From Methanobrevibacter sp. TLL-48-HuF1 (GTDB lineage: Archaea; Methanobacteriota; Methanobacteria; Methanobacteriales; Methanobacteriaceae): a stretch of DNA of 64,000 nucleotides. This document shows positions 1-64,000 of this stretch, in pieces (positions within the stretch are counted from its first letter, which is position 1; the number at the start of each line of letters is the position of its first letter). The notes below the pieces were generated by a model, which was not told the origin of the DNA, searched no databases, and saw only the letters and a program-made list of their open reading frames with translations. The DNA lies in contig NZ_CP081485.1 in assembly GCF_023617305.1 (NCBI RefSeq), forward strand, positions 310,001 to 374,000, given 5' to 3'. Made by a program: the position numbers and the translations under genes.

Positions 1-777
1 ATGATTTTTATCCAAATTTAGCATATTTGCCACATGAGAATATTTGTTGATATAATGCTGGTAATTTCCGGTTTTTCCTTCAACCCAGTATATTTCACCA
101 TTTATTAAAAAAACAACATCTAATTCAAAATCATTTCCATTTGGAAGAATAATCTGAGGATTAATTAAATATGTATATTCAATAGCTACAGGTAATGATT
201 TTAATGAATCCTGTATTGTTTTTCGAATAAAGACCTCCAGCCAGTGCCCGGTAAGAAAATTAATTGCAATCGGAATTTTATTTGGTGTTGCATGAATAAA
301 ATATCTTGGTGACTTATCGTATTTGTATTCTGATAAAAATGCTATATCGTAAAGAGTGGTGCATAGCTGGCATGAAGCTGAAATTTCGCTTTGTGTTGAG
401 TTCTTTAAATCTAAATGAAATCCATTAGGTTTATTTAAATGACGTTTGATAGTTTCATAAACTTTTCTGATATCTTTGTACCGATTTCCCATAAAATATG
501 CGATGTTGTCAAGTGAAGTGTTTTCCTGAAAAGAATCAACGTACGTTTTAACAGTGATGTTTTTCTCCTGCAGTTTATCAATCAATATACTGACATCAAT
601 TTCTTTGATGCTGCAACCAGAGTCCATATCTGCGTTTTCATGGTTATCTTCACTAGATTCAACAGCCACATCAAATTTATCATTAACTTCATTATTTTCA
701 TTCTTTTCTAATGAATCAGCAATTCTTTCTAAAGATGATGCAATGTTTTTTAATAACAAAAATTCTTCTTCATTCAT
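1..777 (-). CDS. PD-(D/E)XK nuclease-like protein, 3' end beyond window
   Basis: An open frame of 259 codons starts at the ATG at 777 and runs off the left edge without a stop. The first 30 or so residues are charged and helical (coiled-coil-like) and are followed by an acidic linker. Near the visible end, D220, E233 and K235 form a D-x12-E-x-K pattern on alternating hydrophobic strands (FELDVVF, then YWVEGKTGNY). This is the core of PD-(D/E)XK nucleases and resembles the C-terminal nuclease of the Card1/DUF1887 type. The N-terminal part has no recognisable sensor domain. Role is unknown; a nuclease acting on DNA or RNA is inferred from the motif alone. It is separated from the histone gene by 350 bp of AT-rich DNA. 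Confidence 0.72.
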   Translation of the reverse strand, partial: MNEEEFLLLKNIASSLERIADSLEKNENNEVNDKFDVAVESSEDNHENADMDSGCSIKEIDVSILIDKLQEKNITVKTYVDSFQENTSLDNIAYFMGNRYKDIRKVYETIKRHLNKPNGFHLDLKNSTQSEISASCQLCTTLYDIAFLSEYKYDKSPRYFIHATPNKIPIAINFLTGHWLEVFIRKTIQDSLKSLPVAIEYTYLINPQIILPNGNDFELDVVFLINGEIYWVEGKTGNYQHYINKYSHVANMLNLDKNH

Positions 778-1128
778 ACAATCAATATATAATTTTATTA
801 ATTAATATTAATATTATTAACTAATTTCCATGCTGAATATTTTTTGCAGACATAATTTCAAATTAACAACAATTAAATTCTTATTTTCAAGGATAGTACA
901 TCTACACCACCACAAATTTGACAGGATAACAAATTAATCCAACAAAAATCATCATAAAAAAAATAATTAATATTGTATACAATTTGTGTTTTTAGATGGG
1001 AAAAAAACATTTATTTATTTTTAAAATCAGTGAAAATTAGAAAAAAAGTACAAAAATAAAACAATATAATAAAAAAGAAGATAGCAATTAAAAAATTACT
1101 ATCTAAAACAGATACTTAATTAACAAAT
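778..1128. other. gene-free AT-rich stretch
   Basis: This holds the promoter side of the nuclease-like gene (AT runs at about 795-830 on the minus strand) and, at its right end, the histone terminator. No open frame with a plausible ribosome binding site was seen. Confidence 0.6.
1066..1104 (-). terminator. terminator of the histone gene
   Basis: On the minus strand an 11-bp stem (arms 1094-1104 and 1079-1089, one G-T wobble) with a 4-base loop is followed by a T-rich run, 25 bp past the histone stop codon. Confidence 0.8.
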
Positions 1129-1326
1129 CTATTTGATAGCTAATTTAATATCTTCTGCTTTAACAGTTTTTCTACCTGCGTGACGTGCAAATCCAACAGC
1201 TTTTTGAGCGATTTCGTTTCCACATTCTTCGATAGCTTCGGTTAAAGCGATTTTTGCGTCATCACTGACTCTTTGAGCACCAGCGTTTTTTAATATCCTG
1301 CCTACAGGAGCAATTGGTAATTCCAT
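1129..1326 (-). CDS. archaeal histone
   Basis: 65-residue histone-fold protein (HMf family) that wraps DNA into archaeal nucleosome-like particles. It starts [11 protein letters not shown], followed by the loop-helix pattern [10 protein letters not shown] and the C-terminal [18 protein letters not shown] typical of the family; the length is normal. The ATG at 1326 is chosen because GAGGTG lies just upstream and the family begins at MELP; an in-frame GTG nine bases earlier lies inside that ribosome binding site. A TATA-like run lies about 40-60 bp upstream. The gene stands alone with its own terminator, as expected for an abundant protein. Confidence 0.97.
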
Positions 1327-1554
1327 AATTAACACCTCATTTTTTTATATAGATAGTTTAAACTTTCCCATATATAAATATATTGGTATATTTTCCTTAA
1401 ATTTACAAAATTTCAATATAATAAAGTGAACTATCCTATCTTTAAGGTGCTACTTACTGAAAAGTAAAATGTTTTTCAAAGAGTAATCAAAATAAAAAAT
1501 CAGATAAAAATATGAAAATATAAAGTATTTATAAAAAAATTAAAAATAAAAAAA

Positions 1555-1589
1555 GAGAAAAAAGATTTAAATAGCTATAAATCTATTTA
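1555..1589 (-). terminator. terminator of threonine synthase gene
   Basis: A 7-bp stem (1568-1574 with 1583-1589) includes the thrC stop codon and is followed on the minus strand by a T/C-rich run. Confidence 0.65.
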
Positions 1590-2779
1590 TTCATTAAAAT
1601 TTTCCTTAAAGTGTCAATATCTGCATCTACCTGTTTTGGTTTGGTACATGCATCAATTGCAGTATTCGGATCCTTAAGTAAATGGCCAGTAACAACACAA
1701 GTTACTGTTTCTCCCTTATCTACAACACCTTCATCACATAATTTTTTAAGACCTGCAATTGAAGCTGCAGAAGCAGGTTCAACACCAATTCCCTCTTTTC
1801 TAGCTAATAATTTTTGAGCGTCCAATATTTCTTCATCACTGACTGTTTCAGAATATCCGTCAGATTCATAAATAGCTCTCAAAGCTTTAATATCACTTAC
1901 AGGAGCACCTATACGAATTGCAGTAGCTATTGTTTCCGGATTTTCTACTGGAACAACTCTGTCAGCATGTTTTTTAAATGCATTTGTAACTGGACATGCA
2001 CCTTCAGCTTGAATTCCAGTCATCATAGGTACACTATCTACAAAACCTGCTTCGTAAAACTCTTTAACACCTTTCCAGATAGCTGAAATATTTCCTGCAT
2101 TTCCAACAGGTAAAATAATTCTGTCTGGAGATTGCCAACCTAAATCCCTTAATATTTCATATCCGATTGTTTTTTGACCTTCAAGTCTGTAAGGGTTAAT
2201 TGAATTTAACAAGTAAAGATGTTTTTCTAATGCAAGAGCAGTCATAGCTTCAAGTGCTTCATCAAAGTTTCCGTTAATAGACATTACTTCAGCACCATGG
2301 AACATAGCCTGTGCCAATTTTCCTAAAGCTACTTTTCCAGAAGGTAAAAATACAATACAACGTAAACCTGCTCTAGCTGCATATGCTGCAAGAGATGCTG
2401 AAGTATTTCCAGTTGAAGCACATCCGACAGTGTGAACTCCCAATTCCATAGCTTTAGTCATACCAACAGTCATTCCCCTGTCTTTAAAACTTCCTGTCGG
2501 ATTTGATCCTTCAACTTTAACATATAAATTGATACCTAATTCATCACCTAATTTGTCACATTTGCAAAATGGAGTTCCTCCTTCGTTAAGGGAAACTATT
2601 TTAGATTCATCAACAGGTATACATTCTTTAAATTTCCATAAAGTATCTTTTCTGCCGTCAAAGATATCTTTAGAAACATCAAAATCACTAACAAGTTCGA
2701 GAACAGATCCACATTTTTCACAAGTGTAAATTATCTCATCATTATCATATTCTTCTCCGCATGAAACACATCTAATCAT
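1583..2779 (-). CDS. thrC: threonine synthase
   Basis: 398-residue PLP enzyme that converts O-phosphohomoserine to threonine, the last step of threonine biosynthesis in the cytoplasm. The N terminus has a rubredoxin-like zinc ribbon (CVSCGEEY...CEKCGS) as in many archaeal ThrC proteins. The PLP lysine lies in GSFKDRGM at about residue 98, with the glycine-rich phosphate loop PVGNAGN further on. The frame is full length. The ATG at 2779 is the only start compatible with the ribbon. It is transcribed alone and ends in a stem-loop overlapping its stop. Its upstream neighbour, the SpoIIM-like gene, has no obvious functional link. Confidence 0.96.
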   Translation of the reverse strand: MIRCVSCGEEYDNDEIIYTCEKCGSVLELVSDFDVSKDIFDGRKDTLWKFKECIPVDESKIVSLNEGGTPFCKCDKLGDELGINLYVKVEGSNPTGSFKDRGMTVGMTKAMELGVHTVGCASTGNTSASLAAYAARAGLRCIVFLPSGKVALGKLAQAMFHGAEVMSINGNFDEALEAMTALALEKHLYLLNSINPYRLEGQKTIGYEILRDLGWQSPDRIILPVGNAGNISAIWKGVKEFYEAGFVDSVPMMTGIQAEGACPVTNAFKKHADRVVPVENPETIATAIRIGAPVSDIKALRAIYESDGYSETVSDEEILDAQKLLARKEGIGVEPASAASIAGLKKLCDEGVVDKGETVTCVVTGHLLKDPNTAIDACTKPKQVDADIDTLRKILMNK

Positions 2780-2823
2780 AAAAAATCACTACATATTATT
2801 TTAATAATCATCAATATAAAAAT

Positions 2824-3483
2824 TTAACCAAAAATTGAAAGAATAAAATTTGCAATTGGTACAGTTAAATAAACTTCAATAACACCAGCTATTGCCATTA
2901 AAATAACCGCAGCACCAAGTAAAATCAATGACTGTTTTAATTTGTCATAATTTTTCTCCAGTGAGTATACTAATTTATCCTTAAATGTTAAATTATAAAA
3001 TTTATCTTCCAATCTGACATAATCAAAATCAGGCTTTGCTATATTATACATCAGTCTGAATAAAAAATGGAAGAGTACAAATCCTGATGCAGTAGCTATT
3101 ATACATGAGGAAAATTCAAAAATCCCATGAGGTATAATGTATAATAAAACCTTAAAAAGATTTTGAGAATCAGCTATATAATAACCTACAAAAAAACCGT
3201 TGTATGCAAGAATAACTCCTGAAAAACAGAAGAATATTCCCAATAAAAACATTCTGAAAACAATTAAAATGTTATTTGTAAAAATTGTTTGAAATGTTAA
3301 AGTTATAACACCAGTTTTTACATCTTCAGTTAACTTATCTACAACCGGATCAAATATGCTCTGCAAATAAGGGTGCAATATATAACCTGCAATTAAAGTA
3401 CCTAGTAAAAGGATAACTGAAATATAAATAGCTGTCTTATTTTCTAAAAAAGCTAATTTAATTTCATTTCTAATATTTAACAT
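2824..3483 (-). CDS. SpoIIM/DUF95 family membrane protein
   Basis: 219-residue integral membrane protein with five or so hydrophobic segments (about residues 18-36, 62-92, 105-145, 185-215). The central motif IIPHGIFEFSSCIIA matches the PHGxxE signature of the stage II sporulation protein M (DUF95) family, found widely in non-sporulating archaea. Function there is unknown; a membrane-remodelling or transport role is only a guess. Its ATG overlaps the trpS stop codon by one base (TAATG), so it is translated with trpS. Confidence 0.85.
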   Translation of the reverse strand: MLNIRNEIKLAFLENKTAIYISVILLLGTLIAGYILHPYLQSIFDPVVDKLTEDVKTGVITLTFQTIFTNNILIVFRMFLLGIFFCFSGVILAYNGFFVGYYIADSQNLFKVLLYIIPHGIFEFSSCIIATASGFVLFHFLFRLMYNIAKPDFDYVRLEDKFYNLTFKDKLVYSLEKNYDKLKQSLILLGAAVILMAIAGVIEVYLTVPIANFILSIFG

Positions 3484-4571
3484 TATATCAGATTATTAGC
3501 TATTTCACGAGCTTCATCCTGTCTGTCATGAATTTCGTCAAACATTTCAACCATTAATTCGCTGGCTTTTGCTTTACAGTCTCCACAGCGTAAAGATCCG
3601 TCTAAACAGTCATGGCGTATTTTTTCAAGTTCCTTATCATCATCTATTAAATGATATACAAACATTTCATAAATTACGCAGTTATCTACCTGACCGCCTA
3701 ATTCCTGCTGTTCTTTTAAGCTTTCCCTACCACCGGTTTTAGCTGTTTTAACTTTTTTAGCTGCAGTTTTACTGTCCTCATTTAAATAAATTGCTGTAGA
3801 AGGTTTGCTGCTGCTCATTTTATCTCCACTTAAACCAGTCAGGAACCTGTGATAAGTGGAAGACGGAGGCAAAAATCCATATTCATCATTAAGTTTATGT
3901 GCAATATCCCTTGTTAGCCTTATATGAGGATCCTGATCTACCCCAACAGGAACTACAACCCTTTTAGGACCTCCAAATTCTTCAAGTTGAGGAAGTAAAA
4001 TATCCGCTACCTGAACAAGAGGTGCCTGAATATGAGCAATATTTGTTGACTGGTTGAATCCATAAATAGCTTTTAATTCATTGAAATTAGTTTTTTTAGA
4101 AGCTTTAAAAGCTAAATCTCTAAGAGTATCGTTTTTAGATTGAAGATAAACATTAACATTATCTTCTTCCAAATCCAAACCTAATGCAATATAATTAGTT
4201 AAATATTCATTGACAGCTATGTCTCTTGCCTTTTCAAAACTCATGTCTCTGGCTGCATATGATTCCAAATCAGCTATTAAAATAGACAACATTGCACCTT
4301 TGTCCTGATACCATTTCAATTGATCAACAACCATTTTATGGCCAATATGCATTTGTCCACTTGGCATCATTCCGCCAACAACTGCAAAGTCTTCCTTTTT
4401 ATTAATTAAATTATTGACCTTATCAAAGTCCCTATGTCCAAAAATTACTCCCCTTTTCATTAATCTGTGAGGATTTTCTACATCATTAATTAAGTCTGAA
4501 AATTTTTGAATTCCAAATTGATTAACTAACTTATCATAATCTACACTTGATGATGCCCATGGATCTATCAA
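3483..4571 (-). CDS. trpS: tryptophanyl-tRNA synthetase
   Basis: Class I aminoacyl-tRNA synthetase charging tRNA-Trp. The HIGH-type motif is in GQMHIGHKMV and the KMSKS-type loop is KMSSSKPS. Length (362 residues) fits archaeal/eukaryotic-type TrpRS. The frame opens at a GTG at 4580, but that GTG lies within the ribosome binding site GGTGAT; translation more likely starts at the TTG at 4571 (IDPWASSS). The C-terminal portion carries a CGDCKAK cysteine pair. It is followed with a one-base overlap by the SpoIIM-like gene. Confidence 0.95.
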   Translation of the reverse strand: MIDPWASSSVDYDKLVNQFGIQKFSDLINDVENPHRLMKRGVIFGHRDFDKVNNLINKKEDFAVVGGMMPSGQMHIGHKMVVDQLKWYQDKGAMLSILIADLESYAARDMSFEKARDIAVNEYLTNYIALGLDLEEDNVNVYLQSKNDTLRDLAFKASKKTNFNELKAIYGFNQSTNIAHIQAPLVQVADILLPQLEEFGGPKRVVVPVGVDQDPHIRLTRDIAHKLNDEYGFLPPSSTYHRFLTGLSGDKMSSSKPSTAIYLNEDSKTAAKKVKTAKTGGRESLKEQQELGGQVDNCVIYEMFVYHLIDDDKELEKIRHDCLDGSLRCGDCKAKASELMVEMFDEIHDRQDEAREIANNLI

Positions 4572-4679
4572 ATAAATCACCTTACTTCCAATAACTACAT
4601 TAAATTAAATATATAATTAAAAATTATAATAGTAAATCTAATTACCTATAAAAATATAAATCATTTCTTTAATTAAAAC

Positions 4680-5195
4680 TTATGGTCTTGTCCATTCAAC
4701 ATTATAGTATGTAATATCCAAATCATCATCTACAATAGCTAAAAGAAGTTTCTTATTAACACCATGAGAAACTCTAACATAACTTGAGAAATCCAGTGCA
4801 TTAATCTCATAAGTTTCATAAATAATTTTAACCAAATAGTCAGAATGCCCTTTTCCTGGACCTCCTCCCCTATTATACAAACGGAAATCTGAACCATATT
4901 TAAATCCGGTTTTAATAACATAACCCCGGTCTTTTAAATCACGAAAAACAATGTATTTTCCATAAATCTCCTTATTTTTCAAAAGGTCAATAAAATAATC
5001 TAAACTACATTTAATTTCATCTTCATAAACATCTAAACGACCTTTTTCAAGTAAATAACAAGCTTCAATTAAAGAAAGATTCAAAGTATCTGCTTCAATT
5101 TTACCAAATAGACTTTTTTCATGTAAAGCTATCGGTCTTTTACTACCTTCTTCAATTTTTATAGATACAATATCATTAGATAAATTTCCGCGCAT
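4680..5195 (-). CDS. endA: tRNA-splicing endonuclease
   Basis: 171-residue homotetramer-type (alpha4) archaeal EndA, which cuts bulge-helix-bulge motifs to remove tRNA introns. The C-terminal nuclease domain carries the catalytic Tyr (in LYNRGGGPGKGHSDYLV), His (in VRVSHGVNKK) and Lys (the first Lys of NKKLLLAIVD). The start ATG at 5195 is preceded by GGTGTT. It is transcribed alone; its neighbours are trpS (also a tRNA gene) and the DtxR-type regulator. Confidence 0.95.
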   Translation of the reverse strand: MRGNLSNDIVSIKIEEGSKRPIALHEKSLFGKIEADTLNLSLIEACYLLEKGRLDVYEDEIKCSLDYFIDLLKNKEIYGKYIVFRDLKDRGYVIKTGFKYGSDFRLYNRGGGPGKGHSDYLVKIIYETYEINALDFSSYVRVSHGVNKKLLLAIVDDDLDITYYNVEWTRP

Positions 5196-5285
5196 TAAAA
5201 CACCATCAAAAGAAAAAAATTATATTTAATGGAGTTATTTATGGTTACGATATTATATATATCTTTAGAAAAAAAGAAATAAGAG

Positions 5286-5996
5286 CTAAACTCTTATAAA
5301 AATATTATTTGCCATGTCCCTTGATAATTCAATGTTTTTATCACCAATAGACACTACGAAAACATCAGAATCATCATGATAATCATGATAATAAATATCT
5401 GACCCAACAGATATTCCTAAATCAGAAATTTTATCTAAAAGTTCAGAATTTCCACGAATAAAAGATACAATACCTTCCGTACTTGAATTTAATTCTGAAA
5501 TAGATAATAAATTAAATTTCCTGTTTATAACTTGATCAAAATCCTTTACTGAGAAACACTGACTGCAGTTACTGAATTCCAAATCGCAGGCCGGGATAAT
5601 ACTCTCACTAGGACCTAAATCTGGATGATGTAACATTGTACAAAGTGCTCTTTCAGCTTCATCTGATAATGTATGTTCCATTTTACAAGCTTGTTCATGT
5701 ACATTTTCTTGTTTAATATTTAAAACTTCAATTAAAAATTTTTCAAGAATCCTATGCTTCCTTGTTATTTTTTGAGCAATCTTCATCCCTTCATCAGTTA
5801 AAGAAGCTCCCTTATATGGAATGTAATTAACATAATTTAACTTTTCTAATTTTTTAAGCATTTGAGTTACACTACCAGGTGCAATCTCTAATTCCTTAGA
5901 TAAAGTTGTAGTAGAGATTTGTTCTTTATTACTACCATTACGATAAAGAACTTCCAAATATTCTTCAATATTTTCACTAATTCCATCATTTGCCAT
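5286..5996 (-). CDS. DtxR/MntR-type metal-dependent transcriptional regulator
   Basis: 236 residues: an N-terminal winged helix (about 1-65, EYLEVLYR...TTTLSKELEIAPGSVTQMLKKLEKLNYV), the iron-dependent repressor dimerisation/metal-binding region (about 66-140, with CKMEHTLSDEAERAL and HHPDLGPSESIIP), and a C-terminal FeoA/SH3-like domain (about 160-236). Such proteins repress iron or manganese uptake genes when bound to Fe(II) or Mn(II). The ATG at 5996 has AGGTGA seven bases upstream. A DtxR-like dyad 50 bp upstream suggests autoregulation. The target genes are not in this window. Confidence 0.9.
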   Translation of the reverse strand: MANDGISENIEEYLEVLYRNGSNKEQISTTTLSKELEIAPGSVTQMLKKLEKLNYVNYIPYKGASLTDEGMKIAQKITRKHRILEKFLIEVLNIKQENVHEQACKMEHTLSDEAERALCTMLHHPDLGPSESIIPACDLEFSNCSQCFSVKDFDQVINRKFNLLSISELNSSTEGIVSFIRGNSELLDKISDLGISVGSDIYYHDYHDDSDVFVVSIGDKNIELSRDMANNIFIRV

Positions 5997-6048
5997 AAGA
6001 TTTCACCTAGATTAAACAATTATATATTGGAATTAAGAGTATAAAAAG

Positions 6049-6064
6049 TTTGGGATAGCCTAAA
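6049..6064 (-). promoter_or_regulatory. candidate DtxR-type operator
   Basis: On the minus strand this reads TTTAGGCTATCCCAAA, an imperfect palindrome with one mismatch that resembles the TTAGG...CCTAA core of DtxR/IdeR boxes. It lies just upstream of the TATA-like CTTTTTATAC and about 53 bp from the regulator's start codon. Confidence 0.55.
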
Positions 6065-6094
6065 TATAATATTAAAAAAAATTTTAAAAATAAA

Positions 6095-6128
6095 AAAAAG
6101 AAGTATTAACTCAAAAAATTGAGTTAAT
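6095..6128 (-). terminator. terminator of the large wall-hydrolase-like gene
   Basis: A perfect 10-bp stem (6105-6114 with 6119-6128), whose upstream arm includes the stop codon, is followed on the minus strand by ACTTC and a long T run. Confidence 0.85.
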
Positions 6129-9100
6129 AAGGTAAAACATCATAAGTTCCTTTGTTAATGTAAGAATTAGTGTTCCAATTCTTAATTACGCCTAAAGAGT
6201 TTCTGGTACTTGTTGGATCAGCAACAACCCATTTTCCATCAATGTAAAATTGAACCCAGACATGACCAACATCCAATCCACTTGTAAATACACATTTACC
6301 TGTAGCAAATCTAGCAGTTAAACCAACAGATCTTGCCATTGCCACCAATAATTGTGCTTGGTCACAACAGTTTCCATAACCTTTAATTAAAGTACCTTCA
6401 GCACCATAAACTGTATCAAAATACATTTTATAGGCAATGTTATCTCTAACAAATTTAAATAAAGCATCTGCCTTATCCCATGTAGAATCTATACCTCTGA
6501 CCAAATCTTTTGCTTTATCAGCAACTTTTACTGAAGCTCCAGAATCCATAGTATTATTAATAAATACTGAATTAGGTAATGTTTTACTATTATCAGCATA
6601 ATAAGCCAATATTCTTGAAAATGCATCTAATAATTCAGAATAGCTTATTTTACCTGCACTTGAAGATGCATAATTAGGAGCTTGTCCATTGTTAATGATA
6701 AACTGAGAAACTCTAGATGCAACATCCAAATATTCAGTTTTATTAAGGTTACTTGTTATTCTGTCACCACTTGGAGTAGACGGACTGGATGCTCCAACAA
6801 CAGCAATATCTCCTAAATTACCACCATTAATATTCACAATAGCTTTACTCATCAAGTATAAGAATTGAGATAAAGTATACTGTTCATCATTTAAAATTAC
6901 ATAATCAGGCAATGCATTATTTGCTTGAATATGTGCTTTTAAAACCTTAGCCGCAGACAATATGGCATTTATAGATATATTATCCCCTACTTTACCTGAA
7001 GATTCTGGAATACTTTCAGTTAATCTAGTTAACACATTAGTAGAAGATGAAATTTTCTCCTTACCAGAAACACCACAGTAATCACAGTCACAGTATGCAC
7101 AGGTAAGCTCTCCTTCTGCAGTACCTTTTGGATTAATTAATAAAGTTCCGTAATATCCGCATTGAGGACAATAATTTAACCAAACAGTAGTGTAGAACAC
7201 ACCAGGATTGTAAGATGTGCCTCCAGCACTTACTTTCATTGTAACTGTTAAGGAATAATTGTCCAATAAATTTGTAACAAAGACAAAGTTAGGAAATGCA
7301 CTGTTAGAGTTATAATATGATAAAATCCTTGCATATGCATAAATTAATGATTCATATTTAATATCACCTAAAGTACTTGAAATATTACCTGGAGCTACAC
7401 CATTTGCAGCAATATAATCAGCTAATGTTTTAGCTAATGATACAAATTCAGATTTTACTAACTGCTTATTGATTACATCACCAGAAGTTTTAGATGAAGC
7501 ATTAACTAAAATAGCAGTAATTGCTTTGGAATCACTGTTGCCTATTTCTTCAGTAGCTTTAGTCATTAAGTATAAAAACTGAGGCATCGTATAATTAGAA
7601 TTGCCAATAGTTATAAACTTTGGCAATACACCATTAGCTTCAATATATTTCTTTAAGGATGCTGAAGCCCCTACAATAGAACTTACAGATACAGAATCGC
7701 CATAAGATGGAGTAACATTATGAGTGTTTAATTTATTGAAATCAATAAAGTTACAAACACCCCATCTAAACATCATAACACCACTTGCACCACCATTATA
7801 TGCTGCTTGAGCATCATTTGACAACTCTGAGGCTGACAACTTTGTAATATCATTATCAGAGACATATGTTTGTAAACCTACCCAAATTGCTGCTCCATTA
7901 GAATTTTCAACAAACCATTGAGTGATTGATGAAATCCAACTGGTTCCTGAATTATAATTTCCTTTATAAGCCATAGGAACTATAATATCCAAATACTTAC
8001 TGATAACTGGAATATCCTGACCATATACATATGCATCATTTTTCTCAGGCATTACTGCTGCAGAAATTAAACAATTAGGATTAACACTACGTATAGCCGC
8101 TGTAGCTAATTTTACAAATTCAGTTATAGCTTCAGTTCCACCAGGATGTTTATATGCAGTACCAGGATATCTTAAATAATCAAAGTGAACACCAGCCACA
8201 CCAGGAAGTGCAGCATATTTTTTAGCTTCAGCTATTCTCTCATTGAATAAAGCTGTGTTCATGGATCCGTCACTATTTAATGGAGAAAGCCATCCACCAT
8301 CATAAAATACCTGCATCCATATATGAACTTTGATACCATAAGAATTAGCTTGCTTAATCCATGATAATACACTAGATTCTCCATATTTAGTGAATGCATA
8401 GAAATTTAAGAAAATATTACCTGTTCCAGAAGCTGCTAGACTAGTTAAGTCTACATTATACATATTAGCTCCTTGAACCCAGTATCCGTTTCCATTATTA
8501 ATGTATTTAGTTATTACAATTGAACTAGTGCCTTCACAGCCTAAATATTCATTGTTTCCTGCAAATTTATATGATATTTCATATGTACCTACAGTTCCTA
8601 ATTTTATATTTAAACTAGCAATTCCTTTAGCATCAGTTGTTTTGGTATAATTTACACCATTAATTGTAAATATAACCTTTTCATTTGATATTGGATTGCC
8701 ATCACCATTTTTAAGTAAAACTTTAAATTCATCATTTGAATTTTGAGTAAATACAGTACCACTATTAACAGTAAATGATGAATCTTTTCTATCTACAACA
8801 ATACAATATGCCTCACCATTACTTGGAGCTAATTTAGAATCTCCTTTAAATGAATAAGTAATATAATAAGTACCGGTATTTAAACTAATAGTTAAACTAG
8901 CAATACCCTTGTTATCAGTAGTTCTAGTATAATTTACACCATTTATATTAATAATTACATTTCTATTAACTATAGGAACTCCGCCTGCAGTCAATAAAAC
9001 ATTGAACTTTTGACCTGCATTTTTACCTACAGTAATATCATCACCATGAATAACTGTTTTATTAGTATCTATTAAAGATACAATAGTTGATCCAGTGACT

Positions 9101-10632
9101 TTTTTGTAACCGGTATCATTCAATGTATATGATATGCTGTATACTTTAACATCTAATCTAAGATTTATACTAGCAACACCATTTTTATCAGTTACCCTTA
9201 AATAATTAACTCCATTTATATTAAAGTAGACATTTTTATTAATTACTAAATTACCATCTTCATCTTTTACTAAAACTGAAAATGCATCACCTTTTAATAC
9301 TACATTATCTTCAGGTGTGAAAACTACATCTTTACCTTCATAAACAGAAATAGTGCTTGATGTACTAGACGCTAAATACCCACCATTTTTATTAAAGTTA
9401 TAAGTTGCAGTATAATTACCCGGAGTAGCTAAGTTAATATTGTATTTAGCTATACCTTTACTATCAGTAGTGCTTGTATATGTAACACCACCAACATTAA
9501 GACTGATACTTTGATTACTTACAGTATGATTAAACTGATCATATAATGTAATACTTACAACTTTATTATCATCAGCTATAAAATCATAGTGTTGTGTTTT
9601 AATAATAGTGTTAACAGAATCAACAACAGTAATAGTGTAACCTACATCATATCCATCAAGTGGATGGTATGCAGTTAAGATGTATGTTTTAGGATATAAC
9701 TTAATATTAAGTTTAGCTACACCTTTGTCATTAGTATCACGATGATAAAGTACACCATTAATATTGAAAGCAACACTTGTATTAACTAAAGGAGTACCAT
9801 CACCATGTAAGAAAGTAGCATAAAATTGATTTTCATCTAAATATAATTTATTTAAATCATCAGCTACAACGGTAGGCAATACTTTAACAGTATTTGCACA
9901 TTCATAACCATCATTAGGATTATATGCAGTTAATATATAAGTGTTAGGACGAAGTTGAATACCAAGACGAGCTACACCTTTATCATTAGTATCACGAGTA
10001 TAAAATACACCATTAATATTAAATTTAACAGTAGTATTAACTAAAGGATTGCCATAACCATCTAAAAAAGTAGCATAATATTGAGTTCCATTTTTATAGA
10101 ACTTTGTAATATCATCACCATTTATAGTTGGAATTACTTTAATAAGTGAAGTAGTACTAGCTGGAGCATATTCGCTTGTTCCTTTGTAATTCACAGTAAC
10201 ATTATACAAACCAGAGTATAAATTTACACCCATAGAAGCTAAACCACTTTCATTAGTGACTTTATTATAAGTAACACCATTAATTACAATACTTATAGAT
10301 TGATTAGCTAATCCAATTCCGTTTTCATCAGTTAAATTAATCATGAACCTAGTACCATTCTTATAATACATTTCTATACTAGGAGCATCTAAATTAACAG
10401 CTTTTTGTTGGTTGCTCTCTCCAATTACATTATTGCTATTTTCTTCAATAACATTACTATAAGAAACAACATTATTATTTGATTCATTAACAGATATAGA
10501 ATCATCAGGAGCTGTTAATACTGTAGAATTTGAGTCAACAGTATTTACATCCATTGCAGAGATTGCACTAACTGACAAAAATACAGTTAGAATCACCAGT
10601 GCAAAGATTATTACACGTTTTTTCAAAATCAT
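6124..10632 (-). CDS. secreted Ig-repeat protein with TIM-barrel hydrolase-like, pseudomurein-binding and transglutaminase-like domains
   Basis: 1502 residues. Residues 1-26 form a signal peptide. About seven Ig-like modules of roughly 88 residues follow (about 82-700), each with the core (N/G)INGVxYxxxTDxxGxAxL. A TIM-barrel region (about 712-970) contains GVHFDYLRYPG, the hallmark of GHL10/DUF187-like glycoside hydrolase folds. Pseudomurein-binding repeats flank a Cys cluster (CPQCGYYG...CAYCDCDYCG, about 1150-1185). The C terminus (about 1370-1502) is transglutaminase-like, with Cys in GYGNCCDQAQ, His in VGHVWVQF and Asp in VVADPTS, as in pseudomurein endoisopeptidases. It is probably anchored in the wall through its repeats and cleaves or remodels pseudomurein; substrate is inferred. 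GGAGGT lies only two bases before the ATG, an unusually short spacing. Confidence 0.88.
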   Translation of the reverse strand: MILKKRVIIFALVILTVFLSVSAISAMDVNTVDSNSTVLTAPDDSISVNESNNNVVSYSNVIEENSNNVIGESNQQKAVNLDAPSIEMYYKNGTRFMINLTDENGIGLANQSISIVINGVTYNKVTNESGLASMGVNLYSGLYNVTVNYKGTSEYAPASTTSLIKVIPTINGDDITKFYKNGTQYYATFLDGYGNPLVNTTVKFNINGVFYTRDTNDKGVARLGIQLRPNTYILTAYNPNDGYECANTVKVLPTVVADDLNKLYLDENQFYATFLHGDGTPLVNTSVAFNINGVLYHRDTNDKGVAKLNIKLYPKTYILTAYHPLDGYDVGYTITVVDSVNTIIKTQHYDFIADDNKVVSITLYDQFNHTVSNQSISLNVGGVTYTSTTDSKGIAKYNINLATPGNYTATYNFNKNGGYLASSTSSTISVYEGKDVVFTPEDNVVLKGDAFSVLVKDEDGNLVINKNVYFNINGVNYLRVTDKNGVASINLRLDVKVYSISYTLNDTGYKKVTGSTIVSLIDTNKTVIHGDDITVGKNAGQKFNVLLTAGGVPIVNRNVIININGVNYTRTTDNKGIASLTISLNTGTYYITYSFKGDSKLAPSNGEAYCIVVDRKDSSFTVNSGTVFTQNSNDEFKVLLKNGDGNPISNEKVIFTINGVNYTKTTDAKGIASLNIKLGTVGTYEISYKFAGNNEYLGCEGTSSIVITKYINNGNGYWVQGANMYNVDLTSLAASGTGNIFLNFYAFTKYGESSVLSWIKQANSYGIKVHIWMQVFYDGGWLSPLNSDGSMNTALFNERIAEAKKYAALPGVAGVHFDYLRYPGTAYKHPGGTEAITEFVKLATAAIRSVNPNCLISAAVMPEKNDAYVYGQDIPVISKYLDIIVPMAYKGNYNSGTSWISSITQWFVENSNGAAIWVGLQTYVSDNDITKLSASELSNDAQAAYNGGASGVMMFRWGVCNFIDFNKLNTHNVTPSYGDSVSVSSIVGASASLKKYIEANGVLPKFITIGNSNYTMPQFLYLMTKATEEIGNSDSKAITAILVNASSKTSGDVINKQLVKSEFVSLAKTLADYIAANGVAPGNISSTLGDIKYESLIYAYARILSYYNSNSAFPNFVFVTNLLDNYSLTVTMKVSAGGTSYNPGVFYTTVWLNYCPQCGYYGTLLINPKGTAEGELTCAYCDCDYCGVSGKEKISSSTNVLTRLTESIPESSGKVGDNISINAILSAAKVLKAHIQANNALPDYVILNDEQYTLSQFLYLMSKAIVNINGGNLGDIAVVGASSPSTPSGDRITSNLNKTEYLDVASRVSQFIINNGQAPNYASSSAGKISYSELLDAFSRILAYYADNSKTLPNSVFINNTMDSGASVKVADKAKDLVRGIDSTWDKADALFKFVRDNIAYKMYFDTVYGAEGTLIKGYGNCCDQAQLLVAMARSVGLTARFATGKCVFTSGLDVGHVWVQFYIDGKWVVADPTSTRNSLGVIKNWNTNSYINKGTYDVLPY

Positions 10633-11040
10633 TTACCTCCATTATAAATTTAATTTAACTATAAATTAAAAAATTATTTTCAGTACTTAATTATATTAAG
10701 AATATTGTATATAAATCTATTTATTTAATAAAACTGCTTAAATAGTTCTAATTTAAAAAATTAAGTATTAAAACCCCAGAATATTAAGAAATTAATAAAA
10801 ATTATATTGATTTAAAGGATAATAAGTTAAAATTACAACAAGTAATCTTTTAAGTTTTATAAGATTATGAAATTATAAAAGATTATGAAAATTTCATTTA
10901 AATTAAAATAAAATGACAAACAATTTATAAAAAATAAAAAAACTAATTTGAATTGAATTATATAAAAAAACAAACTAAAAAATTTAGTAAATTGAAAAAT
11001 AAGCAAGAAAAATAGAAAATAAAAAAAGATGTAAATAATT
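10633..11040. other. gene-free AT-rich stretch with promoter
   Basis: This contains the promoter of the large gene to its left (TATA-like ATTTATATAC on the minus strand near 10706-10716). The 12-mer AAGATTATGAAA occurs twice, 18 bp apart, at 10861 and 10879. The thermosome terminator lies at the right end. No gene is seen. Confidence 0.5.
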
Positions 11041-11047
11041 TTACATC
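11015..11047 (-). terminator. terminator of the thermosome gene
   Basis: An 8-bp perfect stem (11028-11035 with 11040-11047) with a 4-base loop overlaps the stop codon and is followed on the minus strand by a run of seven T and more T-rich DNA. Confidence 0.85.
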
Positions 11048-12693
11048 ATAGGTGGCATACCACCCATACCTCCAGGCATACCACCCATTGGAGGCATTCC
11101 GCTAGCATCATTTCCAGATTCATCGGGACCTGGAGAGTTTAATGCATTTTTAGCTGCAATCATATCATCAATACGTAATATCATTTCAGCAGCTTCACTA
11201 GCAGCTTTAATAGCTTGTGTTTTAATCCTAAGTGGTTCAATAACACCAGCTTCTTCCATGTCAACAAGTTTACCGGTAAATACATTAATACCAGTAGTTG
11301 AAGAGTTTTCATGAGCAGCTTTTAATTCTGCAATTAAATTAATGGTATCCAAACCAGCATTTTCAATTAAAGTCCTTGGAATAACTTCAACTGCATTTGC
11401 ATAAGCTAAAATAGCTAATTGTTCTCTTCCACTTACAGATTCACCATATGCTCTTAATCCTTTTACTAAATCAATTTCACAAGCTCCTCCACCAATGAGA
11501 ACTTTACCGTCTTCAATAGTAGCTGCTACAACACCTAAAGCATCATCTAATGCTCTGCTAATTTGTTCAGTTACATAACGAGTACTTCCTCTAAGTACAA
11601 TTGAAGATGCTTTTGGATTTTCACATTCTTCAATGAAAGTTAATTTGTGGTCGAATATTTTATCAACATATACATGACCTGCAGAACCTAATTTGTCAGC
11701 AGTTAAATCTTCAATATCAGTTACATACTGAGCACCAGTAGCTTTGTTGATTCTTTCCATATCGGATTTTTTAACTCTTTTATAAGCCATGATTCCTGCT
11801 TTGTTTAAGTAGTGTTGTGCCATATCGTCAATACCTTTTTGACAGAATAAGACATTTGCTCCAGATGCAACAACTTTATCTACTAAATCTTTAATCATTT
11901 CTTCTTCATTGTTTAAGAAAGCTTCAAATTGTGCAGGGTCTGTAATATCAATTTTAGCATCAGTGTTGATTTCTTTTAATTCAATAGGATATTTAATTAA
12001 AGCAATTTTAGCATCTTCAACATCAGTAGGCATGTTTTTAGATACTGGATCTTTATCCATAACAATACCTTCAGCTAAAAATGAATCTTCAACTGAATCT
12101 CCGGAAATTCTTTGGATATTGATGTTGTCAATATCGATTTCACCATCTTCAGCTATTCTTAAAGCTGCATCTACTACTAAATCAGCTAATTTATCTTTAG
12201 CATAATCTGATCCTTTACCGGTCATAGCAGTCATAGCTACTTTTTTAAGAGTTTCCCTATCATCAGCATCCATAGCTACATTGTTTAAAATTTCAATAGC
12301 TTTAGCTGCTGCATTTCTGTAACCTTTTACAATAACAGAAGTTGCAATTCCATCTTCTAATAATTCTTGAGCTTTAACTAATAATTCACCAGCTATTACA
12401 ACAACGGAAGTGGTTCCGTCTCCAACAATGTCTTCTTGTTTTTTAGCTGTTTCTACAAGCATTCTAGCAGCAGGTTGAGTGATATCCATTTCTCTCATTA
12501 TAGTTGCACCATCATTAGTAACAATAACATCACCTAATGAATCAGTTAACATTTTGTCCATTCCTTTAGGACCTAAAGTAGTTCTTACAATATCTTTTAA
12601 AACTTTAGCTGCTGTAATATTCATTCTTAAAGCATCTCTTTTAGAATACCTTTCAGTACCTTCAGGAAGAATGAATATTGGTTGATTTGCCAT
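11041..12693 (-). CDS. thermosome subunit (group II chaperonin)
   Basis: 550 residues. It forms the double-ring ATP-driven protein-folding chamber of archaea. Signatures are [11 protein letters not shown], the nucleotide site GDGTTSVVV, the catalytic-region motif GGGACEIDL, and a Gly-Met rich flexible tail ([14 protein letters not shown]) typical of chaperonin C termini. Two adjacent ATGs are possible; the second (12693, MANQP) has proper spacing to GGTGAT, whereas the first directly abuts it. It is a single-gene transcript with its own terminator. TATA-like AATATATAAAA lies about 65 bp upstream. Confidence 0.97.
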
Positions 12694-12826
12694 CATATCA
12701 CCTTAATTAATAAATTTCTATAAAAAAACAATATAAAATCAAAAAGTTTTATATATTAATAATGAGTTTGAGGTTATATAAAAACTTTAGCATATTCAAA
12801 ATTGCATAACATATATATAATATAAA

Positions 12827-12867
12827 ATGTAATATATACATTACATAATGTAAAAATTAATTTACAT
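12827..12867 (+). promoter_or_regulatory. array of ATGTAA/TTACAT half-sites before an adhesin-like gene
   Basis: Four half-sites alternate in orientation at 12827, 12841, 12848 and 12862, with centres 14, 7 and 14 bp apart. The first pair forms 7-bp arms (12827-12833 with 12840-12846) and the middle pair a perfect 13-bp palindrome (12841-12853). A TATA-like tract at about 12810-12825 precedes it, so the array covers the expected start site and 5' leader. An operator is inferred; no regulator is identified. Confidence 0.4.
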
Positions 12868-12884
12868 TAAAAAATGTGATTATT

Positions 12885-13895
12885 ATGAAACTTAAGAAAA
12901 TAGTTTTAATATTGCTATTAACATTAGCACTATTTTCCATTTCAAGTGTAAGTGCACAAAATATTGATGTTAATACTACAAACGATATTAATCCATTAAA
13001 TGAAGTTTTAATAGATGAATCAATAGCCCCATCTAATGAACTTAGAAATAAATCATCTATAATCTCAAATAACTTAGAGAAATATTATAAAAATGATAAA
13101 GGATTCTGTGCTACATTTTATAATGAAAATGGAACTCCACTAACTAATAAAAATATAACTTTTAGTGTTAATGGAGTAAGCTATATTAAAACAACTGACA
13201 ATAAGGGTACTGCCAAATTAAATATTAATTTAGAATCAGGTAACTATACAATAATATCATACAATCCAACCACCAATGAAACAATAACTAATAATATAAC
13301 TGTTCTATCAAGTATTAACGGTAGCGACCTTACAAAATACTTTAAAAATGCAACACAATACTCAGTTACATTGTATGATAAAACTGGAAAAGCTTTAGTT
13401 AATAAAACCGTGCGTTTCAATATAAATGGAATATTCTCCGAACGTAAAACCAATGAAAAAGGAGTAGCTCAGTTAAATATTAACCTAGATCCTGGAAACT
13501 ATATTGTAACGGTTTACAACCTGGTTACAGGTGAAGAAAAATCCAATAACATTAATGTAGTGTCAAGAATACAACTGCTAGATTTAAATAATGCATCAAA
13601 TGTAATACTGCCTGGGGGATATGTTATACCTGTAATGTCTATTGGTGATGGAAAGGCTTATGCTCAATGCAGAGCAACAACTCTTGACGAAAAAGGAAAC
13701 CCCTTAGCTAATCAACTAATAACATTTAATATAAATGGAATCATTTATAAAGGCACTACTAACAAATTTGGTATAATCGATGCCATCATATATATTAATG
13801 CAGATTGGGGAACTACATACCATATATGTACTGCAACATTCGGAGAATCATTTGTTTCCCAAACTGTTATAGTTAAACGTTTTATTATTGGTTAA
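12885..13895 (+). CDS. small secreted adhesin-like protein with Ig-like modules
   Basis: 336 residues. A signal peptide of about 25 residues (KLKKIVLILLLTLALFSISSVSA) is followed by a linker and three Ig-like modules with the same core as the giant proteins nearby (SVNGVSYIKTTDNKGTAKL, NINGIFSERKTNEKGVAQL, NINGIIYKGTTNKFGI). There is no transmembrane anchor or pseudomurein-binding repeat, so retention on the wall is unexplained. The ATG at 12885 is preferred over an upstream in-frame GTG that forms part of the GTGAT ribosome binding site. Function is inferred as surface adhesion or matrix only by architecture. Confidence 0.85.
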   Translation: MKLKKIVLILLLTLALFSISSVSAQNIDVNTTNDINPLNEVLIDESIAPSNELRNKSSIISNNLEKYYKNDKGFCATFYNENGTPLTNKNITFSVNGVSYIKTTDNKGTAKLNINLESGNYTIISYNPTTNETITNNITVLSSINGSDLTKYFKNATQYSVTLYDKTGKALVNKTVRFNINGIFSERKTNEKGVAQLNINLDPGNYIVTVYNLVTGEEKSNNINVVSRIQLLDLNNASNVILPGGYVIPVMSIGDGKAYAQCRATTLDEKGNPLANQLITFNINGIIYKGTTNKFGIIDAIIYINADWGTTYHICTATFGESFVSQTVIVKRFIIG

Positions 13896-13916
13896 CTATA
13901 AAATAAAATTAAATTT

Positions 13917-13952
13917 TGAAAGTTTATAAAAACTTTCATTCTTATTTTTTTA
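13917..13952 (+). terminator. terminator of small adhesin-like gene
   Basis: A perfect 9-bp stem (13917-13925 with 13930-13938) with a 4-base loop is followed by a T-rich run. The insertion sequence begins 30 bp beyond the stem. Confidence 0.85.
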
Positions 13953-13967
13953 AAAAAAGTATAAAGA

Positions 13968-15690
13968 GAGGATGTGACGCAAAATTTTTAGTTGAATTTT
14001 GTGTTTCTGATTTTTTATAATTTTTTTTCTTATTTTAGTTGTTTTTTGTGTTTATTTCATTGTATATTCTTTTTAGGTTGTGTCCGATTGTATATAGTTT
14101 GAATTCTGTGTTTGTGTTTTTTATTCCTGTTGTTGTGAATTCATGGAGTTTCATATTTTGTTTTATGTGTGCAAATGGTAGTTCTGCTGTTTTTGATCGT
14201 TTTTTGTAGATTTTTTGTGCCCAGTCTGTTTCCATTTTCCGTTGCATTCTGATTTTGGAAGGGTTTCCATAGTCTTGGATTGTTCTGTAGTTCTTTTTCT
14301 TGCAGCAGATTTCTTTCATGATGCAGTTTTTGCATTCGTTTGTCCAGTAGGTTATTCTTTGTTTGTTTTTGTATTCGTATGTTCTTCTTCGATATAAACT
14401 TTCTCCCAAAGGGCAGATATAGGTTTCAATTTCTGCATCGTAGCAGAAATTGTCTTTTTGGAATGGTTTTTCCCATAGATTATATTTTTTTTCTTTTCTT
14501 GAGAGTTTTCTGGTGGATATGTATCCGTCTAAGCCTTTTTCTTCAAGATATGTTGTGTTTTCATCTGTTGAATATCCATTATCGGCACTGAATTGGAAAT
14601 TGGAGGGCAATTCATCATAAATTCTGGTTAAATTGTTTTCTAATTGTTCTATTGATGGAATCAGCTCGAAATGGTCGGTTGGATTTTGTGTAATGTATGA
14701 AGATAGGATTATTCCTTTGTATTCGTCCACGATGATTTGTGCGTTGTAATCCCATTCCCATTTGCCTTTTTTATTCATCATTAAGCGAGCATCTGGGTCG
14801 TTAATGCTTATTACATCTTTTGGTGATTCTTTTACTTTTTCTTCGAGTTCGTTGAGTTTTTTTAAAACTTTTTCTGGATTTTTTTCTGCTTGTTTTAAAA
14901 GATTTAAACTTGAAGAACGCAATTTATCTTTGTTTCTATTATTTTTAGAAGATTCTTGAATTTCTTTTACTGTTTCTTTGAATTTTTCTTTGTCTGTTAA
15001 TGATTCTGGAACTGAATTTCCAGATTCATCTCCGAGTTCCTCATCTTCTTGTTGATCAAGTTCAATACTTTTTTTGAAGTGTTCTTTCATGATTTTGATT
15101 TGGTTTTCATCGATTAATTTATTAATTGATGTTTTTGCTTTGATTTTAGTTCCATCCAAGCTCAAATGATGTATTTTTATTAAATCATTTTCCTTTGCAA
15201 TTTTGATCGTTGTTTTAAATGCTTCGTCGATTAAATCAGTATAATCGACTTTAAATCGTGCAATTGTCCGATATGATGGTTTTTCCATTGCTGCAAGATA
15301 CATATATGCAATGTCAGTTCTTGTTTTTCTCTCTATTTCTCTTGAAGACAATCCACCATCAAATACGCTCATTAAAATGAGCCTGAGCAATAATTCTCGA
15401 GGATAAGCAGATTCACCAGGCTTTCCACGAAATTCCTGGTTTGCTTTTGAACAATCAATTAAATCAACCACATTTTTAATAAAATAGCACGGATGATCTT
15501 CAGGAATCAAATTTCGCAAGTCCATAGGGACCAACATAGTCTGATTAATATTATCATCTTTTAAAACCATGAATAAAACAACCATAAATATTAATATCTA
15601 TAATAAAAGATTATACTTCATAGTATATAAAATTAAAGAAAAATTAGTCAATTAAAATTAGAAAAAAATGTGATTTCGTGTCACATCCTC
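13968..15690 (-). mobile_element. IS1182-like insertion sequence, apparently intact
   Basis: 1723 bp. The ends are inverted repeats beginning GAGGATGTGAC on each side (13968-13980 and 15678-15690), diverging after about 13 bases. AAAGA lies directly outside both ends (13963-13967 and 15691-15695), a probable 5-bp target duplication. It carries one full transposase gene. It sits between the terminator of the adhesin-like gene and the 3' end of fprA, so it interrupts no gene. Confidence 0.88.
14035..15585 (-). CDS. transposase, IS1182-like (DDE)
   Basis: 516 residues. The N-terminal DUF772-type domain (YPRELLLRLILMSVFDGGLSSREIERKTRTD) is followed by a charged coiled insertion (about 165-260) and the DDE catalytic core with LDGTKIKAKTS and SADNGYSTDENT. 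A cysteine cluster (CPLG...C..C...C) precedes the C-terminal RSKTAELPFAHIKQNMK motif. All regions are present and the frame is uninterrupted, so the element could be active. A second ATG at 15570 is an alternative start; neither has a clear ribosome binding site, common for transposases. Confidence 0.93.
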   Translation of the reverse strand: MVVLFMVLKDDNINQTMLVPMDLRNLIPEDHPCYFIKNVVDLIDCSKANQEFRGKPGESAYPRELLLRLILMSVFDGGLSSREIERKTRTDIAYMYLAAMEKPSYRTIARFKVDYTDLIDEAFKTTIKIAKENDLIKIHHLSLDGTKIKAKTSINKLIDENQIKIMKEHFKKSIELDQQEDEELGDESGNSVPESLTDKEKFKETVKEIQESSKNNRNKDKLRSSSLNLLKQAEKNPEKVLKKLNELEEKVKESPKDVISINDPDARLMMNKKGKWEWDYNAQIIVDEYKGIILSSYITQNPTDHFELIPSIEQLENNLTRIYDELPSNFQFSADNGYSTDENTTYLEEKGLDGYISTRKLSRKEKKYNLWEKPFQKDNFCYDAEIETYICPLGESLYRRRTYEYKNKQRITYWTNECKNCIMKEICCKKKNYRTIQDYGNPSKIRMQRKMETDWAQKIYKKRSKTAELPFAHIKQNMKLHEFTTTGIKNTNTEFKLYTIGHNLKRIYNEINTKNN

Positions 15691-15709
15691 AAAGACAAAT
15701 AAAAAAAAA

Positions 15710-16933
15710 TTATTCATCTTTTAAAGATTGGGCTAATTTTTTACCTAAATCATAACATTGATCTAAAACATCATCATCAGGTATGAAAATAGTGTCAAAT
15801 TGATCAACAACATCAAAACCTGCAGCTTCCAATTCAGCACTCATTTTTTTATTAGCTCCTCCACCCCATCCTTTAGAACCAAATACTACTGCTTTTTTGG
15901 TGTATCCCGTTGCTTTAAAGTTAAGAGCATCCAAATAATAAATAATGTCTCCAACACTTGGATATGCCTTGTTCATAATGGTAGGTGCACCTAAACAGAT
16001 TGCTTTACTGTCTAAAACATCAGTTACAACATCACTTCTGTCATCTTCATGCAGGAAGTACATTTTAACTTCAAATCCTTCAGACATAATACCTTCTGCA
16101 ATAGATTTAGCCATTTTTTGGGTTGAATGGTGCATAGTGTCATAAATTAAAGTTACTTTATCCTTACATACACCGTTGGCCCATTCATTATATTTGTTAA
16201 TAATTAATGAAGGATCTTTAAAGATTTGACCGTGAGAAGGTGCAATCATCTTAACTTTACTGACTAAATCCAGATCAGCTAATTCTTTCATCTTATTATT
16301 ATACATTAAAGAAGAGTTAACAACCAGATTAGCATAGAACTTTTGTGCATTATTTAATAGGATTGTTTCTTCTACCTCATCACTAAACCTTTCACTAAAA
16401 CAGATATGTTGACCAAATGCATCATTAGAGAATAATATTCCGTCTTCAACTAATAATGTAAACATGCTGTCCGGCCAGTGAAGCATTGGTGCATTTACAA
16501 ATGCTAAAGTTTTTCCACCTAAATCTAAACTGTCTCCAGTTCCTACAACATTAAAATCATAGTCTTTTAAAGAGGGTAAATGATTTTTTAATCCGTTTAC
16601 AGCCATCTGTGAACAATAAACTTCAACATCCGGGAATTTTTTAACAAATTCAGGAAGGGAACCGCTGTGATCGTTTTCAATATGGTTTTGAATAATTACA
16701 TCTATTTTAAATTCTCTTCCTTCTTGCTGGAATGCATCTTTTACTCTACCCCATAACTGTGCAGAGGTTCCAGGATATACGTTATCAATTAAAGCTACTT
16801 TATCTTCACCAAATACCAAATAACAATTGTATGTAGTTCCATCTAAACTGTAACCGTGATAATCTCTTAAATCCCAGTCTAATACACCGACCCAATATAC
16901 TCCATCAGTAATTTTAGTAGCATCTGCTTTCAT
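15710..16933 (-). CDS. fprA: F420H2 oxidase (flavodiiron protein FprA)
   Basis: 407 residues. The N-terminal metallo-beta-lactamase-like diiron domain has ligands in NHIENDHSGS, the His of PMLHWPDSM, the Asp of FSNDAFGQH and the His of APSHGQ. The C-terminal flavodoxin domain (about 255-407) has the FMN loop LIYDTMHHSTQKMA. In methanogens this enzyme reduces O2 to water with electrons from F420H2, protecting oxygen-sensitive enzymes. The ATG at 16933 follows GGTGA; the longer frame to 16963 lacks a binding site. It works in the same stress setting as the desulfoferrodoxin further along. The IS1182-like element lies 20 bp past its stop. Confidence 0.95.
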   Translation of the reverse strand: MKADATKITDGVYWVGVLDWDLRDYHGYSLDGTTYNCYLVFGEDKVALIDNVYPGTSAQLWGRVKDAFQQEGREFKIDVIIQNHIENDHSGSLPEFVKKFPDVEVYCSQMAVNGLKNHLPSLKDYDFNVVGTGDSLDLGGKTLAFVNAPMLHWPDSMFTLLVEDGILFSNDAFGQHICFSERFSDEVEETILLNNAQKFYANLVVNSSLMYNNKMKELADLDLVSKVKMIAPSHGQIFKDPSLIINKYNEWANGVCKDKVTLIYDTMHHSTQKMAKSIAEGIMSEGFEVKMYFLHEDDRSDVVTDVLDSKAICLGAPTIMNKAYPSVGDIIYYLDALNFKATGYTKKAVVFGSKGWGGGANKKMSAELEAAGFDVVDQFDTIFIPDDDVLDQCYDLGKKLAQSLKDE

Positions 16934-17139
16934 AAAAAAATCACCTAAATATAAATTTATCAAGATATATTCTGTTCGTAATTATATTAATAATTAATGG
17001 GACATTAACAAAACATCTAGAATGCACAAATAAATATATATCTGATAATACTATTTACATTGATTAAATTAAAATGGCAAATAATAAATAGTAACATAAT
17101 AACATATATTATATATATTGAAATAATAGGTGATTTACA

Positions 17140-17295
17140 ATGTGTTCTACAGGAGGTCCAATGGCGGACATTGATTTGAAAAAATTAAAAACAAAAAGAT
17201 ACAGATGTTTAGATTGTGGAAACGATTTCAAAGGCCTTGGCAGAAAAGTAATTTGCCCATCCTGCCAAAGTGACAATGTTGAATGTAAAGAGTAA
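17140..17295 (+). CDS. 51-residue zinc-ribbon protein
   Basis: The sequence runs MCSTGGPMADIDLKKL and ends in a zinc ribbon of the form CLDCGNDF...CPSCQSDNVEC. The ATG at 17140 has GGTGAT five bases upstream; an internal ATG at 17161 also has GGAGGT just before it, so two start sites are possible. It ends in a perfect stem-loop terminator. Role unknown; small ribbons like this often bind nucleic acid or deliver metal, but nothing here decides that. Confidence 0.8.
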   Translation: MCSTGGPMADIDLKKLKTKRYRCLDCGNDFKGLGRKVICPSCQSDNVECKE

Positions 17296-17327
17296 ACCTG
17301 CAATTGTTTACTCTATTTTTATTTTTT
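17289..17327 (+). terminator. terminator of zinc-ribbon gene
   Basis: A perfect 9-bp stem AGAGTAAAC/GTTTACTCT (17289-17297 with 17306-17314) containing the stop codon is followed by a T-rich run. The next gene starts only ten bases later. Confidence 0.85.
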
Positions 17328-17337
17328 AGGTGGTACT

Positions 17338-17790
17338 TTGATTATTGATTTTAATAATGATGAAATTCTATTTCTGGAAGGGGAAACTGGAATTGTAGGA
17401 ATTATAAAAGTAGCACAGGAAAATAAAATGTTATTTATAGCTACACAGGACAATGAAGAAATTGTCCAATTCTTAGAAAAAGATGACTTAATAGCTGTAT
17501 CTAACTTTAAAAAAGACAGGCGAGCTATTCGCTCTCAGGCATATTTAACTCGTGTGGAAAATTCACCACTTGTAATTCTAAACAAAAATCACCCATCTAC
17601 TAAACGATTAGAAACTGTTCTATCTGTAGGTGCTAGAGTCTGTCTAAACTGCAATATTACCCCTGGAACACACCCTGAACAGGACGTTTTATGTTCTTGT
17701 GATTCACTATCCGGTTTAGAAATTGATAAAACAGAAACTGGGATTAAATTAAACAAAGAATTTGATAATTACACAATTGAAAAGTTTTAG
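17338..17790 (+). CDS. uncharacterised protein, TTG start
   Basis: 150 residues. It begins at TTG (17338) with AGGTGG seven bases before it. The first 80 residues are beta-rich without obvious motif; a cysteine group CLNCN...CSC (about residues 101-121) could bind metal. There is no signal peptide or membrane segment. It is followed after six bases by the DUF116 gene and is probably cotranscribed with it. I do not recognise the family. Confidence 0.75.
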   Translation: MIIDFNNDEILFLEGETGIVGIIKVAQENKMLFIATQDNEEIVQFLEKDDLIAVSNFKKDRRAIRSQAYLTRVENSPLVILNKNHPSTKRLETVLSVGARVCLNCNITPGTHPEQDVLCSCDSLSGLEIDKTETGIKLNKEFDNYTIEKF

Positions 17791-17796
17791 ATTAAA

Positions 17797-18438
17797 ATGC
17801 AACTTTTAGATTTTATTTACACAATACTGGGACAGGGAATAGTCTTTATAATCATATTAATTATTATATTATTTATAATAGCTATTACTCTTGGTAAAAT
17901 TCTGCTTAAAAAGAACATAATTCTATTTCCAAGATTCATTCTTTTTGTTGTAGATGTATTTTACTCACCTTTTAAAACAATAGCTAGACTGTTAAAAATA
18001 GACGATGACATGATTGACAGAATCAGCATCGAAGTTAGAGATGATGTAAATAGGGAAAAATTTAAAAAAATACCTGCAGAGGAAACTTTAATATTTTTAC
18101 CTCACTGTTTAAGACACAGGGACTGTCAGGCGGCACTTCAAAAAGAAGGAGTGATATGTACAGAATGCGGTAAATGTTCCATTGGAGTTATTAAGAAAAA
18201 AGCAGACAAATTGGGATACAGTTTATATATAGTTCCAGGATCCAGCTTTGTTAAAAAAATAGTTAAAGAAAACAACTTTAAAGCAGTTATTGGAGTGGCC
18301 TGTCATGAAGATTTAAATCAGATGATGATGCTGCTTTCTGATTATTGCCCTCAAGGAGTTTTACTTTCTAAAACAGGCTGTTTTGAAACAAAAGTAGATA
18401 TTAAAAAAGTATTTGAAAAACTGGATTCCAAATACTAA
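17797..18438 (+). CDS. DUF116 family membrane-anchored protein
   Basis: 213 residues. Two hydrophobic segments lie near the N terminus (about 13-36 and 42-58). A cysteine-rich soluble domain follows with LPHCLRHRDCQAAL, CTECGKCSIG, VACHEDL and KTGCFE, the conserved Cys pattern of DUF116. The cysteines probably hold a metal or Fe-S centre, and the domain lies on the cytoplasmic side if the N terminus is a simple anchor; biochemical role unknown. It follows the TTG-start gene by six bases. It converges with the small gene on the opposite strand, overlapping it by four bases. Confidence 0.88.
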   Translation: MQLLDFIYTILGQGIVFIIILIIILFIIAITLGKILLKKNIILFPRFILFVVDVFYSPFKTIARLLKIDDDMIDRISIEVRDDVNREKFKKIPAEETLIFLPHCLRHRDCQAALQKEGVICTECGKCSIGVIKKKADKLGYSLYIVPGSSFVKKIVKENNFKAVIGVACHEDLNQMMMLLSDYCPQGVLLSKTGCFETKVDIKKVFEKLDSKY

Positions 18439-18635
18439 TCATCATAATATTTTATAAAGTCCAAAGATTCATCAGCCTGACTGAATTCATCAATAAAGTC
18501 ATGCAAATCTTTTATAAACTCTTCTTTTCTTTTATCTGAATCTCTGATTTTAGAATAATCTTTTTTTATAGCCAATTCCATTATAATATCATCAGTTTCC
18601 AAAGTTAATTCTGGATAAAATATATTTTCATCCAT
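18435..18635 (-). CDS. small acidic hypothetical protein after hmgA
   Basis: 66 residues starting MDENIFYPEL. It is rich in Asp and Glu, has no cysteine motif and no membrane segment. The ATG at 18635 lies one base past the hmgA stop codon and has AGAGGA upstream within the end of hmgA, so it is translationally coupled. A longer frame into hmgA is less likely. Function not recognised. Confidence 0.65.
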   Translation of the reverse strand: MDENIFYPELTLETDDIIMELAIKKDYSKIRDSDKRKEEFIKDLHDFIDEFSQADESLDFIKYYDD

Positions 18636-18636
18636 A

Positions 18637-19839
18637 TTATCCTCTTCCAAGTTCCTGATGAGCTCTCGCCAAATGTCCTGCTGCAAGAGCACCAACTAAA
18701 GATAATTCTCCAGCCAATACAGTAGCTGCAACAATTTCACCAAATTCACGAGCCTTATTGGAACCTGCAACACCAAGAATATCCAAACCTTCATGAGCAG
18801 TTTCCAAACTTGTTCCACCACCAACAGTAGCTACTGGTACATCAGGCAGGTTTACTGAAAAATACAAATCCCCGTTTCTGTTTTCAGCTGTTGTAATACC
18901 TAAAGAACCTTCTACTGCATGTGCAGCATCCTGACCTGTTGCTAAAAAGATTGCTGCAACCATATTTGCATAATGAGCATTATATGCCATAGAACCTGCT
19001 GCTGCAGACCCTATTAAATTTTTAGCTATATTCACTTCTTCAATAGCTTCAGCAGTTGTTTTAAGTTTTTTATTTACTATTTCTTCAGGAATTAAAATAT
19101 CTGCAACAATACTTTTTCCCCTTCCTTCAATCATGTTAATTGCTGCAGGCTTTTTATCAACACAAACATTTCCACTTAATGCAATGTGTCTTCCGGTTGT
19201 TTCTTCTGCCAATTTATCCAAAATCTTTTCTGAAGCAATAGTAACCATATTCATACCCATACTGTCTCCAGTAGAGTAAACAAAACGTGGATAAACATAA
19301 GTTCCAACAATTAAAATCGGATCAATTTTTAAAAGCTTACCATGAGAAGTGGTAGATTCTGCAATTTCTTTAAGTTCCTGAAAATTATCAATAAACCATT
19401 GTTTAATTTTTAAAGCATCAGTTGCTGAAGAGGTTTTGATTACCGGTGCTCTAGTCATAATATCTGAAATAACATGAGCGTTTACTCCTCCAGATGCTGT
19501 AATTGTTGATGCACCTCTGTTAATTGATGCTACAAGTGCTCCTTCAGATGTAGCTAAGGGAACATAAACCTCTCTTTTACAGTAATCTCCGTTGATTTTT
19601 AACGGACCTGCTACACCTACAGGAAGCTGGATTGTTCCAATCGGATTTTCAATGTTTCTTGCAGATGCCTTTTCCATGTCCAGAGAATAATTAGCCATAT
19701 GTGGCAATTCACAGCCAGCTGTTTTTTCTATAAATTCTCTTCTGATATCTGTGGCTTCCTTTGGTGAAACATATTTGTCTACCTGGTATAATTTCATTTC
19801 ACCATTTAACAGTTTATCAATAATTTCTTTAGAATTCAT
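18637..19839 (-). CDS. hmgA: hydroxymethylglutaryl-CoA reductase (NADPH)
   Basis: 400-residue class I HMG-CoA reductase, which makes mevalonate for the isoprenoid chains of archaeal ether lipids. Signatures are the substrate motif PLATSEGALVASINRG, the GDSMGMN dinucleotide region, the catalytic Lys in CVDKKPAAINMIEGRGKS, the ATVGGGTSLETAHEGLDILG block and a C-terminal catalytic His in HLARAHQELG. The ATG at 19839 immediately follows the sucD stop codon. Conserved pairing with sucD suggests joint expression around CoA-thioester metabolism. Confidence 0.97.
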   Translation of the reverse strand: MNSKEIIDKLLNGEMKLYQVDKYVSPKEATDIRREFIEKTAGCELPHMANYSLDMEKASARNIENPIGTIQLPVGVAGPLKINGDYCKREVYVPLATSEGALVASINRGASTITASGGVNAHVISDIMTRAPVIKTSSATDALKIKQWFIDNFQELKEIAESTTSHGKLLKIDPILIVGTYVYPRFVYSTGDSMGMNMVTIASEKILDKLAEETTGRHIALSGNVCVDKKPAAINMIEGRGKSIVADILIPEEIVNKKLKTTAEAIEEVNIAKNLIGSAAAGSMAYNAHYANMVAAIFLATGQDAAHAVEGSLGITTAENRNGDLYFSVNLPDVPVATVGGGTSLETAHEGLDILGVAGSNKAREFGEIVAATVLAGELSLVGALAAGHLARAHQELGRG

Positions 19840-20700
19840 TTAAATTGACTTCCTTACTAAATCTACAATTTCTGATGGCATTTTAGCTACACTTACACCG
19901 GCATCAGTTAATGCATTAATTTTACTTTCTGCAGTACCTGAACTTCCATGAATAATAGCTCCTGCATGCCCCATTCTTTTACCTGGTGGTGCAGTTCTAC
20001 CTGCAATATATGAAACTACCGGTTTGGAGATATTGTCTTTAATAAATTCTGCTGCATTTTCTTCAGCATTACCTCCGATTTCACCAATTAAAACAATAGC
20101 TTCAGTGTCCTCATCTGCTTCAAATTTTTTAAGAATATCAATATAATTTGTACCGATTACAGGGTCTCCACCTATACCAACACAGGTACTTTGACCAATT
20201 CCCCCACGGGTAAGCTGGCTGGCTACTTCATAAGTTAAAGTTCCGCTTCTTGAAATTACTCCAACATTACCTTCTTTAAAAATATGAGTCGGCATAATTC
20301 CCAGTTTACCAACACCTGGAGTTATGATTCCCGGAGTGTTTGGACCTATAACTGTAGTACCCATTTCACGAGCATAATTCATTATTTTTAAACTGTCATG
20401 AACAGGAATATGTTCTGAAATAATAACAACCAAATCCAAATGTCTTATAGATTCAAATGCCGCATCTTTTGCAAATTTTGCAGGTACAAAAATAATTGAA
20501 GAGTTAACACCAGTTTCCTCTTTTGCTTCTTCAATTGAATTGAAAACAGGAACACCTAAAAAGTCCTGACCGCCTTTTCCAGGAGTTACACCTGCTAAAA
20601 TATTTGTATTATATTCCAACATTTGTTCAGTGTGAAAAGATCCCTGTTTTCCAGTAATCCCCTGAACCAAACATTTTGTATCATTATCTAATAAAATCAT
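19840..20700 (-). CDS. sucD: succinyl-CoA synthetase alpha subunit
   Basis: 286 residues. It has the CoA-binding Rossmann domain ([17 protein letters not shown]) and the ligase domain with the phosphorylated His in [18 protein letters not shown]. In methanogens it works in the incomplete reductive citrate branch that supplies 2-oxoglutarate. The beta subunit (sucC) is not in this window. It has GGTGGT upstream of the ATG and lies 15 bp after the uncharacterised gene and directly against hmgA, so a three- or four-gene operon is likely. Confidence 0.96.
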
Positions 20701-20715
20701 AAAACAACCACCTAT

Positions 20716-21441
20716 TTAACGTAAAATTCTTGTTTTGTTTTCAAATGGAACTGCTAAATCAATTACATTTCCATTCATAAAAGCCGTAGCAGAAAATATG
20801 ACACTTCCAGGCAATACATTACAGTTAGTGCCTCTTTTAACCAGATATACATTTTTATTTCCAAGTGCTGCTCCAATCATTGCACCCGCTATTACACTAA
20901 CTGATTCTATATTTTCAACAGTAGCTACTATTACAGGATCATCAGTTTCCGGTGAAACATAACCTACACCTGGAATTTTTTTGGATTTAGGTTCTATTAA
21001 ATCAGAAACATCAGTCATATTTTTCATTCCTTTAGCTGCTTCAATAGCTGAATTGGCAGCATCTCCTACAAATGACTCTCCACCATAGGTATCAAAACCT
21101 AAAACGATAGCATCAGGATATCTGTCTTGACGAATACTAGCTTCAGCATAAGATATGCCTTCACCGGCAGTATCCGGACTTTGAGATATTCCTGAAAGGT
21201 CACCTAAATTTTCAGCATTGTCCTTTAATATATTTACAATACCTTCATTAACATTTTCAAGTAAATCATCTTCTACAAATGCACTGATAACTACATCATC
21301 ACCAGTTACATTTGTTAAGGCAGCATCTCTAGCACCTAAAGCTTTAAGTTTGTAAAGGTCAGATTCAATATTTTCTACTAATGTATTACTACAGGACACG
21401 TCATTCCTAGAAATGTCTGCACCTATAGCTGTAATTTTCAA
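20716..21441 (-). CDS. conserved hypothetical protein, TTG start, heading the sucD-hmgA operon
   Basis: 241 residues starting at TTG (21441) with GGTGTT upstream. The sequence is alpha/beta with glycine-rich turns (VLGFDTYGGESFVGDAANSA; VIAGAMIGAALG). There are three Cys, but not in CxxC spacing, and no membrane segment. I do not recognise the family; position and spacing (15 bp to sucD) argue for coexpression with CoA and isoprenoid metabolism. A catalytic role cannot be read from the sequence. Confidence 0.75.
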   Translation of the reverse strand: MKITAIGADISRNDVSCSNTLVENIESDLYKLKALGARDAALTNVTGDDVVISAFVEDDLLENVNEGIVNILKDNAENLGDLSGISQSPDTAGEGISYAEASIRQDRYPDAIVLGFDTYGGESFVGDAANSAIEAAKGMKNMTDVSDLIEPKSKKIPGVGYVSPETDDPVIVATVENIESVSVIAGAMIGAALGNKNVYLVKRGTNCNVLPGSVIFSATAFMNGNVIDLAVPFENKTRILR

Positions 21442-21786
21442 AATAACACCTTTTATAATTGATTATAAAAATAAATAAAATAATTTTTATTTTATTGTTA
21501 TATATTATGTCCTTTATTTAATATATAATTTAAGGAATGATGAAAGGATTTTCAGATTAATGAAATTCAAAAAAATATAATACAAAATCAAAAAGCTTGA
21601 AATATTTTGACTCTCTATGTACCCAAAAATCTTATTGTTAAAACAATTAATATTATTGCCTTTAAAACCGAAAAAATCGTATGTCAAAAAAAAATATTAA
21701 AAAATCAAAGCATACTCCTTTTTAAAAGAAGTTGTTAATTTTAAGTAGTTAAAAAAGAAAAAAAGTAAGAGAATTGTGAATTCTCT
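21442..21786. other. gene-free stretch between convergent/divergent units
   Basis: This carries the promoter of the sucD operon near 21460-21500 on the minus strand (AT runs with TTATAATC), and the terminator of the giant adhesin-like gene at the right end. The middle is AT-rich with no open frame of note. Confidence 0.5.
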
Positions 21787-21787
21787 T
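21751..21787 (-). terminator. terminator of giant adhesin-like gene 1
   Basis: A perfect 9-bp stem AAGAGAATT/AATTCTCTT (21767-21775 with 21779-21787), 3-base loop, overlaps the stop codon and is followed on the minus strand by ACTTTTTTTC and more T. Confidence 0.85.
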
Positions 21788-24106
21788 TAAGAACTGATTT
21801 TTATTGTGTTTCCTGTTTGGAAGTCATTCCAGTAGGAAGTTATAATGTATTCACCAGCCATTAATCTGATTCCTAAGCTTGCTATACCGTCTTTATTAGT
21901 AACTTTGTGATAGAAGACACCGTTTACGTTAAATGATACGTTTTGGTTAGCTAATGGTTTACCTTGACCATCTAAAGTTAAAGCAGTGAAATTGCTGCCG
22001 TCAAGGTACTTCATGGAGAGATCTTTAGTTACTAAAGTTGGCAATACATTAACTTTGTTTCCAATATCCAATCCGTCATACATTGTTGTAATGGTATAGT
22101 TTCCTGGTCTTAAAGCTATTCCTAAGCTTGCAACACCATTTTCATCTGTTTTTTTGTGATAGAACACACCGTTGATGTTAAATGTTACTTCTTTGTTTAC
22201 TGCTAAAGATCCGTCTTTGTTGTAGACAGTTGCTTCAAATCTGGAAGCATTTAAGTAATATTTGGTTAAGTCATTTTGCATGATTAATGATTTTACAGTT
22301 ATGTTAAATCCTTTTTCTTCGCCGGTTACAGGGTTGTAAGCAGTTAAAATGTAATTTCCAGGTCTTAACATAATGCCTAAATCAGCCATACCATCTTTAT
22401 CAGTCTTTTTGGTATAGAAAACACCATTAATATTAAATTTGATTTCCTTATTAGCTATTGCTTTTCCAGTGCTGTCAGTAAACTTAGCATAGAATCTGGT
22501 ATCATTCTGATACATTTTAACTAAATCTTTACTTATAATAGTTGGATTAATAGTTACAGTAATGTTTTTAGAAACTGCATTATACTTATCTGAACCCTTA
22601 TATGAAACAGTAGCTTTGTACACATTAGACGCTAAGTTTAATCCCATGGAAGCAGTACCGTTAGCATCAGTGGTTTTATTGTAAGTTTGACCATTGATGG
22701 TAAAGTATAATGTAGCATTGACTATTGCTTTTCCTTTGAAATCTGTTAATTTAGCAACTAAACGTGTTCCGTCATGATAAATCATTACAACATCATTAAC
22801 ATCTAAGTTTACATTTACATTTGGAATTACAGTTATGTTTCCTTTTTTAGTTATGGAATCATATTTAGCATCACCAGAGTAAGTTGTAGTGATATTATGA
22901 TTTCCAGCACTTAATCCAAAAATATTTACTTTTGCAATTCCATTAGTTACATTTGCAGTGTATTTTTTACTGTTGATTTCAACAGTGACTGTTCCAGTTG
23001 CATCTTTAGGTAAAACCACACTAATAGTGGAGTTTACTCCTTCTTTAAATTCAGGAACAGTAATGTTCATGTTATAGTCTGATATTTTGGATACTGTGAA
23101 TTTGGTTGTGTTTTGATTAGGATTATAATTGTTGTCTCCAGCGTATTTAACAGTTACAGTGTAATTGTTTGCTTTAAGATCAGCTATTGTTTTAACTGCT
23201 TTACCATCTACAATAGCTACAGTGTAATCTTTACCGTCAACAGTAATAATTACATTGCCGGTGGCATCAGAAGGCACATTTACGGTTACTGTTGCATTTT
23301 CACCGACTTTAATATCATCAGCATTAACAGTTATATTTGAATCTATTTTGTTAACTTTGAAAACACCTTCAGACTTAATATTGTTATAGTTGTTATTTCC
23401 TGTCCATGTAGCAGTGAAGTTATAAGTACCTGCAGCTAATGCATCACCTGCAGTAGTGCCTTTTCCATCAACAACTTTAACAGTGTATAATTTATTATTA
23501 ATATTAATAATTACATCACCAGTTAATTTAACACCATTAATACCCATTAAAACAGCTTCAATAGTGAATATGTTCTTGTAATCAACATCTGCAATAGATA
23601 CATCAAGATTTGCATCTGCTTTAGCTACAGATATATTTTTAGTAATTTCAATAGGTGTGTATTTGTTATTACCTGTATATTTAACAGCAATTGTATAATT
23701 ATTAGCAGTTAAATCTTTAACAACTTGTGTAGCTTTACCATTTTTAATAGTTACTGTGTAATTTTTGCCGTCAACTGTGATAATTACTTCACCAGTAGCA
23801 TCAGCAGGTAAATTAACTTCAACAGTTAAATCTTCACCAAATATTATATTATTAACTGTGATATTTAAATCTGGAGTTAATTGGGAAACTTTAAATACTG
23901 CAGTAGCCATACCCTGAGCTTCATCCCCTACAAATGATGCAGTAACATTATAAGTGCCTACTGCCAAATCAGAAATGGTAAATATAACAGTTCCGTTAAC
24001 ATTATTTTTAGTGTAGTTTTTATTATTTACATTAACAGTAACATTACCAGTTACGTTCGCCGGTAAAATTACACTGACAGTAGCATTTTCACCACAAACA
24101 ATATCA
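21787..24106 (-). repeat. large inverted repeat, left arm
   Basis: This arm (2320 bp) matches 28826-30869 in reverse complement with long stretches without a difference (for example 60 of 60 bases compared around 23041-23100). It exceeds the other arm by 276 bp: a 273-bp Ig module (23344-23616) plus one extra C-terminal codon. Confidence 0.93.
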
Positions 24107-26658
24107 GTTGTTTCTACAGACATGTTAATTTCATTAAATAATAAATTTTGAACTTCATTATCTAAAACAGCAGTTATATTATGGGCAGTTGAATCACTTT
24201 TATAAATTACAGTAAAAGTACCATTTTTCAAAACAGGATTGTTGTCACTGAAATTTCCAGAAGGAGATGACAGATAAACAGTTTTTAAACCTAACTTATC
24301 AATACCATCCATTGTAGTATCATTCCACATCAATTTACCAGTAATTTCAAATAATCCAGGTGCAATTTGATTTTCAGATATGCTAAATAAAGCATTATTG
24401 GAAACAATTACTTTAGCATTATTAATATTAACATTATTATAACCAAACCAGCAATTATTTAAATTTAAAAAATTTTTTCCAGTTGTATCAAACCAAGTAC
24501 GGGTGGTTATATTAATAAAATTACAATAGTTCATTGTAATATTATCAGTACTTGCCTTAGAAACCATGGAAAACATAAATTCTGAACCAGAATGATTAAT
24601 AAAATTACAGTTTGTTACAATCAGTTTATTTCTAGCACTAAATACTGAGATTTGTTTGGAATTTTTAAAAGTACAATTATCAACATAACTAGTTCCATAC
24701 TTACTAAACTCTATAAAACCGTTACCTATATTTTCAAAACATATATCTGAAATTTTAAAACTATTCACAAAGCTGAATTCAATGAAATAACCATTAGACT
24801 CATCATTAAATATAATTACTTTTTCATTATTATATGGTTTAATTGTAACATTATATCCCTTAATTGCATCACCTGGAATCAACGCATCTCCCGCTTTAAT
24901 TATATAATTTCCCCCCATAAAATATATAATATAATTTGCAGGATTATTTTTAATATAATTAGAAAGTGCTCTTAAAGTATTAAATGGATTGTCTATACTT
25001 CCATTACCTCCATCTGCAGTAATGTTTTTATTCACAGCAACATACACTATTTTTTCACTATTTTCAGATTCTGAAATAATTTCATTTCTAAAATTAGCTT
25101 TCAAAATAGGTAAATTTAAAACATCACTATTAGGAGTTGGATTAGGATTATAATTGCCATTTATGTTATTATTGCTTCCAGCAATATAAACTGCATCATT
25201 TCCAGTTTTAATATAAGCAGACAATCCATTATTTGTAACATTAGTATTGGATACTCCATTTAAATAAACAGCATAATTACCATTTGTAAAAATAGTATTG
25301 TTATATACATCAAAAGAATGAGATGAAGAAGTTGATTGGGAATAACTAATACCATAAATATTATTGGAGTCAGCATAATCACCATTATTTGTAACATAAA
25401 TAATATTATCATGAACTATATCAAAGGTGTCTTGTAATTCCATACCTGAAACTAATGCCCAATTATGAAGAGCAGCACTTCCAGTTACATTAATAAAATT
25501 ATTATAAATATTTAAATAAGTTGCACCATAGAAATTTTGAGAATAAATTCCCAGATTAGGACCATTATTGTATGTAATTAATGTATTATTGTAAATATTA
25601 CAATCATTAATAGGTCCTGTAATTTGAACTGGATATGCACTACCTGATCCATTTACAATAATACTTCCACCATTAGTATTCATTTTAACAGTATTATTCC
25701 AAATTGAAATATTATTTAATTTATAAATATCAATACCATACAAATAATTAGCAGACCCAGTTTCTGTTGTTGAATCTAATTCTATTATATTATTACCTGC
25801 AACAACAGAATTGTTTGATTCAACCATTAAAAAAGAGTCTAAAGTAGGATAAAACAAATTACTGTCTCTTGCACTAACTGATACATTTAATTCATTATTT
25901 AAAAATTTAAATCCATTTGATGACTGGACAGCAACACCTGCAACTAAATCAATATCAGTATTTGGGAAAGGTATGCTAAAATCACAATCTTTCAAAGGAA
26001 GAAATGCATTAATTTTATTTCCCCTAACTAAATTATTACTACCACCAACCACTTTAATAACATAATTATAAACATTTGTATTGGTAACATTAGTAAAATA
26101 ACGAATATTATTATTCAATAATTGAACATTATTGGAATTAATTAAATCAACAGCATATGAATTAGAATCAGAGGAAGTTTTATAATCAATTGTAACATTA
26201 TCAATAATTACATTTGATGTACCTTCTAGTGAAATAACAGTACCTCCACTTACATCATAATTAAAAACTGCATTTTTTAAAGTTAAATCATTCGCTTTTA
26301 GAGTAAAACCAATATTATTAAAATTAGCATTATTAAAATCAAGACCAATAGACTTATCAATTACAAAAGAACTAAACCTCAGATTGCTGAAATTACCCAT
26401 AAAACACAAATCAACATTTTCCCTTAAAGTTCCGTTCTCATCAAAGTATCTTAAATAATTTGAACTATCTACAATCATATAATCATTACTTACCTGTTCA
26501 ACATCATTATACTCATTTTGTAAATCACAGCTAATATCATTAGTTCCATCTACAAAGACATTGTCTGTAGAGTTTACATCATCAACAGCACTAACAGCAC
26601 CTACTGATAACATGACTAAAAACATCATTGTGATTAAAATAAATTTCTTAAATTTCAT
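21787..26658 (-). CDS. giant adhesin-like protein 1 (beta-helix plus Ig-like modules)
   Basis: 1623 residues. A signal peptide (about 1-24) is followed by a right-handed beta-helix of NosD/pectate-lyase-like rungs rich in N-x-I/V-x-N (about 95-800). From about 850 come Ig-like modules of Big-type: several of about 90 residues with VIITVDGKxYTV cores, then four with FNINGVFYHKKTDENGVASL cores. It ends KISS with no transmembrane anchor or sorting signal visible. The last 2.3 kb is nearly identical to the end of the divergent gene to the right. A surface role in adhesion is inferred from architecture. Upstream DNA to that gene is a 263-bp shared promoter region. Confidence 0.9.
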   Translation of the reverse strand: MKFKKFILITMMFLVMLSVGAVSAVDDVNSTDNVFVDGTNDISCDLQNEYNDVEQVSNDYMIVDSSNYLRYFDENGTLRENVDLCFMGNFSNLRFSSFVIDKSIGLDFNNANFNNIGFTLKANDLTLKNAVFNYDVSGGTVISLEGTSNVIIDNVTIDYKTSSDSNSYAVDLINSNNVQLLNNNIRYFTNVTNTNVYNYVIKVVGGSNNLVRGNKINAFLPLKDCDFSIPFPNTDIDLVAGVAVQSSNGFKFLNNELNVSVSARDSNLFYPTLDSFLMVESNNSVVAGNNIIELDSTTETGSANYLYGIDIYKLNNISIWNNTVKMNTNGGSIIVNGSGSAYPVQITGPINDCNIYNNTLITYNNGPNLGIYSQNFYGATYLNIYNNFINVTGSAALHNWALVSGMELQDTFDIVHDNIIYVTNNGDYADSNNIYGISYSQSTSSSHSFDVYNNTIFTNGNYAVYLNGVSNTNVTNNGLSAYIKTGNDAVYIAGSNNNINGNYNPNPTPNSDVLNLPILKANFRNEIISESENSEKIVYVAVNKNITADGGNGSIDNPFNTLRALSNYIKNNPANYIIYFMGGNYIIKAGDALIPGDAIKGYNVTIKPYNNEKVIIFNDESNGYFIEFSFVNSFKISDICFENIGNGFIEFSKYGTSYVDNCTFKNSKQISVFSARNKLIVTNCNFINHSGSEFMFSMVSKASTDNITMNYCNFINITTRTWFDTTGKNFLNLNNCWFGYNNVNINNAKVIVSNNALFSISENQIAPGLFEITGKLMWNDTTMDGIDKLGLKTVYLSSPSGNFSDNNPVLKNGTFTVIYKSDSTAHNITAVLDNEVQNLLFNEINMSVETTDIVCGENATVSVILPANVTGNVTVNVNNKNYTKNNVNGTVIFTISDLAVGTYNVTASFVGDEAQGMATAVFKVSQLTPDLNITVNNIIFGEDLTVEVNLPADATGEVIITVDGKNYTVTIKNGKATQVVKDLTANNYTIAVKYTGNNKYTPIEITKNISVAKADANLDVSIADVDYKNIFTIEAVLMGINGVKLTGDVIININNKLYTVKVVDGKGTTAGDALAAGTYNFTATWTGNNNYNNIKSEGVFKVNKIDSNITVNADDIKVGENATVTVNVPSDATGNVIITVDGKDYTVAIVDGKAVKTIADLKANNYTVTVKYAGDNNYNPNQNTTKFTVSKISDYNMNITVPEFKEGVNSTISVVLPKDATGTVTVEINSKKYTANVTNGIAKVNIFGLSAGNHNITTTYSGDAKYDSITKKGNITVIPNVNVNLDVNDVVMIYHDGTRLVAKLTDFKGKAIVNATLYFTINGQTYNKTTDANGTASMGLNLASNVYKATVSYKGSDKYNAVSKNITVTINPTIISKDLVKMYQNDTRFYAKFTDSTGKAIANKEIKFNINGVFYTKKTDKDGMADLGIMLRPGNYILTAYNPVTGEEKGFNITVKSLIMQNDLTKYYLNASRFEATVYNKDGSLAVNKEVTFNINGVFYHKKTDENGVASLGIALRPGNYTITTMYDGLDIGNKVNVLPTLVTKDLSMKYLDGSNFTALTLDGQGKPLANQNVSFNVNGVFYHKVTNKDGIASLGIRLMAGEYIITSYWNDFQTGNTIKISS

Positions 26659-26921
26659 CTTTAATCACCAAAGACAATACATCAGTTTAATTTTATTAAA
26701 ATTAAAATATGATGTACTAATTAATAATATGAAAATAAATCCTATTTAAACACTTCCATTTAAACTAGAAAAAATAAACCAAACAATTTTTAAAATAAAA
26801 TTCGGCCATTAAAAGAGAAAAGATTAAATAAACTTCAAACTATAAAATATTATATATAAAATATAATTTAAGATAATTAAAATGTATTTTATAAAGAAAT
26901 AGATTAAAAAAGCTGATAAAA
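26659..26921. promoter_or_regulatory. shared promoter region of divergent giant adhesin-like genes
   Basis: 263 bp of AT-rich DNA between the two start codons. TATA-like runs occur on the plus strand near 26845-26875 and on the minus strand near 26690-26730. Any inversion between the repeat arms would carry both promoters together. Confidence 0.55.
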
Positions 26922-29900
26922 ATGAGATATAAGCCCTTATTAATATTACTTATATTATTTGCATTTATCTGTGGAATAAGCAGTGCAAGTGCAAGTGATT
27001 TAAGCAACGATACAGATATGGAAACATATTCTGCTGAAATCACAGGCATAAATAATGAAAATCAGAGTATTCTAACAGATACCGGCAACACAGTTTATGC
27101 AAATAATTGGAACGAACTAAAAACATATTGTGAAAAATCAGATAAAAATTATATAATTCATCTGAAAGAAAATACTAATTTTTATCCGGATAATGGAACT
27201 GATTATAGCCAACAAATTATAGTTAAAAATAATGTTACAATCATCGGTAGCGAAGGGTCCTATTTTGGAGACACAAACCCTAACCCAATATCCATTTACT
27301 ATACACCAATAGTAACTGAAGATGATTCTAAAATCAGTTTAAAAATATTAAATACTACTTTTAAATGGATGGATCTTGAAAAAAATATACCTGCCGAAAG
27401 TGGTATGTTTATACAAATGGGAGGAAATTCAAAGGATAATTTACTTGAAAATTCTACATTTTATAATATTAACAGTGGAACAGGTCACGGATGTGTTTAT
27501 TATTTAAAACGCGGATATGCAACTGTAAAAAACTGCAGTTTTAAAAACATAACTACTGAGTTTGGAGTTTTAAGCATATACGACCCGGCAGAAGACCCTA
27601 CAAAAAACTGTACAACTGCAGGAATGTTAGTTGAAAACTGCTACTTTGAAGACAACTATGCACATGTAGAACCTGGATGTATCAACAATTGTGGACAATT
27701 AATAGTTAAAAATTCCACATTTTACAAAAACAGTGCATTTTGGTGGGCTGGAGCAATACATACTCACGGTGGAGCAAATACAACAATATACAACTCCAAC
27801 TTCACAGACAATGTGGCAGGTTGGAACGGTGGAGCATTATACACCTACAGTTACTTACAAATTTACAACACAACATTTACAGGCAACAATTGTACAACCA
27901 ACAATGGTGGAGGAGCAATTGGAGCATGTGATTATCTTACAAAATATTACATAACCATAAACAACAGTCTTTTTGAAAACAATGCCAACATATGTAAAAA
28001 TACCGGACGTGGAGGAGCAATATCTGTTATGGATGAAGGAGGATTAACAATACATAATACAAAATTTATCAATAACAGCGCCCCAATTGGACAGGCAATA
28101 TGTGCATATTATGTAGAAGGATATGGTGATGATCCTGACATTGAATTAATCAACAATACATTCATAAATCATACTAGTGCTGCAGACACATTAACAATAA
28201 AATTAAAAACCGGTACAAATACAACTGCAATTCTTAAAAATAACACTTACTTAAATTCAACTATCAAACTTAAAACATTCAATATTGTTCCAACTCATTC
28301 AAACATTGAAATAAACAAAGAATGTGAATTTAAAGTAATCATAGAACTGGAAAATCCTGATGGATATGACAAAGATATTCTAAATAAAACATTTTACAAA
28401 TTATATGTAAATGAAGTATTTGAAAAGGAATTTGGACCCGAACCTACTTTTAAATTAAATATAACTCAAAAAGAAACATTAATCCATATAATTTCAACAA
28501 TAGGATACAAAACTTCCAAAAACATAACAATAACTTCTAGAAACACCACAACACTTACACTAGGTGTAAAAGAAATAAATAAAACCGATGTAACTATTAT
28601 TTCAACAATTAACCCCGATGCAACTGGAAATGTTGTATTTACATTCCAAGGAAAAGAATATCTAAAAAAAATAGAAAATGGACAAGCAACATTAAAACTT
28701 ACTTTAATGCCGGGAACTTATGACATTAAAGTAAGATACGGAGGAGATAAAAACTATATCCCCTCTAAAGATAATTTAACATTTACAGTTGACAAACTTG
28801 ATTTAAAATTTAACATAACAGCCAATGATATTGTTTGTGGTGAAAATGCTACTGTTAGTGTAATTTTACCGGCGAACGTAACTGGTAATGTTACTGTTAA
28901 TGTAAATAATAAAAACTACACTAAACATAATGTTAACGGAACTGTTATATTTATCATTTCTGATTTGGCAGTAGGCACTTATAATGTTACTGCATCATTT
29001 GTAGGGGATGAAGCTCAGGGTATGGCTACTGCAGTATTTAAAGTTTCTCAATTAACTCCAGATTTAAATATCACAGTTAATAATATAATATTTGGTGAAG
29101 ATTTAACTGTTGAAGTTAATTTACCTGCTGATGCTACTGGTGAAGTAATTATCACAGTTGACGGTAAAAATTACACAGTAACTATTAAAAATGGTAAAGC
29201 TACACAAGTTGTTAAAGATTTAACTGCTAATAATTATACAATTGCTGTTAAATATACAGGTAATAACAAATACACACCTATTGAAATTACTAAAAATATA
29301 TCTGTAGCTAAAGCAGATTCAAATATCACTGTTAATGTTAATGACATAAAAGTCGGTGAAAACGCAACAGTAACCGTAAATATACTTTCTGATGCCACCG
29401 GCAATGTAATTATTACTGTTGACGGTAAAGATTACACTGTAGCTATTGTAGATGGTAAAGCAGTTAAAACAATAGCTGATCTTAAAGCAAACAATTACAC
29501 TGTAACTGTTAAATACGCTGGAGACAACAATTATAATCCTAATCAAAACACAACCAAATTCACAGTATCCAAAATATCAGACTATAACATGAACATTACT
29601 GTTCCTGAATTTAAAGAAGGAGTAAACTCCACTATTAGTGTGGTTTTACCTAAAGATGCAACTGGAACAGTCACTGTTGAAATCAACAGTAAAAAATACA
29701 CTGCAAATGTAACTAATGGAATTGCAAAAGTAAATATTTTTGGATTAAGTGCTGGAAATCATAATATCACTACAACTTACTCTGGTGATGCTAAATATGA
29801 TTCCATAACTAAAAAAGGAAACATAACTGTAATTCCAAATGTAAATGTAAACTTAGATGTTAATGATGTTGTAATGATTTATCATGACGGAACACGTTTA

Positions 29901-30869
29901 GTTGCTAAATTAACAGATTTCAAAGGAAAAGCAATAGTCAATGCTACATTATACTTTACCATCAATGGTCAAACTTACAATAAAACCACTGATGCTAACG
30001 GTACTGCTTCCATGGGATTAAACTTAGTATCTAATGTTTATCAGGTTACTGTTTCATATAACGGTTCAGAAATACATGATAAAGTAAGTAAGAATATTAC
30101 TGTAACTATTAATCCGACTATTATAAGTAAAGATTTAGTTAAAATGTATCAGAATGATACCAGATTCTATGCTAAGTTTACTGACAGCACTGGAAAAGCA
30201 ATAGCTAATAAGGAAATCAAATTTAATATTAATGGTGTTTTCTATACCAAAAAGACTGATAAAGATGGTATGGCTGATTTAGGCATTATGTTAAGACCTG
30301 GAAATTACATTTTAACTGCTTACAACCCTGTAACCGGCGAAGAAAAAGGATTTAACATAACTGTAAAATCATTAATCATGCAAAATGACTTAACCAAATA
30401 TTACTTAAATGCTTCCAGATTTGAAGCAACTGTCTACAACAAAGACGGATCTTTAGCAGTAAACAAAGAAGTAACATTTAACATCAACGGTGTGTTCTAT
30501 CACAAAAAAACAGATGAAAATGGTGTTGCAAGCTTAGGAATAGCTTTAAGACCAGGAAACTACACTATTACAACAATGTATGACGGATTGGATATTGGAA
30601 ACAAAGTCACTGTCATGCCAACTTTAGTAACAAAAGATCTCTCCATGAAGTACCTTGACGGCAGCAATTTCACTGCTTTAACTTTAGACGGTCAAGGTAA
30701 ACCATTAGCTAACCAAAACGTATCATTTAACGTAAACGGTGTATTCTATCACAAAGTTACTAATAAAGACGGTATAGCAAGCTTAGGAATCAGATTAATG
30801 AGCGGCGAATACATCATAACTTCCTACTGGAATGACTTCCAAACAGGAAACACAATAAAAATATCTTAA
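26922..30869 (+). CDS. giant adhesin-like protein 2 (beta-helix plus Ig-like modules)
   Basis: 1315 residues. A signal peptide (about 1-25, LLILLILFAFICGISSASA) is followed by a beta-helix with Asn-rich rungs and GGAI motifs like those of polymorphic outer membrane proteins (about 60-470), a linker, then Ig-like modules to the end. From residue 635 it is almost the same protein as its divergent neighbour but lacks one 91-residue module. Small clustered differences exist (for example SNVYQVTVSYNGSEIHDKV against SNVYKATVSYKGSDKYNAV). There is no C-terminal anchor. Only a weak TGAT precedes the ATG. It ends in a stem-loop terminator. Confidence 0.9.
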   Translation: MRYKPLLILLILFAFICGISSASASDLSNDTDMETYSAEITGINNENQSILTDTGNTVYANNWNELKTYCEKSDKNYIIHLKENTNFYPDNGTDYSQQIIVKNNVTIIGSEGSYFGDTNPNPISIYYTPIVTEDDSKISLKILNTTFKWMDLEKNIPAESGMFIQMGGNSKDNLLENSTFYNINSGTGHGCVYYLKRGYATVKNCSFKNITTEFGVLSIYDPAEDPTKNCTTAGMLVENCYFEDNYAHVEPGCINNCGQLIVKNSTFYKNSAFWWAGAIHTHGGANTTIYNSNFTDNVAGWNGGALYTYSYLQIYNTTFTGNNCTTNNGGGAIGACDYLTKYYITINNSLFENNANICKNTGRGGAISVMDEGGLTIHNTKFINNSAPIGQAICAYYVEGYGDDPDIELINNTFINHTSAADTLTIKLKTGTNTTAILKNNTYLNSTIKLKTFNIVPTHSNIEINKECEFKVIIELENPDGYDKDILNKTFYKLYVNEVFEKEFGPEPTFKLNITQKETLIHIISTIGYKTSKNITITSRNTTTLTLGVKEINKTDVTIISTINPDATGNVVFTFQGKEYLKKIENGQATLKLTLMPGTYDIKVRYGGDKNYIPSKDNLTFTVDKLDLKFNITANDIVCGENATVSVILPANVTGNVTVNVNNKNYTKHNVNGTVIFIISDLAVGTYNVTASFVGDEAQGMATAVFKVSQLTPDLNITVNNIIFGEDLTVEVNLPADATGEVIITVDGKNYTVTIKNGKATQVVKDLTANNYTIAVKYTGNNKYTPIEITKNISVAKADSNITVNVNDIKVGENATVTVNILSDATGNVIITVDGKDYTVAIVDGKAVKTIADLKANNYTVTVKYAGDNNYNPNQNTTKFTVSKISDYNMNITVPEFKEGVNSTISVVLPKDATGTVTVEINSKKYTANVTNGIAKVNIFGLSAGNHNITTTYSGDAKYDSITKKGNITVIPNVNVNLDVNDVVMIYHDGTRLVAKLTDFKGKAIVNATLYFTINGQTYNKTTDANGTASMGLNLVSNVYQVTVSYNGSEIHDKVSKNITVTINPTIISKDLVKMYQNDTRFYAKFTDSTGKAIANKEIKFNINGVFYTKKTDKDGMADLGIMLRPGNYILTAYNPVTGEEKGFNITVKSLIMQNDLTKYYLNASRFEATVYNKDGSLAVNKEVTFNINGVFYHKKTDENGVASLGIALRPGNYTITTMYDGLDIGNKVTVMPTLVTKDLSMKYLDGSNFTALTLDGQGKPLANQNVSFNVNGVFYHKVTNKDGIASLGIRLMSGEYIITSYWNDFQTGNTIKIS
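28826..30869 (+). repeat. large inverted repeat, right arm
   Basis: Reverse-complement partner of 21787-24106. The junction where the 273-bp module is absent falls at 29315/29316, exactly on a module boundary and in frame. Confidence 0.93.
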
Positions 30870-30872
30870 AAA

Positions 30873-30904
30873 AGGGTTATTAAAACCCTATTATTCTTTT
30901 TTTT
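30873..30904 (+). terminator. terminator of giant adhesin-like gene 2
   Basis: A stem AGGGTT/AACCCT (30873-30878 with 30884-30889) is followed by a T-rich run ending in eight or more T. Confidence 0.85.
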
Positions 30905-30950
30905 AAAATTGAAAAAATTAATTAATAACATCACTCAAAAAATATAATTA

Positions 30951-31625
30951 ATGTATCCACAAACTAAAATAGCAATACCCATTTTTCAAGCAAAAAAGGA
31001 AGATGTAATTAAAGTAGCTGAAGATTGTATTGAAAAAGGTGCTGATGTACTTGAATTTAGAATAGATGCACTGGACAATCCTAACTTTAAAGATATACAG
31101 GAAATCATTGAAGAAATCAACTTTCCAATGATAGCTACCAATAGAATTTCATCTGAAGGCGGTTCTTTTAAAGGAACAGAAGAAGAAAGAATTGATATTT
31201 TATTAAAATGTGCTCCTTTAGTTGATTATGTGGACATTGAACTTCAAAGTGATGATAAATATATAAAACAGATACATGATACCGGAGTAACTACCATTGT
31301 TTCATATCATGATTTTCATAAAACTCCTGAAATTAATGAAATCATGTATATTGTTGAAAAAGAACATAAACTTGGAGACATAGCTAAAGTGGCATTTATG
31401 CCTAATGATTTGGATGATACTTTAAAAATATTAGCTATTCTTTCACATTGTGAAAATACAATAGCTATTTCAATGAGTGATTTAGGTAGCTACACCAGAG
31501 TTATGGCTTCCAAATTTGATTCCCCAATTACTTTTGCTGCAGGAACAGATGTTACAGCTCCTGGGCAAATTGATATTGAAACTATGAAATCATTGCTTAA
31601 TATGGATTTAAATCTTATAGAATAG
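30951..31625 (+). CDS. aroD: 3-dehydroquinate dehydratase, type I
   Basis: 224 residues, (beta/alpha)8 barrel. Substrate contacts lie in LEFRIDAL, the general-base His is in VSYHDFHKTPE and the Schiff-base Lys in AKVAFMPN. It catalyses dehydration of 3-dehydroquinate in the shikimate pathway, which in methanogens follows the archaeal DKFP entry. The ATG at 30951 lacks a strong ribosome binding site (possibly leaderless). The signal-peptidase-like gene follows within ten bases. Confidence 0.96.
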   Translation: MYPQTKIAIPIFQAKKEDVIKVAEDCIEKGADVLEFRIDALDNPNFKDIQEIIEEINFPMIATNRISSEGGSFKGTEEERIDILLKCAPLVDYVDIELQSDDKYIKQIHDTGVTTIVSYHDFHKTPEINEIMYIVEKEHKLGDIAKVAFMPNDLDDTLKILAILSHCENTIAISMSDLGSYTRVMASKFDSPITFAAGTDVTAPGQIDIETMKSLLNMDLNLIE

Positions 31626-31634
31626 GTGATTAAA

Positions 31635-32249
31635 ATGGCTAAAAAGTGTATTTTAGCTTTTATTTTAATAGTTATCTTAGCTATTTTTTTAGGAATATTT
31701 TTAACAGAAGATAACGGATCTGTTGATGTTTATATAGATGGAGAAAATGTAACTGCATCAACACATCCCGGATTAAACACTGAAATTAATACTGATGAAC
31801 TTAACAATGAAATTTGTAACTATGCTCTTGAATCAATGAACCAGCCAAACACAAATATAGATACTTTAAAATCAGGAATTCATGACATATGCTTAAGTCA
31901 TGGCCTTGATACCTCCAATATCAATATTGATTCTTCTTTAGGCGAAAATAATGTTCCTGTTATTTTTCAGGTTGATGGAACTTCCATGCTTCCAACCCTG
32001 CAGGACGGACAAGATGTTTTAGTTAATAAAACACAAAATGTTCATATTGGAGATATTGTAGTTGCCAATTCTTCAGAATATGGAAACATTATAAAAAGAG
32101 TTGACCAGGTTAATGATAATCAAATTCACCTTGTAAGTGATAATAAAAATGTAGAATACAGTCAAATCAATGGTGTTCTATATGAAACAAAAGGAATAAG
32201 TACATGGGTTGATTCAAGTGATATTTATGGTGTAGTTATAAAATATTAA
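31635..32249 (+). CDS. signal-peptidase-like S24/S26 serine protease
   Basis: 204 residues. There is one N-terminal membrane segment (about 5-24) and an extracytoplasmic linker of about 90 residues. The S26 core follows: the catalytic Ser in VDGTSMLPTLQDGQDVLV, the hydrophobic box GDIVVAN and the Lys in GNIIKRVDQV. A Ser-Lys dyad is the bacterial arrangement, whereas most archaeal Sec signal peptidases use Ser-His, so this may be a specialised processing enzyme. The ATG at 31635 is preferred because the in-frame GTG at 31626 lies inside GGTGAT. The gene is coupled to aroD without a known functional link. Confidence 0.82.
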   Translation: MAKKCILAFILIVILAIFLGIFLTEDNGSVDVYIDGENVTASTHPGLNTEINTDELNNEICNYALESMNQPNTNIDTLKSGIHDICLSHGLDTSNINIDSSLGENNVPVIFQVDGTSMLPTLQDGQDVLVNKTQNVHIGDIVVANSSEYGNIIKRVDQVNDNQIHLVSDNKNVEYSQINGVLYETKGISTWVDSSDIYGVVIKY

Positions 32250-32254
32250 AAAAT

Positions 32255-32283
32255 AAGGATAGGAAAAGTGCTTATACAGCACT
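32255..32283 (-). terminator. candidate terminator of amtB-glnK
   Basis: A 6-bp stem AGTGCT/AGCACT (32267-32272 with 32278-32283) overlaps the glnK stop and is followed on the minus strand by a modest T-rich tract. Confidence 0.5.
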
Positions 32284-32610
32284 GTCTCCTTCTTCACCGG
32301 TTCTGATTCTTATTACATTGTCAATCGGGTAAATGAAGATTTTACCATCACCGATGTTACCTGTTTTTGCACCTTTTTGGATGGCTTTAACAATAGTATC
32401 TACACCTTCATCTTTTGTGACAATTTCAATACGTGTTTTTGGAATTAAGTCAATACAGTAACTGGATCCCCTATATGATTCTTTGATACCTTTTTGACTG
32501 CCTCTTCCTTTAATTTCAGAAACATTCATCCCCTGACAGCCAACAGCTGTAAGTTCATTTTTAACGTCCTGATACTTTTCCTGTCTAATAATTGCAACAA
32601 TACTTTTCAT
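32272..32610 (-). CDS. glnK: nitrogen regulatory protein P-II
   Basis: 112 residues. P-II trimer subunit that binds ATP/ADP and 2-oxoglutarate and plugs the AmtB channel when nitrogen is plentiful. The T loop is complete (KGIKESYRGSSYCIDLIPK) with Tyr51 in place, and the ATP-binding GAKTGNIGDGKIFI and C-terminal RIRTGEEGDSAV match the family. It is 11 bp after amtB, as in most prokaryotes. Methanogen GlnK is generally not uridylylated despite keeping Tyr51. Confidence 0.96.
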   Translation of the reverse strand: MKSIVAIIRQEKYQDVKNELTAVGCQGMNVSEIKGRGSQKGIKESYRGSSYCIDLIPKTRIEIVTKDEGVDTIVKAIQKGAKTGNIGDGKIFIYPIDNVIRIRTGEEGDSAV

Positions 32611-32621
32611 TTTAAAACCTT

Positions 32622-33839
32622 CTAGTTAAAATTATATGCAGATTCTTCGTGAAGTTTTGCATCTAATCCAACAACTTCATCTTCGTCTTCTACTCTGATA
32701 CCACCCATAGCTTTATCAAGTACTTTAGCTAAGACATAGCTTATTACAAATGCGTAAATAATAGTAGCTACTACACTTATTATTTGTATTACAACCTGAT
32801 ATGGGTTTCCATATAATAATCCTGCTGCTTCATTAATGTATGGTGCTGCAAAGATACCAGTAGCAATTGCTCCCCATATACCGGACATACCGTGTATACC
32901 AAATACATCTAATGCATCGTCGTAACCAAGTTTTGCTTTTAAGTAGTAAATTGCAAAGTAAGATACTAAAGGAGCTACTGCACCAATTACTAATGCTCCA
33001 GGAACATCAACAAATCCTGCTGCTGGAGTAATAGCTACTAAACCAGCAATTCCTCCAGAAATTGCTCCAAGAACAGTTGGTTTACCAACAACAATTGTAT
33101 CTAATATAGTCCAGACGATTAAAGCTGCTGCAGCTGCAACGTTTGAAACAATAATTGCATTTGCTGCAAGACCATTTGCACCTAAACCGGATCCACCATT
33201 GAATCCCATCCATCCGAACCATAGAAGTGCTGCACCTAATACTGCATATCCTAAGTTATGTGGTAATAATGAAATGTCTTTTCTTTTACCTAATACAAGT
33301 GCGATAGCTAATGCAGAAACCCCTGAATTAATATGTACAACAGTACCACCTGCGAAATCAAGTGCTCCCATATTCATTAACCATCCTCCACCCCATACCC
33401 AGTGAGCAATAGGGATGTAGACAAGACAAGCCCAAATCGGGATGAAAATTACCCAAGCTTTTGTTTTCATTCTTCCAACAACACCACCAGAAATCAATGC
33501 TGCTGTTAAACCTGCAAATGCAAGTTGGAACATAACAAACAATAGTGTTGGAATAGTTCCGCTTAAATCATCAAGTCCGATTCCACTTAAGAAGAAATTG
33601 GAAGGGCTTCCTATAAATCCTCCTAGTGACGGAGTTCCAAAGGCAAACTGATAACCGAAGATAACCCAAATAACACTTACAATTGAAAATGCGATAAAGG
33701 TTAAAAACATAGTATTTAAAACATTTTTACGTTTACTTAAACCACCATAAAAGAATGCGACAGCCGGAATACTCATTAAAAGTACTAAAAGACTACAAAC
33801 AAGAACCCAAGCTGTATCTCCTGCGCTAAATATATCCAT
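32622..33839 (-). CDS. amtB: ammonium transporter
   Basis: 405 residues, eleven membrane helices. The pore histidines are in [10 protein letters not shown] and FGIHGMSG, and the family signature [13 protein letters not shown] is intact. It brings ammonium into the cell under nitrogen limitation and is gated by GlnK encoded next to it. Expression should be under NrpR control through the operator at 33934-33947. The ribosome binding site is weak (AAAAGATATA). Confidence 0.96.
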
Positions 33840-33933
33840 TATATCTTTTCTCTTTTTAAATAAATTAATAACAATAAATCAAAATTATTTTTTTAAATTT
33901 TTATGAATTTTGATTGAACGGAAGTCGGAAGTC

Positions 33934-33947
33934 GGAATCCTTCTTCC
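33934..33947 (-). promoter_or_regulatory. NrpR operator (GGAA-N6-TTCC)
   Basis: GGAATCCTTCTTCC is an exact match to the methanogen NrpR operator; the dyad extends to TCGGAA/TTCCGA (33932-33949). Two further CGGAAGT copies lie alongside (33919-33932). The TATA-like CCTTTATATA (33973-33982 on the minus strand) is about 25 bp upstream, placing the operator on the transcription start of amtB-glnK, as expected for a repressor responding to 2-oxoglutarate. Confidence 0.85.
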
Positions 33948-33972
33948 GATATATAGTAGTTGAACTTACAGG

Positions 33973-33982
33973 TATATAAAGG
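33973..33982 (-). promoter_or_regulatory. amtB TATA box
   Basis: CCTTTATATA on the minus strand, about 25 bp before the operator and 134 bp before the amtB ATG; position relative to the operator supports the call. Confidence 0.6.
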
Positions 33983-34140
33983 TTTTGGTAAAATGGATCT
34001 CAAAAAAATATGATGCTTTAAAAAAATTCAATAAAAAATATTAATAATATATAAATATATAAATAAATAACAGTTAATCTTTAAAATTAAATAAAAGAAA
34101 ACTTTAAATTTGCAAATTCAAAAAGAAAAAATGTGTTATT

Positions 34141-34455
34141 ATGAGAGGGCAAACAAAAGCAAAATTAATTGTGTTTTTTATTGTTGCAATTATTGCATTT
34201 GCTGCAAGTTCAATAGCTGCAAATATTATTTTAATAGAAAATCCCAATGACAATACTCTGCTAGCTATTGAAGATGATAATTTCACACCTCAAAAAGTGG
34301 ATTATGTTCCTACATACATCCCGAAACCTAAAATTATTAATGATACTAATTTAACCAACAAAACAAATTGGATTGATGATACAAATATTACTGACATTTT
34401 TAATAATACAAAAGAAAATTTAAGTGATTTATGGAATGAATATTCAAATTGGTGA
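34141..34455 (+). CDS. small membrane-anchored hypothetical protein
   Basis: 104 residues with one hydrophobic N-terminal segment (about 9-31, LIVFFIVAIIAFAASSIAANII). The remainder is Asn/Asp-rich and polar, presumably exported. There are no cysteines or known motif. Its TGA stop lies inside the GGTGAT ribosome binding site of the HD-hydrolase gene, so the two are coupled. Function not recognised. Confidence 0.7.
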   Translation: MRGQTKAKLIVFFIVAIIAFAASSIAANIILIENPNDNTLLAIEDDNFTPQKVDYVPTYIPKPKIINDTNLTNKTNWIDDTNITDIFNNTKENLSDLWNEYSNW

Positions 34456-34460
34456 TTATA

Positions 34461-35687
34461 ATGGGTGAAAAAAAGAAATTCATTAGAGATAGTGTCTATG
34501 GAGACATTAGCTTAAACAAATTTGAACAAAAAGTATTGGACATGCCTCAATTCCAACGTTTAAGAAGAATTAAACAATTAGGATTAATTAACTTAATTTA
34601 TCCTGGTGCAAATCACACCCGTTTTGAGCATTCAATCGGAACAATGAATCTTGGATCCAAATTAGCTAACGAATTAGAGCTAAGTAAAGATGAAATTGAA
34701 CTTGTTAGAATCTCTGCTCTGCTTCATGATATTGGACATGGTCCTTTTTCACATGTGTCTGAAGGAGTATTGTCATTTCCTCATGAAGAATTAACAAAGT
34801 ATGTTATTTCCAAAACATCAATGCGAGATTATCTGGAAGAAAAATTTGATATTAAAGAAATAAATAAGATAATCTCCGGAGAAGGCAAATTAGGTCCGAT
34901 TGTGTCTGGAGAATTGGATGTAGACCGAATGGATTATCTTTTAAGGGATTCATATAATACCGGAGTAGCTTACGGAGTCATTGATTATGAAAGAATAATC
35001 TCTAATCTGAAACTAACCAAAAACTTAGTATTAGATATAAAAGGAGTTCAGGCTGCTGAAGGAGCTTTAGTATCTAGATATTTCATGTATCCAAGTGTAT
35101 ATCAACATCATACAACACGTATTGCCAATTCAATGTTTAGAAGAGGTTTAAAAAAGCTAATAAACTCAAAAGAAATAGACGAAAATGACATGTACAAATA
35201 TGATGATATGGATATGGTCAGCATTTACAGAAACAGCGAAAACCCATTTGTACGGGATATGATTACCCGTCTGGACAACAGGGATTTATTTAAACGGATA
35301 AAGGTTATCAGACTGGAAAACTTTAAAAATCCTGAAAAATTATACAAAACCTCACAGGAAACACTAAGGAAAGCTGAAGAGGAAATAGCTTATGATTTTG
35401 ATATGGATAAAGATTATATAACTATCAATATAGCTGAATATCCCCGTTTTGATGAAATGAAAACACAGGTAAGTGTTGACGGAAAATTATATCCTTTAAC
35501 TAAAATTTCAAATATTGTTGGAGCACTAAGTAAAGCAAGATTCAACATTCCGGATATCAGTGTTTATGTACCAAAAGAGGATAAAGCCAAATTTGAAAAA
35601 CTTAAATTAGAAAACTACCTGGATTTACCTGAAATCAATAAGGATAAATTCCATGGCATTCATTATGACCAAATCAAACTATTTTAG
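34461..35687 (+). CDS. HD-domain phosphohydrolase (dNTPase/SAMHD1-like)
   Basis: 408 residues. The metal ligands are His in HTRFEHSIGT, the HD pair in LLHDIGHGPFSH and a later Asp in ELDVDRMDYLLRDS, the arrangement of the YdhJ/dGTPase branch. It probably hydrolyses a nucleotide triphosphate; substrate is not known from sequence. The ATG at 34461 follows GGTGAT. Nine bases separate it from ubiX. Confidence 0.88.
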   Translation: MGEKKKFIRDSVYGDISLNKFEQKVLDMPQFQRLRRIKQLGLINLIYPGANHTRFEHSIGTMNLGSKLANELELSKDEIELVRISALLHDIGHGPFSHVSEGVLSFPHEELTKYVISKTSMRDYLEEKFDIKEINKIISGEGKLGPIVSGELDVDRMDYLLRDSYNTGVAYGVIDYERIISNLKLTKNLVLDIKGVQAAEGALVSRYFMYPSVYQHHTTRIANSMFRRGLKKLINSKEIDENDMYKYDDMDMVSIYRNSENPFVRDMITRLDNRDLFKRIKVIRLENFKNPEKLYKTSQETLRKAEEEIAYDFDMDKDYITINIAEYPRFDEMKTQVSVDGKLYPLTKISNIVGALSKARFNIPDISVYVPKEDKAKFEKLKLENYLDLPEINKDKFHGIHYDQIKLF

Positions 35688-35696
35688 GAGAATAAT

Positions 35697-36245
35697 ATGA
35701 TAGTAGTTGGAATTACAGGAGCTAGCGGAGTAATTTATGGAATTAAATTACTTAAAGCTCTAAATGAACTAAATATTGAAAACAGCTTAATTATAAGTGA
35801 TGCTGCTAAAACTGTAATAAATCATGAAGTAAAAGAATCAATTGAAGAGATAATCAGTTTAGCAGACAATTATTATGAATTTGACGATTTGACTGCATCA
35901 ATCAACAGCGGATCATTTAAATTTGACGGACTGGCTATTGTACCATGTTCCATGAAAACATTATCATCAATAGCTAACGGATATGCATCTAACACCATTA
36001 CACGAGTAGCTGACGTAAGCTTAAAAGAAAGAAGAAAAACAGTTATTGTTCCTCGTGAAACACCTCTCAGAAGCATACACCTCGAAAATATGCTGAATTT
36101 ATCAAAAGAAGGAGCTGTGATTTTACCTGCAATGCCTGGATTTTACTCTGACAGTGATACCATTGATGATCAGATTAATTTTATTGTAGGTAAAATCCTG
36201 GATTCACTGAATATTGAAAATAACATCTATAAAAGGTGGGAATAA
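35697..36245 (+). CDS. ubiX: flavin prenyltransferase UbiX-like
   Basis: 182 residues, flavoprotein (Pad1/UbiX) fold. GITGASGVIYGIKLL is the FMN loop, PCSMKTLSSIANGYA the central signature, and VPRETPLRSIHLENML the dimethylallyl-phosphate binding motif. It makes prenylated FMN for a UbiD-type decarboxylase; ubiD is not in this window. GGAG precedes the ATG. Its stop is directly followed by the cbiT ATG. Confidence 0.92.
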   Translation: MIVVGITGASGVIYGIKLLKALNELNIENSLIISDAAKTVINHEVKESIEEIISLADNYYEFDDLTASINSGSFKFDGLAIVPCSMKTLSSIANGYASNTITRVADVSLKERRKTVIVPRETPLRSIHLENMLNLSKEGAVILPAMPGFYSDSDTIDDQINFIVGKILDSLNIENNIYKRWE

Positions 36246-36809
36246 ATGTTAAATGATATGGACTTTATTAAAACTTGTGATGTTCCCGGCCCTACCAAAG
36301 AAGCCATAAGAGCAATCATATTATATAAATCAGCTGTAACATCTGATGACAATGTGGTAGATGTCGGCTGTGGAACTGGAGGAATTACCTGCGAATTTGC
36401 CCAAAGAGCAAAAAAAGTAACATCCATTGATACAAATCCGGAAGCAATTAGCGTTACCAAACAAAATCTTGAAAAATTTAATTTAGGAGATAATGTAGAG
36501 TTAATAAATGATTCCGGAAGCAATGCACTAAAAAATATTGACAATATAGATATAGCTGTTGTTGGAGGCAGCGGCAGGGAACTTGAAGATATTTTGGAAA
36601 TTATAGATTCCAAATTAAATTCAAAAGGAAGAATAATCATTACAGCTATTCTTGTTGACACTAAAATAGAAGCTATAAACAAATTAAAGAAGCTGAATTA
36701 CAATCCTAAAATCATGGAAATTAATATTTCAAAGGGGAGAGTTCTTGATCGCGGGGTTATGATGATAAGTGAAAATCCAATAGCTGTCATTAGTGCAAGT
36801 AAAAGATAA
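36246..36809 (+). CDS. cbiT: cobalt-precorrin-7 (C15)-methyltransferase, decarboxylating
   Basis: 187 residues, Rossmann-type SAM methyltransferase. It has the N-terminal substrate part (CDVPGPTKEAIRAIIL), SAM motif I VVDVGCGTGGITCEFA, motif SIDTNPEA, and VVGGSGRELEDIL specific to CbiT. It acts in anaerobic cobamide synthesis, which methanogens need for the methyltransferase Mtr. GGTGGGA inside the end of ubiX is its ribosome binding site. CbiE is not adjacent. Confidence 0.93.
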   Translation: MLNDMDFIKTCDVPGPTKEAIRAIILYKSAVTSDDNVVDVGCGTGGITCEFAQRAKKVTSIDTNPEAISVTKQNLEKFNLGDNVELINDSGSNALKNIDNIDIAVVGGSGRELEDILEIIDSKLNSKGRIIITAILVDTKIEAINKLKKLNYNPKIMEINISKGRVLDRGVMMISENPIAVISASKR

Positions 36810-36832
36810 AAAAATTTTTTGGAGATTATAAA

Positions 36833-37588
36833 ATGAAAAGAGAATGGAAAATAAAATTTTCAATATTGATGATTATTGCAGCTATTGTTATTTTTGGAAC
36901 CAATTACCTTGTCCTAAAAGACACGCACAGTATTGTTTCATATGTCTGGCTCCACATCGGATTTATTCCTATAGACATTATTATTGTTGCATTTATACTT
37001 GAAGATATAATGAGCAGAAAAGAAAAAGAAGCTATTTATGAAAAATTGGATATGCTTATCAGCACTTTCTTTACTGAAATAGGTAATGAATTAATAGAAG
37101 AATTCAGCAGTGCAAATGAATTTAAAGCTAGCACCAGTTATTTAAAAGCTATTCCTAATTGGGATGATGAAGAATACGACAAACAGCTGAAAAAATTAAA
37201 AAATGCAAATATTGACTTTAATGTAGATATTGAAGGTGACAAAAGAGCAGAATTCTTAATAAATCTTAGAACATTACTGAAATCCAAAAGAGAATTTTTA
37301 ATTAACTTAATCAACAATCCACAGTTATTTGAAAAAGAGGAGTTTTCAGGATTATTGATTTCAATATTGCACCTTGATGAAGAATTAGAACACAGACCTG
37401 ATTTGAATCAGATTACAGATACTGATTTCAATCATTTAAATGGAGATATCAAAAGGATTTATTCAAAATTAATATATGAATGGCTCTATTACTTAAAATA
37501 CCTTAATACCCATTACCCATATATGATTTCATTAATTATCCGTACAAATCCATTTGATGAAGATGCTGATGTCTATATAAAAGATTAG
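36833..37588 (+). CDS. membrane protein of unknown function
   Basis: 251 residues. Two hydrophobic segments (about 8-27 and 37-56) are separated by a short polar turn. A charged helical cytoplasmic domain of about 190 residues follows, with no cysteines or catalytic motif. GGAGAT precedes the ATG. It sits between cbiT and mobA with short gaps, so coexpression is likely, but function is not recognised. Confidence 0.75.
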   Translation: MKREWKIKFSILMIIAAIVIFGTNYLVLKDTHSIVSYVWLHIGFIPIDIIIVAFILEDIMSRKEKEAIYEKLDMLISTFFTEIGNELIEEFSSANEFKASTSYLKAIPNWDDEEYDKQLKKLKNANIDFNVDIEGDKRAEFLINLRTLLKSKREFLINLINNPQLFEKEEFSGLLISILHLDEELEHRPDLNQITDTDFNHLNGDIKRIYSKLIYEWLYYLKYLNTHYPYMISLIIRTNPFDEDADVYIKD

Positions 37589-37599
37589 GAAAATGCATT

Positions 37600-38214
37600 A
37601 TGAATAGTAAAAAACATCATTCCTGCATCATTTTATGTGGCGGGCAAAGCAGAAGAATGGGTCAGGACAAAGGATCTATGATTATTCAGGACAAACCTAT
37701 GATTAATCATGTCCTTTCAACTTTAAATAATGAAATAAATGAAGTGATAATTGTTTTAAACAATAAAGACCGTATTGACAAATATAAAAATTTCATCAAA
37801 AAGGAAGATTATAATTTTACAGTAACCTTTGCTGAAGATGAAATAAAAAATATTGGGCCGATGTCCGGAATATTGACCGGGCTGAAGCACATTACTTCCA
37901 ATTATGCCTTAATACTGCCTTGTGACAGCCCCTATGTAACAGAAAATTTAATTGAAAATATTTTTAATGAATTGGACTCAAGGTATCAGGCCATTGTTCC
38001 GTATCATGACAATGAAAATAAAATAAAAACAAGTGAACCTCTCCATTCAATTTACAGTAAAAATATCATTCCTGAAATTGAAAAGTTAGTATCCAATGAT
38101 ATACTGCATATTAAGGGACTGATAGAAAAAATAGATACGAAATTTATATTAATAGACAATAAAAAATTATTAAAAAAAGAATTTAGAAATCTTAATCGTC
38201 CAACAGACATTTAA
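37600..38214 (+). CDS. mobA: molybdenum cofactor guanylyltransferase MobA-like
   Basis: 204 residues. The N-terminal nucleotidyltransferase signature LCGGQSRRMGQDKGSM is followed by the Asp-containing motif LPCDSPYVTENLI. It attaches GMP to molybdopterin/tungstopterin, the cofactor form used by formylmethanofuran and formate dehydrogenases in methanogens. The gene converges on rrp42 and the two stops overlap by four bases. Confidence 0.93.
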   Translation: MNSKKHHSCIILCGGQSRRMGQDKGSMIIQDKPMINHVLSTLNNEINEVIIVLNNKDRIDKYKNFIKKEDYNFTVTFAEDEIKNIGPMSGILTGLKHITSNYALILPCDSPYVTENLIENIFNELDSRYQAIVPYHDNENKIKTSEPLHSIYSKNIIPEIEKLVSNDILHIKGLIEKIDTKFILIDNKKLLKKEFRNLNRPTDI

Positions 38215-38999
38215 AGATATTCAACTAATTCTTTTGTTTTTGAAATTGCTTTATCAACACAGTAAAATATGTCTTCTTTTGTTAACGGTAAAATTCCGCC
38301 TTTCTGCATAGCACAAATTTTAGCATCTTTAGTAACACCTACATTTAAACGAGCATCAGCTACTTTTTCTTCATTTAAAGTAGGGTCCAAAATCAATTTA
38401 TCTCCTATTTTAACAAAAGTACACATAGCTACTTCATTATTGATAGGTAAATCTATAGTGTTTTCATAGTCAAATACGACTTCATCATCAGCAACACTTG
38501 CAGATGGTAATTTAGTGCTTTTTAAAGCTGCCATTACAGCAAGTTCACAGGCATCAAAAAGATTTCCGCAGTTATCTATAATATGCAAGTCTATAAATAA
38601 CATCCAAACATGTTTGCCTTCTTCAACACATAACTTATCCAAATCAACAAGTTCACTTTCACGAATTCCCCTGTCAACAACACGTGCAAGTTCAATTGAA
38701 TCTTCACTTGGTGGTCCGGGTTCAAAAGTAGGGTCAGCCATTGGCAGCATTTCACAGTTAGTCATTAAAACTCCTAAATCAGGAGTATCCGGAAATGGTG
38801 CACCAATTTGCGGTTTGATACCGACAATAACCTGAGTATCTCCTATTTTAACTCTTGCAGAACCTTCAGCTTTGGATATTACATCGGTTTCAATAGAAAT
38901 ATCCCTATATTCATCAAGTTCCCTGCCATCTTCCCTTTTATCATTGACAGCAAGATTAATTATACTTTCCTTTGTAATTTCAGGTACAATTTCAACCAT
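38211..38999 (-). CDS. rrp42: exosome subunit Rrp42
   Basis: 262 residues, RNase PH fold without catalytic acidic residues; pairs with Rrp41 to form the hexameric ring of the archaeal exosome, which degrades RNA 3'-5'. Family sequences GSARVKIGDTQVIVGIKPQIG and LHIIDNCGNLFDACELAVMAAL are clear. The ATG at 38999 follows GTGAT within the end of rrp41; the in-frame GTG at 39008 is part of that site. It is the last gene of the superoperon here. Confidence 0.96.
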   Translation of the reverse strand: MVEIVPEITKESIINLAVNDKREDGRELDEYRDISIETDVISKAEGSARVKIGDTQVIVGIKPQIGAPFPDTPDLGVLMTNCEMLPMADPTFEPGPPSEDSIELARVVDRGIRESELVDLDKLCVEEGKHVWMLFIDLHIIDNCGNLFDACELAVMAALKSTKLPSASVADDEVVFDYENTIDLPINNEVAMCTFVKIGDKLILDPTLNEEKVADARLNVGVTKDAKICAMQKGGILPLTKEDIFYCVDKAISKTKELVEYL

Positions 39000-39000
39000 A

Positions 39001-39705
39001 TTAATCACTCATCTCAGCAGAATATTTTTTCATTAAAGCTTCTTTTTGGATTTCATTTACTTTCCTGCATCCTTCCATAGCTAAATCAATTGCTTTTTCA
39101 AATTCCTCTTGAGATAAATCACCATCACTTTGTAATAAAGTAATTTCACCAGTTCTTGGCATCATAGCTATAGGAACATCAGCCTGTCCTTCCTTATCTT
39201 CAACTTCAGATAAATCCAGAACAACTTCATCATTTACTTTACCTGCAGCACATCCTACAACAATATCTTTCATAGGAATTCCGGCATCAACAAGTGCAAC
39301 AGAAGCTGCAGTAATTCCAGCACAACGTGTTCCTCCTTCAGCTTCAATTACTTCAATGTAAATATCCACCATAGACCTAGGATAATTTTCCAGCATTAAA
39401 GCTGGTCTTAATGCATCAGCAGTAATTTTGGAAATTTCAGAAGATCTTCTGTCTGGTCCAGGTCTTTTCCTATCATCAACAGAAAAAGGAGCCATATTAT
39501 ACCTGCATCTTATTACACCCGTATTTGGTTCAAGCAATCTTCTGATATATGATTCTCTAGGTCCGTACACTGCTACTAAAATTTTATTTCCGCCAACTTC
39601 CAAATAAGCAGATCCGTCTGCACGTTCAAGAACACCTGCTTCAATTTTTATAGGACGTAATTCATTATACTTTCTGCCATCCTCTCTTATCATTTCAGAC
39701 ATCAT
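39001..39705 (-). CDS. rrp41: exosome catalytic subunit Rrp41
   Basis: 234 residues, RNase PH-type phosphorolytic subunit. It shows [48 protein letters not shown] and [20 protein letters not shown], with catalytic Asp residues in [21 protein letters not shown]. It acts with Rrp42 and the Rrp4 cap. Two adjacent ATGs are possible starts (39705 or 39702) after GAGGTTGAT. The stop overlaps the rrp42 leader. Confidence 0.97.
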
Positions 39706-39729
39706 ATCAACCTCATAATCATCAAAGAA

Positions 39730-40626
39730 TTATCTGTTATTTAATATATAAGAATTGCCAGAATTATTGCCGTAGGATAAATGTTTATCCTTTTTATTTT
39801 TCTTTTTTAATTCTTCAATTACTTTATAAAAATCAGTACTGTCTTTTTTTGATTGTTCCTCTTTTTCTTCCTGTTCTAATTCTTCTTTGAAATTTTGAAG
39901 TTTAGGTTTTTCCAATTCTTCATAATCATCACTATAATCGTCTTCCTGTGGCAATTCACCATCAATAGCTAAATATAGTTTATTTTTAACTTTATTTGTT
40001 AAACCGGAAGTATGAGCCTCGGCTTCAATCATATGGATAATTTCTTTAGTAAGCTGTTCCATATCTTCATCACCTTTGACCCAAACAAGGCCATTTTGAC
40101 CAACAATTATTTTACAATTGGTTTTATCCTTAATCATGTTGATCATAGAACCTTTTTTACCAATCAGTCTAGGAACTTTAGTTGGAGTAATATCTACAAT
40201 TATTCCTCCTCTGAATTTACCCATTCCCCTACCTTTTAATCCAAGTTTGACTTTTTTAACTTCGTCAACATCAACAACTCTTAAAAATAGAACATCCCCA
40301 ACATCAAATACTTTATTGAGTTCTTTTTTCTCTCTTCCAAACACTTCAAAAGCAGGTAAAATTCCGGAATATGGTGAATTGATATCTACATCCCACATAG
40401 AGAACCTGACATCTTTAATTTTACCAATAACTACATCTCCTTTTTTAGGAACATATTTACTTTTAAGAGGAATAACTCTAATTTTTTTATTCCTTAAAGA
40501 AACTAGTCCCATTAAAGAAGAACAAATTTTACCATCCTCTTTAAAGGTACCTCTTCCTGAGTAGTATTCATCATCTGTCAATACTTCACCAGGAATAACT
40601 AAATCTTTATTTTCCACATATATCAT
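39730..40626 (-). CDS. rrp4: exosome RNA-binding subunit Rrp4
   Basis: 298 residues. An N-terminal domain (LVIPGEVL...GRGTF) is followed by an S1 domain (about 60-130), a KH domain ([30 protein letters not shown], about 145-205) and a long acidic and lysine-rich tail (about 225-298) beyond the usual end of the family. It forms the cap that guides substrates into the Rrp41/42 ring. The extended low-complexity tail may bind partners. Confidence 0.96.
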
Positions 40627-40656
40627 AAAAATCCCATAAGTTGAAAATTAATTTAA

Positions 40657-41358
40657 TTATTTGATAGTTTTTGTTTCTGCTTCACCACTTGAAATTTCAG
40701 CCATTTTAGCGGCGAAATCATCTTGAAGGCCACCAGGCATCTCAACAATACCAATCCAGGAACCATCCTGTTGCCATTCCTCATTAAGAATTTCACCAAA
40801 ATGATGAATTGCAGAGTATGCTCCTCCTGCTGAAGAACCTGGAAGTCGAACAGCTACTTTAACTTTTTCAAACCTGATTGGAATAAGTGGTTTAATAGCT
40901 TTTAGGGCTGTTTGTACCTGTTGATCAACTGATATGAAAGGATCAAATTTAACTTTAGCTTCATTAACAGCATTTTCAATCCTTTGTGCAGGGTGAGGAA
41001 GACCTGATTGAGGATTAATAGCTTCCCTAGAGATTTTATTAATAACAAGTCTTCTTTTATCAGCCTGCATTTGTCTTTTTTGTTCAGCAGTTAATTGAAC
41101 ATGTCCTTTTTCAAGTATAACTTTAGAAACTTCAATCGGATCTGTAGTTTCAAATATTTTAAGCATAGCTTCTTCAGAAGCTTTATCTCCTTTTTTAGAA
41201 TCCTTAAAAATTTCTTCAACAGCTAGAAGGTCTTCAATAGCTACATCCTTCCCATCAGGATTTCTAAATTCCGCTGCTAAATCCGGATCCACTAATATTT
41301 CAAAATGTTCCCCACAATATTCATATTTAGCTATTATTGCATCATCTACATTTACCAT
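40657..41358 (-). CDS. ribosome maturation protein SDO1/SBDS homologue
   Basis: 233 residues with the three SBDS domains: an N-terminal FYSH domain ([23 protein letters not shown]), a helical middle domain ([29 protein letters not shown]) and a ferredoxin-like C-terminal domain ([15 protein letters not shown]). It helps release the anti-association factor aIF6 from the large ribosomal subunit. Its place between psmA and rrp4 is the conserved archaeal order. Confidence 0.96.
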
Positions 41359-41385
41359 TGAAAAACCCCCAACTAATTAAATTAT

Positions 41386-42126
41386 TTATTCTTCACTTTC
41401 TTCTTTAGATACTACTTCATCAATGAAAGTTTGTACTTCTTCCTGAGAAAGTTTAGTGTATACTTCTTCATCACATTTAATAACAGCAATTTCAACATTG
41501 TTTGCAGTAGTTTCATGTTCAGTTGCTTCATTGATTGCTGTTAATGCTAACTTAATAGCATCATTTAAATTCATGTCATCTTTATATTGATCTTCAAAGA
41601 TATCCATAGCTGCAGATCTGCCTGATCCAATAGCAGTTGCTTTATATTCAATTAATGCTCCACTAGGGTCCGTTTCAAATAATTTGCAGCTACCGTCATA
41701 TACTCCACCAATGATTAAAGCAGAACCAAATGGCCTTACTCCACCGTTTTGAGTATACATCTGTAACATATCACATAATTTTTTAGATAAGCTATCTACC
41801 CTAATAGGTTCACTGTAGGTGATTTTGTTTATTTGAGCTTCTACTCTTGCTCTTTCAACTAAAGCTCTTGCATCAGCAACAAGACCTGAAGTTGCTGCTC
41901 CAATATGTTCATCTATTTTAAATATTTTTTCAATAGATGTAGCTTCAACTAAATTGGAAGTAGTTCTTTTATCAACTGCTAAAACAATACCTTCAGAACA
42001 TTTAATTCCTATTGAAGTGGTTCCTCTTTTAACAGCTTCTCTTGCATATTCTACTTGGAAAAGTCTTCCATCTGGGCTAAATACAGTAATTGCCCTGTCA
42101 TAACCAGCATTTTGTAAAGGTTGCAT
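41386..42126 (-). CDS. psmA: proteasome alpha subunit
   Basis: 246 residues. The N-terminal gate sequence [21 protein letters not shown], then [21 protein letters not shown], are diagnostic. It forms the outer rings of the 20S proteasome, which gate entry to the proteolytic chamber and dock the PAN ATPase; the beta subunit is elsewhere. GAGGTA precedes the ATG. TATA-like ATTTTTATAG about 60 bp upstream suggests an independent promoter downstream of the gene-free gap. Confidence 0.97.
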
Positions 42127-42418
42127 AAATTAATACCTCACATTTTTTAATATTATAATAAATTTAAGTTCAACTACTATAAAAATACAATTATTTTAAA
42201 AATAAACCAAATTCTCCATGAAATGGTATTTCATTACATATCTGTAATGATATAGTTTTTTAAATCTTTTTTCCATAAATTCAATTCATATTTATATGTG
42301 TATATTATTAATAAAGTTTTCTATTTTAAAATAACTAAAAGTTATTAAAAACTTTTCCATAACCAAACAGCAAAAAATTAAGAAAAAAGCCACTTAATAA
42401 TTCAGTATTTAAAAGAAA

Positions 42419-42527
42419 TTTTTTATCAATTTTCACTTTCAGTGTTTTTGATAAAAAAGAGTCTAAATCTCGTGGTTTTGTTTGTAACCTTTTTAAATAA
42501 ATACATAAACAATTTTAGACATATAAC
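42419..42527 (+). repeat. duplicated foldable element, copy 1
   Basis: Read on the plus strand: hairpin B has an 11-bp perfect stem (42419-42429 with 42448-42458) with an inner CACT/AGTG. Stem A follows (GTCTAAA 42461-42467 with TTTAGAC 42514-42520), enclosing the conserved TCTCGTGGTTTTGTTTGTAA and a weak inner stem (42480-42485 with 42505-42510, one G-T pair). About 60 bases match copy 2 with few changes. Confidence 0.7.
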
Positions 42528-42721
42528 CAAATATACGGAAATATGATAATTATTTCATAATTAAAGCAATATTCACATTTAAAATCAATATTAAAGATTT
42601 AATGTCCAAATAAAAACTAATCAAAGGACAATCCATAAGTATATATACTTAAAATAACAATAATGTTAATTGTAGAATATATAATCCATATATTCTTCTA
42701 TAATCTGTTTAAAACAGAAAC

Positions 42722-42827
42722 TATCAATTTTCACTTCCGTGTTTTTGATAAAAAAAGAGTCTGAATCTCGTGGTTTTGTTTGTAAACTTTCCAATAGCTT
42801 ACAAACGTTTTTAGACTCATAACAACT
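42722..42827 (+). repeat. duplicated foldable element, copy 2
   Basis: Same layout as copy 1: hairpin B (42722-42727 with 42745-42750, inner CAC/GTG), stem A of 9 bp with one G-T pair (42757-42765 with 42810-42818), inner stem of 8 perfect pairs (42778-42785 with 42799-42806). A run of eight T follows 8 bases after stem A on the plus strand; on the minus strand stem A is followed by seven T. Confidence 0.7.
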
Positions 42828-42939
42828 TTTTTTTAAAATAATTTTTTTCACAGTTTACATAATAATAAAAGTAATAAAAAAATTATAAACTTTATCAAAA
42901 ATAAACGGATGATGTAAAATGATAAAGTTAAATTTAAGT

Positions 42940-42960
42940 TTCACCTCTCCAAGAGGTGAA
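42940..42960 (+). other. hairpin containing a ribosome-binding-site-like sequence
   Basis: TTCACCTCT/AGAGGTGAA is a perfect 9-bp stem with the loop CCA. The right arm contains GAGGTGA two bases before an ATG that is followed at once by a stop (two-codon frame). Meaning unclear. Confidence 0.4.
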
Positions 42961-43080
42961 TCATGTGTTAAATCATATAACAATAATTTTAGATGTAATT
43001 TTAATCATATTACATATTATTAATCTAATAAGATAAACGATTAAAATAATTGATAGATGAATATAAAAGTTTTTGATTTT

Positions 43081-43130
43081 TTACGCCCACGAGCTGAAGT
43101 TTTGCGTAATTTTTCCTTTTTATTTTTCAA
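43081..43130 (+). terminator. possible plus-strand terminator
   Basis: TTACGC/GCGTAA (43081-43086 with 43104-43109) is followed on the plus strand by several T runs reaching into the end of pop5. If real it would end a plus-strand transcript from the gap. Confidence 0.35.
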
Positions 43131-43485
43131 TAAATTTCTGACAGGCCTTGATAGTTCCGGATAAACCGATAGTGGAAACTGAAATATCTTTTCCATTATA
43201 TTTATAAATTAAAGCAAGAGAAGATCTTACTTCATCAACATACTCCCTCTGGCAGCGAAGAATGGCCTGATAATGATTATACTCATCTGTTTTTTCAAGC
43301 TCATAAAACTTCATAACCCATAAACTAAAATTGCCTGTTCCGTTTTCACCAAAAAAGCGAATACATCCGTTCCAAACAATATTAACCAGATCATCTTTAG
43401 AAATAACACTTTTAACTTTAACATCTAATGCCAGATAGCGGTTATTTTTCCTAAGTGTAGGGGGAAGAACCTTAAGCTTCATCAT
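43120..43485 (-). CDS. RNase P protein component 2 (Pop5)
   Basis: 121 residues of the Pop5/Rpp14 family. LPPTLRKNNRYLALDVKV at the start and the core FGENGTGNFSLWVMKF, then AILRCQREYVDEVRSSLALI, are typical. It binds the catalytic RNA of RNase P together with Rpp30 to mature tRNA 5' ends. It overlaps the end of the Rpp30 gene by 14 bases, matching their physical partnership. Confidence 0.95.
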   Translation of the reverse strand: MMKLKVLPPTLRKNNRYLALDVKVKSVISKDDLVNIVWNGCIRFFGENGTGNFSLWVMKFYELEKTDEYNHYQAILRCQREYVDEVRSSLALIYKYNGKDISVSTIGLSGTIKACQKFIEK

Positions 43486-44176
43486 TAACCTCCCTAACTC
43501 CTTTTAAAATCATGTTTTTTCTGTTTTTATTAAATTCCAAAATGTTTTTAGCTGTTATGAATGATTTATCAATTTCCCTTTGAGTTAGTCCAATTGAAAG
43601 AAACACTGAAGCGAAATCCTTAGTTGTCTTAATATCAAAAACAGACTCTGCTCTTGAAGATAAAATTAATGGAAAGTCAAATTTTCTATGTAATGAAATT
43701 ATGTCCTTAATATTAGCTATTGTTTTAGCTCTATGTGTTAAATAAGATTTCAAAATATCTATAAAGCAAATTTCAATAGCTACATTATTTTTCAAAGCTT
43801 CTTTAGCTAAAACCTGATTAATGCCACTATCATATCTTTTTAAATAAGGCCTTGATAAAACATCCAATTGAATATTTTCCAAAACAGCCCGATTTACTTT
43901 TAAATCGCCACCGATTACACTAATACAAGATGATTTATCCCTAAACTTTCTAGCTATTTTTCTAATATCATTAACATTATTGGAATCTATTTCCAAAGTA
44001 TAATTTACATTAATATCCAAATTATCCTGCAAATCCTCTTTAAACTCCAAAGCTCCCATAAATTTATTTTGATTATAAGAAAAATTAATATGATTCCAGC
44101 CATACTTTGAAGCTTCCATAGCTAATTTTAAATTATTATCATAGCTATTTCCTTTAACATTTAAATCAAAAAACAT
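43472..44176 (-). CDS. RNase P protein component 3 (Rpp30)
   Basis: 234 residues with the PHP-like TIM-barrel fold of Rpp30: MFFDLNVKGNSYDNNLKLAMEASKYGWNHINF at the N terminus and SVIGGDLKVNRAVLE and LILSSRAESVFDIKT further on. Partner of Pop5 in RNase P. First gene of the cluster in this window; in other Methanobacteriales it is followed by pop5 and psmA without a long gap. Confidence 0.93.
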   Translation of the reverse strand: MFFDLNVKGNSYDNNLKLAMEASKYGWNHINFSYNQNKFMGALEFKEDLQDNLDINVNYTLEIDSNNVNDIRKIARKFRDKSSCISVIGGDLKVNRAVLENIQLDVLSRPYLKRYDSGINQVLAKEALKNNVAIEICFIDILKSYLTHRAKTIANIKDIISLHRKFDFPLILSSRAESVFDIKTTKDFASVFLSIGLTQREIDKSFITAKNILEFNKNRKNMILKGVREVNDEA

Positions 44177-44291
44177 TTTAAAAATCCTATTGAATCGCTA
44201 TATTAAATATTAAATTTTATTTATTATTAATATTATGGAAAAAGTATTCAAAAAAGAAAAAAAATTTTTGTAGAGTGAAGCTACAAAAAAA

Positions 44292-44567
44292 CTAAGAAAA
44301 AATTAATGGAGGAGAATTAAATATTGCATAGACAACCAGAATCATAAATACAATATTTATAAGAACTCCAAATTTTATAGATTTATTAATATTTTTTTGC
44401 TTATAATACTGGAAAATAATATAAAAATAATCTGCTGAGATTAAAAAGAATAATAAAAACATGAAATAAGTAAATGGGAAGAAATTTACATTACTTCCAG
44501 TTACTAAAGTTCCTATCATAGCCAAAACAAGCAAGAAAATAAAAATATTACCATATCTAATATTCAT
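44292..44567 (-). CDS. small membrane protein, three hydrophobic segments
   Basis: 91 residues from the ATG at 44567 (MNIRYGN). Hydrophobic stretches occupy roughly residues 8-24, 31-50 and 65-85, with a short basic loop (YYKQKNINKSIKFG) between the last two. There are no charged catalytic residues or cysteines. An in-frame GTG three codons earlier is an alternative start. Function not recognised. Confidence 0.65.
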   Translation of the reverse strand: MNIRYGNIFIFLLVLAMIGTLVTGSNVNFFPFTYFMFLLFFLISADYFYIIFQYYKQKNINKSIKFGVLINIVFMILVVYAIFNSPPLIFS

Positions 44568-44788
44568 ATCCAACACATAATTTTAAAATATTTATTCTTT
44601 TATTCAAAAAAACCAGAATAAATTAATACATTCATCAAATTATTACTTAAAAATTGATGATTATTATATTATCTATAATTAGAATATATAAATACTTTTA
44701 TAATTTTAGAAAAAGATGAAATAATCATTGATAAACAGCTTAAAAAATGAACAAATAAATAAAAAAAATAAGTGATTATAGTAATCAC

Positions 44789-45508
44789 TTAAACAGAAAC
44801 CGATGCCGGCAAGGTACCGGTACTTCCATATTGAAGTAAAATAGCTATTTCAATATCCAACATTTTAGATGGTGAAATATCCGGAACACCACCAGTATAA
44901 ATTCCGACATAGTTTGGTACCTGACCGTTTCTATCAATCCAGGAAGCGAACCTGTTAGACATATCCACATAATTAGCCTGAGCTATTGAATTTGAATAAT
45001 CACGACCGCTAGGATGAGGTGCATAAGACGGATTTCCAACAGAAATTGTTGCTCCGCTATCTCCCTGACCAATTAAAGCCACTGATTTTGTTAAAATATA
45101 CAGACACTGTGCTTTAGATAAAGATAATGACTTATAATTAACCGGGAAATTGCCGCCATTATTTTTAATAGCCTGTGCTAACCCAGGTGCTTCAGAAACT
45201 GGAAAACTGCTTAAAGACAATGACTGAACTCCAGAATCACCACTTACAGAAGAAGATGATGAAGAAGCATCTGAAGAAATCTCTTCATTAGAACCGCTAA
45301 ACATTCCAGTACCGATAGCTGCAAAAACAATAATCAAAACAACGATTAATGCAACTAAACCTATTATAATTATATTTTTACCATTCTCATCATCTCCAGC
45401 AGATGTTGGAGCATGACTTAAAGTTCCTTTATTTTTAATCTGACTGCCACAATATTTGCAAAATTTTGAATTGTCAGGTAAATCTTTTCCACATTTAGGA
45501 CAAAACAT
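44789..45508 (-). CDS. zinc-ribbon, membrane-anchored, pseudomurein-binding protein
   Basis: 239 residues. The N-terminal zinc ribbon MFCPKCGKDLPDNSKFCKYCG is cytoplasmic. One membrane helix (about 47-70) is followed by a Ser-rich linker and an outside part with two pseudomurein-binding repeats (LAQAIKNNGGNFP...LSLSKAQCLYILTKSV and MSNRFASWIDRNGQVPNYV). It could tether the cytoplasmic side to the wall and may sense wall state; this is inference. GAGGAG precedes the ATG. Nine bases follow the end of the similar gene upstream. Confidence 0.85.
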   Translation of the reverse strand: MFCPKCGKDLPDNSKFCKYCGSQIKNKGTLSHAPTSAGDDENGKNIIIIGLVALIVVLIIVFAAIGTGMFSGSNEEISSDASSSSSSVSGDSGVQSLSLSSFPVSEAPGLAQAIKNNGGNFPVNYKSLSLSKAQCLYILTKSVALIGQGDSGATISVGNPSYAPHPSGRDYSNSIAQANYVDMSNRFASWIDRNGQVPNYVGIYTGGVPDISPSKMLDIEIAILLQYGSTGTLPASVSV

Positions 45509-45517
45509 TAAAACTCC

Positions 45518-46126
45518 TCATTCATATTTATAGAATTCAACAGACCAGCTTACAGTTTCATAATAATCAATATTGAAAGTTTCTGAAGATGATGATTCAT
45601 ATGTAAGAGAATCATATCTGCTTGCAACTGCACTTCTAGAACCCCAATCAACACCTGCTGACTGACCATTAGAACCAGAAACATACAAATGATTAGTAGC
45701 ATAATTTTTAATAGGATATGCTGTAATTTTAACCATTATTTTACCCGCTGGAACACTAACAGCCTGAGAACCTGAACCGGAACCTGAATATGAACCGATT
45801 AATTTCCATTCACCGGATTCACTTGAACTAGATTCGGAACTTGAAGTAGAACTAGATTCATTAACAGAAGATGTGGAACTAGCTGAACTATCAGAAGAAT
45901 AGTCACTTGCTTGATCTGCACCTCCGTCATTTAAATTTATTGCAAAATAACCAATTGCACATATAAGAACTATAATAAGTGCAGTTAAACCAACAATCAA
46001 ATATTTTGTATTATTTCCATCTTTTTGTTGAGTTTGGACTTCATTTTTTTGGGCTAAAGATGCACCACACCGAGTACAAAACTTAGCCTTTCCATTATTT
46101 TCAAATCCACAATTTTCACATTTCAT
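45518..46126 (-). CDS. zinc-ribbon membrane protein with exported beta domain
   Basis: 202 residues. The zinc ribbon MKCENCGFENNGKAKFCTRCGASL is followed by a membrane helix (about 43-66), a Ser-rich linker (about 75-105) and an exported beta-rich domain (WKLIGSYSGSGSGSQAVSVPAGKIMVKITAYP...WSVEFYKYE) of unknown function. It shares the ribbon-helix-linker plan with the next gene and is probably in the same operon. No enzyme motif. Confidence 0.8.
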   Translation of the reverse strand: MKCENCGFENNGKAKFCTRCGASLAQKNEVQTQQKDGNNTKYLIVGLTALIIVLICAIGYFAINLNDGGADQASDYSSDSSASSTSSVNESSSTSSSESSSSESGEWKLIGSYSGSGSGSQAVSVPAGKIMVKITAYPIKNYATNHLYVSGSNGQSAGVDWGSRSAVASRYDSLTYESSSSETFNIDYYETVSWSVEFYKYE

Positions 46127-46202
46127 AATATCAAAAAAATTTAGTTAATCATTATTATTTTTAACACAAGATACATATTAATTTAATTATATGATTTTTA
46201 TC

Positions 46203-46769
46203 TTATGCAATAACTTCCCCAATAAGATGCTCTTCAGAAGCATATATTACAACCATATTTTCACAGTCCAAATATGAAAACAGATATCCGTATTGGCTTT
46301 GGCCATTTGTATCCTAATTAATCCATTCTCTCCATAACCCTCTTTCTTTTCCACCAATATTCTTTTTAGCTGCATTTTGAGATTCAAAAAAGGAGTTAAA
46401 TCAATATATGAATAATCAGTACCTGAACTTACACCCAAACCAACCATATTTTCATCCCCGTCCTGATAAAAACTAGCATGTGAATCCCGCCATAAGGCAT
46501 TGGCTCACCGTCCCTTCGCAAATCAATATTTTCTTCAGAATCTGCAGGAATATTGAAACTAACTCCACCCATTGTTATATCAGCGAAATTTAAGCTGAAT
46601 ATTCAAATTACTAAAATAAAAATGGCTACATCAATAAATCCGCTGATAACAAGCTTATTATTTCCTAAACTCTCATTATCTGATGATTTAATTATTGGAG
46701 ATTTATTATTTTCAATATCAAAACCACATCATCATCTAATTTTATGCCACAGCTTGGACAAAACTGCAT
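46203..46769 (-). pseudogene. decayed zinc-ribbon membrane protein gene
   Basis: A start at 46769 gives MQFCPSCGIKLDDD, a zinc ribbon like those of the two genes downstream, then a stop. Further pieces lie in different frames: FIDVAIFILVI (membrane helix), a TGA stop, then NFADITMGGVSFNIPADSEENIDL and GGIHML, a shift, GVSSGTDYSYIDLTPF, a shift, then a C-terminal piece ending EEHLIGEVIA with a stop at 46203. At least one stop and two frameshifts disrupt it, so it cannot be translated as one protein. Confidence 0.75.
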
Positions 46770-46954
46770 TAATTACACATTTTTATTAAATTTCCATCGT
46801 AAAAACACTTTTTAACATTACAAAAAAACAGAATTGTTATTATATTGTATTTACACTTTATATTCCAATTAAAATATTAAATATTTCTTTTTAAAACCAG
46901 TGCACAGCTTTAAATAAAATTATAAAAAGTAAAAATAAAAAAAGATTAAAGAAA

Positions 46955-48319
46955 TTAGTTTCCGAGTGTTTCTCTAATTCCCTTAATAGTGTATCTGGCA
47001 TAGAAGTAATTTAAGATACTGGCAGCAGCACGTCCGATAGCCAATCCTGCCCAAATACCAATTAATCCCCAGTCTAAGTAAATTCCAAAGAAAAATGTAG
47101 CTCCGACAGTAAAAAGAACTTCCCTTATAATTGTCCATGATAAACTGATTGTTCCTTTTCCAATTCCCTGATAAAAGAAACTTGAAGCCATTCCTGCACC
47201 GGTTAAAGGTAGACAAAGACAGGCTATTTGTAAATATCTGGTTATTTCCGGAACCAAATGTGCAGTTTCAGCAGTATATGCAAATATAGTGGCTAATTGA
47301 GTTGCAAAAACTACTAAAACAATAGTTACACATGTTCCAAATATTATTCCAAATTTTGCACCGAATTTATGCGCCCTTGAAATATACTCTCCGTTTTTAG
47401 CTCCAAATGAACTGCCTACAACTGCTGTAACTGCTGTTCCAATAGCTGTAAGTGGCATTATTGCAAACAAGTATAATCTTTGACCTGATGTAAATGATGC
47501 TATTCCAAATTCTCCAGCAATTGAAGAAATAAATATCATATACAAAGACATTGCAATGGACATTACAAGCATATCCATTGATGCAGGAATACCTACTTTT
47601 AAAATATCTTTAGCTATGCTGGAATCAAATTTAAATTCACCTAAATTAACATCTACATATGTGTCCTTTTTAACTAAAATCCAGTACAATATAACAACAG
47701 CTGAACAGACTGAACTTAAAATTGTTGCAATAGCTGCTCCTGCTGATCCCCATCCTAAAATGTAAATACATATCGGATCTAAAATTGCATTTAATATTAC
47801 GGAAACAACAACAGCATACATTGCTCTTTTCATATCTCCTTCTCCACGAAGGATACCGCTTGCACCATTTGCAAATATAAAAGCAAATAAACCTAAAAAT
47901 AAAGGAGTTCCGTATTTAATTCCCTGAGCTAATGACTCGCCACTTGCTCCGTATAATTTAAGCAAAGGTTCCTGAATAATCAATAATGCAATTGTTAAAA
48001 CTATGGAAGCTACTAAAAAAATCAGCAAAGAATGTGCTGCTGACTGACTGGCTTTCTCATGATTTTTAGCTCCAATAAAACGACTTATGCTGCTTGTTGC
48101 ACCACTTCCAAGTCCTACACTTACCCCATTTAATATCATAAAAATTGGAGTTATAAAACCAATGCCTGCAATAGCTTCCTGACCAAGTCCTGCTATCCAT
48201 ATCCCGTCAATAATATTATAGGATGCTGTTAAAAGCATAGAAATCATAATTGGAATCGCCAATTTCTTAACAGCTGTTTCAGGATTACCTCTCATTACTT
48301 CAACATTTTTATTACCCAT
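46955..48319 (-). CDS. MATE family multidrug efflux transporter
   Basis: 454 residues, twelve predicted helices in two halves. MRGNPETAVKKLAIPIMISMLLTASYNIIDGIWIAGLGQEAIAGIG is the MATE N-terminal signature, and GEGDMKRAM and GAKNGEYISRAHKFG are typical loops. It exports cationic compounds using an Na+ or H+ gradient. It is the third gene of a marR-2TM-MATE operon with gaps of 7-10 bp, so expression probably responds to the MarR protein. Confidence 0.93.
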   Translation of the reverse strand: MGNKNVEVMRGNPETAVKKLAIPIMISMLLTASYNIIDGIWIAGLGQEAIAGIGFITPIFMILNGVSVGLGSGATSSISRFIGAKNHEKASQSAAHSLLIFLVASIVLTIALLIIQEPLLKLYGASGESLAQGIKYGTPLFLGLFAFIFANGASGILRGEGDMKRAMYAVVVSVILNAILDPICIYILGWGSAGAAIATILSSVCSAVVILYWILVKKDTYVDVNLGEFKFDSSIAKDILKVGIPASMDMLVMSIAMSLYMIFISSIAGEFGIASFTSGQRLYLFAIMPLTAIGTAVTAVVGSSFGAKNGEYISRAHKFGAKFGIIFGTCVTIVLVVFATQLATIFAYTAETAHLVPEITRYLQIACLCLPLTGAGMASSFFYQGIGKGTISLSWTIIREVLFTVGATFFFGIYLDWGLIGIWAGLAIGRAAASILNYFYARYTIKGIRETLGN

Positions 48320-48326
48320 AATTACC

Positions 48327-48620
48327 CTATTTCCTCATTTTATCCATTTCTTTTTGAATTTTCTCTTCCATCCAATCATCGTCAAATCTGTCATGAAGAA
48401 CAAATACTTTAATATAATGAAATATTAACCAGACACCCCAAAGAACAGTTACCCATAAAAACCACCACTGGTGTAAATTAGTCCAATTTCCATGAATTTC
48501 TGAAAGATTAATAAAAAATAAACATACATTTACAATAATATAACCGTATAAGTATCTGTAAAATTTTACTTTTTTATTAACAAGGCTTTTAGCTTTTTTA
48601 TAAAGTATCTCTTCATCCAT
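48327..48620 (-). CDS. 2TM domain protein
   Basis: 97 residues. Two hydrophobic segments (about 22-40 and 50-72) lie between charged ends, with the 2TM signature FYRYLYGYIIVN...WWFLWVTVLWGVWLIFHYIKVF and a C-terminal DDDWMEEKIQKEMDKMRK helix. Function unknown; such genes often sit next to regulators or transporters, as here. TGAGGT precedes the ATG. Confidence 0.85.
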   Translation of the reverse strand: MDEEILYKKAKSLVNKKVKFYRYLYGYIIVNVCLFFINLSEIHGNWTNLHQWWFLWVTVLWGVWLIFHYIKVFVLHDRFDDDWMEEKIQKEMDKMRK

Positions 48621-48630
48621 TATTTAAACC

Positions 48631-49080
48631 TCAGTCATTTACTAAATTGTAACTCTTTCTAGATACATCCCGTATTACAGCCATAGATTCATCACTTATT
48701 TTAGCAAGTCCTACTGAATTATGCCAGTAATCCACCTCTCTTTTTAAAACAGGGATTACTTCCTCTCCTTTTTTAGTTAATTTTAAGATATATTTTCGTC
48801 TATTATCCTTATTTATTATTCTTTCAATATAACCTTTGTCTTCTAATTTTCTAAGAGTTTTAGCTACAGTTCCTTTACTTTGACAAAATATATCACAGAG
48901 ATCCTCCTGTGACAATTCAATTTCAGAATAATAAATTTTAAGCAGATAATAACTATCACGAAGATTAGTCAGTTCCTTTGATTTTGACCTTGCAAACTTA
49001 ATTCCATTCTGAGATATATTGTACATCAATAAAATTAAAGACATATCATCAAATATATCCTTTTCTTTACCCATACCCAT
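48631..49080 (-). CDS. MarR family transcriptional regulator
   Basis: 149 residues. The winged helix-turn-helix is ELSQEDLCDIFCQSKGTVAKTLRKLEDKGYIERIINKDNRRKYILKLTKKGEEV, flanked by dimerisation helices. It probably represses its own operon with the MATE exporter and is released by a small ligand. GATGTG lies before the ATG. Candidate dyads in the promoter region are AAACAT-ATAA-ATGTTT (49175-49190) and an inverted pair of AAATATCTATTTT-type sites near 49098 and 49147. Confidence 0.92.
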   Translation of the reverse strand: MGMGKEKDIFDDMSLILLMYNISQNGIKFARSKSKELTNLRDSYYLLKIYYSEIELSQEDLCDIFCQSKGTVAKTLRKLEDKGYIERIINKDNRRKYILKLTKKGEEVIPVLKREVDYWHNSVGLAKISDESMAVIRDVSRKSYNLVND

Positions 49081-49174
49081 ATTAACACATCATTTAAAAA
49101 ATATCTATTTTTCTTTATTACTGTTCATTTCTACCCACATTATTTTAAAATAGATATATTTTAATTGTACAGTT

Positions 49175-49190
49175 AAACATATAAATGTTT
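49175..49190 (-). promoter_or_regulatory. candidate MarR operator
   Basis: A perfect 6-bp dyad AAACAT-ATAA-ATGTTT, 95 bp before the marR start. It is the most symmetrical site near that promoter. Confidence 0.4.
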
Positions 49191-49274
49191 TTAAGAAAAC
49201 AGTTGTTTATGCAATCGTTTTTTTAGATTAAACAAATGTTAAAAAGTTCAATTAAAATATTTCAAAGCTTTTTA

Positions 49275-49285
49275 CCCCCCCCCCC
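49275..49285. repeat. homopolymeric tract of 11 C
   Basis: Eleven consecutive C in an intergenic region that is otherwise strongly AT-rich; about 195 bp from the marR start. Confidence 0.95.
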
Positions 49286-49384
49286 AAAATCAAATCAACA
49301 AATGCCTGAAAAAATTTTGAAAAAAATTGTACAACTTCCAAAAAAATAACCAAACTTATAAAAATTGTTTCAAAATAAACAGTT

Positions 49385-49407
49385 GAATGTTGATATAATC
49401 AACATTC
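49385..49407. promoter_or_regulatory. perfect 10-bp dyad with 3-bp spacer
   Basis: GAATGTTGAT-ATA-ATCAACATTC, perfect arms. No clean T run follows on either strand, so an operator is more likely than a terminator. Confidence 0.5.
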
Positions 49408-49603
49408 CTTTCAAAAAAGCTAAAATAAACATTATATATAAACTACAATAAAATAGCAAATGAACATATAACAAAATTTAAATAAACTAAACAAAATTAT
49501 AAAAAAATGGAAAAAGATAATATTAATTGTGTTAAAGATGACCATAGGAAGAACATATAATAGTACAAAACATTTTATATTATGAGATATAGAGTATACT
49601 AAC

Positions 49604-49891
49604 ATGTCACAAAAAGATGACGAACTTTTGAAATTAACTTCATATGTTGAAATTTCAAAGTACAGAGAAAAAACCTTAAAATCTATTGGAAATAATGTTA
49701 AAATACCAACAAACATTGCAAAAGACAGCGGTATTAGAACAAACCATATTTCTAAAGTTTTAAGTGAACTTAAAAGTAAAGAAATCGTAGAATGTATAAA
49801 TGAAGAAGCTAGAAAAGGAAGATTGTACAGATTAACTGATACAGGTAAAGAAGTATTGGAATCTATAAATGAAAAAGAGGAAGAAAACTGA
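49604..49891 (+). CDS. small winged-helix transcriptional regulator
   Basis: 95 residues. A single winged helix with the HTH IPTNIAKDSGIRTNHISKVLSELKSKEIVECINEEARKGRLYRLTDTGKEVLE resembles the archaeal ArnR/MarR-like one-domain regulators. No ligand or dimerisation domain. Translation starts about 25-30 bp from a TATA-like box, so the mRNA is probably leaderless. Targets unknown; the dyad 200 bp upstream could be its site. Confidence 0.85.
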   Translation: MSQKDDELLKLTSYVEISKYREKTLKSIGNNVKIPTNIAKDSGIRTNHISKVLSELKSKEIVECINEEARKGRLYRLTDTGKEVLESINEKEEEN

Positions 49892-49960
49892 AACTGCACT
49901 TTTCATACTTCCTTTAACAATTACATTTTTCTTTTCTTATGTTTCTTTAAAAAAAATAAT

Positions 49961-50935
49961 TTAAACCCTGTTTTTAATACCTTCCTTTAAAAATTCCAAA
50001 TTTTCACGATTATTAACATCTGAAGCTTCATCAAAGCTATCAAATAAATAATTAAATATAATCTGATTTTTAACATCCATTTTCACAGAGTCCATAGACT
50101 CGTAACCTATAGACTTATAATCCGGATTTTTTAAATCTTTTTTATATTGCAGTTTAATAGCTTCCCTTAAATCATAATCTATATAATCTTCCAGCTGACC
50201 AATTATTTCCTCGGCAAAAGTATTGCCCAGCACCATCAAAATCCCAATTTTTTCATCATCAAAAGTTGTTTCTTCAAGCAAATTCTCAAAAGAAGCATAA
50301 TTTTGATATCCATGAGGAATAAACCTTCCTTCAACAGTATGAGCACAATATTCATTCATTAAAGCCAAATCATTAGACAAACAATACCAGACAAAACCTT
50401 CTAATGTAGAAGACTGCTTTACTTGAAACACATCACAAAGCAAACTTTCAATTATGTCAAACAATAAAAAATGAGTCAATTCATGAATAATAGTAGCTAT
50501 CTGAAATGAATCATCCAAACGGTCATCATAATACAAAACATGACCAAATTCGAATCCGAGTTCTTCACCTCTGGCCTTTGGTCTACATTCGGCAAATACT
50601 TCTGCTATACTTAATATTTTTTCTTTAGGATTATGACCTACAATCTTTGAAAATTTTAATTTCTTAAAAATATTTGATAATAATTTATTATAATCTTCAT
50701 CAGAAATTTCAGCTTTAGCTAATAATAATTTATTATAATCAGTAAACAGCTTTTCAAAGCTATCAATAGATACCGGACGAATTTGCTTATTGCAATTACT
50801 GCAATAGCTACTATCATCTGAATTTAATTCCCCGCAAAATGGACAGATATTATCCATAGCTATTCTATTTCCACAGTGAGTGCAATAATTATTTGCTTTA
50901 AGATTAGGAGTTCCACATACATCACATTCTTTCAT
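49961..50935 (-). CDS. double zinc-ribbon protein with HExxH metallopeptidase-like domain
   Basis: 324 residues. Two N-terminal ribbons (CDVCGTPNLKANNYCTHCG and CPFCGELNSDDSSYCSNC) are followed by an alpha-helical domain with ATIIHELTHFLLFD, the zinc-protease HExxH motif, at about residues 140-155. A possible third ligand could not be fixed. There is no signal peptide, so activity would be cytoplasmic. It is the last gene of the DHH-phosphoesterase operon, ten bases after the seven-ribbon gene. Confidence 0.78.
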   Translation of the reverse strand: MKECDVCGTPNLKANNYCTHCGNRIAMDNICPFCGELNSDDSSYCSNCNKQIRPVSIDSFEKLFTDYNKLLLAKAEISDEDYNKLLSNIFKKLKFSKIVGHNPKEKILSIAEVFAECRPKARGEELGFEFGHVLYYDDRLDDSFQIATIIHELTHFLLFDIIESLLCDVFQVKQSSTLEGFVWYCLSNDLALMNEYCAHTVEGRFIPHGYQNYASFENLLEETTFDDEKIGILMVLGNTFAEEIIGQLEDYIDYDLREAIKLQYKKDLKNPDYKSIGYESMDSVKMDVKNQIIFNYLFDSFDEASDVNNRENLEFLKEGIKNRV

Positions 50936-50944
50936 AACTACACC

Positions 50945-51850
50945 TTATCTGAAAACATTTCTTATAGACTTTCCAGCATTTGACAATTTAATTTTACGAT
51001 TCATGGCTTTTTTAATGTTTTTACCGCAATTAGGGCAAAATTCAACATCATAATCTACAATTTTTCCACAACTACAAACCAATTTAGATTTAACAAAACG
51101 TTTTGGATTCAATTGTCTGTCGCAGCTGCTACAAAATTTGGCAGATATTGGATTTTTAGTTCCACAAACACAAATTAAAGCTTTGTTTTCATTTTTTAAG
51201 TCAATTCCACAGTCAACACAGAAATCAGCAGTAACATCATTTAATGTAGAGCAAAAACATAATTTTTGAATATTTCCATTAGTTTTTTCAAAATTATCTA
51301 ACGGAAATCCACAGTTACTGCAAAACTGACTGAATTCATCATTTTCCTGTCCGCAAAAACAAAAAATAGGATAATCACATTCAAATTCGAAATTACTGTA
51401 AAGATCTCTTAATGGAGTTTCTTCATCTTCAACTAATTTTTTCCCACACATTTCACAAAACAAGTTTTCTTTAGAATTAACATGTCCGCATTCACAGGTA
51501 ACGGTTGTAAATGAAAAGGTAGGTTTTGGTTCAGATTTAAAAATTCTTCTTAATTTACTATGTGTTCTTTTAACACCACAATGATAACAGTAATCATTTT
51601 CTTTAAAATTTAAATATCCGCAGGAACAGATTTCATATTTAAAATCTTTTCTGGTGCTTTCAATATAAGGTGAAAAATCTATATCCAAATCAAAAAATCC
51701 GATGTCATAAATTGGAAGTGTAAACATATAATCATCTTCATTATCCGTAAATGCTGTTCTAGCTCCACAATTCCTGCAGTATTCTTCATTAAGGGATAAT
51801 CTTTTGCCACAATTGCCACAATAATTTTGTAAACCCATACACATCATCAT
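50945..51850 (-). CDS. seven-zinc-ribbon protein
   Basis: 301 residues made almost only of CxC/CxxC...CxxC ribbons: seven can be counted, at CGNCG..CRNCG, CSCG..CYHCG, CECG..CEMCG, CFCG..CSNCG, CFCS..CVDCG, CVCG..CSSC and CSCG..CPNCG. Most first knuckles are CxCG rather than CxxCG, an uncommon variant. It overlaps the preceding gene by ATGA; an ATG at 51838 (MGLQN) is an alternative start. Metal binding is clear, while partner (nucleic acid or protein) is unknown. Confidence 0.8.
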   Translation of the reverse strand: MMMCMGLQNYCGNCGKRLSLNEEYCRNCGARTAFTDNEDDYMFTLPIYDIGFFDLDIDFSPYIESTRKDFKYEICSCGYLNFKENDYCYHCGVKRTHSKLRRIFKSEPKPTFSFTTVTCECGHVNSKENLFCEMCGKKLVEDEETPLRDLYSNFEFECDYPIFCFCGQENDEFSQFCSNCGFPLDNFEKTNGNIQKLCFCSTLNDVTADFCVDCGIDLKNENKALICVCGTKNPISAKFCSSCDRQLNPKRFVKSKLVCSCGKIVDYDVEFCPNCGKNIKKAMNRKIKLSNAGKSIRNVFR

Positions 51851-52356
51851 TTAGTCAAATAAAGATAAATTCTTCTTAAAATCCACCCTATAATCCCCGT
51901 AGGAATTACAAATAATCCTGCTATAACTATACTTACACATATCAACAGCAAAATCGCAACAACAGGATTAACCGCAAATTCACTTAAAAAAAATTCAGAA
52001 TCTACAAATAAGGAAATATAAACAGAAACTGTAAAAAAGAAAACAGCTTCCATTGCTAAAATTACTCTTAATTTGCTAATCCTGTATTTATTTTTTCTCT
52101 CATCAAATATATGAAACAATTTGAATTTAAAAGTTGGTTTAGTATGCACATTATCTTTAAAATGTGATTCATTAAATGTATTATTAACCTTTTTCTTTTG
52201 TGAAATTTCGCTTGTTTCTTTTGAATACATGGAATTCATAATTGAATTATGTTTTTTAATTGTATTAATGTCCATGTCAACAAAAGAATTGCCGCATTTT
52301 ACACAAAATTTGGCATAATTAGCATTTTCAAAACCGCATTTAGGACAATATTTCAT
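51847..52356 (-). CDS. zinc-ribbon membrane protein
   Basis: 169 residues. The N-terminal ribbon MKYCPKCGFENANYAKFCVKCG and a polar linker are followed by two membrane helices at the C terminus (about 98-118 and 130-160). The ATG directly follows the stop of the DHH gene (TAAATG), and its end overlaps the seven-ribbon gene. Role unknown. Confidence 0.8.
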   Translation of the reverse strand: MKYCPKCGFENANYAKFCVKCGNSFVDMDINTIKKHNSIMNSMYSKETSEISQKKKVNNTFNESHFKDNVHTKPTFKFKLFHIFDERKNKYRISKLRVILAMEAVFFFTVSVYISLFVDSEFFLSEFAVNPVVAILLLICVSIVIAGLFVIPTGIIGWILRRIYLYLTK

Positions 52357-54615
52357 TTAAAGTTCACTCATGTTTCTTATTTCATTAACAAAACCATCTA
52401 AAACTTCTTCCCCTAAACCTTCAATGTATTTTATAGAACCGGCACATTCATGGCCTCCTCCATCAATACCTGCTGAAGGTATCATTTCAGCTAGTTTAGG
52501 AACAATATTATTGACACTGAATCCAAATTTTTCATTAACAGCATCCGTAGCTCTTATTACACCAAAATCAGGACCATGTCCTAAAGTTATAATTGGTTTA
52601 TCCTCACCTAATTCCTGAACAACACTATCATGAACAAAACCGCAGGTTTTTCCAGGAGCAGGGAATGTAAATTTATGAGCATATTTTTCAACATCAATCA
52701 TATTGAAGTAAATACCATTCTCAAAATGAGCTTTCTCAATATTAGGAATAGCTGCTTTAAGTTGAGTATCAACACGTTTTAAATATTCTTTATACAATGC
52801 ATCAATCATTTTTTCATGCTTATCAATATTATCAACAGCTAAAATAGTATCCATAATTCCTCTACCATTCATAAACCTAAGGAAATAAGCTTCAAAGTCA
52901 ACACATTCAGCTATTTTAGCTAAATGTTCTTTAGTAAATCCTTTTTCTGCTGCCAATTCAAGATACTGATAAACTTCACCACATTCAGCATGATCTCCTA
53001 AAGCTGCAATAGCCGGAAGATGTTTGATTAAATCTTTAATTTCAGGATTTATAATATGTGCCACTTCAGTAGCCAGTGCTCCTGCAGTTAGCTGAGAATC
53101 TCCCCCAACCAGATAAGGATTTACATGAGTATCAACATATTCATCAACAACAACAGTTCCCCCAATAATTTCCCCATCTTTTTCCTCTTTAGTAAGCAAT
53201 TCTCCAGGAGAGTGATGATCAATTACTACAACTTCCACATCATAAATTTTAGCCTGCATTAAAGCTACAATATCCTCTTCTGTAGAACCATTATCCAGTA
53301 AAACAATTAACGGCAATTTTTGGCCATGTCTTTCTTTGTCTTCAAGAGCAAAAGACAAATCCTTAACTACATCTTCCAATTCATAAAACGGAGCTTTACT
53401 TGGAGACCTTTTGAAATAATAATATTGGGCATCATTACTTGGATTTACCTGTTCAACAAGAGGAACAATAGCTTTTTCCATAGCTACTCCAGAACAGATA
53501 CCATCTGCATCGTTATGATGTCTTAATAAAATAGATCTGCCATCTAAAATAGCTCTCCTAATCTTTTGAGCTGCTTCCCTCATTTTAGGTTTCAATCTGT
53601 TTAAAACATCACTTTTAACCAGGAAATCAACATCATCAGGTTCTGCCCTTTTATTTAATGCATCTTCAATCAAATCCTGAAGTTTGGCTTTTTTCTCACC
53701 TTCCAATTTGGAAATAGACTGAGATTCAATTTGAGGTTTGCCACCATGCTGATTAACTTCACCTAAAACTTCTACAGCATCTCCAACATCAATATCAGGA
53801 TATGCTCTGACTCCTGCTTCATCAAAAGCAGCTACCCAAGTAATATTTGATTCATCAGTAATTGTAAAAATAGTCGGACCGGAAGTTTGCTGAACCTGTA
53901 GGACTTCACCGTCAACACGAACCAATTTACCCATTTTTTCTTCCAAATCAGATATGATAGTTCTAGGAATGCTTTTTGTCTGTTTTATAATATTATAATT
54001 TTTAACATATGCTGGAGCCAAATCAATTTTTCTTTCCCTTGATTTAATGGCTGTTATAAATACAATAACATCATCTCCAACTTTATAATTAGATATATCT
54101 CCTCTCATAAGTCCCCAGACATTATTATTTAATGTTACAAAAGCACCATATTTTTCAACACGGGTAACTCTACCTTTATAAAGTCTGTCTCTGTCCATAT
54201 CCCTCATTTGACATAATGCATCTAAGACATAAACATCTTTAACTTCATTTTCTCTCTCCCGTATTTTATCACGTTTCATTCTATCTTCCTTCCTTTTAGT
54301 GTGGCAATCTCTACATAAATCATATTTTTCGCTAATTGGTTTTCCACAGTCATTACATACATTAATCTGACCACTACCATGACAATTAGGGCATTCTTCA
54401 AAAACTTCAATTTGACCTTTTCCATGACAAACTTCACATGGAATATCCTGATCAGCCCCTAAATCAAATTTAGCTTTTGCATTACTATTAACTCCTTTAA
54501 AATGATTTCCTACATCAAAGGAATCTTGGTAACCAGTTCCGCCACAGCTATCACAGTCTTTATAATCTACAACTACAGAACCTGTTCCCCTACATTTTGG
54601 ACACTTTTTTTTCAA
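52357..54615 (-). CDS. DHH family phosphoesterase (RecJ-like) with DnaJ-type zinc finger and S1/OB domains
   Basis: 752 residues. Order: DnaJ-like zinc finger with CxxCxGxG repeats (about 4-110), S1 domain (about 140-195), OB-fold nucleic-acid domain (about 225-310), DHH catalytic domain (LLRHHNDADGICSG ... VVVIDHHSPGE, about 355-590) and DHHA1 (GGGHECAGSIKYIEG near the end). It probably acts on single-stranded DNA or RNA as an archaeal RecJ relative. The start is TTG at 54615 with GAGGT eight bases earlier. It heads a four-gene unit with three ribbon proteins. Confidence 0.9.
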   Translation of the reverse strand: MKKKCPKCRGTGSVVVDYKDCDSCGGTGYQDSFDVGNHFKGVNSNAKAKFDLGADQDIPCEVCHGKGQIEVFEECPNCHGSGQINVCNDCGKPISEKYDLCRDCHTKRKEDRMKRDKIRERENEVKDVYVLDALCQMRDMDRDRLYKGRVTRVEKYGAFVTLNNNVWGLMRGDISNYKVGDDVIVFITAIKSRERKIDLAPAYVKNYNIIKQTKSIPRTIISDLEEKMGKLVRVDGEVLQVQQTSGPTIFTITDESNITWVAAFDEAGVRAYPDIDVGDAVEVLGEVNQHGGKPQIESQSISKLEGEKKAKLQDLIEDALNKRAEPDDVDFLVKSDVLNRLKPKMREAAQKIRRAILDGRSILLRHHNDADGICSGVAMEKAIVPLVEQVNPSNDAQYYYFKRSPSKAPFYELEDVVKDLSFALEDKERHGQKLPLIVLLDNGSTEEDIVALMQAKIYDVEVVVIDHHSPGELLTKEEKDGEIIGGTVVVDEYVDTHVNPYLVGGDSQLTAGALATEVAHIINPEIKDLIKHLPAIAALGDHAECGEVYQYLELAAEKGFTKEHLAKIAECVDFEAYFLRFMNGRGIMDTILAVDNIDKHEKMIDALYKEYLKRVDTQLKAAIPNIEKAHFENGIYFNMIDVEKYAHKFTFPAPGKTCGFVHDSVVQELGEDKPIITLGHGPDFGVIRATDAVNEKFGFSVNNIVPKLAEMIPSAGIDGGGHECAGSIKYIEGLGEEVLDGFVNEIRNMSEL

Positions 54616-54644
54616 TTTAAAAACCTCATTTTAAAGTAAAAATT

Positions 54645-55142
54645 TTATCTGAATAAATTTGGATTATCATTAACTAACTTATTTCTTGCATCTTGATACT
54701 GAATAGCTTCATCCATTAAGCTATTTGCCTTATTACCATAACTACTTCCTGTAGAATTATCATTATTTTTAAAATAATAAATAGCATGAACCAAATTAGA
54801 TGCAGCATCTTGCTTTAATTCTACTTCATCAATAATAGTAACTATATATTCTTTATGGACCTCTTTAAAATTATCACTACTATTTTGTATAACTAACAAA
54901 TCCCTTGAACTTTTATTAAAATTATCGCTTGCATAAAGTGCTTTTTCTAATGCATCATCATAATTTTTATTATTTATTAAATTTACTGCATCATTATACT
55001 CTTTATCACCATTAGCTATATTATCACTAATTTCAGCCATTGAATTATCAAGAGAATTCATAGAAAATCCAACATAAACAATAGCAATAGCCATTATAAC
55101 TAAAAGAAAAATAAAAATTAATGTTTTCTTATAATCTGACAC
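54645..55142 (-). CDS. membrane-anchored hypothetical protein, GTG start
   Basis: 165 residues from GTG at 55142. There is one N-terminal membrane helix (about 6-28) and the rest is helical, Asn- and Ser-rich, with SLDNSMAEISDNIANGDKEYNDAVNL; it resembles four-helix extracytoplasmic sensor-like domains. No ribosome binding site is apparent. Function not recognised. Confidence 0.7.
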   Translation of the reverse strand: MSDYKKTLIFIFLLVIMAIAIVYVGFSMNSLDNSMAEISDNIANGDKEYNDAVNLINNKNYDDALEKALYASDNFNKSSRDLLVIQNSSDNFKEVHKEYIVTIIDEVELKQDAASNLVHAIYYFKNNDNSTGSSYGNKANSLMDEAIQYQDARNKLVNDNPNLFR

Positions 55143-55331
55143 AATATAATTTTTATAAAAACAAGTACTTAAAATTTTTTTTATAAAATATTAATATAAA
55201 ATTCGCTATTTAATCAGAATATGTGTGCATAATTAATACCATATTTTTCATAACATTAAACATTAATTAAACAAAATAATAATAGCTGTCAAATAAGCTG
55301 CTCATCTATGAAAATATCCTATTCCACAGTA

Positions 55332-57119
55332 GGGTGTCCGCCAAAATTGATTTTTGATTTTTCGTCAAAAAAATTTTTGGGCTTAATTTTTATTATTTTT
55401 AATATATTTCAATTAATTTTTGTTTATTTTATTTTATTTGGTTTAATTATTTTTTAAATTATTGTTTAGTTTTATTTTATTCTTATTTTTGATTTTTAAT
55501 GGTTTTAAGACAGTTAAGTTTATATACTTTGTTGTACATATTTTATATTAGATATAAGTTGTTTTGGTGTTGTTATTTATGGTTAAAAGAAAGTTTGATA
55601 GGAATCAGGCAAAATTGGGCATTAATACTCTTGATTGGAATGTTCCGGAGAATCATATTTCTCGTTTTGTTGTTGAATTTGTTGAAGAAGTTTTTCCACT
55701 TTTAAATATCAAAGAACCCAAGAAAAAGAAAGGAAGAGACTCCCTTCCAGTGGATTCCATGTTAAAATTGCTTATTTATGCCAAAATCCAACATATTGAT
55801 AGAACATCAATAATTGCAGATATGGCGCGATACCATGATATATTTAAATACGTGTGCGATGATATTAGACCTTCTGAAAGATCAATCCAAAGATATCGAA
55901 GAGAATATGGCCATTATTTTGAAGTATTGCTGCAAATGACATTAAAAAAGGCCTTTGATGAAGGATTCACTGAATTTAATCACGTTGCCATTGATGGAAC
56001 CATCAAAAAAGCATACAATTCCAACAACAACACCATTACAAAAAAAGAAACTCAAATATTGATCGATTACTACGAAGGACGACCTATTGACCCTGAATGT
56101 CTTGAAAAACTTCACAAACCTGCTCAAAGATTATTGGAAAAGAAAGACATAGATGATGAAGATAAATTAGAACTATTATATGGAATAAAAACACAATTTA
56201 CATTCACAGGACAGGATAAAATTCCAGTAAATGATATAGAAGCAAGATTTATGAAAGGAAAGAAAGGAAACTTCATGGTTGCTTATAATATCCAATCTGC
56301 AGTCGATTATGATACCAAATTAATCTGTGCAATAAACGTCACACAAAACCCGACAGACCACTACGAACTACCAATAATCGCAGAAAGAGCAATAAGAAAC
56401 ATTAACACCACACCAAAGTATATAAGTGCCGATACAATATACTTAAACCAAATATCACTATCATACTTAGCAGATAAAAAAATAGATGGTTTAATACCAA
56501 ATAGAAAGCAAAGTAAAGAAAAAATAGGAAAATTAAATCCAAATCCATACCATAAAGACCATTTTGAATATGATTATGAATTAGATGCATTCAAATGCCC
56601 AAAAAATCAATATATGCACTTTTTCGCAAAATACATCGAACCACACAAAGATCCAGAAAAACCAGACAAAATAAAAAGACTCTACAACAATTATGAAGCC
56701 TGTAAAAACTGCAAAGCACGAAACAAATGCTTAACAGGCAAACAAACACACAAAACCATCACAGAATACGGATCAGAAATGCAAAAAGCAATGAACGAAA
56801 AAATGGAAAAACAGGAATATAAAGACGAATATAGCAAAAGATCAAGCGTTGAAGGACCATTTGGAATATTCAAAGAACAATTCCAAATAGAAAAAGAAGT
56901 AGTCATCGGAATGGTAAAAACAGAAGAAAGAATAAACTTAGATGCATTAGCATATAATTTAATACGACTACACAACATAAAACAAGAAATAAAAAACACA
57001 ACAGAAGATTTAGAAGATTTCTGCGAAAGCACATCCATTAAAAACCAATTAAAACTTGATGTAACAATATTTTAAAAAAAATCAACAAGTCAGCCAAAAT
57101 TCAATTTTGGCGGACACCC
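55332..57119 (+). mobile_element. second IS1182-like insertion sequence
   Basis: 1788 bp. Inverted ends begin GGGTGTCCGCCAAAATTGA on both sides (55332 and, reversed, 57119), about 19 bases perfect. AGTA flanks both ends (55328-55331 and 57120-57123), a probable 4-bp target duplication. Contains one full transposase. It landed in the A-rich tail of the desulfoferrodoxin terminator, sparing the stem. Confidence 0.88.
55579..57075 (+). CDS. transposase, IS1182-like (DDE)
   Basis: 498 residues from the ATG at 55579 (MVKRKFDRNQ). DUF772-type N terminus (LPVDSMLKLLIYAKIQHIDRTSIIADMARYHDIFKY), catalytic region with VAIDGTIKKAYNSNN and SADTIYLNQISLS, a Cys cluster (CKNCKARNKCLTG) and RSSVEGPFGIFKEQFQ at the C-terminal end. 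Related to but clearly different from the transposase at 14 kb; only short stretches agree (for example TQNPTDHYEL against TQNPTDHFEL). The frame is intact. No strong ribosome binding site. Confidence 0.93.
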   Translation: MVKRKFDRNQAKLGINTLDWNVPENHISRFVVEFVEEVFPLLNIKEPKKKKGRDSLPVDSMLKLLIYAKIQHIDRTSIIADMARYHDIFKYVCDDIRPSERSIQRYRREYGHYFEVLLQMTLKKAFDEGFTEFNHVAIDGTIKKAYNSNNNTITKKETQILIDYYEGRPIDPECLEKLHKPAQRLLEKKDIDDEDKLELLYGIKTQFTFTGQDKIPVNDIEARFMKGKKGNFMVAYNIQSAVDYDTKLICAINVTQNPTDHYELPIIAERAIRNINTTPKYISADTIYLNQISLSYLADKKIDGLIPNRKQSKEKIGKLNPNPYHKDHFEYDYELDAFKCPKNQYMHFFAKYIEPHKDPEKPDKIKRLYNNYEACKNCKARNKCLTGKQTHKTITEYGSEMQKAMNEKMEKQEYKDEYSKRSSVEGPFGIFKEQFQIEKEVVIGMVKTEERINLDALAYNLIRLHNIKQEIKNTTEDLEDFCESTSIKNQLKLDVTIF

Positions 57120-57123
57120 AGTA

Positions 57124-57167
57124 AAAAAAAAAGAAATAAATTTTAAGAAAAGCATCTTAAAATTTAT
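57124..57167 (-). terminator. terminator of desulfoferrodoxin gene
   Basis: A perfect 13-bp stem (57136-57148 with 57155-57167) with a 6-base loop overlaps the stop codon and is followed on the minus strand by a T-rich run with ten T just before the IS end. Confidence 0.9.
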
Positions 57168-57556
57168 TGGCTGGCCCAAAGGCCGTGTAAGTTACAGAAT
57201 TCCCTTGCAATTGCTTCGTTTGCAGCAAGTAAATCTGCATCAACAGTAAATGTAGCTTTTGGAACATCACCTGGTTTGAAATGTTTGATATATCTTTCAT
57301 CACCAACGATTAATTCAACAAATTGGATGAAATGGTCATCGTCCATCGGATGTTGAACTTCACCAACAGCAACTGTAACTTCGTTCCCATCAACTGATAT
57401 AACCGGAACATGTTTAGGAGCTTTATCTCCTTCAGTTTGAGGTTCGATTATATTTTTAGAAGAGTCACAGCAAGCTTTTTCTTCGTGTGCATCTACTAAA
57501 ACTTCAACTATGCTTCCGCAGTCTTCACATTTGAATATTTTTCCATATTCTACCAT
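57164..57556 (-). CDS. dfx: desulfoferrodoxin (superoxide reductase)
   Basis: 130 residues, two domains. The N-terminal FeCys4 site uses Cys10, Cys13, Cys29 and Cys30. The catalytic FeHis4Cys site is in PKHVPVI, VQHPMDDDHFIQF and CNLHGLW. It reduces superoxide to peroxide without making O2, suited to anaerobes. The Lys next to the first His is kept but the usual neighbouring Glu (EKH) is Pro (PKH). GGAGAT precedes the ATG. A strong terminator ends the transcript. Confidence 0.95.
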   Translation of the reverse strand: MVEYGKIFKCEDCGSIVEVLVDAHEEKACCDSSKNIIEPQTEGDKAPKHVPVISVDGNEVTVAVGEVQHPMDDDHFIQFVELIVGDERYIKHFKPGDVPKATFTVDADLLAANEAIAREFCNLHGLWASQ

Positions 57557-57648
57557 ACAAACATCTCCTCATAATAATTTAAAGAAAGTTTATATTTTAA
57601 AGTATATAACACTATTGATTATTTTCACACTACTATTTGAATTGCATT

Positions 57649-57918
57649 CTACTTTTTGAACAAACACATATCAGAAAAGAGGTTACCGTCAATTTTTCCA
57701 TTTATAAATCTTAGTTCTATTGTTTTTTCTGCATCGGCGATAGCTATCAGTTTTGCTCCAAGCTCGTAGGCATCTTTATGGTTGAAGATTGATTCATCGA
57801 CTATTTGTTTGAGTGTTATTTCCACTCTTGCGCTGATGTTGGTTTTTCTGGCAACATAATATATTAATTTATTATGTATTATATATAAAAGTTTATTATA
57901 AAAAAAATATATAAGCAA
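57649..57918 (-). CDS. ribbon-helix-helix-like small protein, start uncertain
   Basis: The likely coding part begins near 57855 with ARKTNISARVEITLKQIVDESIFNHKDAYELGAKLIAIADAEKTIELRF; the first 20 or so residues look like a ribbon-helix-helix DNA-binding domain of antitoxin or CopG type. No ATG, GTG or TTG in frame lies at the expected point: the listed TTG at 57918 is inside AT-rich promoter-like DNA and lacks a binding site, and the ATG at 57857 is out of frame. It may be a gene with a lost start. It resembles the next small gene in (Q)I(V/I)(D/K)ES and the following helix. Confidence 0.45.
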   Translation of the reverse strand: MLIYFFYNKLLYIIHNKLIYYVARKTNISARVEITLKQIVDESIFNHKDAYELGAKLIAIADAEKTIELRFINGKIDGNLFSDMCLFKK

Positions 57919-57996
57919 TAATAAAATTATTACTTACACGATACAAAATAAGTTTTTTCTTAAGAGTTATTACCCGAGATTTATTTTTTGAAGTTT

Positions 57997-58188
57997 TTAT
58001 TCCGGCATTTCATCAAGTTCCTTTTGCAAGTCATGAATCTGCATTTCTTTGTAAAATCTTTCGAACTTTCCGACTTCAATAAGATATGCAGAAACTTCAA
58101 GAGCATCCCTATAGGTATAATTAGACTCTTTTATAATTTGCTTTTTAGTTTCATCCATGTAGGATGATGTATTATTAACATTGGCCAT
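57997..58188 (-). CDS. small ribbon-helix-helix-like protein, paralogue of its neighbour
   Basis: 63 residues, MANVNNTSSYMDETKKQI..., with KESNYTYRDALEVSAYLIEVGKFERFYKEMQ, the same layout as the neighbouring product (DESIFNHKDAYELGAKLIAI). The N-terminal beta strand is weaker. Expected to bind DNA or a partner as an antitoxin-like regulator; no toxin is recognised beside it. Upstream lies the TOPRIM gene. Confidence 0.6.
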   Translation of the reverse strand: MANVNNTSSYMDETKKQIIKESNYTYRDALEVSAYLIEVGKFERFYKEMQIHDLQKELDEMPE

Positions 58189-58310
58189 AGCTATTACAAC
58201 CCATATATAATAATTAATATAATATTTTATTATTACATTTATATAAATTTATCATCATCTACTTTCACTTATGACTGCATCATCAACTATATGAACTTAC
58301 TACAATATAC

Positions 58311-60104
58311 TTAAATTCCATCCTCATCCCTTTTGAATATATTATAATCTTTTAAAATACATAAACTTAATTCTTTTTGGTTTCTTAAAGCATGAGATGT
58401 ATTTACTGGAGAATGATTTAAAATAGACATATCAATTAATTCATCGAGAATAGAAAATATTTTTCTATCATTTATCGAAATATTCAAAGATTTTTCAATG
58501 TCTTCTTTCATATATTCAAATGCTTTTTTATTTATCTCAATTTTATGATTTTTAACTTTAGGATCAATATCTTTTATTCCTTTTTTCTCATTATTTTTAC
58601 AGGAATCATAAATGTTTTCAACATCTTCAAGCGAAATATTTGTCCCACAAACATCATTTATTGCTCTTTGAATCTCAGTTGGTTTAAAATTATCTATTTC
58701 AAAATCATTATCCCAAATCCAACTCCAACCAGTTACTAAATTATCATTTAAATCATCATTTGCAACAAAATCTCTATCTGAATCATCCATATCCGATAAA
58801 TCAATTTGATTTAATAAATCTTTAGTATCAAACATTTTACCTGAAATTAATTTGTTGATAATATCGTTTTCTCTATCCCCTATAAAACATGGAATAGCTT
58901 GCCATAACTTTAAATTAAAATTAATTAAGTTAAAAAAGTTATTAACAACCGCTTTAAAAGGTTTATTGTTTGGAGCATTAACAAAAGTTTTAGAACTATA
59001 AAAATTTAGAATTCCTCCAATGTCAATAATTTCTATCCCTAAATTTTTATGATTAAAACCATAGAATTCAAAAAACTTTGGAATCATAATTTCTTCAGTT
59101 TTTCCTTCTACAAATAATAGAATTTTGGGATGATAATCCAAAGTTAAAGAATTAGCTAAATAGTATGATTTTCTTCGTTTCAAATTAAACTCATATTCAC
59201 CAGTATTTTTATTGGTAAAAACTTCATTTCGATATCCTCTTAGAGTAGCACCCTTCTCATCAGAAGGAATGACATTTTTCACTTTTTCCCAATCCCCCTG
59301 AACTTCATCCACATCAAATATTTCTCTACCAAGATAATCTTCTATGCATCTTTTAAGCATCATTGCCCACTGCAAATATTCAATTCCCAATCTTGTATAA
59401 CCAATACATTTGTCTTTTTTCTTCCAATCAACACTTTTCCACAATTGTATTGCATAGTCACTGCCCAAATATTTATCTAATTCATTGCATATTTTAGCAT
59501 AAACCGAATATAACTCATCTTCATCTGCATCAATAATCTTTAAAGTGTCTTCCAAATCAAATTCATCTAATCTTTTATGAAAATCCTCATAATTTGTTTT
59601 AAGAGAATAATTTCTCATATTAGATCTACCATATGGAGCATATATTTGAGTTGCAATTAATATATCAATAAATTTATCCATAGCTGGAATTGGATCTTTT
59701 ATTAATTTATCATTATTTAATAAAAACACTAACGAATAAATCTGAAAAGATGAGTAATATGAATATATTTTACAAATTCCAATATCTTTATCATAGAAGT
59801 TATCAAATTCCAGAAAGTCTTTATCTTTTGGAATATGAATGTAATCATCATATAATTTCATGAAATCCTCATTAACATAATCATCAAAACTAGGGGCCAT
59901 ATAAACATTACTAACTTCATTATACACTGCCTTAAATCTAAATATAGGATAAAAAAGACCTCTTTTTTCAAATTCTTCCAATTTACTTTTTTTAATATTA
60001 ATTCCTCTATTATTGCAAAATTTTATGAAGTCCTTCATTTTTAAAGGAGGGTTTTCTAAATATAATCTCTTTTCAAAGTAATATCTTAAAAATTTTGAAT
60101 CCAT
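58311..60104 (-). CDS. orphan TOPRIM/OLD-like protein
   Basis: 597 residues from the ATG at 60104 (GGAGGAGTG upstream; the GTG at 60113 lies in that site). The N-terminal half is helical and unrecognised. The middle shows HPKILLFVEGKTEEIMIPKFFEFYG, the TOPRIM glutamate motif of OLD-type nucleases, followed by IEIIDIGGI and later PCFIGDRENDI, which could supply the metal-binding acidic pair. No Walker A ATPase was found in it or next to it. Best guess is a metal-dependent nuclease with a role in defence or mobile DNA; low certainty. Confidence 0.65.
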   Translation of the reverse strand: MDSKFLRYYFEKRLYLENPPLKMKDFIKFCNNRGINIKKSKLEEFEKRGLFYPIFRFKAVYNEVSNVYMAPSFDDYVNEDFMKLYDDYIHIPKDKDFLEFDNFYDKDIGICKIYSYYSSFQIYSLVFLLNNDKLIKDPIPAMDKFIDILIATQIYAPYGRSNMRNYSLKTNYEDFHKRLDEFDLEDTLKIIDADEDELYSVYAKICNELDKYLGSDYAIQLWKSVDWKKKDKCIGYTRLGIEYLQWAMMLKRCIEDYLGREIFDVDEVQGDWEKVKNVIPSDEKGATLRGYRNEVFTNKNTGEYEFNLKRRKSYYLANSLTLDYHPKILLFVEGKTEEIMIPKFFEFYGFNHKNLGIEIIDIGGILNFYSSKTFVNAPNNKPFKAVVNNFFNLINFNLKLWQAIPCFIGDRENDIINKLISGKMFDTKDLLNQIDLSDMDDSDRDFVANDDLNDNLVTGWSWIWDNDFEIDNFKPTEIQRAINDVCGTNISLEDVENIYDSCKNNEKKGIKDIDPKVKNHKIEINKKAFEYMKEDIEKSLNISINDRKIFSILDELIDMSILNHSPVNTSHALRNQKELSLCILKDYNIFKRDEDGI

Positions 60105-60288
60105 TATTCTCACTCCTCCAAATAATCTAATTAAATTATTTTCTTAAAATCACATCAAATCTATAACTAAGAAAGATATATCAAATTTCCTTCAATAAAT
60201 CAATCAATTATTAATTAAAAATTTATTTAATAATATTAAATAAGTTTATGTATGAAAAATGAAAAAATTAAAGAGTTAACATTGAATG

Positions 60289-61098
60289 TTAACTGCTGTA
60301 CAAATCTGTAAATATCCATGATGGATCATAAGCAATAACATTTCCATCTTCACACCAAATTGATCTTACATTGCCTGAAGTTGTATCAGCTACTGCTGCA
60401 GGATCACAGTTAATCCACTTTCCTGAAGTATTTTTCTTATGTCTTAACCTTAATCTTATATGACCTGTTCCTGAGACTCTGCATTTAACGTGAACAAACT
60501 GAACATCATAGCCTAAGCTTTTAGCTATTCTGTAATATACTTGTCCCCAGTCCACACAATTAGAACCTTTACCCTCTTTAGCATCTGTTATTGTTTTCTT
60601 ATCTGTTTTTTGTGAATCAAAGTATTTGCTGTACAATTTCTTCTTAGCTATTGCTGCTAAAGCTTCATCAATACTATTACCTTTAAAAGTATAAGTCTTT
60701 ATAAATAACTTCATTGTTGAATCGTTATAGTCAGGTAATGTTGACTTGCGATATACAATTGCAGGAAGTCTTCCGTTGGCCCTGATATAGCTTTCAGTTC
60801 TAATTGCCATGTCCACATATTCAGCTTTATCAATTTGTTCCTTGTTTTTTAAGGTTACATAGTTTGGAAGGAAATCCAATGAGTTGTTGTCTTTAATAGC
60901 TGCCATTGTATACATTGCCACTAGCTTATCATTTCCTAGTTTCTTAGCTTTCTTTTCTATGTCTTTGCAATTACCTTTTAATGTTAATATCTGGTAATGG
61001 TCACGTTTTTTGTATTTCTTTTGGTTTTGAACAAGCCAGTATGCTATTGAATTCATCGCCTGGCAAAAGCTTGTCCAACTAATACTATTCTCTAACAT
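60289..61098 (-). pseudogene. pseudomurein endoisopeptidase-like gene, probably 5'-truncated by IS
   Basis: 269 codons are open from an ATG at 61098 with no ribosome binding site; the frame continues open almost to the IS edge at 61116. Two pseudomurein-binding repeats (DKLVAMYTMAAIKDNN...LPNYV and IRTESYIRANGRLPAIVY) precede a transglutaminase-like C71 peptidase domain with Cys in GSNCVDWGQVYYRIAKSLGYDVQ, His in GTGHIRLRLR and Asp in WINCDPAAV. PeiP/PeiW proteins of methanogen viruses have this plan and cut the pseudomurein cross-link. The catalytic residues look intact, but the missing upstream part suggests loss of the N terminus. Confidence 0.7.
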
Positions 61099-61115
61099 AT
61101 AGTATAATTTATATT

Positions 61116-62460
61116 AGACTCTTTCAAAAACTTTGTTGATTTGAAATTTTTTAATGAAAATTAGTTTGTAATTTTTAATTTTGCTTAAAAATAGTTAAAT
61201 TTAATAAATAGGTGGAGTAAAAGTTTTTATTATGCCTAACCAAAAAACAAATACTCCAAATACTATTTTAGATGTTAAACAATATATATTTTGCGATTTC
61301 AATGATGGATTAGTCCTTTCAGATCCTCGTTTTGTGAAAATTTTTAAATCCTGTCAAAAGGCTCTAAAATCTTTTGATTTAAGTTTTAAGAAGGATGTTC
61401 CTTATTTTAAAATGAGTTTAGCTCGATGTCCATATTGTGGAACTCGCCATGTTGTAAAATATGGTTTTACAAAAAGAACATTAGTATTTAAAGAAATAGG
61501 TAAAACTAAGGTGAAGGTTCAGCGTTATATTTGTAAACGATGTAGTAAAACATTTCAAACTGATTTAACAAGTCTTGTTGATATAAACAGTAATTTTACG
61601 AATGAATTGAAGAGTGAATCAGAACATTTAATTTCAGATTATCTGGGAAGCCTGAAAAATGTTTGTAAATCATTTAAAAAATTCTTTGGAATCACTGTTT
61701 CACATCAAACAATTGAAAATTGGTTATTTGTTAATGAAAACATTTTAGAATTTGATTTATGGCGTTGCTCGGGCTATTATGTCTTCGATGTAGAATGGAT
61801 AAAAATCAACGGAGAATGGAAATATCGACACACATTACTAGATTCTATTTCAAATTGTATTGTAGCCGATGCAGTTTACGATACTGAAGATGAAAACACT
61901 GTTGAGAAGTTTTTAAGAGAATCAACAGCAAATAAAAATAAAATCGCAATCACAACAGATTTGGATAAAAAATATGCATCAATTATCGCAAAATTAGGTT
62001 TTAAACATCAATTATGTATTTTTCATACTAAAAAAAGTTTAAATAAACAATTAAAAACTTTTAAAGACAGAAATCATATTTCTGACGAAGAATATCAAGA
62101 ATGTCACAAACAACTGAAAATGATCAAAGATTTATTCGATTTAAATGATTATAATGAATTCAAAAAGGAAGTACACTCATTAATTAATAGTAAAGATGAT
62201 TTTCATCCAGTTATTTATAAAATAATTAGAAAATCAATCTTTCCAAGATATAAAAGCTTCATTCACCACTTAAAAGATAAACGAATTGAAAAAACAAGTA
62301 ACAAAATTGAAAATGCCTTTCAAAAAACAATGCCAAAATCCAGAAAACGAATATTCAAGACCAAACGAGGCGTTTTAAAACGAATATATCGCAGAGATCT
62401 AATTTGGAATGACAATCGCAAAAAGGATTTTGAAAATCAACAAAGTTTTTGAAAGAGTCT
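61116..62460 (+). mobile_element. insertion sequence with 27-bp perfect inverted ends
   Basis: 1345 bp. Ends begin AGACTCTTTCAAAAACTTTG and are identical over 27 bp (61116-61142 and 62434-62460). The flanks (…TTTATATT and TGCAAACA…) share no duplication. Contains one full transposase. Size and organisation recall ISM1 of M. smithii, but I cannot assign a family with certainty. Confidence 0.9.
61232..62452 (+). CDS. transposase with N-terminal zinc ribbon
   Basis: 406 residues. A zinc ribbon (CPYCGTRHVVKYGFTKRTL...CKRCSKTFQTD) and HTH-like segment (ISDYLGSLKNVCKSFKKFFGITVSHQTIENW) precede a DDE core: FDVEWIKINGEWKYRHTLLD, then TTDLDKKYASIIAKLGFKHQLCIFH, ending RRDLIWNDNRKK. Resembles ISL3/ISM1-like transposases of archaea. 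Frame intact, from ATG at 61232; the GGTGGAG at 61211 is too far to be a sure binding site. Confidence 0.88.
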   Translation: MPNQKTNTPNTILDVKQYIFCDFNDGLVLSDPRFVKIFKSCQKALKSFDLSFKKDVPYFKMSLARCPYCGTRHVVKYGFTKRTLVFKEIGKTKVKVQRYICKRCSKTFQTDLTSLVDINSNFTNELKSESEHLISDYLGSLKNVCKSFKKFFGITVSHQTIENWLFVNENILEFDLWRCSGYYVFDVEWIKINGEWKYRHTLLDSISNCIVADAVYDTEDENTVEKFLRESTANKNKIAITTDLDKKYASIIAKLGFKHQLCIFHTKKSLNKQLKTFKDRNHISDEEYQECHKQLKMIKDLFDLNDYNEFKKEVHSLINSKDDFHPVIYKIIRKSIFPRYKSFIHHLKDKRIEKTSNKIENAFQKTMPKSRKRIFKTKRGVLKRIYRRDLIWNDNRKKDFENQQSF

Positions 62461-62832
62461 TGCAAACATATATTTATTATATTTTTTATTATATTATTTA
62501 TATAAAATATATAATATATTTTTACTACGGATTCATTAACATTAACAACCACAATTAACAAATTGTTATTTTATTTTCATCACCTTTTCTTGCAGTTTAT
62601 GGAAATCCTTATTTTTTTATACGCCCCCAAAAATTTATAAATAATCTATAACCAACTTTTAATTTAATGAATATGAGACCGTATCCACAAATTTAATTAA
62701 ACATCCCATTCAAACATTATTATAGAAATGTTATGAGAGATGCAGTATAAGCAACTGATATTTAAAGTGATATAATGATGATTCATATTAACAACCAAGC
62801 AGAAAATTAATAATCATAAACCTTGAACAGAT
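62461..62832. other. gene-free stretch downstream of the IS
   Basis: AT-rich, with a promoter-like CCCCCAAAAATTTATAAATA (about 62625-62644) leading to very short frames only (ATG at 62667, nine residues; ATG at 62775, eleven residues with GTGAT before it). They may be remnants of a removed gene. No RNA gene is recognised. Confidence 0.5.
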
Positions 62833-63201
62833 TTAATTAGACTTTTCATAATAGTTGTCAATAGCTGCCTTAAGTGCATCTGCAGCCAAATTGGAACAGT
62901 GCATTTTAACTGGTGGAAGACCGTCCAATTCTTCTGCCACGCCATTACGACTAATTTTTAATGCTTCCTCCAATGTTTTGCCAATAGCTATTTCAGTAAT
63001 CATACTGCTTGTAGCAATAGCTGCTCCGCAACCGAAGGTTTGGAATGAAATATCGGTGATAACATCATCCTTAACTTTAATATAGATAGTCATCAAATCC
63101 CCGCAGGTTGGGTTTCCTACTGTTCCTACTCCGTCAGGATTTTCCATTTCTCCTGAATTTCTTGGATTTGCAAAATGATCCATAACTTTTTCACTGTACA
63201 T
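62833..63201 (-). CDS. iscU: Fe-S cluster scaffold IscU/NifU N-terminal domain
   Basis: 122 residues, with the three scaffold cysteines in GNPTCGDLM, FGCGAAIATSS and KMHCSNLA and the metal-binding Asp after the first. It assembles Fe-S clusters from sulfur given by the cysteine desulfurase encoded just upstream. The ATG at 63201 follows AGGTGTT; the frame to 63210 has no support. Fifteen bases separate it from iscS. Confidence 0.96.
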   Translation of the reverse strand: MYSEKVMDHFANPRNSGEMENPDGVGTVGNPTCGDLMTIYIKVKDDVITDISFQTFGCGAAIATSSMITEIAIGKTLEEALKISRNGVAEELDGLPPVKMHCSNLAADALKAAIDNYYEKSN

Positions 63202-63216
63202 ATTTAACACCTTAAT

Positions 63217-64000
63217 TTATTTACTTTGACCCATCATTTCTTCATATTTTTCATCAGAATTCCATAAAGGAGACATTTTCCTTAAAGTAGCTACTGACTC
63301 TTTAATTGCTTCTACTAAACCGTCAACATCATCGAAGTGAGTTTGAGAACCTAAAGATATTCTTAAGGAACCATGTACATCAACATCATCAAGATTAAGA
63401 GCTTTTAATACAGGAGATGCTTCTAAAGTTTTAGATGAACAGGCTGACCCTGTTGATGCCTGATATCCTTTTGCATCTAAAAGGAGAATTAATGATTCTC
63501 CTTCAATAGATGAGAATCTGAAATTAATGACATTAGGCAGTCTTTCATTCCTATCACCATTAAGATAAGATTTAGGAACTGCATCCAATACTTTTTCAAT
63601 AATTTCATCTCTTGTTTTAACTAATCTTGCATAATTTTCTTCCAGATTATTATTAGCTATTTCACATGCTTTACCGAATCCAACAATACCTGGAACATTT
63701 TCAGTACCTGACCTGATTCCTCTTTCCTGGCCACCACCATGAATAAGAGGAGTTATTCTAACACCTTTTTTAATATATAATGCTCCAACACCTTTTGGAC
63801 CATGGATTTTATGAGATGATAAGGATAATAAATCAACATTTAATTCTTCAACATCCACTTTAACTTTACCGAATGTCTGGACTGCATCAGTGTGGAAAAG
63901 AATTTTACGTTCTCTTGCTAATTTACCAATCTCAGCAATTGGCTGAAGAGTACCAATTTCATTATTACCATGCATAATGGTAATTAAGATTGTTTCGGGA
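63217..64000 (-). CDS. iscS: cysteine desulfurase IscS/NifS, 5' part beyond window
   Basis: The reading frame continues through the window edge (…ETILITIMHGNNEIGTLQPI), so the ATG in MHGNNE is internal. Visible features: PLP Lys in SSHKIHGPKG, the GGGQERGIRSGTENVPGIVGFG block, and the catalytic Cys in STGSACSSKTLEASPVL. It releases sulfur from cysteine for Fe-S and other thio-cofactors and sits in an operon with iscU. About 260 of an expected 390 residues are seen. Confidence 0.95.
   Translation of the reverse strand, partial: PETILITIMHGNNEIGTLQPIAEIGKLARERKILFHTDAVQTFGKVKVDVEELNVDLLSLSSHKIHGPKGVGALYIKKGVRITPLIHGGGQERGIRSGTENVPGIVGFGKACEIANNNLEENYARLVKTRDEIIEKVLDAVPKSYLNGDRNERLPNVINFRFSSIEGESLILLLDAKGYQASTGSACSSKTLEASPVLKALNLDDVDVHGSLRISLGSQTHFDDVDGLVEAIKESVATLRKMSPLWNSDEKYEEMMGQSK

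Follow-up and report, generated by a model that had tools for sequence, protein, structure and literature searches.

The DNA between pop5 (RNase P; 43485-43120, minus strand) and psmA (proteasome alpha; 42126-41386, minus strand) in Methanobrevibacter sp. TLL-48-HuF1, a gut methanogen near Methanobrevibacter smithii, carries a foldable element in two copies (42424-42823), and the question is what kind of element this is. In the human gut, M. smithii is the principal methanogen. All coordinates refer to the window, the whole 64,000-nucleotide stretch of DNA that was analysed. A first-pass annotation had suggested a small RNA gene, duplicated, or else a decayed coding repeat. The analysis described here indicates that the second copy is probably a structured non-coding RNA gene (RNA I), belonging to a patchy, non-syntenic family that is usually adjoined by a second element (RNA II), and that the first copy is a truncated or decaying version of it.

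The element lies in an insert. In about 28 other Methanobrevibacter species the spacer between pop5 and psmA measures 209-243 bp, corresponds by alignment to 42127-42346 of the window and runs straight into the stop codon of pop5. In the present genome the end of pop5 has moved to 43120 and its last codons read ...QKFIEK instead of ...QKFI; because the gene end is displaced and its last codons are altered relative to the relatives, the stretch from 42347 to about 43128 (782 bp, ends approximate, no strand) is an insert. It contains both RNA I copies, is missing from those roughly 28 species and is carried only by this genome (G000, 782 bp) and a sister genome (G033, 483 bp). The retained spacer, upstream of psmA, contains a block kept genus-wide (CCAAATCTTCCATGAAAAGGCAAATTTTAATTTTAATC...TTAAAATA in relatives, plus strand), possibly a structured psmA 5′ UTR with an AT-rich hairpin.

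The tandem repeat reported earlier is real, since 42424-42527 and 42722-42823 align over 69 ungapped nucleotides at 84% with a spacing of 298 bp. Copy 1 used as a query retrieves copy 2 from the whole 1.95-Mb genome (E = 2.4e-22), and sequence and model searches of that genome return no third copy. The common folding claimed for both copies was confirmed (plus-strand z of -4.4 and -3.4, with 0 of 200 dinucleotide shuffles as good), and the minus strand of both also folds (z of -2.6 and -3.3).

The complete gene of the window is, judging from its sequence, copy 2 (about 42670-42834), with copy 1 truncated or decayed. The full predicted small RNA gene extends over 42668-42834 (plus strand, inferred ends), as suggested by homology and a layout shared with G020, G067 and two loci in G081; it folds with a z of -5.4 and scores 66.5 bits with model R3 (E 2.1e-8). 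All of its parts are on the plus strand. A TATA-like box, TATATATA (42640-42647), stands 34 nt before hairpin 1, AGAATAT...ATATTCT (42674-42696), whose arms are the same in G020 and G067 (AGAATATG...CATATTCT) while G081 has another pairing sequence. Hairpin 2, CTGTTT...AAACAG (42705-42717), is the positional equivalent of GTTTCAC...GTGAAAC in G020 and G067, and hairpin B, TATCAA...TTGATA (42722-42750), has an equivalent stem of other sequence in the relatives. Stem A (42757-42818; model R2, seven members, with covariation) encloses an inner hairpin and the conserved internal loop UCUCGUGGUUUU, the unpaired strand of which has the family consensus UGGGUUUU. A T8 run (42827-42834), likely an archaeal terminator, closes the gene. 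Copy 1 (42424-42521, plus strand; 56 bits with R3) consists of the 3′ domain only, with hairpin B at 42424-42453 and stem A at 42461-42520; missing from it are the extended stem pair, two of the inner pairs, the T-run and hairpins 1 and 2 of the family type. In most members AAAACCA 5′ of hairpin B could form a pseudoknot with UGGUUUU in the stem A loop, for which the members show no convincing covariation.

As to extent, the earlier frame (42419-42827) did hold the two copies, but the element is larger: hairpins 1 and 2 and the TATA-like box before copy 2, all inside that frame, had been missed, and the whole insert reaches to about 43128. That the element is an RNA gene is supported by relatives, compensating changes, a promoter and terminator layout and the lack of a coding signal; the word "duplicated" needs refining, because the spacer between the copies duplicates neither flank, copy 1 has no recognisable hairpins 1 and 2 or T-run, and the sister genome holds a chimera. 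The insert of G033 lacks the 298-bp unit, and its single RNA I copy, which like copy 1 has no recognisable 5′ domain, takes its left flank and 5′ half from copy 1 and its right flank and 3′ half from copy 2. This probably reflects recombination between the two copies; less simply, the 298-bp unit was gained in the present genome instead.

The suggestion to look for the core of about 60 bp in other Methanobrevibacter genomes was fruitful only in modified form, as the exact core has no match in genome contigs or viral contigs and Blast among 60 relatives matched G033 alone, whereas model and pattern searches yielded four non-syntenic relatives from three further species. Model R1, a poor model in which automatic alignment had misplaced hairpin B, gave a single weak match in G020, where the reverse strand has the same layout. 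A pattern leaving the inner stem free led to members in G067 and G081, and model R2 to the second member in G081. Model R3, for which variable loops were trimmed to N and a few insertions dropped by hand, and whose pair counts are left out as evidence, recovered all seven members, and neither 40 genomes of the genus nor 151 of the order, the latter searched with stricter filters, gave a further convincing match; 84 other Methanobacteriales genomes held no member by this model. The family thus has seven members in 5 of 67 Methanobrevibacter species. Several further candidates were discarded: viral pattern matches (L144-L156 and L172) as coding or chance, matches of the type ...ACTTTTTCACGGTTTCC... 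as a probable conserved coding gene, given their near-identity across many species, L102 as an unrelated hairpin, a hairpin-B pattern match in G025 as part of a coding gene and, by inspection, all marginal R2 and R3 matches other than G081:C127 as chance.

The loci of the relatives are unrelated. The G020 member adjoins a glutamyl-tRNA synthetase gene (named from sequence) and a CAAX protease gene, that of G067 lies between DUF763 and HIRAN genes, and of the two in G081, one has a fragment of an SDH-type protease nearby and the other ends a provirus-like contig with integrase, Sak4-like and ASCH genes. RNA I has different neighbours at each of the other loci, which makes pop5 and psmA unlikely targets. 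An inverted repeat of 62 nt, its arms 73% complementary and separated by 2 nt, also lies on the provirus-like contig (L160:4081-4206).

The relatives allow a check for covariation. In a model-fitted alignment of the seven members (A5), 96.4% of cells are paired and 7 of 16 pairs have changed on both sides, with a covariation score of 0.405 against 0.174 after shuffling (0 of 500 shuffles reach it) and 0.05-0.10 when the partner is slid; sliding by 1-3 columns lowers pairing to 33-47%. The alignment was fitted to a model bearing the tested structure, and the fit favours that structure. A plain alignment of four members (A4) has 95.3% of cells paired and three double-changed pairs, equalled by 26 of 500 shuffles, so that the compensatory changes that mark an RNA gene are seen in A5 and more weakly in A4. 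They concern the inner stem, whose sequence differs among relatives while its pairing is kept. The outer GTCTAAA/TTTAGAC stem, by way of which three relatives were found, is nearly invariant, only one G-U and the flanking pair varying, and says little on covariation because it hardly varies.

Which strand would be transcribed is a separate matter. The two stem changes described earlier are as claimed (42465 A against 42763 G, and 42802 C against 42506 T), and each produces a G-U on the plus strand. The conclusion drawn from them was weak, however, because any single stem transition is a G-U on one strand and an A-C on the other, which makes two like changes a coin flip. Over the stem cells of all seven members there are six G-U against one A-C in the plus-strand reading, which favours the plus strand and is by itself not decisive. 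Folding does not separate the strands, the five full-length members (copy 2, G020, G067 and two of G081) having z of -3.5 to -5.4 on the plus strand and, about as good, -4.1 to -5.4 on the minus strand. These five start with one or two hairpins, and at the level of sequence all have a candidate archaeal promoter and terminator of their own: a TATA-like box 26-34 nt 5′ of hairpin 1 (in the four besides copy 2 it reads TTTATA and lies at 26-31 nt) and a T5-T9 run 10-21 nt past stem A. The background for a TATA-like string in such a span is 1-5% of positions; in DNA this rich in A and T, TATA-like and T-rich strings are common, and those described here were noticed post hoc. This layout favours a predicted plus-strand RNA of about 145-180 nt.

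RNA I seems to have a companion. The two G081 loci have about 400 bp in common, starting in RNA I and running past it, and the same second element, RNA II, occurs in G020 inverted and convergent, so that it adjoins RNA I in G020 and at both G081 loci. In G067 RNA II may be present beside RNA I with its 3′ part only, again convergent (88.0, 0 of 200 shuffles; 70.0, 2 of 200). In the window, local alignment to the RNA II of G081 and G020 points to a diverged RNA II on the minus strand at 42834-43128, convergent with RNA I: the minus strand scores 98.0 against the G081 element (at most 81.0 in 500 dinucleotide shuffles, 0 of 500 as good) and 101.0 against that of G020 (at most 99.0, 0 of 500), and for a third reference it exceeds all but one of 500 shuffles. 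The plus strand of the same stretch gives no signal over dinucleotide shuffles with the RNA II references. The homology is detectable only with shuffled alignments and nhmmer --max (E of 0.003-0.03 on a tiny target). Because RNA II aligns on the minus strand, the window has the same convergent order as G020, namely gene end, RNA II and RNA I. A hairpin of this element, TTCACCTC-TTGGA-GAGGTGAA (42940-42960, minus strand), is the only terminator-like match of the region, and the place aligned to it in G081 and G020 has CACCTCC...GGGGT or CCTC...GAGG. Between G000 and G033, 42824-43119 is 99.7% identical. Almost every other intergenic stretch of the window is less so, in a region where intergenic DNA is generally well conserved, and third codon positions mostly lie far lower, at roughly 75-92% in the majority of nearby genes.

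Some further features of RNA II may be mentioned. CACCTCC in the elements of G081 and G020 (L159:1089-1510, L158:8452-8898) resembles the end of 16S rRNA that carries the anti-Shine-Dalgarno sequence, which could be chance; the window has CACCTC paired with GAGGTG. The 3′ part of RNA II (L159:1089-1510, L095:1249-1499; TATCACCACTAGAAGTTATATGAAGTTTAGTGTTTTT in G081) resembles hairpin B of RNA I (TAGAAGTTGTATGA in G081; in the window TATCA...CACT...AGTGTTTTT), as if RNA I and RNA II had a domain in common. A TTACGC...GCGTAA hairpin (43080-43115), just past pop5 and in the start of RNA II, is fully conserved in G033.

Several other explanations have to be weighed against an RNA gene. The insert might be functionless debris of a virus or mobile element that once integrated, with hairpins kept through recent common ancestry, and its clade-specific and patchy occurrence, the member on a provirus-like contig, the decayed appearance of copy 1 and the loss of 298 bp in G033 would fit this. 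Such a remnant is nevertheless unlikely, given that compensating changes keep the inner stem across five species; the near-identity of the RNA II part between the two genomes, set against third codon positions, also speaks against it, in intergenic DNA that is generally conserved. Quite improbable, too, is a minus-strand signal in which stem A and its T-run form a transcription terminator or 3′-end processing site duplicated downstream of pop5. The minus-strand run of 6-7 T after stem A, pointed out by the first-pass annotation, is real; the A-rich linker by stem A is kept in 7 of 7 members and gives the minus strand a terminator-like hairpin and U-run, the folding of that strand beats shuffles, and in the window the signal follows pop5 in that gene's orientation. 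In G067 and G081, however, the neighbouring genes run in the other direction and the signal would follow no gene end, while the conserved hairpins 1, 2 and B and the fixed plus-strand TATA distance would be left unexplained and the 6:1 ratio of G-U to A-C favours the plus strand. Archaeal termination is driven mainly by U-runs, so that a terminator would have no need of a conserved, structured stem.

An operator or other DNA-level element, with the hairpin B palindrome as a protein-binding site, is very improbable: in each copy hairpin B forms an almost perfect dyad, yet its centre and arms vary by 1-nt indels between the copies, relatives keep its pairing and not its sequence, and the genome has no further copy of the palindrome. 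The decayed coding repeat on the minus strand (LQTKPRD...) has hardly any credibility left, for although a 61-aa minus-strand ORF crosses copy 2, a Pfam search with it found no match, 1-nt indels between the copies break the frame, and base pairing rather than a reading frame is kept in the relatives.

With RNA I as a non-coding RNA gene, the transcript would be an RNA of about 145-165 nt made up of hairpin 1, hairpin 2, hairpin B, an A-rich linker and a closing stem A (GUCUAAA/UUUAGAC), the last presenting a conserved unpaired strand and an inner hairpin of freely varying stem sequence. It would use its own TATA-box promoter and U-run terminator, whose sequence and position are seen and whose use is presumed. 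RNA I and RNA II would have landed together behind pop5 in one insert, which itself is evident from comparison, and copy 1 would be a second 3′ domain, truncated or decaying. Transcription, lateral spread by viruses and action in trans through the stem A strand are what we infer from this picture. It may be, tentatively, that RNA I derives from a virus or mobile element and is a regulator that works in trans through base pairing or protein binding at the exposed strand of stem A; our best guess for the family is a horizontally spread regulatory RNA that is partly virus-borne. More speculative, and rather doubtful, is a mobile cassette without protein, made of two structured RNAs (RNA I, about 160 nt, and RNA II, about 300 nt) in usually convergent arrangement, which would pass between viruses and the chromosomes of methanogens and exert its effect as RNA, for instance in conflicts of virus and host. 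An RNA family that covaries, has promoter-like signals and a conserved partner element, and occurs on chromosomes and on a provirus-like contig could be tested directly in M. smithii, and would extend known archaeal non-coding RNA by an apparently mobile RNA gene pair.

In searches of open-access titles and abstracts for small or non-coding RNA in Methanobrevibacter, nothing concerned this locus, and no paper on small RNAs of M. smithii came up. RNA I resembles the families of Rfam 15 in being a structured RNA with covarying stems; none of the 4227 models has a gathering-level match in the window, and at E<=5 nothing rises above chance for the region, the relatives or RNA II, the weak matches (RAGATH-30, ceN53, TMV_UPD-PK3, snR31, L13-Bacteroidia) lying far below gathering. 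By inspection, a box H/ACA guide was rejected on account of the one-sided stem A internal loop (about 9-15 nt against 1-6) and an ACA after the stem that is paired or absent, and a box C/D guide for want of C/D boxes in RNA I, also without an Rfam match. As in MITEs and other protein-free insertions, a clade-specific insert has no recognisable gene and related copies sit at unrelated loci; unlike in MITEs, the insert ends lack terminal inverted repeats (42300-43200 has no inverted repeat of at least 20 nt), most carriers have one locus per chromosome and the structures evolve through compensating changes. A MITE or transposon remnant was rejected for lack of terminal inverted repeats and of many copies, the genome having no third one. 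The nearest counterpart among methanogens may be sRNA162 of Methanosarcina mazei, an archaeal intergenic small RNA with its own promoter, for which the description drawn on here gives targets and expression (PMC3510493). Compared by that description only, RNA I differs in its patchy family, its partner element and its virus-like location, and is alike in being a short, structured intergenic methanogen RNA that is predicted to be independently transcribed; it looks like the representative of a new family of apparently mobile archaeal small RNAs.
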